Positions 1 to 64,000 of a DNA stretch of 64,000 nt are shown in pieces. How positions within the stretch are numbered: position 1 is the first letter of the stretch; each line of letters starts with the position of its first letter. Position numbers and translations under genes: made by a program. The notes under the pieces were generated by a model, which was not told the origin of the DNA, did no database searches, and worked only from the letters and a program-made list of their open reading frames with translations. The DNA is from Cliona cf. orientalis (Eukaryota; Porifera; Demospongiae; Clionaida; Clionaidae), in NCBI GenBank assembly GCA_963930775.1, contig OZ005707.1, positions 5,704,001 to 5,768,000 of the forward strand, in the 5' to 3' direction.

Positions 1-98
1 GTAAGCCTCTCCTCTCTTAATCTCTCTCTCCCTCTTTCTCTCTCTCTGTCTCTGTCTCTCACTCCCTCTTTCTCCCTCTCTCTCCGTCCCTCCCCCTC

Positions 99-168
<70 letters not shown>

Positions 169-174
169 CCTCAG
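1..174 (+). repeat. CT-microsatellite intron of the CDK gene
   Basis: The window opens exactly on a GTAAGC donor and the segment ends in a CTCAG acceptor at 174. Nearly all of it is (CT)n/(C,T)n. I read it as a complete 174-bp intron whose whole body is a polypyrimidine microsatellite. The upstream exon ends just outside the window. Confidence 0.7.
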
Positions 175-1587
175 TACCTCACTAGATATGTGGTAAGCCT
201 CTCTCTCCCTCTCCCGGGCCCACCCTCCCTCTCTTAAGTTAATAAAAATAATTAGAGCCTTTATACAATTACATAATTGTGGCACAACAGCTGGTAAAAT
301 TACACACGTACACACACTGATGCAATTAAAGCTCCTATTATGTACTTAACCATGTAGAAACCATGAAGTAGTATCCTTATTCTGTACCTACCGGATTTGG
401 TTGTAAACCTTGCGTGTTAGCTACATTGGATCATTGGATGATCAAAGATGGCGCATGATTTGCGTGTGCCTTTCCTCTGCAGCTGCTCTCTGCATATTAG
501 GCTAACAGTAGTCCATGTGTACACTATATTGTGCATGATATCGATCATGTGCAGTCGGTTGTAATACGTCTCTAGAGTTTGTCTAAGATCTAGACATAGA
601 GGACCTGCTGACTGTGTTTCATGACATTGTGTGGTGCTGTACAGTGTATTGCTCGAACATGTACATCACGTTATTGCTACATCAGCAATATTGGCCTCTT
701 TTTCTTGCTGATTAGTTAAGTTATTCCTGTGTATGTAGCTGACCTGATCAGTAGTATGTATGACATTGTAGTATGTCTGTAAAAGTAGTTGCGCAATATT
801 CGCATTTGTTTATATAACGACCACTTCCATACGGTATAGCACCAGGCGACCATTACCTAACCAGTTGTGTGTACTACGACGACCCCTTACCTATTACATT
901 CTTCTTATTGCAGGGGTGTTGGTTGCATATTCGTGGAGATGCTGTCTGGAAAGCCGCTCTTCCCCGGCATCAAGGGAGTCTATGACCAGCTCAACAAAAT
1001 ATGGAATGTAAGCAGGCCTAGTTTAGTCAATAACCGACTATAAACTGTGCTGAAGTTTTCACAAACTTAAAATTTAATATTGATGGATTTTATTTTGTAG
1101 ATTCTGGGTACGCCCACCGAGAGCTCCTGGTCTGGTGTGTCATCCTATCCAGAGTACAAGCCATGTAAGCATGCATAACACAACTACAGTAGTACAATCG
1201 AATTTATTTTGTGTGCAGTGTGCTCACCTGCACCACAATAATTATCATGATTGACAATGCTGTTAATTTTGTGCTATGTCTTGATGCAGATCACTTCAGA
1301 AACTGCCAACCAAGGTCATTAGAAACAGTCTATCCAATGTAAGTAGTCTGATATGCACATTACTATAGCTTATAGAAAAATTTAATGATATGATTATATT
1401 GCAGGCTTTCCCCCTCACTAAGAGCAGGTGATCTGGCAAGTAGAATTCTACAGCTGATTCCGTCTGAAAGAATATCAGCGTCCAGTGCGCTGGCACACGA
1501 GTATTTCTCTTCACTACCCAAAGCAGTCTTCTCAATATCCGACAGTAAGCAGCGGATGTAAAGAAAGATGTATTGACTGTTCGACTA

Positions 1588-1632
<45 letters not shown>

Positions 1633-1681
1633 CATAGGTACTTCAATATTTCTCGTTCCTGGAGTCTCCTTTCATAGATGA
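175..1681 (+). CDS. CDK14/15-like (PFTAIRE-type) cyclin-dependent kinase, C-terminal part
   Basis: Serine/threonine kinase of the CDK14/15 type, cyclin-Y dependent in animals; only the C-terminal lobe is in the window. Exons: 175-192 (18-nt micro-exon), 914-1007, 1101-1164, 1290-1338, 1405-1544 and 1638-1681; all phases agree and the stop is TGA at 1679-1681. The micro-exon supplies TSLDMW and joins the next exon to read LDMWGVGCIFVEML, the alpha-F block of CDKs. LGTPTESSWSG and PSERISASSALAHEYF follow; the Arg in the latter is the conserved kinase subdomain XI residue. The tail after the fold is only about 20 residues, shorter than in vertebrate CDK14. The 5' exons (glycine loop, PFTAIRE helix, HRD, DFG) lie outside, so CDK14 versus CDK15 or another PFTAIRE/PCTAIRE member is not decidable. 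It is convergent with the adaptor gene downstream. Confidence 0.85.
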
Positions 1682-2215
1682 TGGTGAGCCTAGTGGACTA
1701 ATTCAAACGCTTGCTCACTCGCACCACCTCTTGCAATCACTAATTCCTCTCTTTTAATTATTTGTGCCATGGAATGGTATACATGAACCAATGAAGTGTC
1801 CTTTTTGTTTTTGTGTTGTTCATTTGTGTGTGTGGAATAAACTTTTTAACTTAAGTATAATAATAACACTATTTGTGTTGTTATATTATTATTTTGTAGA
1901 TCAGTCAATGATTAATAATAATATTATTATTGACGTGGGATATATATAACATTATCCTAAACTTAACTGTATGCTGTTATACTGCCTTAATAATTGTCCC
2001 CAGGCCACTCCTACTTTTTACATACATACCACTCAACTGAATAGGAATGATGAAGGAACACTTGTACAATGTCATGCATTCAATAACAGATGTTAGGAAT
2101 ATAGTCAAGTAATACTATTTCAGCTTGTGATGAGACTGAACTATACTCGAACATCATAAATATAACAGACATTCATGGGGGATTAATTTTGTGAAGTCCA
2201 GACAAAAAATGCCAC
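1682..2215. other. Convergent 3' intergenic spacer
   Basis: This AT-rich spacer lies between two convergent genes. An AATAAA at 1836-1841 is a plausible polyadenylation signal for the kinase gene. I see no coding exon, and small ORFs here have no recognisable features. Confidence 0.5.
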
Positions 2216-4008
2216 TTAGAGTAAGTTGAGGTCTACCTCCTTCATGAGATTGTCCGTTCTACTCTGCTGCTGCTGCTGCTCTTGTTTGAGCTGGTGGGTC
2301 GGAGGGTCAGGGATGGGCGTGGCCTTCTCCCAGAAACCAAAGTCAATCTCTTCTTCGCTGTCTGACTCCACCTTGGCTGTTGGCTGCTGCTGTTGTTGCT
2401 GCTTCGATGGAGCACTGCTCACAGATGGAAGATCTAGAGGCACAACACAGTAACTTTGGAATTATGATTAACACAGAGTATTCAGCACACTCGGTTGCCT
2501 CCCTTCTAGGAGGATATTTACCAGCAAACATTAGCTTTGCCTGCATACCACTGTGTAGAAACTACTACTGAAATGAGGGCACCCAACAGTAAAACAATTC
2601 CAACGATCTTTTTTTTATATTCCCTTAAACAGGTAGAATAGTAATTATTCTCAAGACTAGGAGGTGGCAGTGTACATGTATGCCAGAGTGTGCACTATCT
2701 TACTTGTAGTCATGGACTGCTGCCTTGCTTTGACGCTTTCTAAAAACTCGTCGAAATCCAAGTCATCCTTAGACCTGCACACAGCATGAAAAACAAAGCA
2801 TTGTATTGTATAATGTATATGCACAGTGGTGCTAGTGTATATAATGTACTATTCAGACCTCAATAACAATCTCAATTCATGCCTGTTGTTATGCAACATG
2901 TGTAGCAATAGAAAGGTTTCACAGAGAACTTTTTGCCATACACACAGATTCTTTTTGGGGGGGGGGGGGGGGGGGGGGTCAGACACGTTCCAATACTTGG
3001 AATTCATTCCCACCCTCTAAATAAATCCCTGCATATAATAATATATTATACACACTACTTACAGTCCACTATCAGAAGTAGCAGATGAGGTTGCCGTGTT
3101 TCCGCTAGTGAACGAGGTCGTGGTGTGCCACGGGTGGGGTTGACTCAAACTGTGTGTGCCTGTCTTCACAATAGTTCTGGTTGTGGGTGGAGCTGTAATT
3201 ACCGTTGCTGTGGTAGTGGTGGGTGTGGCTTGGGGCGGGGCCATTGTAGAGGCAGACGTAGAGGAGGAAAGGTGAGAGGGAAAGTTGAAAGAGACGGTTG
3301 ATTGATCCACAGCTGTTGAGTCATCAAACTCTGAGAAGGGATTCTGAAATGAGATTTAATAATTAAATTTTGGAGAGTTGATGATATACCGTATAGACAG
3401 AAATATTGGCGGGAATTAAATTTGGCGGTTGAGCCCAAAATCGCTATTGTAAGAATTTTAGCGAGTAGGAAATTTTGGCGGATTTTAATTTGGCGGTTGT
3501 GATGTAAACCGCCAAATTTAATTCCCCGCCAATATTTCCGGCTATACAGTTGCTTAGGTAACACCCCTCCCTCCAGGCCACTGTTCAGCTCTGGCAGGAG
3601 AGGGGGAGTCACAGCCTCAATACATCCAACTATAATTGAGAGTCATGTGTGTATACCAGATCACATGATAGTTGAAATCACTACTCACGTGTAGTGTATT
3701 TGCTCACCTGTGGATTGGGTCTTGACCTTTTAGCAGCTTCTCTCTTTGCGGCATAGTAGGCCTAATATGCACACACAGCATTACATCATGCGAATACACA
3801 CCATACACGCTCACACCAAATCACACATACACATGTACAACGCAATGTTAAATATTGCATGTATGTGAAATGCAAACTGACACACTTTCAGGCCTTTGTT
3901 TACACTAGCTAATGCACATGCACATGTAATAACATGCAGCTACATGTACAGGAATGGAAGCTAACCTCCTGTTCTTGTCGTAGCTCCTCTTCTTGTCTTC
4001 TTAGCTGC

Positions 4009-4060
<52 letters not shown>

Positions 4061-4603
4061 GAAGGGGGGAGAGAGGATTAAAAGTAGTTTACTCACACAC
4101 TAGATCAACTACCTCTGCGTCTCTCTCCTCATCTATTCTCCTCTGTTCCTCTACTAGCTGGTCAAAGTTTCCGCTCATAGCGTAGTCGCGCTCTGCATCA
4201 GTCACCATCTGCCTGCTTCTCCTCGCCTCAACCTGAATCAACAATAGACCACACACAAACAATAGGCAAAACAATTAATATTAAATTTTGTCTGCCCATA
4301 CACTCGTAACAAATACTTAACAAGCAATTGTCCCAAAATGTACAGGACACCTCTGCTGATGCCTAAAAGAAGCTGAGCTTTGATTTACTTCGTACCTCCC
4401 TTCTCTCAGCAGTGACGAGGTTCTCAAATTCAATAGTATTGGTAGCTTTCTTCTCAAATAGTATTCTGTTGAGCAGACAGGGGGAAAAGAATGTTATATT
4501 TTCCAGCGCTTCTTGGCTCTTTATTAAATTATTACCTTTCATCGCTTCCCTTGCTATTGAAACATCCGGCTATGGCCACCCAGCAGCCCTGTCTGCGAGC
4601 CAT
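2216..4603 (-). CDS. AP1AR: AP1AR (gadkin)-like AP-1 adaptor regulatory protein
   Basis: Predicted 306-aa protein (human AP1AR is about 300 aa). Exons in transcript order: 4603-4536, 4465-4396, 4232-4113, 4004-3966, 3761-3708, 3343-3063, 2774-2704 and 2433-2216; every junction keeps frame. Diagnostic parts: a short N-terminus with two Cys (7 and 14), comparable to the acylated Cys-rich start of gadkin; TIEFENLV at 33-40; a charged helical stretch; AYYAAKREAAKR at 100-111; an acidic DDLDFDEFLESV region near 214-225. These follow the order seen in the vertebrate protein, which links AP-1 endosomal vesicles to kinesin-1 and restrains Arp2/3. The Ser/Thr/Pro-rich middle (118-211) and two poly-Gln tracts in the last exon are low complexity. 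An EEIDFGFWEK stretch near the C-terminus resembles a gamma-ear-binding acidic FG motif but is not a perfect match. Divergent from the 494-aa gene; shared promoter at 4604-4793. Confidence 0.68.
2957..2978. repeat. 22-bp homopolymeric G tract
   Basis: A run of 22 G lies in intron 6 of the AP1AR-like gene. Its length may be unreliable because of sequencing slippage. Confidence 0.9.
3389..3549. mobile_element. Foldback MITE in an intron of the AP1AR-like gene
   Basis: The two ends are inverted copies of about 45 bp, beginning CCGTATAGACAGAAATATTG and ending with the complement CAATATTTCCGGCTATACAG. They contain repeated GGCGG(G/T)AATTAAATTTGGCGG-like blocks. There is no coding capacity, and a target duplication is not clear. 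Confidence 0.7.
4007..4075. repeat. GA-rich microsatellite
   Basis: An interrupted (GA)n tract lies just upstream (in transcript sense) of exon 4 of the AP1AR-like gene. Read on the minus strand it forms the polypyrimidine tract of the acceptor. Confidence 0.85.
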
Positions 4604-4793
4604 CTTTAAACGAGAGACGTGAATCTTGACAAAGAAGCACAAACTCGTTGTCTTTGTGTTGGATTTCCAAATAATACCCACCACGTGTGACTGTCACATG
4701 ATTTCGCATAATTGGAGAGAATTGGCGGGAAATTTTAAAGGCTAGTACACAAAAATTTGAAAAAGTGGTGCTGCTGGTACATGGTGCGTTGCA
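4604..4793. promoter_or_regulatory. Bidirectional promoter with E2F-type site
   Basis: Only 190 bp separate the start codons of two divergent genes. TTGGCGGGAAA at 4722-4732 matches the E2F/DP consensus, and CACGTG at 4682-4687 is an E-box. No TATA box is evident. An ATG at 4781 opens an 11-codon ORF overlapping the start of the + gene, a possible uORF. Function is inferred from motifs only. Confidence 0.55.
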
Positions 4794-7700
4794 ATGGCTA
4801 CTCTAGCTTCTGAGGAAGAATTGGAATATCTTTGGCGACCAAAGAGAACGTATGATTAAATTATTTATTTAATTTTTAATATTTTATCTTAGTATGGCTC
4901 TCTCAATAGGTTACGTGATTGGGGAGAGACTAGCTACAATATTGTGCGCAATTGGACGCCTCATAATAAGAAATTGGCTCCACCTAGCAGCTCGCCAAAC
5001 AACTCAAAGGTACCAGTCACTAAACTTCCGCCAGCAAAAAAGCTTCCCTCTGGTACAAAAGCCGGCGGTGCTAAACAAGGTGAAGTGTCGACCTCTTACC
5101 GACTCAGAAGGAGCTCAAGAAGACAACAAAGTGCTCAGAGGTCTGAATCCAGCTGGTACATTCCAGATGACGTCACTGCAAGGAATAGAGGGAGTGTAAG
5201 CTTTAGGTCATTGAAACAAAATCATCACAACGGAAGTGGACCATTAGATGATGAAATTGACAACAATGAACAAATTCATGGCGATGCCCATTCGTCTAGT
5301 ATGTCGTCATCAGAATCTCCAAATGGAGCCCACCTATCTCTGAACCATATCTCCAATTCCCCCAATGGACAGCTGCATAGTCAAAAATCTATTGCACATG
5401 CACGTGTAGCGAGCCTGGGAGATGGGAATTATACATATAGTAGTGACATGTATGAGAGGGAGGAACAAGGTGCCCCTGTGCAACGACCTGATAATGAAGT
5501 CGTTGATGGTGGTAGCGAGGGTGCTGGTGTAGGAGGTATGGTAGATGGAGAAGAAATAAGTGATGCTGATCCAATGGACTGTGAGGATAATAACATGGAT
5601 GTGGATGCCCTGCTACAACCAATTACAAAGACAACTGCAGGTACTTTTATATGTAAAAATGTAAAATTCATAGTGTCCCATGTAGGCTCCGGTGCTTAAA
5701 ATTAACGGGCCTGCATGTATGGGGTACCAAGTGTGTCAAAAATGCTATATTTGTATATCTCCCTCTGATATTATATAAATATGACACTGATTTAGCTAAA
5801 TACATGTACATACATGTATCTGTCTGATTTATATATATATGGGCTTAATATATTATGTCTGACTTAGATTTATAAATATGGGCCTGATTTATATGTCAGT
5901 GCCATATTTATAAATAATAGGTGTTTTAGGCACATTTGGCACCCCACATGCATGAGGCATACTATACCCTTGAAATATAGTGCATGGGTGCCACTTGCCC
6001 AGGACACTTCGTAAACAGGTCCTCTGACAGAAATGATTAATTCCGCCAGGCATACTGCAGGGGTAACATAAACATAACACACGTATGTTTATCATATCAT
6101 ATCATATGCATGGGAGGTCAAAATCAACATGTGTACTGACTTAGGCTGGGAGTGCGAACATGCCAGGTGCATGCATGCTGAGAACTGTAGCAGATAAATG
6201 AAGCTAAGCCCGACTTAGGAATTTCTATCAGAGGACAAGCACCCACACACCACATTTCTCATTTACCTGCTATATACAGTTCTCAAGTTCAGCATGCGAG
6301 CACCCTAGTCTAAGTCAGTACGCATGTTAATTTTGACCTAATGCATACATGTATTATGATAAACATGCGTGTGTTATGTTTATGTTACCCCTGTGGTATG
6401 CTGCTGGCGGAATTTAGTTCATTTGTTTCGCTATGACTATCTTTGTTTGTTTTTCGTGCTCTCCAGGTCTGGGTACACAACCAATCTCATCATCCAAAGC
6501 CAGATGTGTAAGCTTTAATAGCCTTGCTCATAGCCATCCAGCAGGCCTAGTGCCTACCCACACTAATAATAATATTTTTGTAAAATGTTGAAACTATCAT
6601 GGGAGGGCTTGGGTACAAGGCTAAGATTTCAGTGTGAAATAATATAAATATAAAATTTGTGTGTTTGAGTATGGAGACCATGATATAATTATATCACATT
6701 TTGTACATGTATATACCTATTAATAAGAGTGATGTTTAATTTCTTCTATCGTGCAGAGGGAGGGTGTGGCAGGAAAAAGGAGGAGATCGTCAACCAAACC
6801 TAAGAAAAGTAGAAAGAGGGTCAAAGATAAGTCATCTGGGGATGATAATGGTAAGACACACTAAATTTTGGAGTATGTTGCAAAAATTAATGGTTTAGGA
6901 ATAACAGCTCCCTATAAGGGGGGGGGGGGGGGGGGATCTTAATTATTTTACATAATATTGTTATATAGAATCAGTGATAAAGGTGAAGCTATGTCAGCCA
7001 GAGGGGACTGTTACTCAGATGGATGAGGAGCTGAATGAGCTGGCCTCATGCCCAGCCGCCTCCTACCCTACTCTTGACGACCTCATCAAGGAAGCCACGT
7101 AAGGATGTTTGCCGATAATAATCAGTATAATGTAGTAATACGAATTTGCTATGGAATCTGAAATTCGTCAGGGGGGGGGGGGTAGATGTGTATGTTACAT
7201 GTAATTAGAAGTGCACACAACCATTTAGATTTGGTGTATATTTGTAAAGCTGTGGCTTAGTAGTTAACTTTTTTGGCATGCAGGCCAAATTTTGGCCAGA
7301 TATACTTAATAGACGACATTAAAATGCCTATGTATCTATATTGTATCCATCTATCCCACCCAGAAGTGGACCAGGCTGTGGAGTGAGGCAGAATGCTCTG
7401 GATAGTCACCAGTGGGACGGCACACCGGAAGAAAAGTTGTCCATGGTAAGTCAAATGATTCACTAGTGCAATGTATGCATTGTGTATACTACAATGTCAT
7501 GCATTTCTATATACCACTTTAGATTGAATATTTGCGCAATGCGACAGCTTTAGAGGAGAGGCTAAGAGAGGTATGTTAATTATCACATAATTAAATTTTA
7601 TCCTCTCTTGGTTTTATCCTACCTACTTGTGTGTATGTGTGTGTGTGTGTGTGTATTTTCATGTATTGCTTGCAGGACAAAGCGAAACACAGTCATCTAC

Positions 7701-9828
7701 AGAAGGATATGCTTAAAAGCCTACACAGGTGAGTGTTGTAAGTCAAATGCAACACTTCATAGAGAGGTTCTGGGTTGGTCCATTGATATGATTGTAAATT
7801 TTTGACCCATTTTTTTCACATGCAAGGATCGTATTTAACAGTGACCTAATTATAAACTGCCCAGTTTATAACTGATTGGATTCATGTGGAAACAAGTTGG
7901 CGAACAAGACTTGTTATCATGTGACATAAACTAAATAATTGAGTAGAGCCTCATTACTACGTTTCTAGATACCTGAAAGATCTTAAATCTTGAGCATAGA
8001 TGTAGTAAATGAATCCACGTTACACAACTTGCTGTTCACTTTCAGTTCCTTAATACCATAGTCTCACGAAGAATGGATGGTCCTCAAATAGTGGTGTGGG
8101 GAACATCTAGCTATCAATATTGTATGTGTACTAAATCTTATTACAAATTGTCCCCATACACACTTGTAACAGTAATTCATCTTTGTATTTTATTTCTAGG
8201 AGCAGTGGAGAGTACTCTGAGGCTGTAGTAAAGGCAAAGGGAACCAAGCGAAGACGAGAGGTGAGGACATTACCCTTCAGATTTCATACTGAGAGCCTCT
8301 TGGCTACGCTAGTGTGTGTGTTACCTTAACTATGTCTATGGTGATCAAAAAATCGATGCTATTTTTATTTATTTATTTATAATTATCATTAATTTTGCAG
8401 AAGATACCCAAACATAATCATCTACAGAAGGAGATGCGTGGCATTCTCAAAACCCTACAAAAGTAAATAGCTATTATAGCATGATCCCATAGTTCTTGTA
8501 GGTACACTTGTACAAATACATTATATACCGGTAGTCACAACTGTGCTCTACAGGAGTAGTGGAGAGTACCGTGAGGCTCTAGCAAAGGCAAAGCAGGGAA
8601 AGCAAAGGCAGGAGGTGAGCTGCATGTACATGTACACGTACAACTTTAGCTGTAGTGTGTGTGGGGTAGTTACTTTGTCATTAATAATTATTGGGGTGGA
8701 CCCCAAAAACACTATCATGGTCATTGGTGTGTGACATGATATGCTTAATGTTGTCAAACTTTCAATTTGACATTACTGACAAAATTAATTATGATGATTC
8801 TATTTCATTTTTGATGAAAACTAGAGCTCTCTAGAGCACAATGTCATACTCTCCGAAAATGTGATTTTGCCATTGCAGATTACTAGAATAAACGCCAACA
8901 AGCAGCTCCATACACTATGTCATTGTGAACCTGTGCTCTTCTGACTTGCTTGACAATCCCATACCAATAACTAGTTCAAGCATGTACAGTGGACTCTCCG
9001 AATAACGGACACCTTGGTACATAGGCTTCTGTCCTTTATTCGGGGTATGTCCTTTATTGGGGTGTTTTTCTTTAGTCACTCCCACTTCATCTAATATTAA
9101 TTTGATAGCCTATAATTCATTGTTATAAAGAAATTCATGACGTATTCACTGAGTGTTTTCATGATATTGTATGGCTAGCTACTTGCCATTAATTTTGAGC
9201 ATATCATGCATGCAACTAAAGCAGTGGCTGTTGTCATTACTATTATAGTAGCTATACAAAGTACTACTGTTTTTTTGAGTATCTAGATATTATTGCTGGC
9301 TTATTATTTTTGTACAGATGGACTGCATGCAAGAAGGTCGTGGGCGGGGTTAGCCACACCCACCGCCGTCCGTTAGTCGGATCGTTTTTTGTATAGTACT
9401 GTATTACTTCGTGCAAGCTGCTGTGTCCGTTATCCGGAATTCGGAGGTTGTCCGCTATTCAGGTGCTGCTACTGTATTAAACATATGGAGATATCGGTTG
9501 GTACATACAGCAGTGTCCGTTATTGGGTAGAGGTCCGTTATTGGGAGTGTCCGTTAATAGAGAGTCCACTGTACTGCTGAAACAGCAATCAATGTAGCAG
9601 TATTATTATGACATCATACCTTTTGTGCTCTTGTCAATACTTTTAGCAAAATTCCTCTACATAATTATACACTTTATGCAATAATTATCTGTGGTTGCCG
9701 TTAATGATTAAGAGTCTCAGGAAATTCCTTGTTAATAATGATGCGCTTTTTTTTGCTTGCAGATTTTAGATGTGGAGCATCAGATTGCGGAAGTTGGCAT
9801 ACTATTGCAGTCAGGCTCACCCAATTAA
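4794..9828 (+). CDS. Unrecognised 494-aa basic/coiled-coil protein with duplicated exon pair (possibly kinetochore CENP-U-like)
   Basis: Twelve exons: 4794-4849, 4910-5640, 6467-6507, 6757-6850, 6969-7098, 7364-7445, 7523-7570, 7676-7728, 8200-8260, 8401-8462, 8554-8614 and 9763-9828; all phases fit and the stop is TAA. The N-terminus reads MATLASEEELEYLWRPKR. Exon 2 encodes a long Ser/Asn/Gly-rich, probably disordered segment. Residues 283-303 are strongly basic and NLS-like. Exons 5-12 are helical and charged. Exons 8+9 and 10+11 are a tandem exon-pair duplication: HLQK(D/E)M followed by SSGEY(S/R)EA and KAK. The C-terminus is ILDVEHQIAEVGILLQSG. The CQPEG block in exon 5 and the HQ(I/L)xxxxxLLxxG end vaguely resemble CENP-U, and the E2F-type promoter would suit a mitotic gene, but this is a hypothesis. 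Decayed copies of its 3' portion accompany receptor copies A2-A4. Confidence 0.75.
7627..7654. repeat. GT microsatellite in intron 7
   Basis: A (GT)n tract lies about 20 bp upstream of the exon 8 acceptor of the 494-aa gene. Confidence 0.9.
8987..9571. mobile_element. Tc1/mariner-pogo-like MITE, 585 bp
   Basis: It begins CAGTGGACTCTCCGAATAAC and ends with the inverted counterpart GTTAATAGAGAGTCCACTG, flanked on both sides by TA (8985-8986 and 9572-9573). The interior repeats CCGTTAT(T/C)CGG-like words. It is non-coding and lies in the 1.15-kb last intron of the 494-aa gene. TA target duplication and CAGT ends fit pogo/Tigger-type elements. Confidence 0.75.
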
Positions 9829-9930
9829 ACGCTATTAGAAATTATCTGTGTATCAGTGACACTTTATTGTTATAAAATCTACATTTATAGTATAGTACAT
9901 ACCAGCAATTCTCTCTAGCTCTGTTAATTA

Positions 9931-9991
9931 CTTCCTTCTAATAATTAAGAAGCCACAGGAATGTACACGATTGGTAGCGTTTTGCGCATGC
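9931..9991 (+). promoter_or_regulatory. Conserved proximal promoter block of receptor A1
   Basis: CTTCCTTCTAA..AATTAAGAAGCCAC (near-palindromic, with a homeodomain-type TAATTA core) is followed about 30 bp later by TGCGCATGC at 9983-9991, an NRF1-like half palindrome. The same two blocks stand upstream of A2 and A3 and partly of A4, so they predate the duplications. Confidence 0.5.
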
Positions 9992-10051
9992 TCAAATCAT
10001 ACAGATCGAGCATTTACTCTCTGCAGTGGCAGTGCTAGTCGAGGATTTGCG

Positions 10052-13000
10052 ATGGCTATCTTTATCAGAGCAAATCTATTTATAACGTTGATATTTGTAA
10101 CACCGAGGATAAATGCTATTGCTGCCACTAACAACGATGACTTTGGGCCCTACTTGGAGGTCTACCCGCCCGTTGATCTCTCTCAAAATCAGTTCGACTG
10201 CGTTCCTGAAACTAACAGAACGTGTCCGCTCTATATCGCCTTGACCATGCCATTCGGCGGTGAGTATTTCGGCGGCGGGGTTATGCCAGGCGTGCAGTTT
10301 GCTATCGACCAGATTAACGCTGATCCGGACTTATTACCCGGCTACTCTCTTCACTACACCCTCACTGACTCACAGGTACAGCTGCATAATTTTATTAATT
10401 ATGAAAATTTTTCCTACACTTTGTAGCTATGCCACCTAGAGTGTTATAATTAATTTTATGATCGTCAGTAGCCACACTGGCTCATGATCATGCACATTTA
10501 TAACGTCATATCAGCTGCATGCCACTGTTAAAATTTCAACTATAAACGTCTTATTGTTTGCTTGATTTAATAGTGCAATAGAACAGTGTCCCTAAGAGCT
10601 CTCCATGCTCAACTCTTCAACCCACCAATTAAGATAGCTGCCATGGGCTCAGGCTGCTCCATTGCAACCGAAGCATCTGCTGAAGTGTCGCACTTTTACA
10701 ACATTACACAGGTAGGTGACGATAATAATAATAATTTATTTTTATGAATCAGTGAGCGATATATTATAATACAATAATTATTGTTAACTATAATAATTAT
10801 TACAAGTGACCTAAGCTATAGTTAACCTTGTAAACATAGGACCTGGTCTTCTCAGGTTGAAGTGACTGGCTCGCCTATGATATAGCTACTGCACTACTAT
10901 AGCTATAATGGTAAATTTTGCTCTGATAAAAATTTATGGAATGTGATAGCCATGTACTATAGCTGTGTAGCTGGGTGCCATGAGTAAGTTGCCGGTTTAA
11001 CTTCCTACTTTTCTTGTATTAAAACAGGGAATCTGATTGCCATGACATTGAATCTAGATCTAGCTACTAGTTGAAATTTTAATCCAGTTGGTACCTGCTT
11101 TTTCTTGTATTAAAATACAGATTGCCATGACAATGTACGTATTATGGTGGGCTCTAGACAGTTCTATAAGTAATAGATATTGCATGGTAGGGAGTGTATT
11201 ATGGATTATAAAGCCCATGACCCCGAGGGCGCAGCCCGAGGGGGAGGGGCTTTATAATCCATAATACACGTGCCTACCATGCGACATCTGATATATATCC
11301 TGATTGGTCAGTTTCTTAGTGGTTGCATTTATCTGGTAGAAGTCGTTGGCTGGCATATTTTTAGTGCAGTGCACTATGGTGTTCACAGGGGATTATAATT
11401 GCCTGGGGGGAGGTCAATATTTTAGTTATAACACCCCTGTTACCTAGGATACAAGGGTGAATCAGGATATATTTACTAATACGCATAGCAAGTACGCTGG
11501 TTCTTGTTACACCAACACTGGCAGAATTGAATAATACTTGCTATGCGTATTAGTATCTATTTACCCAACCAAGAACCTCAAGATCTCAGTTCTATAATTA
11601 TACTGCAGGTGTCATGTGTTTCATCATCAGCTGCTCTGGCCAACCGAGTTCAGTACCCTAGCTATTTTCAGGTGCTCTCGCCAGATGTCAATTTGGCAGA
11701 TGGATTTCTTGCCATCATACAACAGTTTGGATGGAGAAAAGTGGGTCTTATTGTGCAGGATGAAAATCTATTGACAGTTGTGAGTTCAAATATACATATC
11801 CTTCATAAGGCAACTGGCAAACTGATGCGTGTATTATTCGTCAATTTCTCAGTTTCTTCTGCAGATAAACACAATTTAACTTATATTGTAACTGTTAGTA
11901 ACAGTAACAGACTAAGGTGTTGTGACATAACATGCATACGGCTACAAAACACAACTGTTACATTTTCGGTCTTAAAGTTTGTGTGAACCTACCTGCATGT
12001 TTCTGAAAGTCTCTAAATGTAGGAAATGATTAACGTTGCCTAAGAAGCTCCGCACCAAATCATGGCAAAGTGTGACCTTAACACCCTGCTGTTGTGCTGT
12101 ATATAGTTGTTAATTTTATGTCTATCTGTAGCCTTGTCCCCAGACTCCTCCTATTGTTTCAATGCATAGTAGCTAGCTAGCTAGCTACATGCAGAATATT
12201 TTTTCTGTGCATGTATGTAATATTAAAAGTGCTTTGGATCAAAGCTATAATCTATGGGGTGCCGTTTGTATCATTGAAAATTCATTACTGGCAGGTGTTT
12301 AGAAAACACTCAGGAGGGGATTTACAAAAGTAGTGGACATTTGTATAAATCATAGCGGATATTTGACATGAATTACAAATTTTAGAGATGCTGGGGATTT
12401 ATGAAAGTAGTGGAAATTTGCGTAAATCTCTCAGGTAGATATTGTGTAGCAGACATTTACATAATTGTGACAAACTTTTCTTTCTAAGACACATTTCCAA
12501 CTTGTATTGTGACATTTTTAATACATCCGTGGGCCAATAGTGTTGGAGCATGTTCAAAAGCTTAATTAAATCCCCACAGTATCTATAAATCTCGTCTAAG
12601 ATTTTCATAGTCTCCATTATGAAGTAATTAATGTCCAATTGCCACATTTCTAAATGTCTTTGAGATTTACATAAATTTCCACTATAGGGAGACTCTCACC
12701 AAAATATGAAATATTATTTTATTGTATCAAACTGTTGTATGGGTTGATAAGGTAACACAGAAATTTTTTAAAATTTTTTGGTCAACGTTTAGTGAGTGAA
12801 ACGCTGCTGCTTTTATCCGTCGTCCTACCGCTTACTTCTTTGGGGCGTGGTCAATGAAAACGTCATCGGTTGAACGGAAGTGCACATGAACGTGAGTATG
12901 AGCATTCAGTGTACATGTACCTCGAGTGTGAAACGAAAGACGGAGCTGGAGTCAAGAATGGTCAAGCGCTGCGTAGCCGCTGGGTGTTCTAACACCAATG

Positions 13001-16000
13001 CTGATGGTGTAAGCTTATTTAAATTTCCAAAAGATGAGAAGCTTCGCGCTCTTTGGATCAAGCAAGTTAGAAGGTTCCGAGCGGAGTGGACGTGTACCGA
13101 GTACTCTGTGTTGTGCAGTGAACATTTCAGCGACGAATGCTTCGAGGTTGAATCGAAGTTAGCTGCCGAGTTTGGAATGAAAAGGACAAAAAGGCTGAAA
13201 GCAGATGCTGTCCCAAGTATATTTACCAGGTCCTCGGCGACGAGTGGAACCCTCGGAAAGAGAGCCTCACCGTGCTCAAGTCAGAGTAGCGAGTCCAGCT
13301 CAAAGAAGCGAATGGCTTATGAGAAACGTGAAAACTATAGGGTATGTATAATTTCTGAGCTATAGTACTTGTAAATTTTAAATAGGGCCTGGTTGTAAAA
13401 TAAAAATACTGATACGAGTATCACAAATTATACAGATAGTCCAGGAACTTCTTGCAAGTCAATCTGCATCAAGTAGTGGTACTGGCATGGAGACACAAAC
13501 ACCAGATGAACAGCATACGCAAGGGAGTACAGAAAGTGATAACCGTACTGTTTCCAGGCAAGATGTTTCCATTCAAACTTACCCGTCAACCGAATCAAAT
13601 GGTAATGTATGTACACGTACATATCGTGTCACATATGAAGTGTGTGTGTGCGTGCATGTGCATGCTGTGTGTGTGCGTGTGTAACCTCCCATTTTCTGTG
13701 TAACACTGGGGATGAGGTGAACGATATTAATGGTTTGCAGCTATATACATATCTGGGTTTTCATTGCAGGTGTCCAGGTTTGTCCAACTGTTTGTGACAT
13801 CAGTATCCAGTGTGATCTACTGATAGTCTCTTCGACCCCATTACATGACGCTACTTCGGAATCAGAGCTATCTGACATTGAAGATCACAACATCAGTAAT
13901 ACGTCTACCTACATGCCCTCCAGTAGTTCGTAAGTTCTATCTTCTATCAGAACTGTAAGTTATCTTATTATTCTTTTATTTTTGAATATGTTTAGCTCAC
14001 ATTCAGAGTCTGATTCAGATACCCTGGGTGATAGCGTTGCAACTCCACCTGAGAAACAAACAACATACCTTGTATTCGAGTCAGCTCTTCTATTATTATT
14101 CCAAGTGTGTACGTTCTGTGGACATGCCAGTACCAGTATCAAAAAGTATGTGAGCGGCTCATTCCTCCGGATTATTCGATCATGTTCAAGATGTGGGAAG
14201 GTCTATGTATGGGAAAGTCAACCATATATCGGAAATTTGCCTGCTGGTAATTTGCTTACTTCCGCTGCCATATTGTTTGCTGGGGCATTTCCCGCAAAAT
14301 CCCTCCGGATTTTCTCCACTTTGAACTGTGCAACAATTAGCCAGGCTACATTCTTCCGTTACCAAAGTGCTTATCTTTTTCCAGCTGTTCGTCAGGTTTA
14401 TGAACGACATCAAAACTCTCTTTTAGCTGAGCTCCAGAAAAAGGATAACTTAATTGTTGCAGGAGATGGGAGAGCAGATAGCCCTGGACACTCAGCAAAG
14501 TATGGCACTTACTCATTGATCGAATTGACATGCAACAAAGTGGTAGATTTCAAACTTGTGCAGGTACATAATCATAATAATTGTATGGTCACATTAATTG
14601 TCTAATTAACTCACATAATTATTGAAGAAAGGTGTTGATTGCCATCTTTGTTGTCATATAGAGCAACGAGGTAGGAGGCAGTTACCATATGGAGAAGGAA
14701 GGATTGGCAAGAGCTATATCATTTTTGAGTGAGAAGAAGATGTCTATTGGTGTTTTAGTGACAGATCGACATCGACAGATAAACAAATGGATCCGAGAAA
14801 CCCATCCCAGTACAAAACACTACTATGATGTATGGCATGTTGTTAAAGGTATATTATCCGTTCAGACTATGTTTGAAATACTGTATAATATGACCATGGA
14901 TTAAACCTAACAATTACCATGACATTGTGTAGGCTTTCGAAAGAAGCTTGAAGCCCTCGCCAAGCAAAAAGATTGCAAATTAATTGGTGAATGGCAGAGG
15001 AGTATAATAAACCACATGTACTGGTGTGTTGCGTCCACACCTAATGACAATGGTGAAGTCGTCAAGGCTAAGTGGCTGTCGTTAGAAAATCACGTACACA
15101 ACATTCACAGTGGCCACAGTAAATTGTTTCCCAAGTGTGCACATGCTGGACTCAGCGGTTCTCAAGTGAAAAGAAAATGGTTCAAAAGACGTAAGTGCAC
15201 ACAGTTAGATTCTAAGTTACAATAACACACAATGTCAGTGTTGTAATTTACAGTCTTGCATGTAGTCTCTTTGATCCTTCAATATGGTTATTTCCATGCA
15301 GACACCAAAGAAAGTGAAAAGCTTTGTGCACTACTTACTGACACAAATCTACTAAAAGACCTTACCAGGCTCTCTCCACTGTACCAGACATCTCATTTGG
15401 AATCATTTCACAGCGTAATAATACACTTTGCACCCAAGTCAGTAGCTCTTTCTTATCCAGGAATGACTTCCAGGTATGTAGCTATAAGCAGATACACGAC
15501 TTCAGTATCAGTATCATAATTATTATGATTTTCACAGGATGCAGCTTGCTACCCTCCACTTCAATGAGAATAGTTGCCGCAAACAGGCTGTCACAAAAGA
15601 TGGCAAGGAATCGTACGAGATTGTTTTTCCCAAATACAAAAAAGGCGGGTATATTACCAGAAAAATTACTGTTGACCCCACATACGGTGAGCTCTAGTCT
15701 TTATGTGTGCATAGGATACCCTTGTATAAGTTATTTTTATTATAGATTACGTAAATGAACTTGTTGCTGAGAGTGTCAACCAACACATCAAACGGGATCA
15801 GCTGAAAACAACCACCCCAGCCCAACCATCAGTTCCCAAACCTTTATGTAGCGAGTTTGAAAGACCAAGTAAAGAAGATGCTATACAGAGACACAAGAGT
15901 AGATTTACTTAAATCTTCATGGTATATTGAGTTATGTATCATTTGAACTATAATGCTATCTTTAGTACAGTCGTGTAGTGGGATACTTGAAGCCAATGTA

Positions 16001-19000
16001 TGATTCTGAAGGGAAGGTGTCTCTGATTTTCTTAACAGCGCAGCTTGGTAGTACAACTCGGACCTTTCGTCCCAACCAACCCCAGCACCATCCTGTAAGC
16101 TGTCGGTATGCTGTGAATCTGTATTGCCTGAGGCAAAAAAATTAGCATAGGGTAAATACCACCCACTTGCTACTTATATAAAATCACTTACTCATGGATT
16201 GGCCTATCTTCCGAATCACTGCCATAACGTTCACGATAAGCAAAATAGGCTGCCTGAAGAACCCATCGATTCAGGCACACAGCTTGAAATCCTTCATGAG
16301 AAGTTATGCAGTCTACCTCAGTATCATTCTCTTCTATTTTACGAACGACTTCATCCACCTCGCGACAACAGACACATTCAACACCAGTTGGCATTATAAC
16401 ACATTGTCCACATGTACACCTACACAAATTATAAATATAAATGGCCTGCTATCCGATCACAGCTCAAACGGTGTTACCGTGTAGCTAAATCATGATATAA
16501 TTGTAAGATTATCACGATGCACTTACCAGTCAGTGCTGAGCAGACGCTCAGCGCTGCCAGTTTCTTCCTCATCTCGAGTGGCACTATCTGAATCACTGGC
16601 TACAGGTTCATACATGTACGGTTCGATGGCCCCATCAGAGGCTGAATCGTCCTCTTCTTCAAAAGCGTACGATTCATCGGTAGCTGAGGACTCAGACAAA
16701 GATCCATCTCTCGAACTTTCACCCGAGCTTGAAGCGTCCCCTGACTCGGCCATTCCTATATAGATCCTCACTAGCAGTGCGCGTTCATTGTGTGTGCACT
16801 AGCACTGCACTTCCGTTCAACCGATGACGTTTTCATTGACCACGCCCCAAAGAAGTAAGCGGTAGGACGGCGGATAAAAGCAGCAGCGTTTCACTCACTA
16901 AACATCGACCAAAAATTTTTTAAAAAATTCTGTGTTACCTTATCAACCCATACAACAGTTTGATACAATAAAATAATTTTTCATATTTTGGTGAGAGTCT
17001 CCCTTTAATGCTCACTATTAAATCCCCACAGTATCTCATAATCTCTAAATGTTATGTACATTAGCCTAGCTAGGCTTTGGGTGCAATTACGTAAATATCT
17101 ATAAAATTAATGTCCACTATTTTTGTAAATCCCCAGCTAGGTGTTTTCTAAATTTCCATCACCAATGAATTTTGATACAAATAACACTTCATAATTATTT
17201 ATCAAATTTAAATGCAATTTTATGGAATGAGATATCAGAAAATGAGCTGGGAATTGAATTAACCTAGCTTGGGGGCATTGGTAGGCTAATGTTGGGTCTT
17301 AGCTATAATAGCTAAGTCATCTTTAACTCAAATGCTCTAAGTAATGCACTGTTATCTCTTTCAGACTATGGATAGGCTCAAGCGATTTCTGGATCAAAAT
17401 CGCATCGAATACTCCGAGAGACAATTTGAAACAGAAGGGGGTATAGAATCACTAGGAGAAAACCCATTCGTATGTCACTAATTAAGGCTCTTATAAACCC
17501 TTCATGCGTAACAACGTCAATGTGTATAGGACCCTGAAGCAAGAATATTCGTCCTTGCTATGTTCCCATTCAGAGCACTACATCTCATGTGTAAGGTAGG
17601 CATTCCCATAATAATATTATTATATCCTATCTATAGAGTCTCATAAGTATACAACCATGCATATACATGACACTGTTCATTCAGTTCCATTAATATTCAC
17701 TATCATGTAGCTATAGCTCTCTCTACTGTAAATGTACTTAAATGTTGTATAGCTATATAGACAGCATGATCTGGCATGCAAGATCACTCCAGGTATGATT
17801 TAATGTGATAAATCTTCATGCATGCAGGCATTTGAGCACGGTATACGATACCCACAATACATTTTTCTCTTCTACGGATGGTATGAAAACAACTGGTGGG
17901 TGGGAACACAGGAAGAACAGAATATCCTTCGCAACATATCAGAGTTCTCAGGCTGCACTGCTGAACAGAGGGCAAGTGTGCTGCCTTACTCACTGGCTCC
18001 ACTTCAGGCTGAATTCCTGCAGGATCAAAATGAGAGTACCATCATTAGCAGCGGCATTGTGAGCTATTAAAAATTAATTTCAATGCATCAAAGTAAAGAC
18101 TGTAACTCTGAAAATGACATTCAGAGATGTAGCTATTAATAACAGAGGAACTAAGCTAGCTAATTGATCATGCTTTGTCAAATTGATACAGATCTGCAGC
18201 ATGATATACCGTCCTTAAGTTTCCTAATAATTTTTATAGTATCGATTACTTTCATTACCAAAAAGATTATACTATACTGTCAGTTAGATAATATAAATAG
18301 GAAAGGGAAATTGAAACCAAGAGACTGCTCTGTTTATCAGTGGGTTCTGCACTAATGGTGCAGTTTCTTGGTATCAATAATAATAATTATTATGTGTACA
18401 CCGCACTGATAGTAGTTTACTCAAGATGCTCTATAATAATATTATCATGAATTGCAGAATGGTACACAGTTTAGAGCAGAAACCAGAAGGTATCGGGATA
18501 TGTCAAGATTCAATCTGACACGGGATGATGTCTATTCTCAGCAGTGCTATGATGCCACGTGGGCTCTAGCATATGCCCTCAATGATACACTCGGTGACAC
18601 TGGTGAGATATACCATACACATAGTATCAGTTTAGAAAATTATTAGCTAATAATAGAGCATCAAGGAAACGAAGAGATAATTGATCTACAGCAATTTCAA
18701 TACAACAATTCTCAAGTGCTACGAAAGGTCAGGGGTCACTTAGAAGAAACAAATTTCACTGGAATTACGGTATGAAAATTAACGTTATCTAGCTACAGCT
18801 ACCAATAACATGCAGTTACAATCACTGAGCGGCTCTATATTATATAATATTATATATACACAGAAAAACGAGTGGTTCACATTAATCTAATGTGGGTTGC
18901 TTCAGTTTCACACACTATCCTTCCCATCATAGTTTTCTTCATAATCCAGTTAATAATAATAATAGTACAACCATGTACTACCAGTATGTCAAACATGCCA

Positions 19001-21603
19001 GTTTGTGAATAACATAGTAATGATTGTATTTGCATGTCCCATCATGCATGATTACAGTATTCCGTAATAATTAATGATGAATGTAGAAGGTATGCATGCT
19101 GCAGTTACTATAATCATGAGAACTCTCATGGAACAAGTAGTATGTGCAACTACACACCAGTTTGTTATTCAATAGCTATCTGGCATACTGATAGTAGTTT
19201 CAATCAACTAGCTGGATTATGAGAACTATGATGGGACATTGTCACTGGCAGGTAGCTACACATGCGTAGTGGGTGAAACTGAGGCAATCCATATTTTAAA
19301 TACAGGGGAGAATTACATTTGATCCTGATGGTGTCCGTAGAGTAAATAGACTTGTTGTGCTAAGCTACCAACCCCATCAAGAAAGTGGTCAAGAAGGTGC
19401 AGACTATAGGATTAATTCTATCTCTTGACTAGCTATTATTACTTTTACCCTTCTTCCACCTTTAGAAAATTCCACCATTGATATCACAAGGATTGGTACC
19501 GTAATCATGGAAACAGATAATGGTTCTGTAACGTTTAATTTTAGAGATGGACATAATGAAGAAAACATCTGGGGTTCAGGTAGATTAATGTTCATGTTAT
19601 TTTGTGAAATGGCCATAATTCTATCACCACGATATTAATCTATACAATATGCACACAGCTGGAGTGCCATATGACGGAGTGCCAACCACTCGTTTGGTGA
19701 CAGTCAAAGTGCCATTGGCAGTATTCTACATCATCCTTGGAGTAGCGGGCATCATCTTCGCGATCGGTTGCCTCTGTTTCAACTTTATCTACCGAAAAAA
19801 TCCGTTAGTAAATCTAACTATTAAAAAATGTGTCAATTATAATAATATTATGTTTTAGGCTTATTCGTATTACGAGCCCCAACTTGAACTACCTGATTGG
19901 AATTGGAGCAATCATACTTTATATTGATATCAGTCTTTCTGTTGCACCATCAACCAATCACAAAGTTGTGAGCATTCTATGCAACGTGAGTTCTTTCAGT
20001 GTTGAAGTTAACAATCACAGTGAAAATAATATCATTCGTACAGCTTGCTTTGTGGTTCAATGCCATTGGCTACTCCCTCTGCTTTGGTACCATAGTGGTG
20101 AAAATGTTTCGTGTCTACTACATCTTTAACAATCCAACTACAGCTAAGAAAGCAGTAAGCTAGCTACATAGTTGCACACTGACACTATCATGCATCATCA
20201 CCTGTTCTCAAGGCTAGGCAACTACACTGGCTATAGGTGGCCCTGGTTTTAAGTTATGATTCACGTACATACCTGAGCAGGTAGCTATAATTGCCAAGTA
20301 TGGTTCCCTCAGTTTGGGATGGGGGGGGGGGGGGGCAGCCGGAATTGATTGTTGACTATGATTAATTACAATCTGTATGAACATTCTGAACTTTGTGTGA
20401 AATCTTATACTATAGGCTATATATGATTGGAAGTTGGCACTCTTTGTTCTCTTATTGGTTGGAATTGATATCCTGATCTTAACCATTTTTCTGGTGGTTG
20501 AAGGAGTGAGCGGTAGGCTGGATAATATTGAAGTACTACAAGACAGAGAAAATCCAATGAATACCGAAGGGGTAAGAATCTACATTATCAGCAAAATTGA
20601 TATCAATCACTTTGTGTTTAGGTTTATACACCTTTACCTCATACAATAATAATGAATTAATTAATTCAGGAGCTTCAAATGATCAACTTATTCTTCATTG
20701 TTGTGTGTAAATCGAAGGGCCGTGACATTGCTTTGGGTGTTCTCTATGGTTATAAGGCACTCCTGCAAATCGTTGCCATTTTGTTTGCATTCTCCACAAG
20801 AAAGATCAAAGTTAAGGGTCTCGACGATGCCAAGTACATTGTCACTGCCGTCTATGTCACCAGTATTGTTACAGCTGTCATCATTGTTGCTACGTACACC
20901 CTATACGACTATAGCAATGCACTGTCTGCCGTCCTATGCAGTGGAATATTCATTGGAGCCACCATTATCCTGCTACTCGTCTTCATACCAAAGGTCAGAG
21001 ATCTAGAATGAGTATGACTTAAAGCTATAGTATAAAATGAATAGAGACTCCGAGTGTTCCATTGTGATATTATACAATAGCTAGCTAGCCAGGGCTGCTC
21101 AGTGTTCACTGAGTCACTGTGGCTTTGATTCTGTCATGTTCATATAGCTACTAGCAGCTAGATGTCAAGAAGAATCATCCTGTAGTAACTTCAGTGCCTA
21201 TCATCAGCACCTACATATGCAATATCATGAAAAGTATACTCTGGAGCCACCTATATACCTCGTGATGGCCAACAGCGAAATTGGTAAAGGGTCGTTTTGC
21301 GGAGGCGCGAGTATTAGATTACCTCATAGGTTACATCATAAATTGTATCAGGGAATTTATCATGGCCTTTCTTTCTTGTAGATGGTTGCATTATACAAAG
21401 ATCCGGAAGGAAAAACAGTTACTATATTTACCAGGCCTATCAGTGTCTCTCAGCACTCTCCTCAACCTCGTGCTAAGTTGGATATCTCAATAGCACAGAC
21501 CGATCACTCAACTGCAAGTGAAGTAGAATTGCTGAGAAGGAGGATCTGTGAGCTAGAGTCAAGGCTGGCCAATGGGAATCATGAAAAGAACAATTTGGAG
21601 TAG
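10052..21603 (+). CDS. GABA-B-like class C GPCR, copy A1 (860 aa, intact)
   Basis: Exons: 10052-10375, 10574-10711, 11609-11779, 17365-17469, 17530-17595, 17828-18058, 18458-18602, 18657-18769, 19306-19396, 19466-19579, 19659-19803, 19859-19985, 20044-20154, 20416-20571, 20670-20993 and 21382-21603 (TAG). The spliced frame is open. The start is the ATG shared by all A copies (MAI.., signal peptide about 1-25). The Venus-flytrap ectodomain (to about 500) has GSGCSIAT, CVSSSAALANR, FYGWYENNWW and CYDATWALAYALN, all GABA-B hallmarks. It joins TM1 (about 519-543) without a cysteine-rich domain, as in GABA-B and unlike mGluRs. Exon 15 encodes GVLYGYKALLQIVAILFAF through TM7, and the C-tail ends with a heptad coiled coil (SEVELLRRRICELESRLA). 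Intron 3 is 5.6 kb because it hosts a THAP transposon. Expected role: plasma-membrane G-protein-coupled chemoreceptor; ligand unknown. Confidence 0.92.
11182..11282. mobile_element. Foldback element in intron 2 of A1
   Basis: GCATGGTAGG at the left pairs with CCTACCATGC at the right, and the long arms share the block ATTATGGATTATAAAG (inverted as CTTTATAATCCATAAT). The loop is GC-rich. It is a non-coding hairpin MITE. Confidence 0.7.
11474..11555. repeat. 82-bp hairpin in intron 2 of A1
   Basis: TACTAATACGCATAGCAAGT at the left is the reverse complement of ACTTGCTATGCGTATTAGTA at the right, a perfect 20-bp stem. It ends about 50 bp before the exon 3 acceptor. Confidence 0.8.
12687..12884 (+). 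repeat. Left terminal inverted repeat (198 bp)
   Basis: Matches the reverse complement of 16806-17003 with only a few substitutions, mainly around an A/T-rich run. It contains a conserved GGGGCGTGGTCAATGAAAAC block near its inner end, just before the transposase transcription unit. Confidence 0.9.
12958..15912 (+). CDS. THAP-domain DDE-type transposase (736 aa)
   Basis: Exons: 12958-13341, 13436-13601, 13770-13929, 13996-14563, 14662-14848, 14933-15190, 15302-15473, 15538-15686 and 15746-15912; phases agree and the stop is TAA. An N-terminal C2CH THAP zinc finger is complete: C5, C10, C53, H56 with P24, W33, F57 and the closing AVPSIF box. Residues about 129-250 are Ser/Thr-rich linker. A CxxC pair (CTFCGH, then CSRCGK) opens the core. 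Candidate catalytic residues are D394 (or D398) in AGDGRADSPGHSAKYG, D461 in VTDRHRQ and E608 in HLESFHS; YYDVWHVVKG (D482, H485) is another conserved block. I chose ATG 12958 because the THAP domain starts there, although the frame is open upstream. It would bind the element's ends and catalyse cut-and-paste transposition. Superfamily is tentative (Kolobok or ISL2EU type). Confidence 0.88.
15962..16753 (-). CDS. P2X7 intracellular (ballast)-domain zinc protein encoded by the transposon (206 aa)
   Basis: Exons in transcript order: 16753-16527, 16419-16192 and 16127-15962; frames fit and the stop is TAA. Residues 1-75 are acidic and Ser-rich with no predicted fold. From residue 76 the protein follows the P2X7 receptor C-terminal cytosolic domain: WCTCGQCVIMPTGVECVCC, a CITSHEGF block, CLNRWVLQAAYFAYRERYG, then YRFTAYRQLTGWCWGWLG, VLPSCAVKKIRDTFP and YIGFKYP at the end. 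The many Cys fit the zinc-binding cluster known in that domain. There is no P2X channel part and no transmembrane segment, so it is a soluble stand-alone version. Its place inside the inverted repeats, tail to tail with the transposase, implies an accessory role for the element; its molecular function is unknown. Confidence 0.85.
16806..17003 (-). repeat. Right terminal inverted repeat (198 bp)
   Basis: Inverted counterpart of 12687-12884. It would also serve as the upstream region of the minus-strand P2X7-domain gene, whose ATG is about 50 bp away. Confidence 0.9.
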
Positions 21604-21723
21604 ATAATCATTAACAACACATGCATGAGTGGAACTAAATTCAAGTTAAACTATTGCCAACATTCTTTATTTAAAATTAATGATAAAGTTATTAAGCGGG
21701 TGCTCTGAATCAGTCATTATATT

Positions 21724-22168
21724 ACAGGGGCGGATCTAGGGGGGGGGTTCAGGGGGTTGCAACCCCCCCAAACGATTTTGAGCAGCCCCTCCCACTTATA
21801 TACAAGGCTTACTATAGCTTGGCACAGTAGTTGCCACTGTATGGTTAGCAGCAGACAAGCTGTGTAGTACATAATTGGCCTCAAACCAACAGGTGGTGCA
21901 CGGTGGTTAGTGGTACACCCTGAACATGGCTTCAGCTATGAATAATCTACTATAGACCACAAGAGTCAGCTGTGGTACTATAATAGGCATGGTAAAGCTC
22001 TATACCTACAGTGTTACAGTACCTTACTAGGCACTCTGGGGCGCGAGAGGATGATTAAAAGTGGGCGTGGCTCATTAAAAGTGGGCGTGGTCGCAAAAAT
22101 TTTCGCGCGCTTCGCGCGCAATTATATCTACAACCCCACCATACTAAAAATCCTAGATCCGCCCCTGT
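21724..22168. mobile_element. hAT-like MITE, 445 bp
   Basis: Ends are ACAGGGGCGGATCTAGG and its inverse CCTAGATCCGCCCCTGT. The flanks ATTATATT and ATTATATG are a near-perfect 8-bp target duplication, typical of hAT. It is non-coding; the interior has paired GTGGGCGTGG words. Confidence 0.8.
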
Positions 22169-22255
22169 ATTATATGTTTATCTCATTTGGTATTCCATAT
22201 CATATGGTTATATACATTACATGATTAAATTTTATCCTATAATATAGCTACATGT

Positions 22256-22258
<3 letters not shown>

Positions 22259-22299
<41 letters not shown>

Positions 22300-22322
22300 C
22301 ACTGTGTGTGTGTGTGTGTGTG
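22259..22322. repeat. GT microsatellite
   Basis: About 64 bp of (TG)n, interrupted once by GACACTG. Confidence 0.95.
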
Positions 22323-22559
22323 TTCTGAGCCTTTTATCCACGTGGACTCTGAAACAAAATAACATCCCATGCAGGGCCTAGGCTTTGGTTCACGATAATA
22401 ATATTAGCTATAGGGTGTAAAATCCATTCACAATCTAGCTACTAAGCTATTATTCAACATCTTTACCTGTGAGTGTGTGCATGTGTGTGTTCATGTATGT
22501 ATTGTACAAGTGTAACGGCCATAGTTATAGTGCTTCAACTACAGTGTACGTGCAGTGTG

Positions 22560-23095
22560 CTTGTTGGTATTTACAGTAGTGTGTGTGGGGGATAATTACT
22601 TCAAAGGTCTGTATGAGCTAGCAGTAATTGGGGAGGGTCCAACAAAACCTGTCGTGGTCATTAGTGTGTGATGTAATTTTTAATGTTTAATATCAAACTT
22701 TCAATTTGACTTAATTTCCGAACTTTGATAATAATATAATATTATAGAGCTTAATGCATTGTGTAATTACCCCTCCGTGACATGCATGCTGTATGACTTT
22801 TGGCATTACAGCTAGAGAACTAATAATAATAAAATTTAAAGGATTAATCTTTATGCAGAACTGTGATTTATATTGCTGCACTCTCACCTCAATGGAGAGT
22901 AAATACCCTTAATTTGTTAGCAAATTTGCTCCTCTACATACATAATTACACTTCCAGTGATACCTGTAATCACATTAACTCATTATTGAGTCCAGGAAAT
23001 GACTTGTTTCTAATGATGTGTTGTGTTTAGATGTGGAGCATTGGAGTGCTGAAGTCAGTATACTGCTGCATGCAGTCAGTATTATTAGAAGTAAT
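22560..23095 (+). pseudogene. Remnant of 3' end of the 494-aa gene (before A2)
   Basis: Matches intron 11 of the upstream gene (the GTGGTCATT(A/G)GTGTGTGA and TCAAACTTTCAATTTGAC words seen at 8720-8770) and then its last exon at about 23028-23090 (GATGTGGAGCAT..), which is degraded. No reading frame is maintained. Confidence 0.7.
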
Positions 23096-23156
23096 TATTA
23101 TCAGTGACACTTCATACCGTAATATTATTATATTAGCGTTTTGTTTGTTCACTGCA

Positions 23157-23233
23157 CTTCCTTCTAATTAAGAAGCCACATGCATGCACGTGTATGATAT
23201 TAATTTTTATTGGCGTTTAATGTTTGCGCATGC
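23157..23233 (+). promoter_or_regulatory. Conserved proximal promoter block of receptor A2
   Basis: Same CTTCCTTCTAATTAAGAAG palindrome-like box and TGCGCATGC (23225-23233) as in front of A1 and A3. Confidence 0.5.
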
Positions 23234-23300
23234 TCAAAACATAGGAATCGCTAGGAGAGCTCTTGCCCTCCGATCCGCAGTGCTAGTCGAAGCTAATACG

Positions 23301-26300
23301 ATGGCTATAAAGTTTTATTTTATCGATGTAAATTTATTAATTTTGATACTTGCAACACCGATGATAAACGCTGTTGCGGCTAGTAACAATGATGACTTGC
23401 ACTATGGCCCCTACTTGGAGGTCTACCCGCCCGTTGATCTCTCTCAAAATCAGTTCGACTGTATCCCTCAGCCAGCTGAAACAAGAACGTGTCCGCTCTA
23501 CATTGCGTTGACCATGTCCTTCGGCGGTGAATATTTCAGCAGCGGAGTTGTGCCGGGTGTGCAGTATGCTCTCGACCAGATTAACGCCGATCCGGACTTA
23601 TTACCTGGATACTCGCTTCACTACACACTCACTGACTCACAGGTACAGCTTAACTTCTGGCAATGTAATATGTTATATATACCGCTATAGAGATACTATG
23701 ATGCCTCGGATGCCACACTGGCTCATATACATTACTTGCAATGTAGCTATAGCCGATGATTAAATTTATAATTTTCTGCTTGATACAGTGCAATAGAACA
23801 GTGTCCCTAAGAGCCCTCCATGCTCAACTCTTCAATCCACCAACTAAGATAGCTGCCATGGGCTCAGGCTGCTCCATTGCAACTGAAGCATCTGCTGAAG
23901 TATCACACTTTTACAACATTACACAGGTAGGTGACGATAATAATTATGCATGAATCCAACTCATGCATGCCTCCTAATTACATACCAAGTGCTGCACTGA
24001 TGACTCGGAGGCACAATTAGGCCAAAGCAGCTGTCACTATTTCGTTATGTACACATCCATTATTATCTCTATATTATAGATATCTATTGTGTTTTATATT
24101 ATACAGCTGTCATGTGTTTCATCATCAGCTGCTCTGGCCAATCGAGTTCAGTACCCTAACTACTTTCAGCTACTTGCACCAGATGCCAATTTGGCGGATG
24201 GATTTCTTGCCATCATAAAACAGTTTGGATGGAGAAAAGTGGCTCTTATTGTGCAGGAGGAAAACCTACTGACAGTTGTGAGTTCAAATTTTCTTCAAAC
24301 ACAATTGGGAAATGTAGCTAAAGACCCCATCTAACAAATTTATGTGTGTTAATTGCTATTACTATCACTGAGACATGTACAGATTGAACCAGTGGTGTCG
24401 CCAGGGGGGTGCATATGTGGGTTCATTTGCACCCAATCCATGCATCTGTGCACACCCATCCTATATATGCATATGTATCCACCTGTGCAGTTACTTTCAA
24501 TAACTTTCCCCCAGTAAACAATTATTATCTAGAGACACCACTGGGTTAAACTTCCTTTCAGTGCAGAAAATGGACGTGATTCAACAGCAGGACACATAGC
24601 AACATGATATTATATCTTGACCCTTATTAATTTGACCATTATAGAGCTTCCTCAACCAGGTCCATTGTTGCTGAAAGACCCTGGTTGTACATGTAGCTAG
24701 GGAAGTTTCCTGAGAAAGTCCTGGCAGAGGGCCAACTTGAACATCCTGTTATTGTGCATGGGTTTATGTCTAGCTATCGGTAGCCTAGGATCCTCCCAGG
24801 CTTTCAATGTTCAGTACATGCAATATTTATCTGCATGTAGCCAACATTGAAGAACTGCATAGCATGGATTGAAGCTAGTCTTCAAGTTCCACTCTCTTTT
24901 AGCTTGCTCTAACGAAAGTTAATTATCTTTTCTAGACTATGGACAGACTCAAGCAAGCTCTGGATCACAATAGTATCAAATACTCTGAGAGGCAATTTGA
25001 AACAGAAAAGGGGATAGAATCACTTGGAGAAAATCCATTTGTATGTCACTAATAATTAAGGACCTAAGCTTATTGTATTATGCGATAGCTAGAAATCATA
25101 CACTACATACACGTAATGTGTATACAGGATCCTGAAGCAAGAATATTCATTGCTGCTATGTACTATGTCAGAGCACAACATCTTATGTGTAAGGTAGGCA
25201 GGAATAGCATGCTAGCTCCCTTCCTATTACACTTAGCTCTCTCTTTTGGAATTAATTTCTAACACTTATTGTGTATAGGGAGTGGTCTGACATGCAAGAT
25301 CATTCCAGATATCAAATTAACGACAGTGTCAATCGTCTGCAGGCGTTTGAGTATGGTATAAGATATCCTCAATACATCTTTCTCTTCTTCGGATGGTATC
25401 CTAACAACTGGTGGGTAGGGACAGAGGAAGAACAGGATCTCCTTCACAACATGTCAGCATTCTCAGACTGCACTGCTGAACAGAGAGCAAGTGTGGTGCC
25501 TTACTCACTGCTAGCTGGCTCCACTTCAGGCTGAATTCCTGCAGGATCAAAATGAAAGTGCCATCATTAGCAGCGGCATTGTGAGTTTAAAGTCAATGCA
25601 AGTAACGATACATCCAAGTAGAAGACTGTAGCTGATCCCAAAAGTACTAGTAATAATTATTGAGCCAGATTGGTGATGAAACCTTTACGTTAGAAGGCAT
25701 AGCTAACCGTTACAGAGAAATCATTCTTAGCTACTACCTGCATACTATAGCTTTGATGTAGCTCTTGAGCGTGACATGATACACTGTCATTAAAGCTTTT
25801 CTAGTTGATTACAGTGTCTATAAGCTATGGATAACATAATTAGACACATACATGAAACCAAGAAACTGCACTATTAGAACTTCCATTGCAGAATGGTACG
25901 CAGTTTCTAGCCGAATACAACAGATATCTGACTATGTCGAGATTCAGTGTAGCATCAGATGTCTATTCTCAGCAGTGCTATGATGCCACATGGGCTCTAG
26001 CATACGCCCTCAATGACACACTAACTGGTGAGACAAGGCATATTACAGTATCCCTGACTATAATTAGCAATAATGACAGAGCATCAACGAGAGGGAGGGA
26101 TTGATCTACAACAGTTTCAGTACAACAATTCTCAAGTGCTGCAAAAGGTCAAGGGTCACTTGGAAAATACAGATTTCATTGGAGTTACGGTATGTTATCC
26201 AGCTACCAGCAAAAAGTTACATACACACCCTGTCAATCTGATTATCAAAGATCTATAATATTGCACACAGGGGAGAATTACATTTGGTCCTGATGGTGTT

Positions 26301-28628
26301 CGCAGGGTAAATAGACTTGTTGTGCTAAGCTACCAACCCCATCAAGAAGGTGCGGTGGGATTAAAATTTAATCAGCTAGCTACTGGTATTTCTCTTGACT
26401 TTATACCCTCATTAATTTAGAAAACAATGCCATTGATGTTACAAGGATTGGTACCGTAAAGGTAACAGACAATGGTTCTGTAACGTTTAATTTTAATCAT
26501 GAGCATAATGAAGAAAATATCTGGGGTTCAGGTAGGTTATTCATTGTAGTTATTAATTTTTTGAAATGGCCATAATAATTATCACCATGTATAATTAATA
26601 TTATGCACACAGCTGGAGTGCCATATGACGGAGTGCCAACCACTCGCTTGGTGACTGTCAAAGTGCCATTGGCAGTATTCTACATCATGCTCGGAGTAGC
26701 GGGCATCATCTTCGCGATCGGTTGCCTCTGTTTCAACTTTATCTACCGAAAAAATCCGTTAGTATCAAAATCAAACATGCTCATAAAATTAATGATTATT
26801 ATGGTTATAATAATGTGTCAATAATATTATCATCATCATGCACCATTGTTTTAGGCTTATTCGTATTACGAGCCCCAACTTGAACTACCTGATTGGAATT
26901 GGAGCAATCATACTCTATATTGATATCAGTCTTTTCGTTGCACCATCCACCAATCACAAAGTGGTGACAGTTTTGTGCAATGTGAGTTTCTTTAGTGTTA
27001 AAGTTGACACACAGTAATTACAATCTAACTTGCACAGCTTTCTCCATGGTTCAATGCCATTGGCTACTCCCTCTGCTTTGGTACCATAGTGGTGAAAATG
27101 TTTCGTGTCTACTACATCTTTAACAATCCAACTCCAACTAAGAAAACAGTAAGCTACATAGTTGCACACTGGCACTATCATGTAGCTACAGTGTAATGCA
27201 TGATCTTACTGTTGCATATTAAATCAATAGCTTTATGTAATTTACCATGCATCATCACCTATTCTCAAGGCTAGGCAACTACACTGGCTATAGGTGGCTC
27301 TGGTTTAAGTTACGGTTCACGTAGATGCCTGAGCAGGTAGCGGTTCCCTCAGTTTGGGGTGGGGGTAGGTTGGGGGGGGGGGGGGGGCAGTCGGAGCTAA
27401 TTGACAATAGATTGTTGCTATAATTAATCTGCATGAACATTCTGAATTTTTAGGCTATATATGATTGGAAGTTGGCACTCCTTGTTCTCTTATTGGTTGG
27501 AATTGACGTCCTGATCTTAACCATTTTTCTGGTGGTTGAAGGAGTGAGCAATAGGCTCGATGACATCAAAGTAGTGCAAGACAGAGAAAATCCTATGAGT
27601 ATTGAAGGGGTAAGAATCTACATTATCAGTAAAATTGATAATTACCATACTCAATCTAATACAACGTATGGAAAAAAATAATTTCAATTTCGAAAAAACG
27701 CGCCTTTTTCTGGTAAAGGTCGTCAGTTGCTCATATATAAACATTATGAGAATTCCAAAAAATTCATGCTAATTTATTGCGTTAAATTGGATCATGCGTT
27801 GCATTCGATTAACTACGGTATCACTCATTTTGTACACCTTTACCTCATACAATAATAACGAATTTGTTAATCCAGGAGCTTCAAATTATTACCTTATTCT
27901 TCATTGCTGTGTGTAAATCGAAGGGCCGTGACATTGCTTTGGGTATTCTCTATGGTTACAAGGCACTCTTGCAAATCGTTGCCATTTTGTTTGCATTCTC
28001 CACAAGAAAGGTCAAAGTTAAGGGTCTCGACGATGCCAAGTACATTGTCACTGCCGTCTATGTCACCAGTATTGTTACAGCTGTCATCATTGTTGCTACG
28101 TACACCCTTTACGACTATAGCAATGCACTGTCTGCCGTCCTATGCGGTGGAATATTCATCGGAGCCACCATTATCCTGCTACTCGTCTTCATACCAAAGG
28201 TCAGAGATATAGAATGAGTATGAGCTAATAAGCTTTAGTGTAAATGATGGGCACCCACCTGCAAACAGCGGAATTGGTACAGGGTCGTTTGAGGAGGCGC
28301 GGGTAATAGATTACCTCATGGGTTACATAATAAAATTTAATACCCGACCAGGGAAAATCATCACGGCCTCTCTCTCGTACTCATGCAGATGGTTGCATTA
28401 TACAAAGATCCAGAAGGAAAAACAGTTACTATATTTACCAGGCCTATCAGTGTCTCTCAGCACTCTCCTCAGCCTCGTGCCAAGTCAGATATCTCAATAG
28501 CAGTACAAAAGTCATTGAATTTGACCGATCACTCAACTGCAAGTGAAGTAGAATTGCTGAGAAGGAGGATCTGTGAGCTAGAGTCAAGGCTGGCCAATGG
28601 GAATCATGAAAAGATTAATTTGGAGTAG
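23301..28628 (+). pseudogene. GABA-B-like class C GPCR, copy A2, frameshifted in exon 6
   Basis: Sixteen exons as in A1: 23301-23642, 23789-23926, 24107-24277, 24936-25040, 25128-25193, 25343-25580, 25892-26027, 26080-26189, 26271-26349, 26421-26531, 26613-26757, 26855-26981, 27038-27148, 27454-27609, 27876-28199 and 28389-28628. Every exon has the family length modulo 3 except exon 6, which is 238 instead of 231 nt. An extra 7 bp (GCTAGCT, about 25510-25516) shifts the frame and brings a stop at 25532. The product would be a secreted fragment of the flytrap domain without membrane segments. Splice sites and all downstream exons are otherwise healthy, so this is a very young lesion, an allelic variant, or an assembly error. 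Exons 4-6 differ noticeably from A1 (for example FFGWYPNNWW). Confidence 0.8.
24390..24543. mobile_element. hAT-like MITE in intron 3 of A2
   Basis: 154 bp with ends CAGTGGTGTCGC and the inverse GAGACACCACTG. The flanks GATTGAAC and GGTTAAAC are a weak 8-bp duplication (6 of 8). Confidence 0.65.
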
Positions 28629-28817
28629 CTAATTATTAATAATGCATGAGTGGAACTAAAATTAGCCATTAAAGTAATAATGTCATTAGTTGCGGCTCTG
28701 AACCTGTCATAATAAGTATGTTTGTCTCATTTGGAATTATCACTATAATTATGGATTAATGTCATGTGTACAATAGTTATATAACTAAGCCTGAATACAA
28801 TATTTTCAGTACAATAA
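28629..28817. other. 3' flank of A2
   Basis: AT-rich sequence shared with the 3' flanks of A3 and A4; no gene seen. Confidence 0.5.
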
Positions 28818-28898
28818 TAGTCAAAAAGATCAGCAAGGTGTCCTTAGATCATCTATATTATAGATGATCTAAGGACACCTTGCTGATCTTTTTGACTA
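28818..28898. repeat. Perfect 81-bp palindrome (40-bp arms, 1-nt centre)
   Basis: The left arm starts TAGTCAAAAAGATCAGCAAG and the right arm is its exact reverse complement, with a single T at the centre. In the equivalent spacer after A3 (about 38960-38995) only one arm is present, so the palindrome arose here by local inverted duplication or is an assembly artefact. Confidence 0.9.
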
Positions 28899-29221
28899 GT
28901 GCATGTGTAATAATAAATTATATCATAGATCCACTGGTAGACTTCCGAACCATGCAATAGTACAAAACATTGGCTCATGTCTTGTTAATTCATCGCCAAA
29001 TATTACTCCCTGTAGTACAGCTTGGACCAGTAGCAACTACACAAGATTTAATGTATGGCTCACTGTTCGAAAGTTTACTTCAGCTCTCATATCCTGGCAA
29101 CAATTATTTTTGTCTCGCTATCAAATGTTCGCACTGAGTTAATGGGTACCTTGAGACTTTAATACCCCAAAGTTCAAGAGTCCAATGATACCATTCCTCT
29201 TTACTTTATCAAGCTTCCCTA
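28899..29221 (+). pseudogene. Remnant of type B receptor promoter and exon 1 (after A2)
   Basis: Aligns by eye with the 5' region and exon 1 of B1 (51950-52320): CTGTTCGAAAGTTTA, TACCTTGAGACTTTAATACCCC and AAAGTTCAAGAGTCCA recur. Stop codons and indels break the frame and the similarity ends in the middle of exon 1 at about 29221, where sequence from exon 2 of the 494-aa gene begins. Confidence 0.8.
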
Positions 29222-32200
29222 GCTCTGTGGATCGTTAGACAATGAAATTGATAACAATAATGAGCAAATCATTGTCACAGTGATGCCCATTCATCTAGTA
29301 TGTTATCATCGGAATCCGAATGGAGCCCACTTCTCTCTGAACTATAATATTATTAGCTATTTCCAATTCCCCCGATGGAAACTGCATGGTCAAAAATTTA
29401 AAGTACATGCACATGTAGTGAGCCTGGGAGATGGGAGTTATACATGCAGTGATGGTGGTGGTGATATGTATGAGGGGAAGGAACACTGAGGTGCCCCTGT
29501 GCAACGAACTGGTAACGAAGTTGACAATGGTAGTGAGGGTGCTGGTATAGGGGGTACAGTAAATAAAGAGCGAAGAAATAAGTGATGCTGACCTTTGAGG
29601 ATAATAGCTAACATGGATGTGGATGCCCTGCTACCACCGAAGTCTGCAGGTACTTTTACAGTGCTGTAGGCTCCCATGCATGTATGCTTAAACCTAACTT
29701 CAGTAACTAGTGATTAAATTTTGGGCCTGCATGCCATCTAGCTACCTGGGTCATACATCTGTATGGAAGCTGCTACTTTTTCCCCTTGTAATGTCTTGCC
29801 CAGGATACTACGGTATCATACAGTATAAACAGGTCCTCTGATAGAAATTCCTAATTTTGACTACTTCCACCAGGAATACTACAGAGTAGCATAAGCACAT
29901 CATTGTATGTTGCATGGGAGGTCAAAATCAACTTGTGTACTAACTTAGGCTGGGAGGTGTGAACAAGCAAGGTGCATGTATGCTGAGAACTGCAGTAGAT
30001 AAACTAGACTTAGTCAAAATTAGGAATTTCTGTCAGCGGGCCTGTTTATACTGCATAATACCGTAGTGTCCTGGGCAAGCACCAACACACCACATTTCGC
30101 TACAGTTGTCAGCATGCGTGCACCTTGCATGTTCACACCACCCCCAGCCTAAGTGAGTACACATGTTGCTTTTGACCTCCTATGCATATGATAAACATAC
30201 AAATCTTATGCTTACGCTGCCCCTGCAATATATGCCTGGCAGAATTTAATTTACTTGTTTTGCTATGAGCTTCTTTGTTTCTTTTTCCTGGCCTCCAGGT
30301 CTGGGTACACAGATACTACCAATCTCATCATCCAAAGGCAAGAAGTGTAAGCTTTCATAGCAGCCATCCAGCAGGCCTACTGATACTTTTGTGAATTGTT
30401 TAAAACTATGGGAAACTATGGGAGGGCTTGGGTATAAGGCTAAGATTTCATATGCAGAATTGGAAATAGAAATATTGAAATTCGTGTGGAGACCATAGTT
30501 ACTGTATCTCTTTAATACAGTTTTGCACCTCCAAGGGTATTATGAGGTACTATCTTGCACAGGCGTAGGAACCATGGTGCCTCTGAGTGTAGATCTTGCC
30601 CACAAAGCCGCTTTATCAAACCACACTCCTCCACTTGTATTTCTTCCATCGTACAGAGGGAGAGTATGATAGATAAAAGGAAGAGGTCATCAAGCAAGCC
30701 TAAGAAAAGTAGCAGGAGGGTCAAAGACAAATCATCTGAAGGTGGTGGATATCGACATGTACATGAAAATCAAGTATGTACCCTGAATGAATGCATATAC
30801 ATGTACATGCCATGCCATTGTGATGATGCTCTTAATGCTCTCTTTTCCTTACCTATCATCTATACATTCATCTGTATTATGCAGTACTTAGTAGTTAATT
30901 TTTTGGCCGGGTATTTGTGACATTTAAAAGCCTGTCTACATTGTATCTATCTATCCCACCCAGAAGTAGACCAGGGTGTGAAGTGATACAGAACGCTCTG
31001 GATAGTCACCAGTGCATGGGAGGGCACACAGGAGGAAAATTTATCCATGGTAACTCGGTGTTTACCTCAAAACCATTGTTTAGTTTACTCTCAGAATAAA
31101 TATAGCAATAGTTACATGTACATCCTATCAACACAGATGGGGGTCTGTGGTGCTCTAGTACAGTTCAGCTGCTATCAGCACAAACATGAATAAATGAGTG
31201 TGAAGGCCTCCATTAAATTTTACATTAGGCTAAACCTGAACTATCGTGTACACCATAATATTACATTCTTGTGACCCTAGCTACTATTGTACTATTAATT
31301 TTAATGTCCACTGCGTTTTTTTAATATCCACTACTTTTATAAATTCCCACAGCTGCAGCATCTCTAAATGTCTTCTGTGAGTCACGTCACATTTCCACTG
31401 TGATTTACGTAAATGTCCACTACTTTCATAAACCCCCAGTCTTTTCTAAAAATTAATGCTTTCCAACTTTTGACACAAACAGTACGCCATACATTATCTA
31501 AAGTGCTTCCATTTCCATCACAGCCAGCTCAGTGTTTGCGCTTCCTAGTTGAGAAAACAAGGATAATACATAGTTAGATAATTATTATTGGTTACTAAAT
31601 TGATTCCCAGCCAGCAATCTCAACAAAGTTCCATTTCTGTGTTGATACAAAATTAATGATACACTAGTGCAATGTGTATGCATTTCTATCACTTTAGATT
31701 GAATACTTGCATATTGCGACAGCTTAAGAGGAGAGACTAAAAGAGGTATGTTAATCATCACATAATCCTACTTGTGCCTGTGACCAGAGATGAATGTGTG
31801 TGCAAGGCCATCGGAACCGCTTTTTGAGCCTTTTATCCATGTAGAAAACATTTGACATCTGCATGGTTCACAGTCTAGCTATTGTTCAACATTCATAGTG
31901 TGTGTGCGTGATACTAAGCTATTGCTCAATGTTTGAAGTTGCTGCTTGGGTGTGTGTGTGTATGTGTGTGCATGCATGTGTGTGATCATGTATGACATTG
32001 TAAGTCAAATGCAACGCTTCATAGAGAGAGGGATTCTGGCTTAGTCCATTGGGCTTAAACATAGATTGGGGGACTTTAGACAAACCCCCTTAACAAATTC
32101 ATTCCTCTACATAATTTGTAACAATTATCTGTGGTCATTGTTAAGGAAATAATATGCCTTGTTTCTTTGCTACAGATTTTGGATGTGGAGCATCAGATTG

Positions 32201-32245
32201 CTGATCAAAGTCGACATACTGTTGCAGTCAGGCTCACTCAATTAT
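29222..32245 (+). pseudogene. Truncated, decayed copy of the 494-aa gene (between A2 and A3)
   Basis: Starts inside exon 2 (equivalent to about 5240) and runs to the final exon. Recognisable exon relics: exon 2 part 29226-29650, exon 3 about 30300-30347, exon 4 about 30657-30750, exon 6 about 30962-31049, exon 7 about 31699-31745 (with a TAA) and exon 12 about 32176-32245. Frameshifts and stops are frequent. No independent gene is supported here. Confidence 0.8.
31285..31500. repeat. Interspersed repeat related to the element at 12258-17195
   Basis: Shares words such as AAATGTCCACTACTTT, CATAAACCCCCAG and TTTTCTAAAAATTAATG with the split element in A1 intron 3. Boundaries are approximate. 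Confidence 0.5.
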
Positions 32246-32338
32246 TATAAAGAAATTAATCAGTGACACTTCATTGTTATGTACAATTTATTATACCATG
32301 TTACCAGCAATTCTTTCAGTCAACGACTTTGTTTCCAA

Positions 32339-32406
32339 CTTCCTTCTAATTAAGAAGCCACAGGAATGTACACTACCGGTAGCGTTTTGCGCATGCTCAA
32401 AGCATA
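32339..32406 (+). promoter_or_regulatory. Conserved proximal promoter block of receptor A3
   Basis: CTTCCTTCTAATTAAGAAG box followed by TGCGCATGC at 32398-32406, as in A1 and A2. Confidence 0.5.
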
Positions 32407-32468
32407 CATTAAAAGAGCTGTTATAATACTCTCTGCAGTGCTAGTCGAGGTTTGGCTATAGTTACACA

Positions 32469-35400
32469 ATGGCTATCAAGTTTCATTTCATCGGAGCAAA
32501 TTTACTTATAACGTTGATTGCAACACCGAGTATAAATGCTATTGCTACTAGTAATAATGATGACTTTGGGCCCTACTTGGAGGTCTACCCGCCCGTTGAT
32601 CTCTCTCAAAATCAGCTCGACTGCATTCCTCAAACTGATAGAACGTGCCCGCTCTATATCGCCTTATCCATGTCCTTCGGCGGCGAATATTTCAGCGGTG
32701 GGATTGTGCCGGGCGTGCAGTATGCTATCGACCAGATTAACGCCGATCCGGACTTATTACCTGGATACTCGCTTCACTACACACTCACTGACTCACAGGT
32801 ACGTATACAGTTGTAACAAAATTATCATTGAAAAATCTTCCCATGCTTTGGTAGCTATGCCATCTAGAGTAACTATGATCATCCGCAGCCATGCACACTG
32901 GCTCATGATCATAATCATTAATATGCCGGCTGAATGCGCCACTATTAAAATTAATGTGCCATAATTATAATAATATTATTATAGTGCAATAGAACAGTGT
33001 CCCTAAGAGCTCTCTATGCTCAACTCTTCAATCCACCAATTAAGATAGCTGCCATGGGCTCAGGCTGCTCCATTGCAACTGAAGCATCTGCTGAAGTATC
33101 GCACTTCTACAATATAACACAGGTATAATTATTATTATAGGTGACGATAATAATACATTATCTATGAATCAGTGAGTGATATGATTCGTGCCTGAAAAAT
33201 AATAGCAAGTGACCTATTAAGTAAGCTAGTTACATAGGTCTTCTGTTGAAGTGGCTGGCCCACCTATGGTACTGTACTAGCTAGCTGACAAGCTTAGGAC
33301 CATTAGGCCATGTATAGCTGTGTGTAAATCTAGTTGCAGTTGGTGGCTACCTACTTTAAGTTTTCTTGTAGATTGTCATGATATTGTATAATAATTATGG
33401 TGGACTTTACTGGAACATACACTGCATGCAGGTGTCATGTGTTTCATCATCAGTTGCTCTGGCCAACAGAGTTCAGTACCCTAGCTATTTTCAGGTACTC
33501 TCACCAGATGCCAATTTGGCGGATGGATTTCTTGCCATCATAAAACAGTTTGGATGGAGAAAAGTGGCTCTTATTGTGCAGGATGAAAACCTACTGACAG
33601 TTGTGAATTTAAGTATAATACTTATTCTTCAAACAGCAACTGCACCGGGTAAATTAATTATGAGGATCCCCCCTCCCCCCCCCCCCCCCCCCGAGAAGGT
33701 CCCATTAAGGACTGACTTTAACACCGTAACACAGCTGTTGTTTATGTCTATCTGTAGCCTCATCTCCAGACTCCTCTCATTATTGCAATGCATGATACAT
33801 TTTTCTGTGTGTAACATTCTCAGTATCCTTGAAGGAACTTGGGGTCAAAGCTATATAATATTATAGTCTATCAAAAAATGCAATGAATTTATGGTGTAAG
33901 CCTACGAGCAAGCCTTCTCTATTATAATACATACAATATCTAGAAAATGAGCTGGGAATCTAATTAACCTAGCCTGGGGGCATTGGCAGGCTAATGTTGG
34001 GTCTATAGCTAAGCCATCTTTAACTTGCTCAAAGTAATGCACTGTTATCTCTTCCAGACTATGGATAGGCTCAAGCGATTTCTGGATCATAATGGCATCA
34101 AGTACTCCGAGAGGCAATTTGAAACGAAAGAGGGCATAGAATCACTAGGAGAAAACCCATTCGTATGACACTAACTTTAATCTAGTATAAGAATCTAAGT
34201 GTACACACTACATATACATGCATATTAAATTTTATTATCATGTGTACAGGACCCTGAAGCAAGAATATTTGTACTTGCTATGTACCAAAACAGAGCACTA
34301 CCTCTCATGTGTAAGGTAGGCATTCCCATAATAATAATAATATTATAACATTTGTGGGTTAGCCCACTTTGCTTCTGAACCCTTCACTATACCTAGACTA
34401 AGTCTCACAAGTATATAGCCACCATGTATTATTATGTACATGATATTATGCATTCAGTGCCATTCACTAGCTATAGTTCTCTCTGCTGTAGCTAGCTACT
34501 TAAATGTTGTGTAGCTATAATATTATTGTAGAGTAAAGACAGAGTGATCTGGCATGCAAGATCACTCCAGGTATGACTGAATAAATGTAAATCTTTTGCC
34601 TGCATGCAGGCATTTGAGCATGGTATACGATACCCCCAATACATTTTTCTCTTCTACGGAGCGTATGAAAACAACTGGTGGGTGGGGACACAGGAAGAAC
34701 AGGATATCCTTCGCAACATGTCAGCGTTTTCAGGCTGCACTGCTGAACAGAGGGCAAGTGTGGTGCCTTACTCACTGGCTCCACTTCAGGCTGAATTCCT
34801 GCAGGATCAAAATGAGAGTACCATCATTAGCAGCGGGATTGTGAGCTACAAAGTCTATTATGATGCATATCTAACACAAAGGCTGTAACTTTGAAAGTGA
34901 TGTTTAGAGATGCAGCTTACATACTAGTTATACAGTAACAGAGAAATTAAGCTATATAACTACCTGGCAGTGTGCTATACAGCTTTGATGTACAGTGTAG
35001 TCCACTTAAATCGAATATCAAAATCCATGAAAATTATTAATAAACGAAAATTTGAATTACAAAGATCCATATAAACCACTGTATAGAGACCCTGCAATGC
35101 TTATTAATGGAGCATTCAGCCATATAGCTATGAAGCTTTAGAATTGTTCTGAGAGTGATTTAGGTAATAGACACTTATAGTTTCATAGCTCAAGGAGGAT
35201 TGTAGTGATCTCCATGTAATCTATGTCCTATATTTATATAAATATGTGTACTTTTGTATGCTAAAGCTGGCTGTAATTTTTCTGATTAAGAGAAAAGACC
35301 AATTCAAATTTGTGTATATATTAGCTCTATGTAGGGAATCTGAAAGAATTTGTATTAGACGAAAATTCGTCTTAAGCAGATTTGAATTAAGTGGACTACA

Positions 35401-38400
35401 CTGTATACAGATCTGCTACGTGATATAATATGCAGACTGTGAAAAAGTTTTCTTATCTTATCAATAATAAATTATTACTGTCATTACCAAAAAGATACTG
35501 CCTACTAGATAATAATAATTATTATAGCTAATAATATAATTATAGACAAGGAAATTGGAACCAAGAAACTGCACTATTAATTTTGCTGCACTTAAATGGA
35601 GCAGTTTCTTGGCCACTCTTTGCAATAAATTATTGTTTCGTACACAGCACACTCAAGATGCTCTATTATTATAATTGCAGAATGGTACACAGTTTCTAAC
35701 AGAATACAAAAGGTATCGGAATATGTCAAGATTCAACCTGACACAGGAAAATGTCTATTCTCAGCCGTGCTATGATGCCACGTGGGCTCTAGCATATGCC
35801 CTCAACAGTACACTCAATGACGCTGGTGAGATATATCATACATATAAATATATATACACAGGGGCTTGTCCAGGATTCTTTGAAGGGGTGGCTGGGGCAA
35901 AACGACTACGGTTAGGCCTAATGACCTTTGGCCTTATTGTCAATGGTCTAAGCAAGCAGTTTATCTCCGAGTCTCTGAGGTATCAAGCCTCTGATCTTGC
36001 TAGGAATAATACTTGTGCATGCTTGAAGTGTCTATTTTAATCTGACCAGAATTAATAATAGTACATGTCATAGGCATAATCATGTTTGTACATGTATAAT
36101 AAGATTATTCCAAAATGAATGACGACAATAATGTCCTATCATTTTGAGTATACTGACTATTATTATTATAGCTACACAGCTGTGATTAGAAATCGTATGA
36201 TAATACGTACTAGCCCATGAATCATGGTGAGATTCTGGAATTCAGGCATGCAATGCTGGATTCTGGTTATTATTTTGTTGTTATAGACGTCACCGTATAT
36301 TATGAATCTCTGGGGAGGGGGTGGCTAGCCACCCATTTCACCCCCCCCCTCCGGATCAGCCCCTGATACAGTATCACCAAGGGCTTATAGACTGCAAACC
36401 CTTGGTATCACTGACTATAAGAGGTTAGAAAATTATTAATAACAGAGCATCAAGGAAAGAGAGCAGGAGATGTAATTGGTCTGCAACAGTTTCAATATAA
36501 CAATTCTCAAGTGCTACAAAAGATCAAGGGTCACTTAGAAAAAACAGATTTCATTGGAATTACGGTATGAAAATTAACATTATCTATAGCTACCAACAAA
36601 AAGTTACAATCACTGAGCTCTAGCTATACTATAATAAAATATTATTAATTATACACAGGGGAGAATTACATTTGATCCTGATGGTGTCCGCAGAGTAAAT
36701 AGACTTGTTGTGCTAAGCTACCAACCCCGTCAAGAAAGTGGTGCAGTGGGATTACATTTAGCTATTTCTTTTGACCTTTACCCTCCTTCTACCCTTAGAA
36801 AATCATACCATTGATGTTATAAGGATTGGTACTGCAATTAAGGTAACTGATAATGGTTCTGTAATGTTTAATTTTAATGATGGACATAATGAAGGAAATA
36901 TCTGGGGTTCAGGTAGGTTGTTCATGTTTTGTGAAGTGGCTGTAGTGCTATCACCATGCACAATGTTATGCATAATGCAATATGTACACAGCTGGAGTGC
37001 CATATGACGGAGTGCCAACCACTCGCATGGTGACTGTCAAAGTGCCATTGGCAGTGTTCTACATCATCCTTGGAGTAGCGGGCATCACCTTCGCAGTCGG
37101 TTGCCTCTGTTTCAACTTTATCTACCGAAAAAATCCGTCAGTACAATCAAGCATGCTAACGAACGATTATAGCTAGCGTTAACAATAATATTATGTCAAT
37201 ACCATGCACCAATGTTTTAGGCTCATTCGTATCACAAGCCCCAACTTGAACTACCTGATTGGAATTGGAGCAATCATACTCTATATTGATATCAGTCTTT
37301 CCGTTGCACCATCCACCAATCGCAAAGTTGTGATAGTCTTGTGCAATGTGAGTTTATTAAAATTAATAGTGATAAAGAGTGAAAATCGAATCATTCGTAT
37401 AGCTATCTCCATGGTTCAATGCCATTGGCTACTCTCTCTGCTTTGGTACCATAGTGGTGAAAATGTTTCGTGTCTACAACATCTTTAACAATCCAACTAC
37501 AACTAAGAAAGCAGTAAGCTACATAGTTGCACACTGGTGCTATAATATAATCCATGATCATACTGTTGCATAATCAATAGCTTCATAATAATAATATCTC
37601 CCATGCATCATCACTTATTCTCAAGGCTAGGCAATTACACTACACTGGCTATAGGTGGCTCTGGTTTTAAGTTATGATTCACATACATGCCTCAGCAGGC
37701 CGGGGTGGGGTGGCAGTCAGAATTGATTGTTGATTGTAATCTGCATGAACATTTCTAAACTAAATTGTTTTAGGCTATACATGATTGGAAATTGGCACTC
37801 TTTGTACTCCTATTGGTTGGAATTGACGTCCTGATCTTAATCATTTTTCTGGTGGTTGAAGGAGTGAAGGATAGGCTCAACGATATCAAAAAAGAAAAAG
37901 ATAGAGAAAATCCTATGAGTACCGAAGGGGTAAGAATCTACATTGTCAGCAAAATTGATATCGATCATTTGTACACCTTTACCTCATACATTATAATAAT
38001 GAATTAATTAATTCAGGAGCTTCAAATGATCAACTTCTTCTTCATTTTTGTGTGTAAATCGAAGGGCCGTGACATTGCTTTGGGTGTTCTCTATGGTTAC
38101 AAGGCACTCCTGCAAATCATTGCCATTCTGTTGGCGTTCTCCACAAGAAAAGTCAAAGTTAAGGGTCTCGATGATGCCAAGTACATTGTCACTGCCGTCT
38201 ATGTCACCAGTATTGTTACAGCTGTCATCATTGTTGCTACGTACACCCTTTACGACTACAGCAATGCACTGTCTGCCGTCCTATGCAGTGGAATATTCAT
38301 CGGAGCCACCATTATCCTGCTACTCGTCTTCATACCAAAGGTCAGAGATAACTTCAGTGTTTATCATCAGGAATATTATTGTCATGAAATCATAATCTAG

Positions 38401-38763
38401 ACCAAACAGCGGAATTGGTACAGGGTCGTTTGCGGAGGCGCGGGTATTAGATTACCTCATGGGTTACATCATAAAATTTAGTACTTGCATGACCAGGGAA
38501 CATCATCATGGCCTCTCTTGCAGATGGTTGCATTATATAAAGATCCGGAAGGAAAAACAGTTACTATATTTACCAGGCCTATCAGTGTCTCTCAGCACTC
38601 TCCTCAGCCTCGTGCCAAGTCAGATATCTCAACAGCAGTACAAAAGTCATTGTATTTGACCGATCACTCAACTGCAAGTGAAGTAGAATTGCTGAGGAGG
38701 AGGATCTGTGAGCTAGAGTCAAGGCTGGCCAATGGGAATCATGAAAAGATTAATTTGGAGTAG
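32469..38763 (+). CDS. GABA-B-like class C GPCR, copy A3 (867 aa, intact)
   Basis: Exons: 32469-32798, 32985-33122, 33432-33602, 34058-34162, 34250-34315, 34610-34840, 35681-35825, 36446-36564, 36659-36740, 36799-36912, 36992-37136, 37221-37347, 37403-37513, 37774-37929, 38017-38340 and 38524-38763 (TAG). The frame is open throughout. Domain order is as in A1: signal peptide MAIKFHFIGANLLITLIATP, flytrap domain with GSGCSIAT and FYGAYENNWW, seven membrane segments, coiled-coil tail. The tryptophan of the GWY motif seen in the other A copies is Ala here (GAYENNWW), and exon 7 has SQPCYDATW instead of SQQCYDATW, so the ligand pocket may differ. The exon 3 donor is GTGAAT rather than GTGAGT. Introns 6 and 7 carry MITEs. 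Confidence 0.9.
34993..35403. mobile_element. pogo/Tigger-like MITE in intron 6 of A3
   Basis: 411 bp with ends CAGTGTAGTCCACTTAAATC and the inverse GAATTAAGTGGACTACACTG, flanked by TA on both sides (34991-34992 and 35404-35405). Non-coding. Confidence 0.8.
35869..36365. mobile_element. CAGGGGC-ended MITE in intron 7 of A3
   Basis: Begins CAGGGGCTTGTCCAGGA and ends TCCGGATCAGCCCCTG. The flanks share ATACA. It is absent from the same intron in A1, A2 and A4, so inserted after those copies separated. The ends resemble those of the element at 21724-22168. Confidence 0.75.
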
Positions 38764-38998
38764 CTAATCATTAATAACGCATGAGTGGATCGAACTAAAA
38801 TTAGCCATTAAAGTAATAATGTTATTAGTTGCGGCTCTGAACCTGTCATAATAATTATGTTTGTCTCATTTGGAATTATCATTATAATTATGGATTAATA
38901 TCATGTGTATAGAACTAAGCCTGAATACAACATTTTCAGTACAATATAAGAACTATCATGATGATCTAAGAACACCTTGCTGATCCTTTTGACTAGTG
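38764..38998. other. 3' flank of A3
   Basis: Closely similar to the A2 3' flank but with only one arm of the palindrome; no gene seen. Confidence 0.5.
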
Positions 38999-39337
38999 CA
39001 TGTGTAATAATAAATTATATCATAGATCCACTGGCAGACTTCCGAACCGTGTAATAGTACAAAACATTGGCTCATGTCTTGTTAATTCATCGCCATATAT
39101 AATATTATATCACTCCCTGTAGTACAGCTTGGACCAGTAGCAACTACACAAGATTTAATGTATGGCTCACTGTTCGAAAGTTTACTTCAGCTTTCATATC
39201 CTGACACTCTCCACAATAATTATTTTTATCTCGCTATCAAATGTTTGCACTGAGTTAATGGGTACCTTGAGACTTTAATACCCCAAAGTTCAAGAGTCCA
39301 ATGATACCATTCCTCTTTACTTTATCAAGCTTCCCTA
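38999..39337 (+). pseudogene. Remnant of type B receptor promoter and exon 1 (after A3)
   Basis: Near-duplicate of 28899-29221, with the same internal stops and the same breakpoint into the 494-aa gene. It is therefore a copy of an already broken sequence, not an independent decay. Confidence 0.8.
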
Positions 39338-40074
39338 GCCCTGTGGATCGTTAGACAATGAAATTGATAACAATAATGAGCAAATCATTGTGATGCCCAT
39401 TCGTCTAGACTAAGTATGTTATCATCGGAATCCGAATGGAGCCCACCTCTCTCTGAACCATATTATTATTTCCAATTCCCCGATGGACAACTGCATAGTC
39501 AAAAGTTTAAGTACATGCACATGTAGTGAGCCTGGGAGATGGGAGTTATACATGCAGTGACGGTGGTGGTGATATGTATGAGGGGAAGGAACACTGAGGT
39601 GCCCCTGTGCAACGAACTGGTAATGAAGTTGGTAGCGAGGGTGCTGGTAGCTATAGGAGGTATGGTAGATAAAGAGTGAAGAAATAAGTGATGTTGACCT
39701 TTAAGGATAATAACATGGATGTGGATGCCCTGCTACCACCGAAGTCTGCAGGTACTTTTCAGTACAGTGCTGTAGGCTCCCATGTGTGCTTAAACTTAAC
39801 TAGTGATTTGGGCCTACATGCATGAGCACCTACCTGGGTTATCTGTATGGAAGCTGCTACTTTTTCCCCTTGAAGTTGCCACAGTAGCTAATGTGGTGTG
39901 TGAGTGCTTGCCCGGGATACTACGGTATTTAATATACAGTGTAAACAGGTCCTCTGATAGAAATTCCTAATTTTGACTAATTTCACCAGGAATACTATAG
40001 GGTAGCATAAGCACATCGCTATAATATGTTTATCATATGCATGGAAGGTCAAAATCAACTTGTGTACTAACTTA
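39338..40074 (+). pseudogene. Decayed copy of the 494-aa gene, part 1 (between A3 and A4)
   Basis: Equivalent to 29222-29950: exon 2 relics with stops. It is interrupted at 40074 by a LINE insertion and resumes at 43542. Confidence 0.75.
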
Positions 40075-40075
40075 C

Positions 40076-40970
40076 AGTGGGGCTTTCTTGAAGGTAGATC
40101 AACAGTTACCGCTCTACTCCATCTGACTGATCAATGGCTCCAAGCATTGGAGGTAGGTCATGATGTGTGTGCAGTGTTCTTCGACTTTCGAAAAGCGTTT
40201 GACTCTGTGCCCCACTTACCGTTGATGAAAAAGCTACACTCTCTTGGGCTTCATGAGATCTTAATCTGCTGGCTAAACAACTATCTTGCTGGTCGATCCC
40301 AGGTGGTCGTAGTCAATGGTTCTGAGTCGTCTGAAGCTGCTGTTTTATCTGGTGTTCCTCAGGGCTCTGTGTTGGGTCCTTTGCTGTTTCTGATATATAT
40401 TGATGATTTACCGATTGTTGTTCAAGGACTTCTGAGTGACTCAAACGTTAATTTGTTTGCTGACGACATCCTTCTCCATCATGTTATTACAAGTCTTGCT
40501 GACTATGCTACTCTGCAGTTGGCAGTGTCTTCAATCGAGGCATGGTCTAAATCTAACTTCTTATCTTTCAATACAGGAAAATGCAAGTATATGATAGTCT
40601 CGCGGAAGCAATTTCCAAAAGTCCCTTGCAGCCCTTTGATGCTTTTTGGAAGTCCAATGGAACGAGTCGAGTGCTACAAATATTTGGGTCTCCTACTCTC
40701 TACCAACTTGAGCTGGTCAGCTCATATCGACTCCATCTGCTCTAAAGCTAAAAAGATTCTAGGATTAATCTATAGAAGGTTTTATCCTACTCTCTACGTT
40801 GGCTTGGAACTCATTATCAAATGATCTTGTCACATCACAAACAAGAACTCCTTTTTCCCTAGGACGACGTTGGCTTGGAACTCATTATCAAATGATCTTG
40901 TCACATCACAAACATACTCCTCATTCAGGAAACAATTATTATTAGTCATTTAGTTACTATAATTTCATGC
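40076..40970 (+). pseudogene. Non-LTR retrotransposon reverse transcriptase fragment (CR1/L2/Jockey type)
   Basis: Reads GFLEGRSTVTALL, then RT motif A (FFDFRKAFDSVPH), motif B (SGVPQGSVLGPLLFLIYIDD), motif C (NLFADD) and the thumb block CYKYLGLLLS. The apparent start codon upstream belongs to flanking host DNA. After YPTLY an internal deletion and a direct duplication of about 60 bp (40798-40858 and 40868-40915) break the frame. The true C-terminal block (AWNSLSNDLVTSQTYSSFRK, stop at 40950-40952) lies in another frame. Endonuclease and the N-terminal half of RT are missing, so it is inactive. Confidence 0.85.
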
Positions 40971-41566
40971 TATTTATTTTAGTTATGTTCTGGGTGCACA
41001 CTCGATTAGTATACATTTACTATTGTGTATCCTGTGCATATTATATTCATGCATAAAGTATTATAAGCAAAAAAAAAAAAAAATTAAACACTAAGTAGCT
41101 AGTTACACACTAAGTAGAAAAGAAAAAAAAATATTAATTCGTGGGGGAACTGGGAACACTTGGGGATGTAATTTTTATATGGGCACGCAGAATGGGTCGA
41201 AAAACTAGATTTGACATAAGAAAAATTTGATTCACGCCTTAGAATTGAAGTTACGGCCCTTTAAAGTTTACCCATATGTTTGTATAGGGAAGCCATGTGT
41301 TTGCAATGTTTTGAGTCCCGGTGTGCGTTATTTAGAAATCGCTAGTCCAGTACATGCATAGGCTACCATAGAGCTGGTATTGTATCCAAAGACTTGCTGA
41401 ATGGATGAAGAATCAGCCACAACAGTAACAGTTACTCTCCCGTTTTTGCTGAGAGGTAGGTGGGGTAATACAGCTAGCTGTAGTTTTACATTATGTATGT
41501 GTGGATGTATGGGAAAGTACATCTAGTCAGTGAGAAACATAACTAAAATTGTTTTGTGCTTTTCCC

Positions 41567-41736
41567 CTAGCCTTGTGTGTGTGCTGTGGTGATATTGAGT
41601 AGTAGTACGAAGTAACATGTTGCAGGGGCCACATGTACTGAACCTCTTCCCCTAGCCCGTTTGTGTGTGTGCTGTGGTGATCTTGAGTACTAGTAGGAAG
41701 TAACGTATTGCAGCGGCCACTGGTACTGAACCTCAA
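41567..41736. repeat. Tandem pair of about 85 bp in the LINE 3' region
   Basis: Two adjacent copies of a block starting CCCCTAGCC and containing GTGCTGTGGTGAT and AAGTAAC.TATTGCAG-like words. Confidence 0.7.
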
Positions 41737-41959
41737 CACTGATCATATACTCTGAGTTTCTAGGCTCTATTAGGAGCACAGACGGCCTTGTTTCCGATTG
41801 TATGGGCATCCAGCTCAACTATGTGGTGGTTTCTGGACAAGTTTTTTACAGTAATACTCGGGATGACTATAATATTATTATACTGTAGCGTGTGAATATT
41901 ATATACATGCATGTTTCTATTTATGTGGCACTTTTTTCTGCTTAGTGTGCATGGTAGCT

Positions 41960-42029
41960 CCTTAGATGATTTCCAACAAGCTCTAACTGCGCCACAGGCG
42001 CAGTTAGAGCGGGTGGAAATCATCTAAGG
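41960..42029. repeat. 70-bp hairpin in the LINE 3' region
   Basis: CCTTAGATGATTTCCA pairs with TGGAAATCATCTAAGG, and CTCTAACTGCGCC with GGCGCAGTTAGAG, around an ACA loop. Confidence 0.8.
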
Positions 42030-42329
42030 TACTTGGTATTGTTACTATGGTATACCAATGCTAAATCGTACAGGCACTGTACACTGATTAAATTATTGTG
42101 GGCTAGGGTAGCTGTTTTGAACATGATTTGACTATGGATGCTCTACTAAAGAATAGTTTTAGTGACATTAGATGTTACCATAGTAATATATACCAAATGT
42201 ACATAAAGTATTGCAGTGTATGTATATATCTGCATAGTAAACGTAAAAGTGCATATTAATTTGTGCGAACCTATACAATCCAGGTATGTATACTTATGTG
42301 CCGCAGTTTTTAGTGTGCATGGTAGCTTG

Positions 42330-43515
42330 TTACACACTAAGTAGAAAATAAAAAAAAGAAATAATTCATGGAGGAATTGGGAGCACTTTGGGACATAATT
42401 TTTATACGGGCACGCAGAATGGGTCAAAATACGAAATTTGATGGCGCGGAATTTTGATTCACACCTTAAAATTAAAGTTATGGCATTTTAAAGCATTCCC
42501 ATATGTTTATATAGGGAAGCCATGCGTTTGCAATGTTTTCCGCCCACGCACTACGTGCGGGGCGCGGCGGGGCTTCGCGCGCACATAAACGTGACGACCT
42601 TTACCAACTTTTGACAAAATTGAAGTTAAGGCTGCCTGGTTGCATTGTATGGTTCTACTATGCATCTAGCTGGATTATATGGTGGTTTCTGGACAATTTT
42701 CTGCTTAGTGTGTGGTCCCCTTGAAAAAAAAAAAGATTTTTAATTAATTAATTCAGGGGGGAACTGGGAGCACTTGGGGACATAATTTTTGCACCGGCGC
42801 GCAGAATGGATCGAATGCAGAGATTTGACCTTCAGGAATTTTGATTCACGCCTTAGAATCAAAGTTACGGCCCTTTAAAGTTTCCCCATATGTTTGTACA
42901 GGGAAGCCATGCGTTTGCAATGTTTCCGCCCACGCGCTACGTGAGGGGCGGGGCCACGCGCGCACATAAACGTGACGACCTTTACCAATTTTTTGATAAA
43001 ATTGAAATTTAGGCTGCCTGCTTGCATTGTATGGTTCCACTATGCACCCAGCTCGATTATATGGTGGTTTTTGGACAATTTTTTTTCTGCTTAGTGTTCA
43101 GGTCGCCTTGAAATTAAACACTAAGTAGAAAAAAAAAATAACTTTAATTAATTAATTCAGGGGGGAATTGGGAGCACCTGGGGACATAATTTTCGTACCG
43201 GCGCGCAGAATGGATCAAATGCAGAAATTTGACCTTCAGGAATTTTGATTCACGCCTTAGAATCAAAGTTACGGCCCTTTGAAGTTTCCCCATATGTTTG
43301 TACAGGGAAGCCATGCGTTTGCAATGTTTCCGCCCACGCGCTACGTGAGGGGCGGGGCCACGCGCGCACATAAACGTGACGACCTTTACCAATTTTTTGA
43401 CAAAATTGAAATTTAGGCTGCCTGCTTGCATTGTATGGTTCCACTATGCACCCAGCTCGATTATATGGTGGTTTTTGAACAATTTTTTTTTCTGCTTAGT
43501 GTTCAGGTCGCCTTG
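42330..43515 (+). repeat. Three tandem units of about 390 bp, each ending in an A-rich stretch
   Basis: Units start near 42340, 42730 and 43125 and share GGGAACTGGGAGCACTTGGG, CACGCCTTAGAATCAAAG, GGGAAGCCATGCGTTTGC and GGTCGCCTTGAAA. A partial, more diverged unit lies at 41100-41320. Antisense ORFs of about 65 aa in the units are by-products of this repetition. Confidence 0.85.
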
Positions 43516-43547
43516 AAAAAAAAAAAAAAAAAAAAAAAAAAAACTTA

Positions 43548-45400
43548 GGCTGGGGGTGTGAACAAGCAAGGTGTATGTTTGCTGAGAACTGCAGTAGATA
43601 AACTAGCCGCTAGACTTAGTCAAAATTAGAAATTTCTGTCAGAGGGGCCTGTTTATACAGTATTACTGCATATACCGTAGTGTCCTGGACAAACCACATT
43701 TTGCTACAGTTGTCAGCATGCGTGCACCTCGCATGTTCACACCACCCCCAGCCTAAGTGAGTACACATGTTGCTTTTTACCTCCTATGCATATGATAAAC
43801 ACACACATCTTATGCTTACGCTGCCCCTTCAGTATGCCTGGCGGAATTTAATTCACTTGTTTTGCTATGAGCATCTTTGTTTCTTTTCCCTGCCCTCCAG
43901 GTCTGGGTACACAGACACTAGCTACCAATCTCATCATCCAAAGCCAGAAATGTAAGCTTTTATAGCTTCACTCACAACCATCTAATAGACCTACCCACAC
44001 TAATATTATTTTGTGAAATGTTGAGAAGTATGGGAGGGCTTGGGTATGAGGCTAAGAATTCATATGTGGAATTGGAAATAAAAATATTGAAATTCGTGTG
44101 GAGACCATAGTAGCTATCTCTTTAATTCAATTTTGCACCTCCAAGGGTATTATGAGGCACTATCTTGCACAGGCGTAGGAACTATGGTGGCTCTGAGTGT
44201 AGATGTTTATCAAACCACGCTTCTCCACTTGTATTTCTTCCATCATACAGAGCTAGGGAGAGTGTGACAGATAAAAGGAAGAGGTCATCAAGCAAGCCGC
44301 TAAGAAGAGTACAAGGGCGTAGACATGATTTTTAAAGTGGGGGGGCTTTATGACAACTGCGCGCGAAGTGCGCGAAAATTTTGATCCTATTGTGTCCAGA
44401 GCCTTAAAAATGCATTAAAATCAGCTATTTCCAGTAATCATATCTCAAATTTATTGCACATTTTTGGCTATCCAACTATGATTACAGTGAATGTAACTAG
44501 AATTTCATCCAATCCCATATATAGTATATAAATTATTGCTCAAAAAGTGGGGGGGGCTAAAGCCCCCCCCCCCCCCCCCCCCCCCAAGCTCCCACCTGTC
44601 TACACCCTTGAAGTAGCATGAGGGTCATCTGGGGATGATAGTCCATGGCATTTTACAACAGCAGCACTATTATATAGCAGGCTTTAGTTATGATTATACG
44701 TTCTTGTACGTATGTGGTTGAATAAGTCTAGACATGCCTCCAGCATTCATTGAATGTGTCCAAATTTGCATTTGTGACAGCTGTGTCAAGCACTACAGAC
44801 ATTGTCAGTGTAGCTACAGGCAAGCAAGAAACTGTCAAAGAAGAAAAGGTAAGCAATGAATCCATGAAGACAGCACTGTAGAGAATACAAATGAACACCA
44901 AATGTGTAGGTTAAATGAAACAGAATCCATAATATACAAAAATTTGAATTTACTACATGCAGGAAATCTGTAGGATAGGGCAATATTTTCTACACATTTC
45001 GCTCATTTGGCAATGCAGGAAATGTTGCCCTATCCTCTGCTAGTTATGTGTAGGAAATATTGAGGAAATATCACATTTTGGAAAAAAGAACACATAGGAA
45101 ATCTCAATTTTGGTCCAGTGATCAGACTTTCAGTGTTGAATCTATATGCTGAAATGCTGTGATGGAGAGGGGGGAGCTAGGGAGTAAAAAGTTAACGTCA
45201 TAAATGTTAAATTTTCCATAAGGACTTTGGATAAGCCCCCTAAATACCCTTAACAAATTTATTCTTCTAAAATAATTATCTGTTGTCGTTGTTAAGGAAA
45301 TGCCTTGTTTCTTTGCTGCAGATTTTGGACGTGGAGCATCAGATTGCTGAAGTCGGCATACTAATACTATTGCAGTCAGGCTCATCCAATTAAAAGTTAT
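43548..45400 (+). pseudogene. Decayed copy of the 494-aa gene, part 2 (between A3 and A4)
   Basis: Continues the remnant beyond the LINE. Exon 3 relic at about 43902-43950, exon 4 relic at about 44250-44330 (split by a MITE at 44312-44610) and exon 12 relic at about 45323-45394 (GATTTTGGACGTGGAGCATC). The equivalent of introns 7-11 is replaced by about 600 bp of unrelated sequence. Confidence 0.7.
44312..44610. mobile_element. MITE with CAAGGGCGTAGACA ends
   Basis: Left end CAAGGGCGTAGACA and right end TGTCTACACCCTTG are inverted. It interrupts the exon 4 relic. The interior has a long C tract (44563-44585) and a GCGCGCGAAGTGCGCG palindrome. Confidence 0.7.
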
Positions 45401-45516
45401 TAGAAAATTATCTGTGTATCAGTGACACTTCATTGTTTAACTTATTAGATCTGCATGAACAATTTATTATACCACCATGTTACTAGTAATTCTCTCAATC
45501 AACGACTTTGTTTCCT

Positions 45517-45560
45517 ACTTCTAATTAAGAAGCCACCGGAATGTAAACTACCGATAGCGT
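45517..45560 (+). promoter_or_regulatory. Promoter block of receptor A4, NRF1-like box lost
   Basis: The CTTCTAATTAAGAAGCCAC box is kept, but the TGCGCATGC present in A1-A3 has become GCGTGCTCAC, so the copy lacks the palindromic core. Confidence 0.4.
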
Positions 45561-45640
45561 GCTCACAGCATAAATATTATTATAAAAGAGCTGTCTCTGC
45601 AGTGCTAGTCGAGGCTTAATTGGCTTGCTATAGTTACACG

Positions 45641-48600
45641 ATGGCTATCAAGTTTCATTTTATCAGAGCAAATTTACTTATAACGTTGATATTTGCGATA
45701 CCGAGGTTAAATGCTATTGCTGCTAGTAACAATGATGACTTTGGGCTCTACTTGGAGGTCTACCCGCCCGTTGATCTCTCTCAAAATCAGCTCGACTGCG
45801 TTCCTGAAACTAACAGAACGTGCCCGCTCTATATCGCCTTGTCCATGTCCTTCGGCGGTGAATATTTCAGCGGTGGGATTGTGCCTGGCGTGCAGTATGC
45901 TCTCGACCAGATTAACGCTGATCCGGACTTGTTAGCTGGATACTCGCTTCACTACACACTCACTGACTCACAGGTACAGTTATTGTAATAAAATTATCAT
46001 TGGAAAAAACTTCCCATGCTTTGTATACTATAGCTATACCATCTAGAGAATGATCATCAGTTACCCTGGCTCATGATCATAATCATGCATATTAACATTC
46101 GGCTGAATGCGCCACTATTAAAATCAATGTGCTATAATATTATTATTATTATTATTGTAGTGCAATAGAACAGTGTCCCTAAGAGCTATCCATGCTCAAC
46201 TCTTCAATCCACCAATTAAGATAGCTGCCATGGGCTCAGGCTGCTCTATTGCAACTGAAGCATCTGCTGAAGTGTCGCACTTTTACAACATTACACAGGT
46301 AGGTGACAATAATAATATATTATCTATGAATCATGCCTGAAAAAATTTAATAATAGTAAGTGACCTAAGCTAGTTAACCTTGTAAACATAGATCTTCTGT
46401 TGAAGCTGCAGTTCTAATGGTGCATGTGGTAAAATAATATTATATATAAATATATTACAAGCCACATCTGATTCAGTGCCGTGGCCTCAATCGCAGAGAT
46501 GGTACTAGTCTGTTCTCGACCTCGACTGGGACAAGTTTCAATACTTCAACAATCACAGGAGATGAACTGTATATAGCATAAGACGGTTAGCTTTATTTAT
46601 ACACGGGATTACGCCAGCCAAGAGAACGCATGAAGTTTGGCCAGTGGTACACTTGTAGGAGAAAGTAGCACTCGGCTTTTAATGTATTCGCTGGATACAG
46701 GCATCTAATACTCTACATGCATATAATATACTTATCGATTTTCGAATTCAAGTCTCAGAAAGGCCCTGAATTTTATAATTACCTCATAGATTACACCATA
46801 GATTTCATCATACATTACACCATAATTACCTCAGAAAAATAAATTGCTATATACTGGGGATGTAATGTAATTATGGTGGACTTTACATACACTGCAGGTG
46901 TCATGTGTTTCATCGTCAATTGCTCTGGGCAACAGAGTTCAGTACCCTAGCCATTTTCAGGTACTCTCGCCAGATGCTAATTTGGCGAATGGATTTTTTG
47001 CCATCATAAAACATTTTGGATGGAGGAAAGTGGCTCTTATTGTGCAGGATGAAAACGTACTGACAACTGTGAGTTCAAGTATACTTATTCTTTATACAGC
47101 AACTGGCAAATTTAAGGATCTCCCCATACAAACTGACACGTGTATATTAGTAGTCAGTTTCTCAGTTTTTAGTGTGACACAACAGCGGGATATGTACATG
47201 CAGCTACAAAACATAACATGTCAAGTTTCGATCATTGTGTGAACTTCCTTTCTCTGAAAGTCTCTGGATGTAGGGAACATTGCCTGAGAAGGTCCCATCA
47301 TGCAAGGGCTGACTTCAACACCCTATAACTGCATGCTGTTGTATATTTTATTTATGCCATGCATGTCTGCAGCTGGGGGGATTGGCAGACTAAGGTTGCA
47401 TGCGTGGGTCTTAGCTATAATTCTTTAACTTGCTCGAAGTAATATTAATGCACGGTTATCTCTTCCAGGCTATGGATAGGCTCAAGCGATATCTGGATCA
47501 CAATGGCACCAAATACTCTGAGAGGCAATTTGAAACGAAAGACGGCATAGAATCACTAGGAGAAAATCCATTCGTATATCACTCATAATAATAATAATAA
47601 GAATCTAAGCATACACACTACATAATTATTATTATCACGTATACAGGACCCTGAAGCAAGAATATTCGTCCTTGCTATGTACCAATCCAGAGCACTACCT
47701 CTCATGTGTAAGGTAGGCATTCCCATATTAATAATAATAATAACATTAAATTTGTGGGTTAACCTACTTTGCTTTTGAGCCCTTCATATTTATTATTATA
47801 TCCTACCTAGACTAACTTAAATGCCATGCATGCATAATAATTATTAATTTTTGTGCATTACATTATGCATTCAGTGCCATTCACTAGTTATACTGAGCTC
47901 TCTCTGCTGTAGCCTATACTTAAATGTTGTGTAGCTATAACAATAATTATTCTAATTGTATAGATAGATCACTCCAGGTATGACTAAATAAATGTAAATG
48001 TTCTGCATGCATGCAGGCATTTGAGCATGGTATACGATACCCCCAGTATATTTTTATCTTCTACGGATGGTATGAAAACAACTGGTGGGTGGGGACTCAG
48101 GAAGAACAGGATCTCCTTCGCAACATGTCAGCATTCTCAGGCTGTACTGCTGAACAGAGAGCAAGCGTGGTGCCTTACTCACTGGCTCCACTTCAGGCTG
48201 AATTCCTGCAGGATCAAAATGAGAGTGCCATCATTAGCAGCGGCATTGTGAGCTGCAAAAGTCTAGCTATAATTATGATGCATATCTAAAGTAAAGGTTG
48301 TAACTCTGAAAGTGATGTTTAGAGGTGCAGCTTTAAGTTACATAGTTGTACCATTTACTCTTGGTTGTGCAGTAACAGAGAAATTAAGCTAACTACCAGT
48401 GTGCTATACAGCTTAATTTGATGTAGTCTGCTACGTGATATAATATACAACACTGTCCTCAAGTTTTCTTATCAATTACTGTCATTACGAGAAAGATATA
48501 CTTCCTGCTAGATAATTAACATAATTAGACAAGGACATTGAAACCAAGAAACTATACTATTTAAATGGTGCAGTTTCTTGGTTTCAATAATTTAATCGTT

Positions 48601-51600
48601 GTTACATACACAGCACACACAAGATGTTCTTAATATTATTGCAGAATGGTACGCAGTTTCTAACAGAATACAGAAGGTATCGGAATATGTCAAGATTCAA
48701 CCTAACACGGGATGATGTTTATTCTCAGCAGTGCTATGATGCCACGTGGGCTCTAGCATATGCCCTCAATGATACACTCAGTGACACTGGTGAGATATAT
48801 CATACATTACAGTATCACTATGCAAGCTAGGGCTTATAGATTACAAGTCCTTGGTAAAACTGACTATAAGAGGTTAGAAATTAATTAATAACAGAGCATC
48901 AAGGAAAGAGAGCAGGAAATGTAACTGGTCTGCAACAGTTTCAATATAACAATTCTCAAGTTGTACAAAAGGTCAAGGGTCACTTGGAAAGAATAGATTT
49001 CGATGGAATTACGGTATGAAAATTAATATTAATATCTAGATACAGCTACCAACAAAAAGTTACAATCACTGCTCATGAGCTCTAGCTACTATAATAAATT
49101 ATACACAGGGGAGAATTACATTTGGTCCTGATGGTATTCGCAGGGTAAATAGACTTGTTGTGCTAAGCTACCAACCCCATCAAGAAAGAGGTCAAGAAGG
49201 TGCAGTGGGATTAAATTTAGCTATTAAATTTTATTTTGACCTTTACCCTCCTTTCACCTTTAGAAAATCGCACTATTGATATCACAAGGATTGGTACCGT
49301 AATGGTAACAGACAATGGTTCTGTAACGTTTAATTTTAATGATGAACATAATGAAGAAAATATCTGGGGTTCAGGTAGGTTATTCATTATAGTTATTAAT
49401 TTTTGAAATGGCCATAATAATTATCACCACACATAATTAATATTATGCACACACTGTCAGCTGGAGTGCCATATGACGGAGTGCCAACCACTCGTTTGGT
49501 GACTGTCAAAGTGCCATTGGCAGTATTCTACATCATCCTCGGAGCAGCGGGCATCATCTTCGCGATCGGTTGCCTCTGTTTCAACTTTATCTACCGAAAA
49601 AATCCGTCAGTAATCAAGCATGCTAATAAATGATCATAGTTAACAATAACATTATGTCAATATCATGCACCGTTGTTTTAGGCTTATTCGTATTACGAGC
49701 CCCAACTTGAACTACCTGATTGGAATTGGAGCAATCATACTCTATATTGATATCAGTCTTTCCGTTACACCATCCACCAATTACAAAGTTGTGATGGTTT
49801 TGTGCAATGTGAGTTTATTAAAATTAATAGTGTTTAGGATAAAAATTTCAGTGAAAATTCAATCTTTCGTACAGCTTTCTCCGTGGTTCAACGCCATTGG
49901 CTACTCCCTCTGCTTTGGTACCATAGTGGTGAAAATGTTTCGTGTCTACAACATCTTTAACAATCCAACTCCGGCTAAGAAAGCAGTAAGCTATATAGTT
50001 GCGCACTGGTGCTATAATGTACTACCAATAATGCATGATCATACTGTTGCTTAATCAATAGCTTCATAATAATAATATTATAATATCCCCCATGCATCAT
50101 CACCTCTTCTCAAGGCTAGGCAACTACACTGGCTATAGGTGGCTCTGGTTTAAGTTCTGGTTCACGTACATGCCTGAGCAGGTAGCTAATGGCCAGGTAT
50201 GGTTCCCTCAGTTTGGGGTGGGGGGGGGGGCAATCAGAAGTGATTGTTGACTGTAATCTGCATGAATATTTCTGAACTTTGTGTGAATAAATTATTTTAG
50301 GCTATACATGATTGGAAATTGTCACTCTTTGTACTCCTATTGGTTGGAATTGATGTCCTGATCTTAATCATTTTTCTGGTGGTTGAAGGAGTGAGGGATA
50401 GGCTCAACGATATCAAAGAAGAAAAAGACAGAGAAAATCCTATGAGTACCGAAGGGGTAAGACACTATATTGTCAGCAAAATTGATATTGATCATTATGT
50501 GACTTGCTATGAGAAAAGGGACCGTCCGTGGTAGTAGTATGAAACATGAATAATTTTACCATGACAATGTCCAACTTGCTTTCTACAAAATTAATGTAGT
50601 ATAGTGAGTATACTTGTATCAGCGTATTGACACCAACATACAGCAGATACACCTTATTATTATTCCCTACACACTATTACAAGCTACATACGATAAACAC
50701 AAATTCCAAATGGTCCCTTTTCTTAGAGCTGGTCACATTTTATACACCTTTACCTCATACAATAACAATGAATAATTCGTTATGATTCAGGAGCTTCAAA
50801 TGATCAACTTATTCTTCATTTTTGTGTGTAAATCGAAGGGCCGTGACATTGCTTTGGGTGTTCTCTATGGTTACAAGGCACTCCTGCAAATCATTGCTAT
50901 TCTGTTTGCGTTCTCCACAAGAAAGATCAAAGTTAAGGGTCTCGATGATGCCAAGTACATTGTCACTGCCGTCTATGTCACCAGTATTGTTACAGCTGTC
51001 ATCATTGTTGCTACGTACACCCTTTACGACTACAGCAATGCGCTGTCTGCCGTCCTATGCAGTGGAATATTCATCGGAGCTACCATTATCCTGCTACTCG
51101 TCTTCATACCAAAGGTCAGGTATGACTTATAGCTATAGTGTATAGAGACTCAGAGTGTTCCATTGTGATATACAATAGCTAGCTAGCCAGGGCCGCTCAG
51201 TGTTCACTGAGTCACTGTTGCTTTGATTCTGTCATGTTCACATCCCAGCAGCTAGATGTCAAGAAGAATCATCCTGTAGTAACTTCATCAAGACCTGTAT
51301 GTATAATGTCATGAGACCGTACTCCAGCGGAATTGGTACAGGGTCGTTTGCGGAGGCGCGGGTATTAGATTACCTCATGGGTTACATCATAAAATTCAAT
51401 ACTTGGAAATCATCATGGCCGCTCTCTCTTGCAGATGGTTGCATTATACAAAGATCCGGAAGGAAAAACAGTTACTGTATTTACCAGGCCTGTCAGTGTC
51501 TCTCAGCACTCTCCTCAGCCTCGTGCCAAGTCAGATATCTCAATAGCAGTACAAAAGTCATTGCATTTGACCGATCACTCAACTGCTAGTGAAGTAGAAT

Positions 51601-51674
51601 TGTTGAGAAGGAGGATCTGTGAGCTAGAGTCAAGGCTGGCCAATGGGAATCATGAAAAGAACAATTTGGAGTAG
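45641..51674 (+). CDS. GABA-B-like class C GPCR, copy A4 (870 aa, intact)
   Basis: Exons: 45641-45973, 46161-46298, 46898-47068, 47469-47573, 47647-47712, 48017-48247, 48645-48789, 48895-49013, 49109-49199, 49264-49374, 49461-49605, 49682-49808, 49875-49985, 50301-50456, 50791-51114 and 51435-51674 (TAG). The frame is open. An in-frame ATG lies 21 nt upstream (45620), but 45641 is the start shared with A1-A3 and directly precedes the signal peptide. The flytrap domain has GSGCSIAT, FYGWYENNWW and SQQCYDATWALAYALN; seven membrane segments and the coiled-coil tail follow. Distinct substitutions cluster in exon 3 (SSSIALGNR, SHFQVLSP). Intron 2 carries an interspersed repeat and intron 14 a MITE. 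It is the copy nearest to B1, 441 bp upstream of it. Confidence 0.92.
46430..46830. repeat. Interspersed repeat in intron 2 of A4, related to 60955-61500
   Basis: Shares TAATGGTGCATGTGGTAAAA, TAGCTTTATTTAT, TATTCGCTGGATACA, ATACTCTACAT and TTACCTCATAGATTACACCA with 60955-61500, in the same order. Probably two copies of one mobile repeat; no coding content recognised. Confidence 0.7.
50508..50727. mobile_element. MITE with GGTCCCTTTTCT ends (intron 14 of A4)
   Basis: Left CTATGAGAAAAGGGACC and right GGTCCCTTTTCTTAGAG are inverted. It is absent from the same intron of A1 and A3; a relative lies at 63041-63283. Confidence 0.65.
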
Positions 51675-52115
51675 CTAATCATTAACAATGCACGAGTGGA
51701 ACTATAAATTTATAGCCAACATTCTAAATAGTGTCATTAGACTAAGTGGGTGCTCTGAACCAGTCATTATGTTTGGCATTCCATATCATATGGATTAATG
51801 TCGTGTGTATAACTACTAGCTATAGAACTAAGCCAGAATACAATATTTTCAGTACAATAATAATTATCAATGCTGACTTAATATTATATCTAATTAAGCA
51901 GGATGTGGGTACTATAGTCTAAGGACACATTGTTGAGAGCGCATTTCTTTGGACTGGTGCATGTGCATATACGTAATATTATTATATCCACTGGCAGACT
52001 TCCGTGCAATGTGTATAAAATATTGGCTCACGTCTTGTTAATTCATCGCCAAATATCCGACTCCCTGTAATAGTGCAGCTTAGACCAGTTTAGCTGGCTA
52101 ACTGAGGCTTACTGC
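51675..52115. promoter_or_regulatory. A4 3' flank and B1 promoter region
   Basis: 441-bp spacer. The first half matches the A2 and A3 3' flanks; the second half (from about 51955) is the intact form of the promoter seen in the two type B remnants. I recognise no TATA box or NRF1-like box here. Confidence 0.4.
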
Positions 52116-55100
52116 ATGGCTCAGTGGATCGCTGTTCGAAAGTTTATTTTAGCTCTCGTATCATTACTTCAATTCTCTGAAATATTTATTTTAGTATCGC
52201 TACCAAAAAATGTCTGCAGTTTCAATGGATACCTCGAGACTTACCCAAAAGTTCAAGAGTCCAGCAATACTACTCCTCTTTACTTTGGTCTCATCATGTC
52301 CTTCCCTGGAGGAGAGTTTGATAGCTCAGGAGCCATTGCAGGAGTGAGGGTGGCTCTGGACAGAATCAACAATGATCCAACACTGCTGCCTAACTACACC
52401 CTGCACTACACCCTCACAAACTCCAGCGTAAGATATCAATAGTTAGCTACTAATTTTGAGCAGCTCAGCTGTCACAGCTTGCCGGATGTGTATCATCAGA
52501 AGTAGCTGCATTACTCCTGGTATCATAAACAGCTAGATTGATGTGTATTGTGTATAGGCCGCGCATGTATGATCAAAAGCATGCTCAGAGCATCCTCTCT
52601 CTTTTATATACTACAGTGTAACAGGACGATTGCATTCAATGCTCTGTTCAATCAAATGTTACTTGGACCAACCAAAGTGGCTCTGATTGGCTCAGGCTGT
52701 TCAGTGGCTACAGAGCCCACAGCTGAAGTCTCACAGTTCTATAACATCACTCAGGTGGGTACGAGAAAACTAACAAACTGCCATGCAGTATCATGTTTTA
52801 AAGCCAGTTTCTCTTGAATAGATATCCTGTGTGTCCTCATCAACCACTCTTTCCGACCGTGCAAGGTTTCGACGCTACTTCCAGCTGCTACCCAGTGAAG
52901 ACTCCATTGCCCCTTCATACTATGGTGTCATCAAAGCCTTTGGGTGGAAGCGTGTCTCCATCATCGTGCAAAATGAGAATCTCTTCTCAGTTGTAAGTTA
53001 AATTTCCTATTAATTGATCAACATGACCAATTGCTGAACTACATGCATGCGCACAGGATACGAGAATCCCAGTGTGCTAGTAATAATTGTTCCCATTTAA
53101 GGCAAACTACATCCAAGATGTTTTGTTGGACTTACTCCGACCCATGCATGCACTTATTCAATGAAAAAAATGTAAATTGTCTCTGTGTATGACTTGGAGT
53201 TAGGCACACACAGTCCAGATATGCTAGTAGTTGGACTTTTATCTCCATTCAAGTGATTTTATTGTCAGACAGGACATCCAACCATGTTATACACACACTC
53301 TGAACAGTGCCAAAGTGCTAACACATTTTAGGAATAAATTAGCTACCTCATGTTTAGACCACATACTAACTAATTCTAAAATTAAATACTGGAAGCTTTA
53401 GCCAAGTGAGTAGCACTCTTACAATGTCATGCTTTTACATGTGCATCGTATAAGTGAGTATAAGTAATCCTAAATGGTCAGATTGTTGGATGCATACGCC
53501 TCACATTTGCGTACTTATATATATGTCTCAAAGTATCAAATCAAGCTATTTAGAGCAAGTGATGCATAACACTTAAGTAGTGGGGCCAACTCTCGATCAA
53601 GTAGCCATACTTAATTTCATCCTTTCTTTCTCAGATGATAACTCGACTAAAAGAGCTTCTTAAGAAAGACAATATCCTTGTGGATGAGAGGAAATTTGAA
53701 ACAGAGGATGGCATTGCTGGTTTGGGAGACACACCATTTGTAAGTATAATAAATCTTCACATCCTAGACTGCTTAAACTTTAAAATTAATGATTTTTAGG
53801 ATCCTGACTCAAGGATTTACATTATTGCTACCTATTCCACCCATGCAAGACACCTACTTTGTGAGGTAAGAATCATGCACTGAATACAATGTATCAGTTT
53901 GCTCCGTTATTATCATAAACCAGGCTAACTTAAAAGAGAGCCTGGTTTGAGGCTAGCATGCACATCACTTGAATCTGCAAACACCATGCAATAATATTAT
54001 TAAACAAGGGTTAACAAAATTTTTTCATTATTTTGAAGTACAATATTCTTTTGGAAAATTTAATAACAAGGCAGTAATGATAGCTAACCATAATTTCTCA
54101 ATTTGTCCTGCCTACAAAAATCGACTAGAGCTCTCTAGAGCACAAAAATCTCGGTGCGTTGCATGGCATTAGCTGCACAAGCAGACAATGATACTATGAT
54201 AGCAGGGTTTCATCTAGCAACAAAAATTTGGGGTGGAAGCGTGGGTGTATTTAGCATACCAAGTTACTTGGGGCATATGTTTAGGAGAATTTCTTTAATT
54301 CCTCCAGATTGTCTCGATCAAAAATAAATACTAGTGGTTTGATCTAGCCTCGTTCCCGGGCTCTCCCCCTCCTCTTTATTTTATACGCGCGATTTTATTT
54401 ACGTGAAATTCGTGCGTATAAAATAAAGAGGAGGGGGAGAGCCTGGGAACGAGGCTAGGTTTGATCTGGTGACTACTATGATGCTTAATCATTAAAATCA
54501 AATTCTTAGGGGGAGGGGGAGCTTCCCCCTGTCCCCCCACCCCCACCCCTCCCCCACCGGATGAAACCCTGGATAGAATGTTATAGTAGCTTCCCGCTGT
54601 ACTCACCTACATAACCTCAAAAATAATTAAATTTTGTTGATGAATACAGCAGGTGTGTCCCACCCACGCCACAATAGCTACAATAGACAGTTTACATACT
54701 AAACACCCACTTAAAATACAAGATGTTGATAGCATAATTAATTTTGTCTGTAAACATCATCCTATCGGAACACTGTTACTAAGTAACCTTTATGCTGTAA
54801 TTCAACACTCCTATCTAATCTACTCCAGCATCAACCTATGCACTTCCACTCTGATGCACCTCAGGTGTTAGATCTATCATCAATCATCTGCCCAGCCACT
54901 CACAGTACTAGTAAAATCAAAACTGGATAAGAGTGTCATGATCTGTGGCTCTTGAAAGCCTAAACCCAATGCAATGTCCTCAAGCAGTTTGGCACAGGAT
55001 TTGAGTCCATGTGCTATAGAGCAAGAGAGAAAAACCTTTAGCTAGCCAAAAATTAATCCAAGAGGTGGATAGAGTAGCTAGCCATCCCCTTCTCTAATTC

Positions 55101-58100
55101 TTTTATGCAACATAGCATATATAGGAGATGTCTCATCCCACTGTAACCTATACTGGTAGTATGGGTAGCCACCCAATCAGCCACTATTCCAGGTAAATAT
55201 CTAGATCAGCGCGTGCAATCCAATATATTTCAAATTCAAGTTAACCATTCTCATTCCATTAGTACTATCCATATTCATCCCCTTGAACTAGATGTGGTCA
55301 TACTTTTGGCATAAAGTGGGGTGAAAAGAGTAAATTCCTATCCTTACCTACCAACACACACCCACCTAGATATCCCTCTGCTATTAATTCCATTTAACTA
55401 CCTAAAACTTCATTTAATGACATCAAAACTGGCGAACAAAGCGATTTTGGCAAAATCAACACAAATCATGCATTTGGAATGCCACAAGAAACCTCATAGC
55501 ACCGCAAATTGGACTCGCAAACGAGGTATGATAGATAGACAGATATTTTAATGTCACGCATAGAATAATGCATCCGGCCAGGATTTGGTCTATGTGACAA
55601 ATATAGGTTATACTACAAGCACAAGTGGGATAAGCGATTTACACCACAAATGCTTCAACGAGTGGTGTAATGGCTTATCCCACGAGTGGGCATAGTATAA
55701 CTGATTTGTACCACTGAAATGAACCACTTTACGTCACACTGTAAATTTTCCAGATAATTAAGAGAAGAGGTCATGCAGGCTTGCATACAAAAACTCAGCA
55801 AGTGGCCAGTGCGATACCAGTGCTTAGTAGCTAGTTGTGCATAGTAGCTCTTGATCTGCGGCTATGGTCCGGATCACTAATTGAAATTGGCTCATCTACT
55901 AGACTACAGATGGTCACACTAATCTTGAGGTCAACATGCAGATTTGCAGACCAGATGTAGCTGCATGGATATCATAGCAAATTAGGCCCATATGGCAGGC
56001 CCCTGAGTTGCACAGAGCTGTGTGGATACCTACAATGCACACAGTGCCTGTGCTTTTGCTTATTCTGAGCTGTTTTGGAACCTTCTCTAATTTTTCGACA
56101 TCCCATGATTCACTACAAAAAAAAAAAAACAGGCCTATACTTTTTACTCTGTGGCTGTAATAATTACTACTTCAATGTAGCCACTGCTTAAAATTCAATT
56201 CTGTGAAGTTAATTAGTAAACGTGCTGTAGCTAGGCTAGCAAAACCACCAAGAAGGTGAGGTGTAAGTTGTAGTTGCTAGGCAAAACCACCAAACACGCA
56301 CAGTATTATTAAGTTATAATTGCTAAGTAAAACCACCAAGCATGCACTGCGGTTAATAACGACACGAAAGTGCTCAATATTAGAGGTGTAATCATAAGGA
56401 ACCAATAAGATCAGCAGAATGGAAGAGTAGAGGGGGAAAGGTTAAAGAATAGAGATAGGATAGGAAATGGGGAAGGGGGCATTTTTTTCTTTTTTTGGAA
56501 GGAATATCAATCCCTCTTTTTTTGCCTTTTTGAATTTTTTGGCATGGTATACACGATCAGATGATTGTATATAGGACAAGATCACAACTGTTATAAAGTA
56601 CTTCACTGATAGTGACAGTAATATAAAGACAAAGACTAAGGAGACACCATGAACAAATAACAGATCTAGACAGTCAAACCATAAAATTAATGATTAAGTG
56701 TGGACAGTTACTAAATCAGTGTGGAAAAATCAGGGAATAACATCTACAATGTAATTAGTTGAACTAAAATTAAACATACTAAGTCTTATTTACATATCTT
56801 TTGTATGTAGCAGCTAGCGTAGACAGAACGACTACTGGGTTAATAATTATTTCATAGCAGTATACTTTGCTACGATAAATACAAAGCCATCATCGTCATA
56901 ATTATAATCCTTCTGTACTTTCAAGAGGCTGTCCTCTGGAAGTAAGCTGTAGCGAACATCCAAAAGACCACCTTCCCTTAACGATTCTAGGACAAATTCT
57001 AGCGACACTCCAAGAAGTATAAATTTATTCCCTCCAATATGATAGCGACCATAGCATTCGGTGGTCTTGAGGCCACAGAAGAGCAATAAATATCCACCTG
57101 GTTTGACGAGAGATATCAGCTTTTTGATTGCATCCTTGTAGTCGCCTTTAGTCTCACATGCTCCTCCGAGGCAAAGAATATTCATCACAATATCATATTG
57201 TGGTCCAGCAAAGCCCTCAGCTATGGGTGGATCTTGCCTTATGTCACATGGAACCACTGCTTTGATAGACTTTCGTAGATTTTCTTCTCGTTGGGTAATT
57301 TCGCATTCATCTTTATTTCCTTCTAGAGTTTGGACTACATATTTAATGTACGGAGTCCAATCCCAGGCTGACGGATCTTTGTCTAGCCACAGCTGTACTG
57401 CCTCACGACATCCATTGGTGAACTCTGCAAGAACGATTTCAGTAGCCGGAATTCCAGCAGCACTGATGACGTGCGCTATTACAGGCCCACATCCATAGTC
57501 CAACACCTTCAAAGTCTCTCCTGGCTTCACTGTGTCAAATTTGGTAGCTTTAAAGAATTGACACACCTTCCCAATGGCAAAATCTCTGAGTGCATTACCA
57601 CCTGGGCATCTATAGTTGATGCAGAGATAGTCTATAGCGCTGAATCTACTCTGGAAGTGGTTACTACTCATACTTTTAATAACCGTGAGCTGAGCTATCT
57701 ATGGTATCTCGAGATGGTGGCAACCTATTGAAAAGAAGAACTTCCTCGCCCGGCTAGCTATACGGTAGCTCTTCAGGAATCTCGTTAAATACGTGCAGAC
57801 TTACTCATTGGTAAGTTTAATCGCAGGGTTTCCCCCAACCTGCCAAGGAGCATCACTTTTGTATGGAATTCCACGCCCTTGCACTCTGATAGTCTATATT
57901 CAATAGAAATTATATGCGTAGCTATAGTTAATAAATTTATAGTCTCTAGGATTTTGTTAAGTAGACGGAGACGACTGGATGCTGTTTTGCCGTGCATTTG
58001 CTGACTATAGCCACGTGACAGCTAGGGGAAATTGTCATGTGGTAACGCGCATGCGCAATCTATATAGGCACGCTAGCGCTATTAAGGGTATAACTGACTG

Positions 58101-60847
58101 TAGGCATTTCACCGGGGAATAAAGTTCCCAGTTCACCTCCTGATGACAGCTGCATGGTATGCACCAAGGTGGTGGCTTCTTGAAGATGAAGATTACAGCT
58201 GCACTGCCGAAGAGAGAGAGAGTGTCCTCCCAACGTCCCTCGCTTTCCTTCATTTTGAGTTCTTAAAAGATCTCAACCTCACCACTACCTCAGGAATAGT
58301 AAGGGTTAAACACATAGAATGAAACAATTAGCTATATTCTAGTTATTTTTCTGCGTGTAGACTGGAGCTGAATACTTTCAAGAAGAAGAGAATCACTTAA
58401 ACCAGGAGCCATTTAATCTGACAAGACTGGAGTATGCTCAATACTGCTATGATGCCACATGGACACTTGCCTATGCTCTCAATCAAACGATAAAAGGTAC
58501 TCTCTTTTTCTGTAGCCTTATCACCTTCGTGCTGGTCATAATTTAGTGATTGGTACTCGGTATCAATCCTTTTTTTATACAGAAATCAACCCAAAAATTA
58601 ATCCTTTCCTCAACCAGCATCTAGCAGAAGTATATGGAGTCAATGGAACATTTCAAATTGAAAATTTTACCTACGTGAATGATGCTCTTACAGATGTGAT
58701 ATTCCGTCAACTTGAAGACACTTCATTCAATGGCATTACTGTATGTCCTTTGACCTTCTCTATCTATTAAAATTTAATACGAGTGTTAAACATGTCACAG
58801 GGTCCTGTATCGTTTAATGATGAAGGCGTGCAAGCTCCAAATTCACTGATAATATTTCAATTCAGAAATATTACAAATGGTTCGTTGGGACACTGTAACA
58901 GTATATAATCATTATTGTATTGCAGCAGTCTGTATTGATAGTTAGGGTGACGAGCTTATGTAATTATTTCACAGAAGGCGGCAGAGTGGAGCTAAACTGG
59001 TACGAAATTGGACGTGTGTTGACTATCGGCAATGAAACGGACTATGTGTATGTAGGAGACACAGACATCTGGCCAGGTATACAAACTTAACTACTAGAAT
59101 TAATGCATGAAAATCTATATTTTTTAATTTCATGGCATACGAATAGATGGACTTGTTCCCTATGATGGGGTACCTACTAAGGAGTTTGTTGCCATTGCAA
59201 TACCAGTGACTGTTATCTTTGTCTTCTTGGCCGGTGCTGGAATAATCTTTGCCATTGTCTGCCTCATTTTCAACTTCGTATACAGAAATAAAAAGTAAGA
59301 GGATTCCTGTCACTGATAGGCTGTATAATTCTTTCATATTAATGGAGCTATCATTCATTTTCACAGATTAATAAGACTGACGAGTCCCAATCTCAATTAC
59401 ATCATCGGAACTGGAGCGATCATTATCTACATTGTGGTCTTCTTAACAGTGATACCGGTCGCTAATCAAACGCTAGCGACTGTCTTGTGCAATTTGGTGC
59501 CTTGGTTGCTTGCCATCGGCTACTCTCTGTGCTTTGGCACCATTGTGGCAAAGATGTTTCGAATTTACTACATTTTTAATAATCCTCATTCAAAGAAAAG
59601 GGTAAGAGGTGAATTTTACTACAATATCATGTTTTCATTCTAGTATCTTTCCAAAACTTTCAGAGCATAACAGATTGGATACTTGCACTAATAGTGTCGG
59701 TCTTTGTTCTGATTGATCTCATTATTTTGATCACATACACTCTTTTCATGTCATTTTCTAATGACGATGGATTGAGAGCAGAAGAGATAATCAATGGGGA
59801 GAACCCTGAAGACATTGAAGGAGTAAGCAGTAGCTGCAGAGTTGGGCCGGGGCAGAGTGGATACAAAATTAATGTGTGCTTACAATAAATAATCTCTTTC
59901 TAATCTATAGGTACGACTAATTATTACATCATACTGCACTTACATCTGTGACTCGAGATCCCGCGATATCTTCCTTGGAGTCCTCTATGGCTACAAGGCG
60001 CTTCTGCAGATAGTGGCCTTGATCTTTGCTTTCTCCATCCGCAAGGTCAAGGTCAAAGGACTGAATGACACAAAATTCATCAACGCCATTGTCTACATCA
60101 CTAGCATAGCAACGGCTGTGGTCATCGTTGCTGCGTACACACTAAATACTCAAATCAATAGCTTTGCCGTCCTATTTAGCCTGGGGTTCTTAACTGGAGC
60201 AACGATCACTCTTGGGATCATATTTGTTCCAAAGGTATGACATTGTAGATTTATTTCCGTGATTCAAGGCGATTGTTAATTAAATTTTTCAGATGATCAG
60301 TCTCTATCAGGATCCAGAAGGGAATACGATATTTGGAAAGAGTGTCCCAGGTTCAAGTGTGGCAGGAACTGTCACATACAACACACAGAGTGTTGAACTA
60401 CTGAAGGCAAGGATTAAAGAGCTTGAGAACCTTGTGGCATCCTTGAATGTAAGTGTAAAAGCAGCTAGAGGAACAATTAATAAACAATCTAGTTTAAAGG
60501 TTGGGTACCTATAGCATATTATGCAGAGTTAAGTATAATAATGACAGAACTTAAAGCTTTGTGGCATCCTTGAAATCTCTAATGTGGCTAATAATTATGG
60601 GTAGTCTATTGTGTATCACATGATGTCATCATGCACACATTATTTTAAATAGGGAAATAGTGATATTCGAAGCACCAGCAAACTGGAGTTGGATGGCCTT
60701 GATTTTGACAATAAGGGACTGAGGGACTCAATTAGCAGCAGGCACACAATCGAGAGTGCTTTGGAGCGAGTGAGTGGAGAATATCAGACAACCAAGGCAA
60801 AGACAGAATGCAATCTAGAACGTCTAGTAAAATGTACAGCTGTGTAA
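52116..60847 (+). CDS. GABA-B-like class C GPCR, type B copy B1 (892 aa, intact)
   Basis: Sixteen exons: 52116-52427, 52617-52754, 52822-52992, 53635-53739, 53800-53865, 58104-58298, 58361-58496, 58583-58740, 58801-58879, 58975-59076, 59147-59294, 59367-59601, 59664-59822, 59911-60234, 60293-60448 and 60653-60847 (TAA). The spliced frame is open. Lengths of exons 2-5 (138, 171, 105, 66) and of the TM5-TM7 exon (324) equal those of type A, proving common origin. Type A exons 12 and 13 are a single exon here. The flytrap domain has GSGCSVAT, ISCVSSSTTLSDR, TAAWYAPRWW and YCYDATWTLAYALN. Seven membrane segments (GVLYGYKALLQIVALIFAF in TM5) and a longer C-tail with a short coiled coil (VELLKARIKELENLVASL) and an extra last exon follow. 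Intron 5 (4.2 kb) contains an antisense methyltransferase gene. Confidence 0.9.
54203..54571. mobile_element. MITE in intron 5 of B1
   Basis: Ends CAGGGTTTCATC and GATGAAACCCTG are inverted; both flanks read GATAG. It contains the foldback at 54344-54458 and G/C-rich low complexity near its right end. Confidence 0.75.
54344..54458. repeat. 115-bp foldback nested in the MITE
   Basis: CTAGCCTCGTTCCCGGGCTC pairs with GAGCCTGGGAACGAGGCTAG, and the stem continues through CTCCTCTTTATTTTATACGC. Probably an independent foldback element inserted in the larger one. Confidence 0.8.
55607..55701. repeat. 95-bp imperfect hairpin in intron 5 of B1
   Basis: Nested complementary blocks: GTTATACTA with TAGTATAAC, GTGGGATAAGC with GCTTATCCCAC, and ACACCAC with GTGGTGT around a loop. 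Confidence 0.75.
56847..57671 (-). CDS. NNMT/PNMT/TEMT-family SAM-dependent methyltransferase (274 aa)
   Basis: A single uninterrupted exon, unlike every other gene here. Family members transfer a methyl group from S-adenosylmethionine to small amines such as nicotinamide, phenylethanolamines or thioethers. Visible marks: the N-terminal DYLCINYR (Tyr15 and Tyr20, as in the YY motif of NNMT), SAM motif I LDYGCGP at 57-63, acidic LAEFTN at 81-86, WLDKDPSAWDWTPYIKYV (95-112), REENLRKSIKAVVPCDI (128-143) and LVKPGGYLLL (188-197). Length matches the family (about 260-290). It lies antisense inside intron 5 of B1. An NRF1-type palindrome at 58047-58056 is a candidate promoter element. The lack of introns could mean a retrocopy, but I see no poly(A) relic. 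The substrate cannot be read from sequence. Confidence 0.88.
   Translation of the reverse strand: MSSNHFQSRFSAIDYLCINYRCPGGNALRDFAIGKVCQFFKATKFDTVKPGETLKVLDYGCGPVIAHVISAAGIPATEIVLAEFTNGCREAVQLWLDKDPSAWDWTPYIKYVVQTLEGNKDECEITQREENLRKSIKAVVPCDIRQDPPIAEGFAGPQYDIVMNILCLGGACETKGDYKDAIKKLISLVKPGGYLLLFCGLKTTECYGRYHIGGNKFILLGVSLEFVLESLREGGLLDVRYSLLPEDSLLKVQKDYNYDDDGFVFIVAKYTAMK
58047..58056. promoter_or_regulatory. Perfect NRF1-type palindrome GCGCATGCGC
   Basis: Lies 376 bp upstream of the methyltransferase ATG and 48 bp before the B1 exon 6 acceptor. It may drive the antisense gene. Confidence 0.45.
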
Positions 60848-60954
60848 AAATATTAGTTCTGTACCATAATATTATTCTTTATTCTTGCTCTTGCATCATG
60901 GCATGTACCATCCCATAAATTATGATAAAATGAACCCTTGACCATCTCCCCAGT

Positions 60955-61500
60955 AGCTGCACAGTGTAATGGTGCATGTGGTAAAAGGTCGTCAATAGAA
61001 TGCGTACACATCGATCGATGCTGGCCCCAGAAATCGTGGAGATGGCGTCTAAGATCGACTTACAACCTTGATAGCGACAGGTTTCGATGCTTCAATCATG
61101 GAGACGAACTCGACAACACAGTATTCCTTCCGAACTTCAGGTTGGTCACGCTGCTGCAGTCGCGCGCGGGCCAGCCCCTTGTGGCAGTGATGCGTGCTAC
61201 ATGTGCTATATATAGCGCAAGGCTAGCTTTATTTATGCATGGCATTACGTAAGCCAAGAAAACACGTGAAGTTCAACCAACAGTACTTCTCAGAGAAAGT
61301 AGCGCTCAGGTTGTAATCTATTCGCTGGATACACGCGTAAGATACTCTACATATTTACTGATTTTCAAGTCTCAGAAAGGCTCCAGCGAGGCCCTGAATT
61401 TTCTCATAATTACCTCATAGATTACACCATAGGTTTCATCATAATTACACTATAATTACCTCATAACCACAGAAAAGTAAATTGCTACTGGGGAGATAAT
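60955..61500. repeat. Interspersed repeat, second copy
   Basis: Same family as 46430-46830 (see the shared words there), here with an extra GC-rich insert around 61150-61190. The TTTCATCATA-rich end resembles conserved fragments in intron 15 of all A copies. Confidence 0.65.
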
Positions 61501-61516
61501 GAACAACTTAGAGACT

Positions 61517-61926
61517 ACGTCCAGAGTCCCTCACGAATACGCCGCCATAAATTCGAACTAGGACACATCGACAAACTGCGCATGCTCCGTATACGTGTAC
61601 AATATTGGGGCGCGCGGCTTGAGCCGGTTGACCTTCACCCGCCATGTGCTCGACTGAATAGGGATATCCCCCCGAGTGCGAGCTCGCCAAAGAAAGCGAA
61701 CCGAGAAAATCGCCATATCTCATCGATAGTCCACGATGTCTTCTACGCTAGGTTCGAATTCTGGGTCCCAACAACCTTTCGTGCGCGCTAAACATTTTGA
61801 AACAGTTTCACAGGAATTACATCATAAGTTTCATCATATTTTTCATCATAGGTTTCATCATCATTTCATCATAATTTCATCATAGCGAGAGCCGAATTCT
61901 TTGTTTCTAATTGGGACTCTGGACGT
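61517..61926. mobile_element. MITE unit 1 of a tandem pair (ACGTCCAGAGTCCC ends)
   Basis: Ends ACGTCCAGAGTCCC and GGGACTCTGGACGT are inverted. The right part is made of short TTTCATCAT(A/C) repeats. Confidence 0.75.
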
Positions 61927-61945
61927 AATGAACAACCTAGAGACT

Positions 61946-62363
61946 ACGTCCAGAGTCCCTCACGAATACGCCGCCATAAATTCGAACTAGGGCACGTCGA
62001 CAAACTGCGCATGCTCCGTATACGCGTACAATATTGGGGCGCGCGGCTTGAGCCGGTTGACCTTCACCTGCCATGTGCTCGACTGAATAGGGAAATCCCC
62101 CTGCCCTGAAAGCGAGCTCGCTAGAGAAAGCGAACTGAGAGAAACGCCATAAGGATATCATCGGATAGTCCACGATCTCTTCTACGCTAGGTTCGAATTC
62201 TGGGTCCCAACAACCTTTCATGCGCGCTAAACATTTTGAAACAGTTTCACAGCAATTACATCATAGGTTTCATCATAGGTTTCATCATCATTTCATCGTA
62301 ATTTCATCATAATTACCTCATCGCGAGGCCGAATTCTTTTTTGCGAATTGGGACTCTGGACGT
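61946..62363. mobile_element. MITE unit 2 of a tandem pair
   Basis: Nearly the same as unit 1, separated by a 19-bp linker (TAATGAACAACCTAGAGACT-like) that also precedes unit 1. The two are a direct tandem of about 430 bp. Confidence 0.75.
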
Positions 62364-62617
62364 AACGTAATAATGTTATCACCCACTTTACTTGCACTTG
62401 AACTCTGAACTGCTCAAGCTGTTGCTTGGATCAACTTTCAGAAAGGAAGTGCAGAAAAACCACACATCCGGAACAAAGTACAATACCATTAACTATTAGC
62501 CACTTCCGCCCAGTGAAGAGCCACGCCTCCTCGCTGACCGCAAACGAATAAAACTCGATTGCTCCAATCTTGTGACTGGCTCTGTAACTGTCACTGATAA
62601 CGGATCGACGAGCTAAA

Positions 62618-63939
62618 ATGACCTTGCCACATGCGACAGTACTTTTTATCTTATTTCAGCTATCTATCAGCAGCTATGTCAGCTGCCTCAACCCTCCTGG
62701 ATACCTTGAGACTTACCCCAAAGTTCAAGAGTCCAGCAATGCTATTCCTCTTTACTTTGGTCTCATCATGTCCTTCCCTGGAGGAGAGTTTGACAGCTCA
62801 GGAGCCATTGCAGGAGTGAGGGTGGCTCTGGACAGAATCAACAATGATCCAACACTGCTGACTAACTACACCCTGCACTACACCCTCACAAACTCCAGTG
62901 TGAGTTTCCATTTCACAATGTACGAAATTCTATAGCTAATAATGCGCATGCTTTGTTATAAAATTCATATTGCTGAGCATGGCCACCTATAGCAAGACTC
63001 TGTAAGTATTGACTTCTTGGATATTAATAATTAATATGTTACCAGCTATGAGATAAGGGACCATTTGTAACTGTTCTGACAGTTGTTTGTTGCTTGTTGT
63101 ACGTATAAAGTAATAATACTATAGCGCGATCCGCTCTGTGTTTGTTCCAATACATGCACTGATGCAAATAATATACTCACTATCACACTAAATTTGTAGC
63201 CTGGGGGAAGCTGGATATTCTCATGATAAAATTGATTTACTACTTGTTTCCTCAAAATTAATGGTCCCTTTTCTCATATCAGGTAATAATATAATATTAT
63301 TCAATTCATCATCATTGTAACATCTGCTTATCTATGGTATCCTTTTCGGCCATGAATTAATCGGTGAATCAGATAGAGATGCTGCAATTCTAATTTGTAA
63401 AGGTCATGCATGCACATTGATCCGGTATAGTGAAATAGAGGCATGTAGCTACAGAATCAACTCTTGTCATGCACCTGTTGTTCTTTAGCCATAAAGTTGT
63501 CCCGAGATGCCCTACATTACAGTAATTATAGCATACCATGAGATTCATACCACATGCTCGGTTGTATTACACCTTGTCCTTGTCACGGAGTTACTCAGAG
63601 TTAATGTAAACAACTGGCCCAACTTGGTATGCATGAGGGCCATCATGCCTTCAAAGAGCAGCTTGCTATAGACCCTCCATGAACTTCCATAACATCCTGA
63701 TACACCTCAGACAGTGTCACACAGAAATTATAATTAATTGTTACGCTTGTCTATTCTCACAATAATTATTATGTGGTCAATGGTTGATTTTATGCACTCA
63801 GTGTAACAGGACGGTTGCCTTCAGTGCTTTTTTCGATCAAGTGCTACGTGAACCAACCAAAGTGGCTCTGATTGGCTCGGGCTGTTCAGTGGCTACAGAA
63901 CCCACAGCCGAAGTATCACAGTATTACAACCTTACTCAG
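62618..63939 (+). CDS. GABA-B-like class C GPCR, type B copy B2, 5' part
   Basis: Exon 1 62618-62899 and exon 2 63802-63939, both in phase 0; the gene continues beyond the window (next exon not reached by 64000). The signal peptide is MTLPHATVLFILFQLSISSY, then GYLETYPKVQESSN, nearly identical to B1 from here on. Exon 2 has C-N-R-T and GSGCSVATEPTAEVSQYYNL. The signal peptide and promoter differ completely from B1, suggesting the two copies use different upstream sequences. Intron 1 (902 bp) holds a MITE. Confidence 0.88.
63041..63283. mobile_element. MITE with GGTCCCTTTTCT ends (intron 1 of B2)
   Basis: Left ACCAGCTATGAGATAAGGGA and right TCCCTTTTCTCATATCAGGT are inverted. Same family as 50508-50727. 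Confidence 0.7.
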
Positions 63940-64000
63940 GTAAATCCTGCTGCATGGCTAACGAAATGTGGCCCTTGGCTATGTTATTAACCATATTGAC

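Follow-up and report, generated by a model that had tools for sequence, protein, structure and literature searches.

Two convergent genes within one pair of inverted repeats

The window, that is, the whole stretch of 64,000 nucleotides of the sponge Cliona cf. orientalis analysed here (contig OZ005707.1, C19, positions 5,704,001 to 5,768,000), carries an element that begins with AGGG at position 12686 and ends with CCCT at position 17004. The initial annotation had described 198-bp inverted repeats at this place, enclosing two intact spliced genes. A repeat search within the window recovered these arms at 12680-12884 and 16806-17010 (205 nt, 96% complementary), and inside them every exon of both genes is open and the introns are of the GT-AG type, so both descriptions hold. 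The splice models are based on open frames, the splice consensus and homologous copies. The features are as follows:

12686..12884, plus strand: left terminal inverted repeat, starting AGGGAGACTCTCACC; the flank reads CTAT where TTAA is expected
12958..15912, plus strand: Kolobok-type transposase gene, 9 exons, 736 aa, stop TAA at the end
12958-13341, 13436-13601, 13770-13929, 13996-14563, 14662-14848, plus strand: transposase exons 1-5
14933-15190, 15302-15473, 15538-15686, 15746-15912 (stop TAA), plus strand: transposase exons 6-9
12970..13224 (C19:5716970-5717224), plus strand: THAP DNA-binding domain (Pfam)
15962..16753, minus strand: KolX gene, 3 exons (16753-16527, 16419-16192, 16127-15962), 206 aa
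16806..17004, minus strand: right terminal inverted repeat, ending CCCT and followed by TTAA at 17005-17008

The two genes converge, their 3' ends lying 49 bp apart, and the start codons of the transposase and of KolX are 73 and 52 bp inward of the terminal repeats, respectively. Since both genes start so close to near-identical sequences, the repeats are probably promoters that co-express them. Short repeats flank the element on both sides, at 12277-12593 and 17017-17173, in direct and inverted copies (for instance 29 nt, 90%, at 12565 and 17017), as if the element sat among copies of another small repeat.

In the spliced 736-aa protein Pfam detected a THAP domain (E 1.5e-17), confirming the THAP transposase proposed before, while matches to DDE_Tnp_ISL3 and MULE were weak and under their cut-offs. 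An H2CH finger was read by eye only (HVHNIHSGHSKLFPKCAH), as were the motifs of the catalytic frame, GDGRADSPG, LVTDRH, DVWH and HLESFH, in which the D/D/E represents the Kolobok signature. The first exon of KolX encodes an acidic, serine-rich stretch, and exons 2-3 encode a zinc domain like the P2X7 ballast. The spliced protein matched P2RX7_C with E 6.6e-19, and a PDB search up to E 1 returned four distinct sequences, all of them P2X7 (best 7.4e-9), in support of the earlier claim that the minus-strand gene follows the P2X7 C-terminal domain. All seven cysteines that the published motifs of P2X7 predict were found; MAFFT aligned the CC pair in register with P2X7, although phmmer's own alignment did not, and the WCTCGQC motif is interrupted by an intron that splits the W codon. 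Neither window protein matched the P2X_receptor domain of Pfam at E up to 0.5.

Other frames of the window were read by eye. Similar open frames at 9896-10426 and 23172-23690 (plus strand), perhaps a tandem family, resemble what we take to be the ligand-binding start of GABA-B-like receptors, and the one at 40006-40824 (plus strand) resembles the reverse transcriptase of a non-LTR retrotransposon. A 283-aa single frame at 56847-57698 (minus strand) looks similar to NNMT-type methyltransferases, and SRCR-like frames were also seen.

Assignment to Kolobok and the Kol0 lineage

The THAP domain, the D/D/E with its DVWH motif, and the flanking TTAA and AG...CT ends of the sister copies identify the element, almost certainly, as a Kolobok. 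Thirteen loci were scanned for inverted pairs. TTAA was present on both sides at nine of them (L009, L010/L047, L040, L041, L043, L048, L049, L050 and L051), and no TTAA-bounded inverted pair was found at three (L042, L044 and L045). In the window copy TTAA is present only at the right end, the left flank being CTAT, and a class-B element (see below) likewise has TTAA on both sides. The AG...CT termini, which correspond to 5'-RR...YY-3', are found in the sister copies, window included.

A THAP domain with an H2CH finger is usual in Kolobok transposases, according to the part of PMC6004289 that treats them. In the article text of Kojima & Bao 2022 (PMC9587614), the Kol0 lineage (type Kolobok-1_XT) is defined by two proteins, a DDE transposase and KolX, by TTAA target duplications and by 5'-RR/YY-3' ends, and sponges are among the named hosts. 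There KolX has the fold of the cytoplasmic ballast of P2X7, resembling P2X7 476-595, and the authors conclude that P2X7 originated by fusion with KolX. Judged by its sequence, the window element shares the RR/YY termini and the THAP domain of Kolobok, whose TTAA target duplication is seen in the sister copies, together with KolX as the second gene of Kol0. The Cliona cf. orientalis elements are new families.

Following that text, elements of the Kol0 lineage regularly carry KolX, and a transposon as the source of the P2X7 tail was already published in 2022 (PMC9587614). The main claim of the initial annotation, which linked a mobile element with the P2X7 tail, is thus correct but known. What we add is a count of the transposase and KolX pairing, present in nearly every copy, in one genome.

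Transposase and KolX stay together

A search of the 217-Mb genome gave 28 P2RX7_C matches, all above the cut-off, and there were none in 14 control genomes; since only the best candidates were scored, match counts are lower bounds. At all 28 a Kolobok-type transposase lies on the opposite strand, tail-to-tail, bearing in mind that loci found through P2RX7_C keep KolX by nature. The window-type transposase core was found within 5 kb, on the opposite strand, at 15 matches. The 13 matches not of the window type were probed with class-B and class-C transposase exons. At twelve of these, a locus of about 3.3 kb includes C-terminal transposase exons on the strand opposite to KolX, and at C1:21809103 N-terminal exons only were seen, in the 10-kb locus L044. 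A class-C match, C3:10996094, also has a weak window-type core match within 5 kb.

The same was seen from the transposase side, where 62 core matches were grouped by hand into 23 loci: KolX lies within 5 kb at 20 of them (four by tblastn only). No KolX was seen at C1:26197107, C1:26183634 and C11:4606791, all with only part of the transposase in the 4.5-5.5 kb fetched. Thus the two genes do recur together in other copies, a check that had been proposed for this element, and the refuting condition set beside it, copies that consistently lack the second gene, was not borne out. Pairing in almost all copies found suggests a partner protein that assists the transposase. C1:26197107 and C1:26183634, in the region of the partial transposases L053 and L054 (C1:26182500-26200000), lie 13 kb apart on the same strand. 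One match stops and the other starts close to residue 426 of the window protein, and the two are possibly pieces of a single element interrupted by later insertions. One scan of viral contigs with a class-C protein found no relative.

We then compared substitution in the two genes over 12 class-A (window-type) loci, with L009 treated separately. Against the 11 other copies, KolX exons 2-3 gave pN 0.15-0.32 and pS 0.64-0.90, and transposase exons 4-9 gave pN 0.20-0.32 and pS 0.77-0.89, so that the two are conserved about equally. For KolX exons 2-3 dN/dS was computable in 4 of the 11 comparisons and was 0.11-0.14, two of these having a dS near 3, which is close to saturation. Exon 1 of KolX is less conserved (pN 0.27-0.57). 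L009 is the closest copy: its identity to the window, taken over 100-bp steps, is mostly 94-100%, and both its transposase and its KolX exon 2 have suffered deletions. Its dN/dS of 0.91 in KolX exons 2-3 was set apart from the other copies, as it results from indels and is no measure of selection.

Three classes and the THAP/CXC split

The KolX loci fall into three classes: A, B with 7 loci, and C with 6. A THAP domain lies within 7 kb of 14 of the 15 class-A P2RX7_C matches and at three of four extra KolX loci, the overall exceptions being C1:10977717 and C1:28561005; near class B and C it was found at 0 of 13 matches within 7 kb, among the 104 best candidates of the THAP search. The terminal repeats of class A are about 200 bp in the window, L009, L010 and L043, with shorter detected arms in L040 and L041, and those of classes B and C are 26-32 bp where delimited. 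Class-A KolX has introns within the ballast domain. In classes B and C nine of the 13 matches, one of them with a stop, have most of the domain within a single frame, and the remaining four are partial or decayed. The class-C loci L048 (C2), L049 (C8) and L050 (C1) have perfect 26-bp end repeats with TTAA on both sides, and L013 and L014, on two contigs, are 99.8% alike across about 2 kb, which points to recent movement of class C.

CXC-like cysteine repeats were found in or just upstream of KolX at 10 of the 13 THAP-less loci: beside five of the six class-C matches by search, the sixth being only the stretch after the repeat, and in five of the seven class-B loci by eye. The repeat and the ballast share one frame in L013, L014, L017 and L020. 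In L012, L016, L018 and L019 the repeat has a frame of its own, upstream of the ballast and on its strand, which implies an intervening intron or break, and in L015 a stop separates the two. A further CXC match, at C2:6960627, has no P2RX7_C nearby. Among seven CXC-like segments Pfam gave weak matches to TCR in one (E 0.018), preSET_CXC in three (best 0.028) and CSRNP_N in one (0.035), and the PDB gave none up to E 1. At four places the class-C transposase starts with a basic exon instead of THAP. Given this exon and the weak CXC likeness, KolX need not supply DNA binding; still, the THAP/CXC split, as seen in the sequences, suggests that KolX and the transposase may share out this function. 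The passages of PMC9587614 on this lineage do not mention classes that lack THAP and have CXC-like repeats within KolX or next to it.

KolX as a candidate transposition partner

We consider the element a low-copy, autonomous-looking Kolobok of the KolX-bearing Kol0 kind, in which KolX would act as a transposition partner, and give this reading a probability of about 0.65. The near-identical terminal repeats would serve as promoters, providing transposase and KolX together. The transposase would recognise the ends through its THAP domain and cut and paste at TTAA, with target duplications visible in the sister copies. KolX, a free form of the P2X7 ballast domain, would be a needed partner of this reaction: most likely folded around zinc, it may join the complex of transposase and DNA, or the target, and aid assembly or recruitment. 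The persistent pairing, the equal constraint and the CXC-like repeats of the other classes are what point to such a role.

Harbinger transposons, which encode a transposase and a Myb-like second protein, offer a model that works in a similar way, a transposase with a DNA-binding helper encoded by a separate gene. However, both the superfamily and the helper differ from those of the window element, and we claim no membership.

A different role for KolX within the same element, outside the transposition machinery, would be that of a regulator or an antagonist of host silencing. The acidic, serine-rich N-terminus of the window KolX, its being a separate gene on the other strand, and possible zinc and nucleotide binding (with only the equivalents of R546 and R578 of the rat GDP site kept) would fit this. 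We regard it as somewhat unlikely, since a regulator by itself predicts neither that the pairing should persist in classes whose transposases and terminal repeats differ widely, nor the THAP/CXC split.

Going further than the partnership, KolX could be a core subunit of the complex that shares DNA binding with the transposase, the P2X7 tail having come from a CXC-bearing, one-exon KolX and not from the THAP type; we hold this extended proposal to be unlikely.

Relationship with the P2X7 tail

KolX shares with the ballast of vertebrate P2X7 and with Nanor the zinc cysteines and the AYR, PSC, IR..FP and Y.GF motifs, but has no channel or membrane part, and in class A the loop between CC and the next Cys is longer. 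The ballast was aligned (MAFFT) over 18 domains: the window, 10 class-A, four class-B, two class-C and one rat P2X7. Seventeen class-A loci had been tried for it, and seven (L010, L023, L031, L045, L052, L055 and L056) were dropped for short matches or stops, a rule applied regardless of the outcome. The CxCxxC, CC and PSC cysteines are near-constant in this alignment, and the CIT cysteine, missing from the four class-B rows, is retained by P2X7 and by classes A and C. At the rat GDP site, counted by eye, the window KolX keeps R546 and R578 but not H547, R574 and K583; the same pattern is reported for animals outside the deuterostomes in the text of Rump et al. 2020 on the spread of the ballast domain among animals (PMC7016195).

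The main text of that paper does not contain the term 'transpos'. According to its Fig. 6, ballast-domain genes and two markers share an ancestral synteny that extends from sponge to molluscs, and these markers might be transposon genes travelling along.

That the domain came from a transposon, as proposed in the initial annotation, is plausible, but the window's own class does not stand out as the donor, the scores of P2X7 being somewhat higher, with overlap, against the other classes. An intron-bearing KolX with a THAP transposase as the direct kind of donor would agree with the ballast tree, where rat P2X7 falls on the class-A side, and with L021, which scores 57.8 bits against rat, inside the range of classes B and C. 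However, with an open fork (86/100) and a rat branch of length 4.01, this placement says little. Against rat chain 6u9v the window scored 38.9 bits, below class C (L013, 44.5) and class B (L017, 46.2), and in blastp against the rat segment class B gave 55-65 bits, class C 52-57 and class A 34-58; in view of this overlap, and of the longer loop that costs class A some of its score, they give only a hint on the donor class. In addition, the P2X7 ballast is encoded in one exon, as described in the text of PMC7016195, whereas that of class A is interrupted by introns and most class-B and class-C matches have the single frame described above. Descent of the tail directly from the window's class is therefore quite unlikely.

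Finally, the P2X7-like exons can hardly be part of a host gene that the transposon had entered, and we rejected this reading, since the three-exon frame is complete within the repeats, the pair recurs at every one of the P2RX7_C places, and the P2X_receptor exons of this genome lie on C10 (212-228 kb), with no P2RX7_C among the matches listed there, and on C2 (4.61 Mb), about 456 kb from the nearest one.

With its counts, this one genome supports what had been published on the tail of an inflammation receptor, namely its origin as a protein of a transposon. It also turns the job of KolX, and perhaps that of the P2X7 ballast, into a question that a transposition assay can test.
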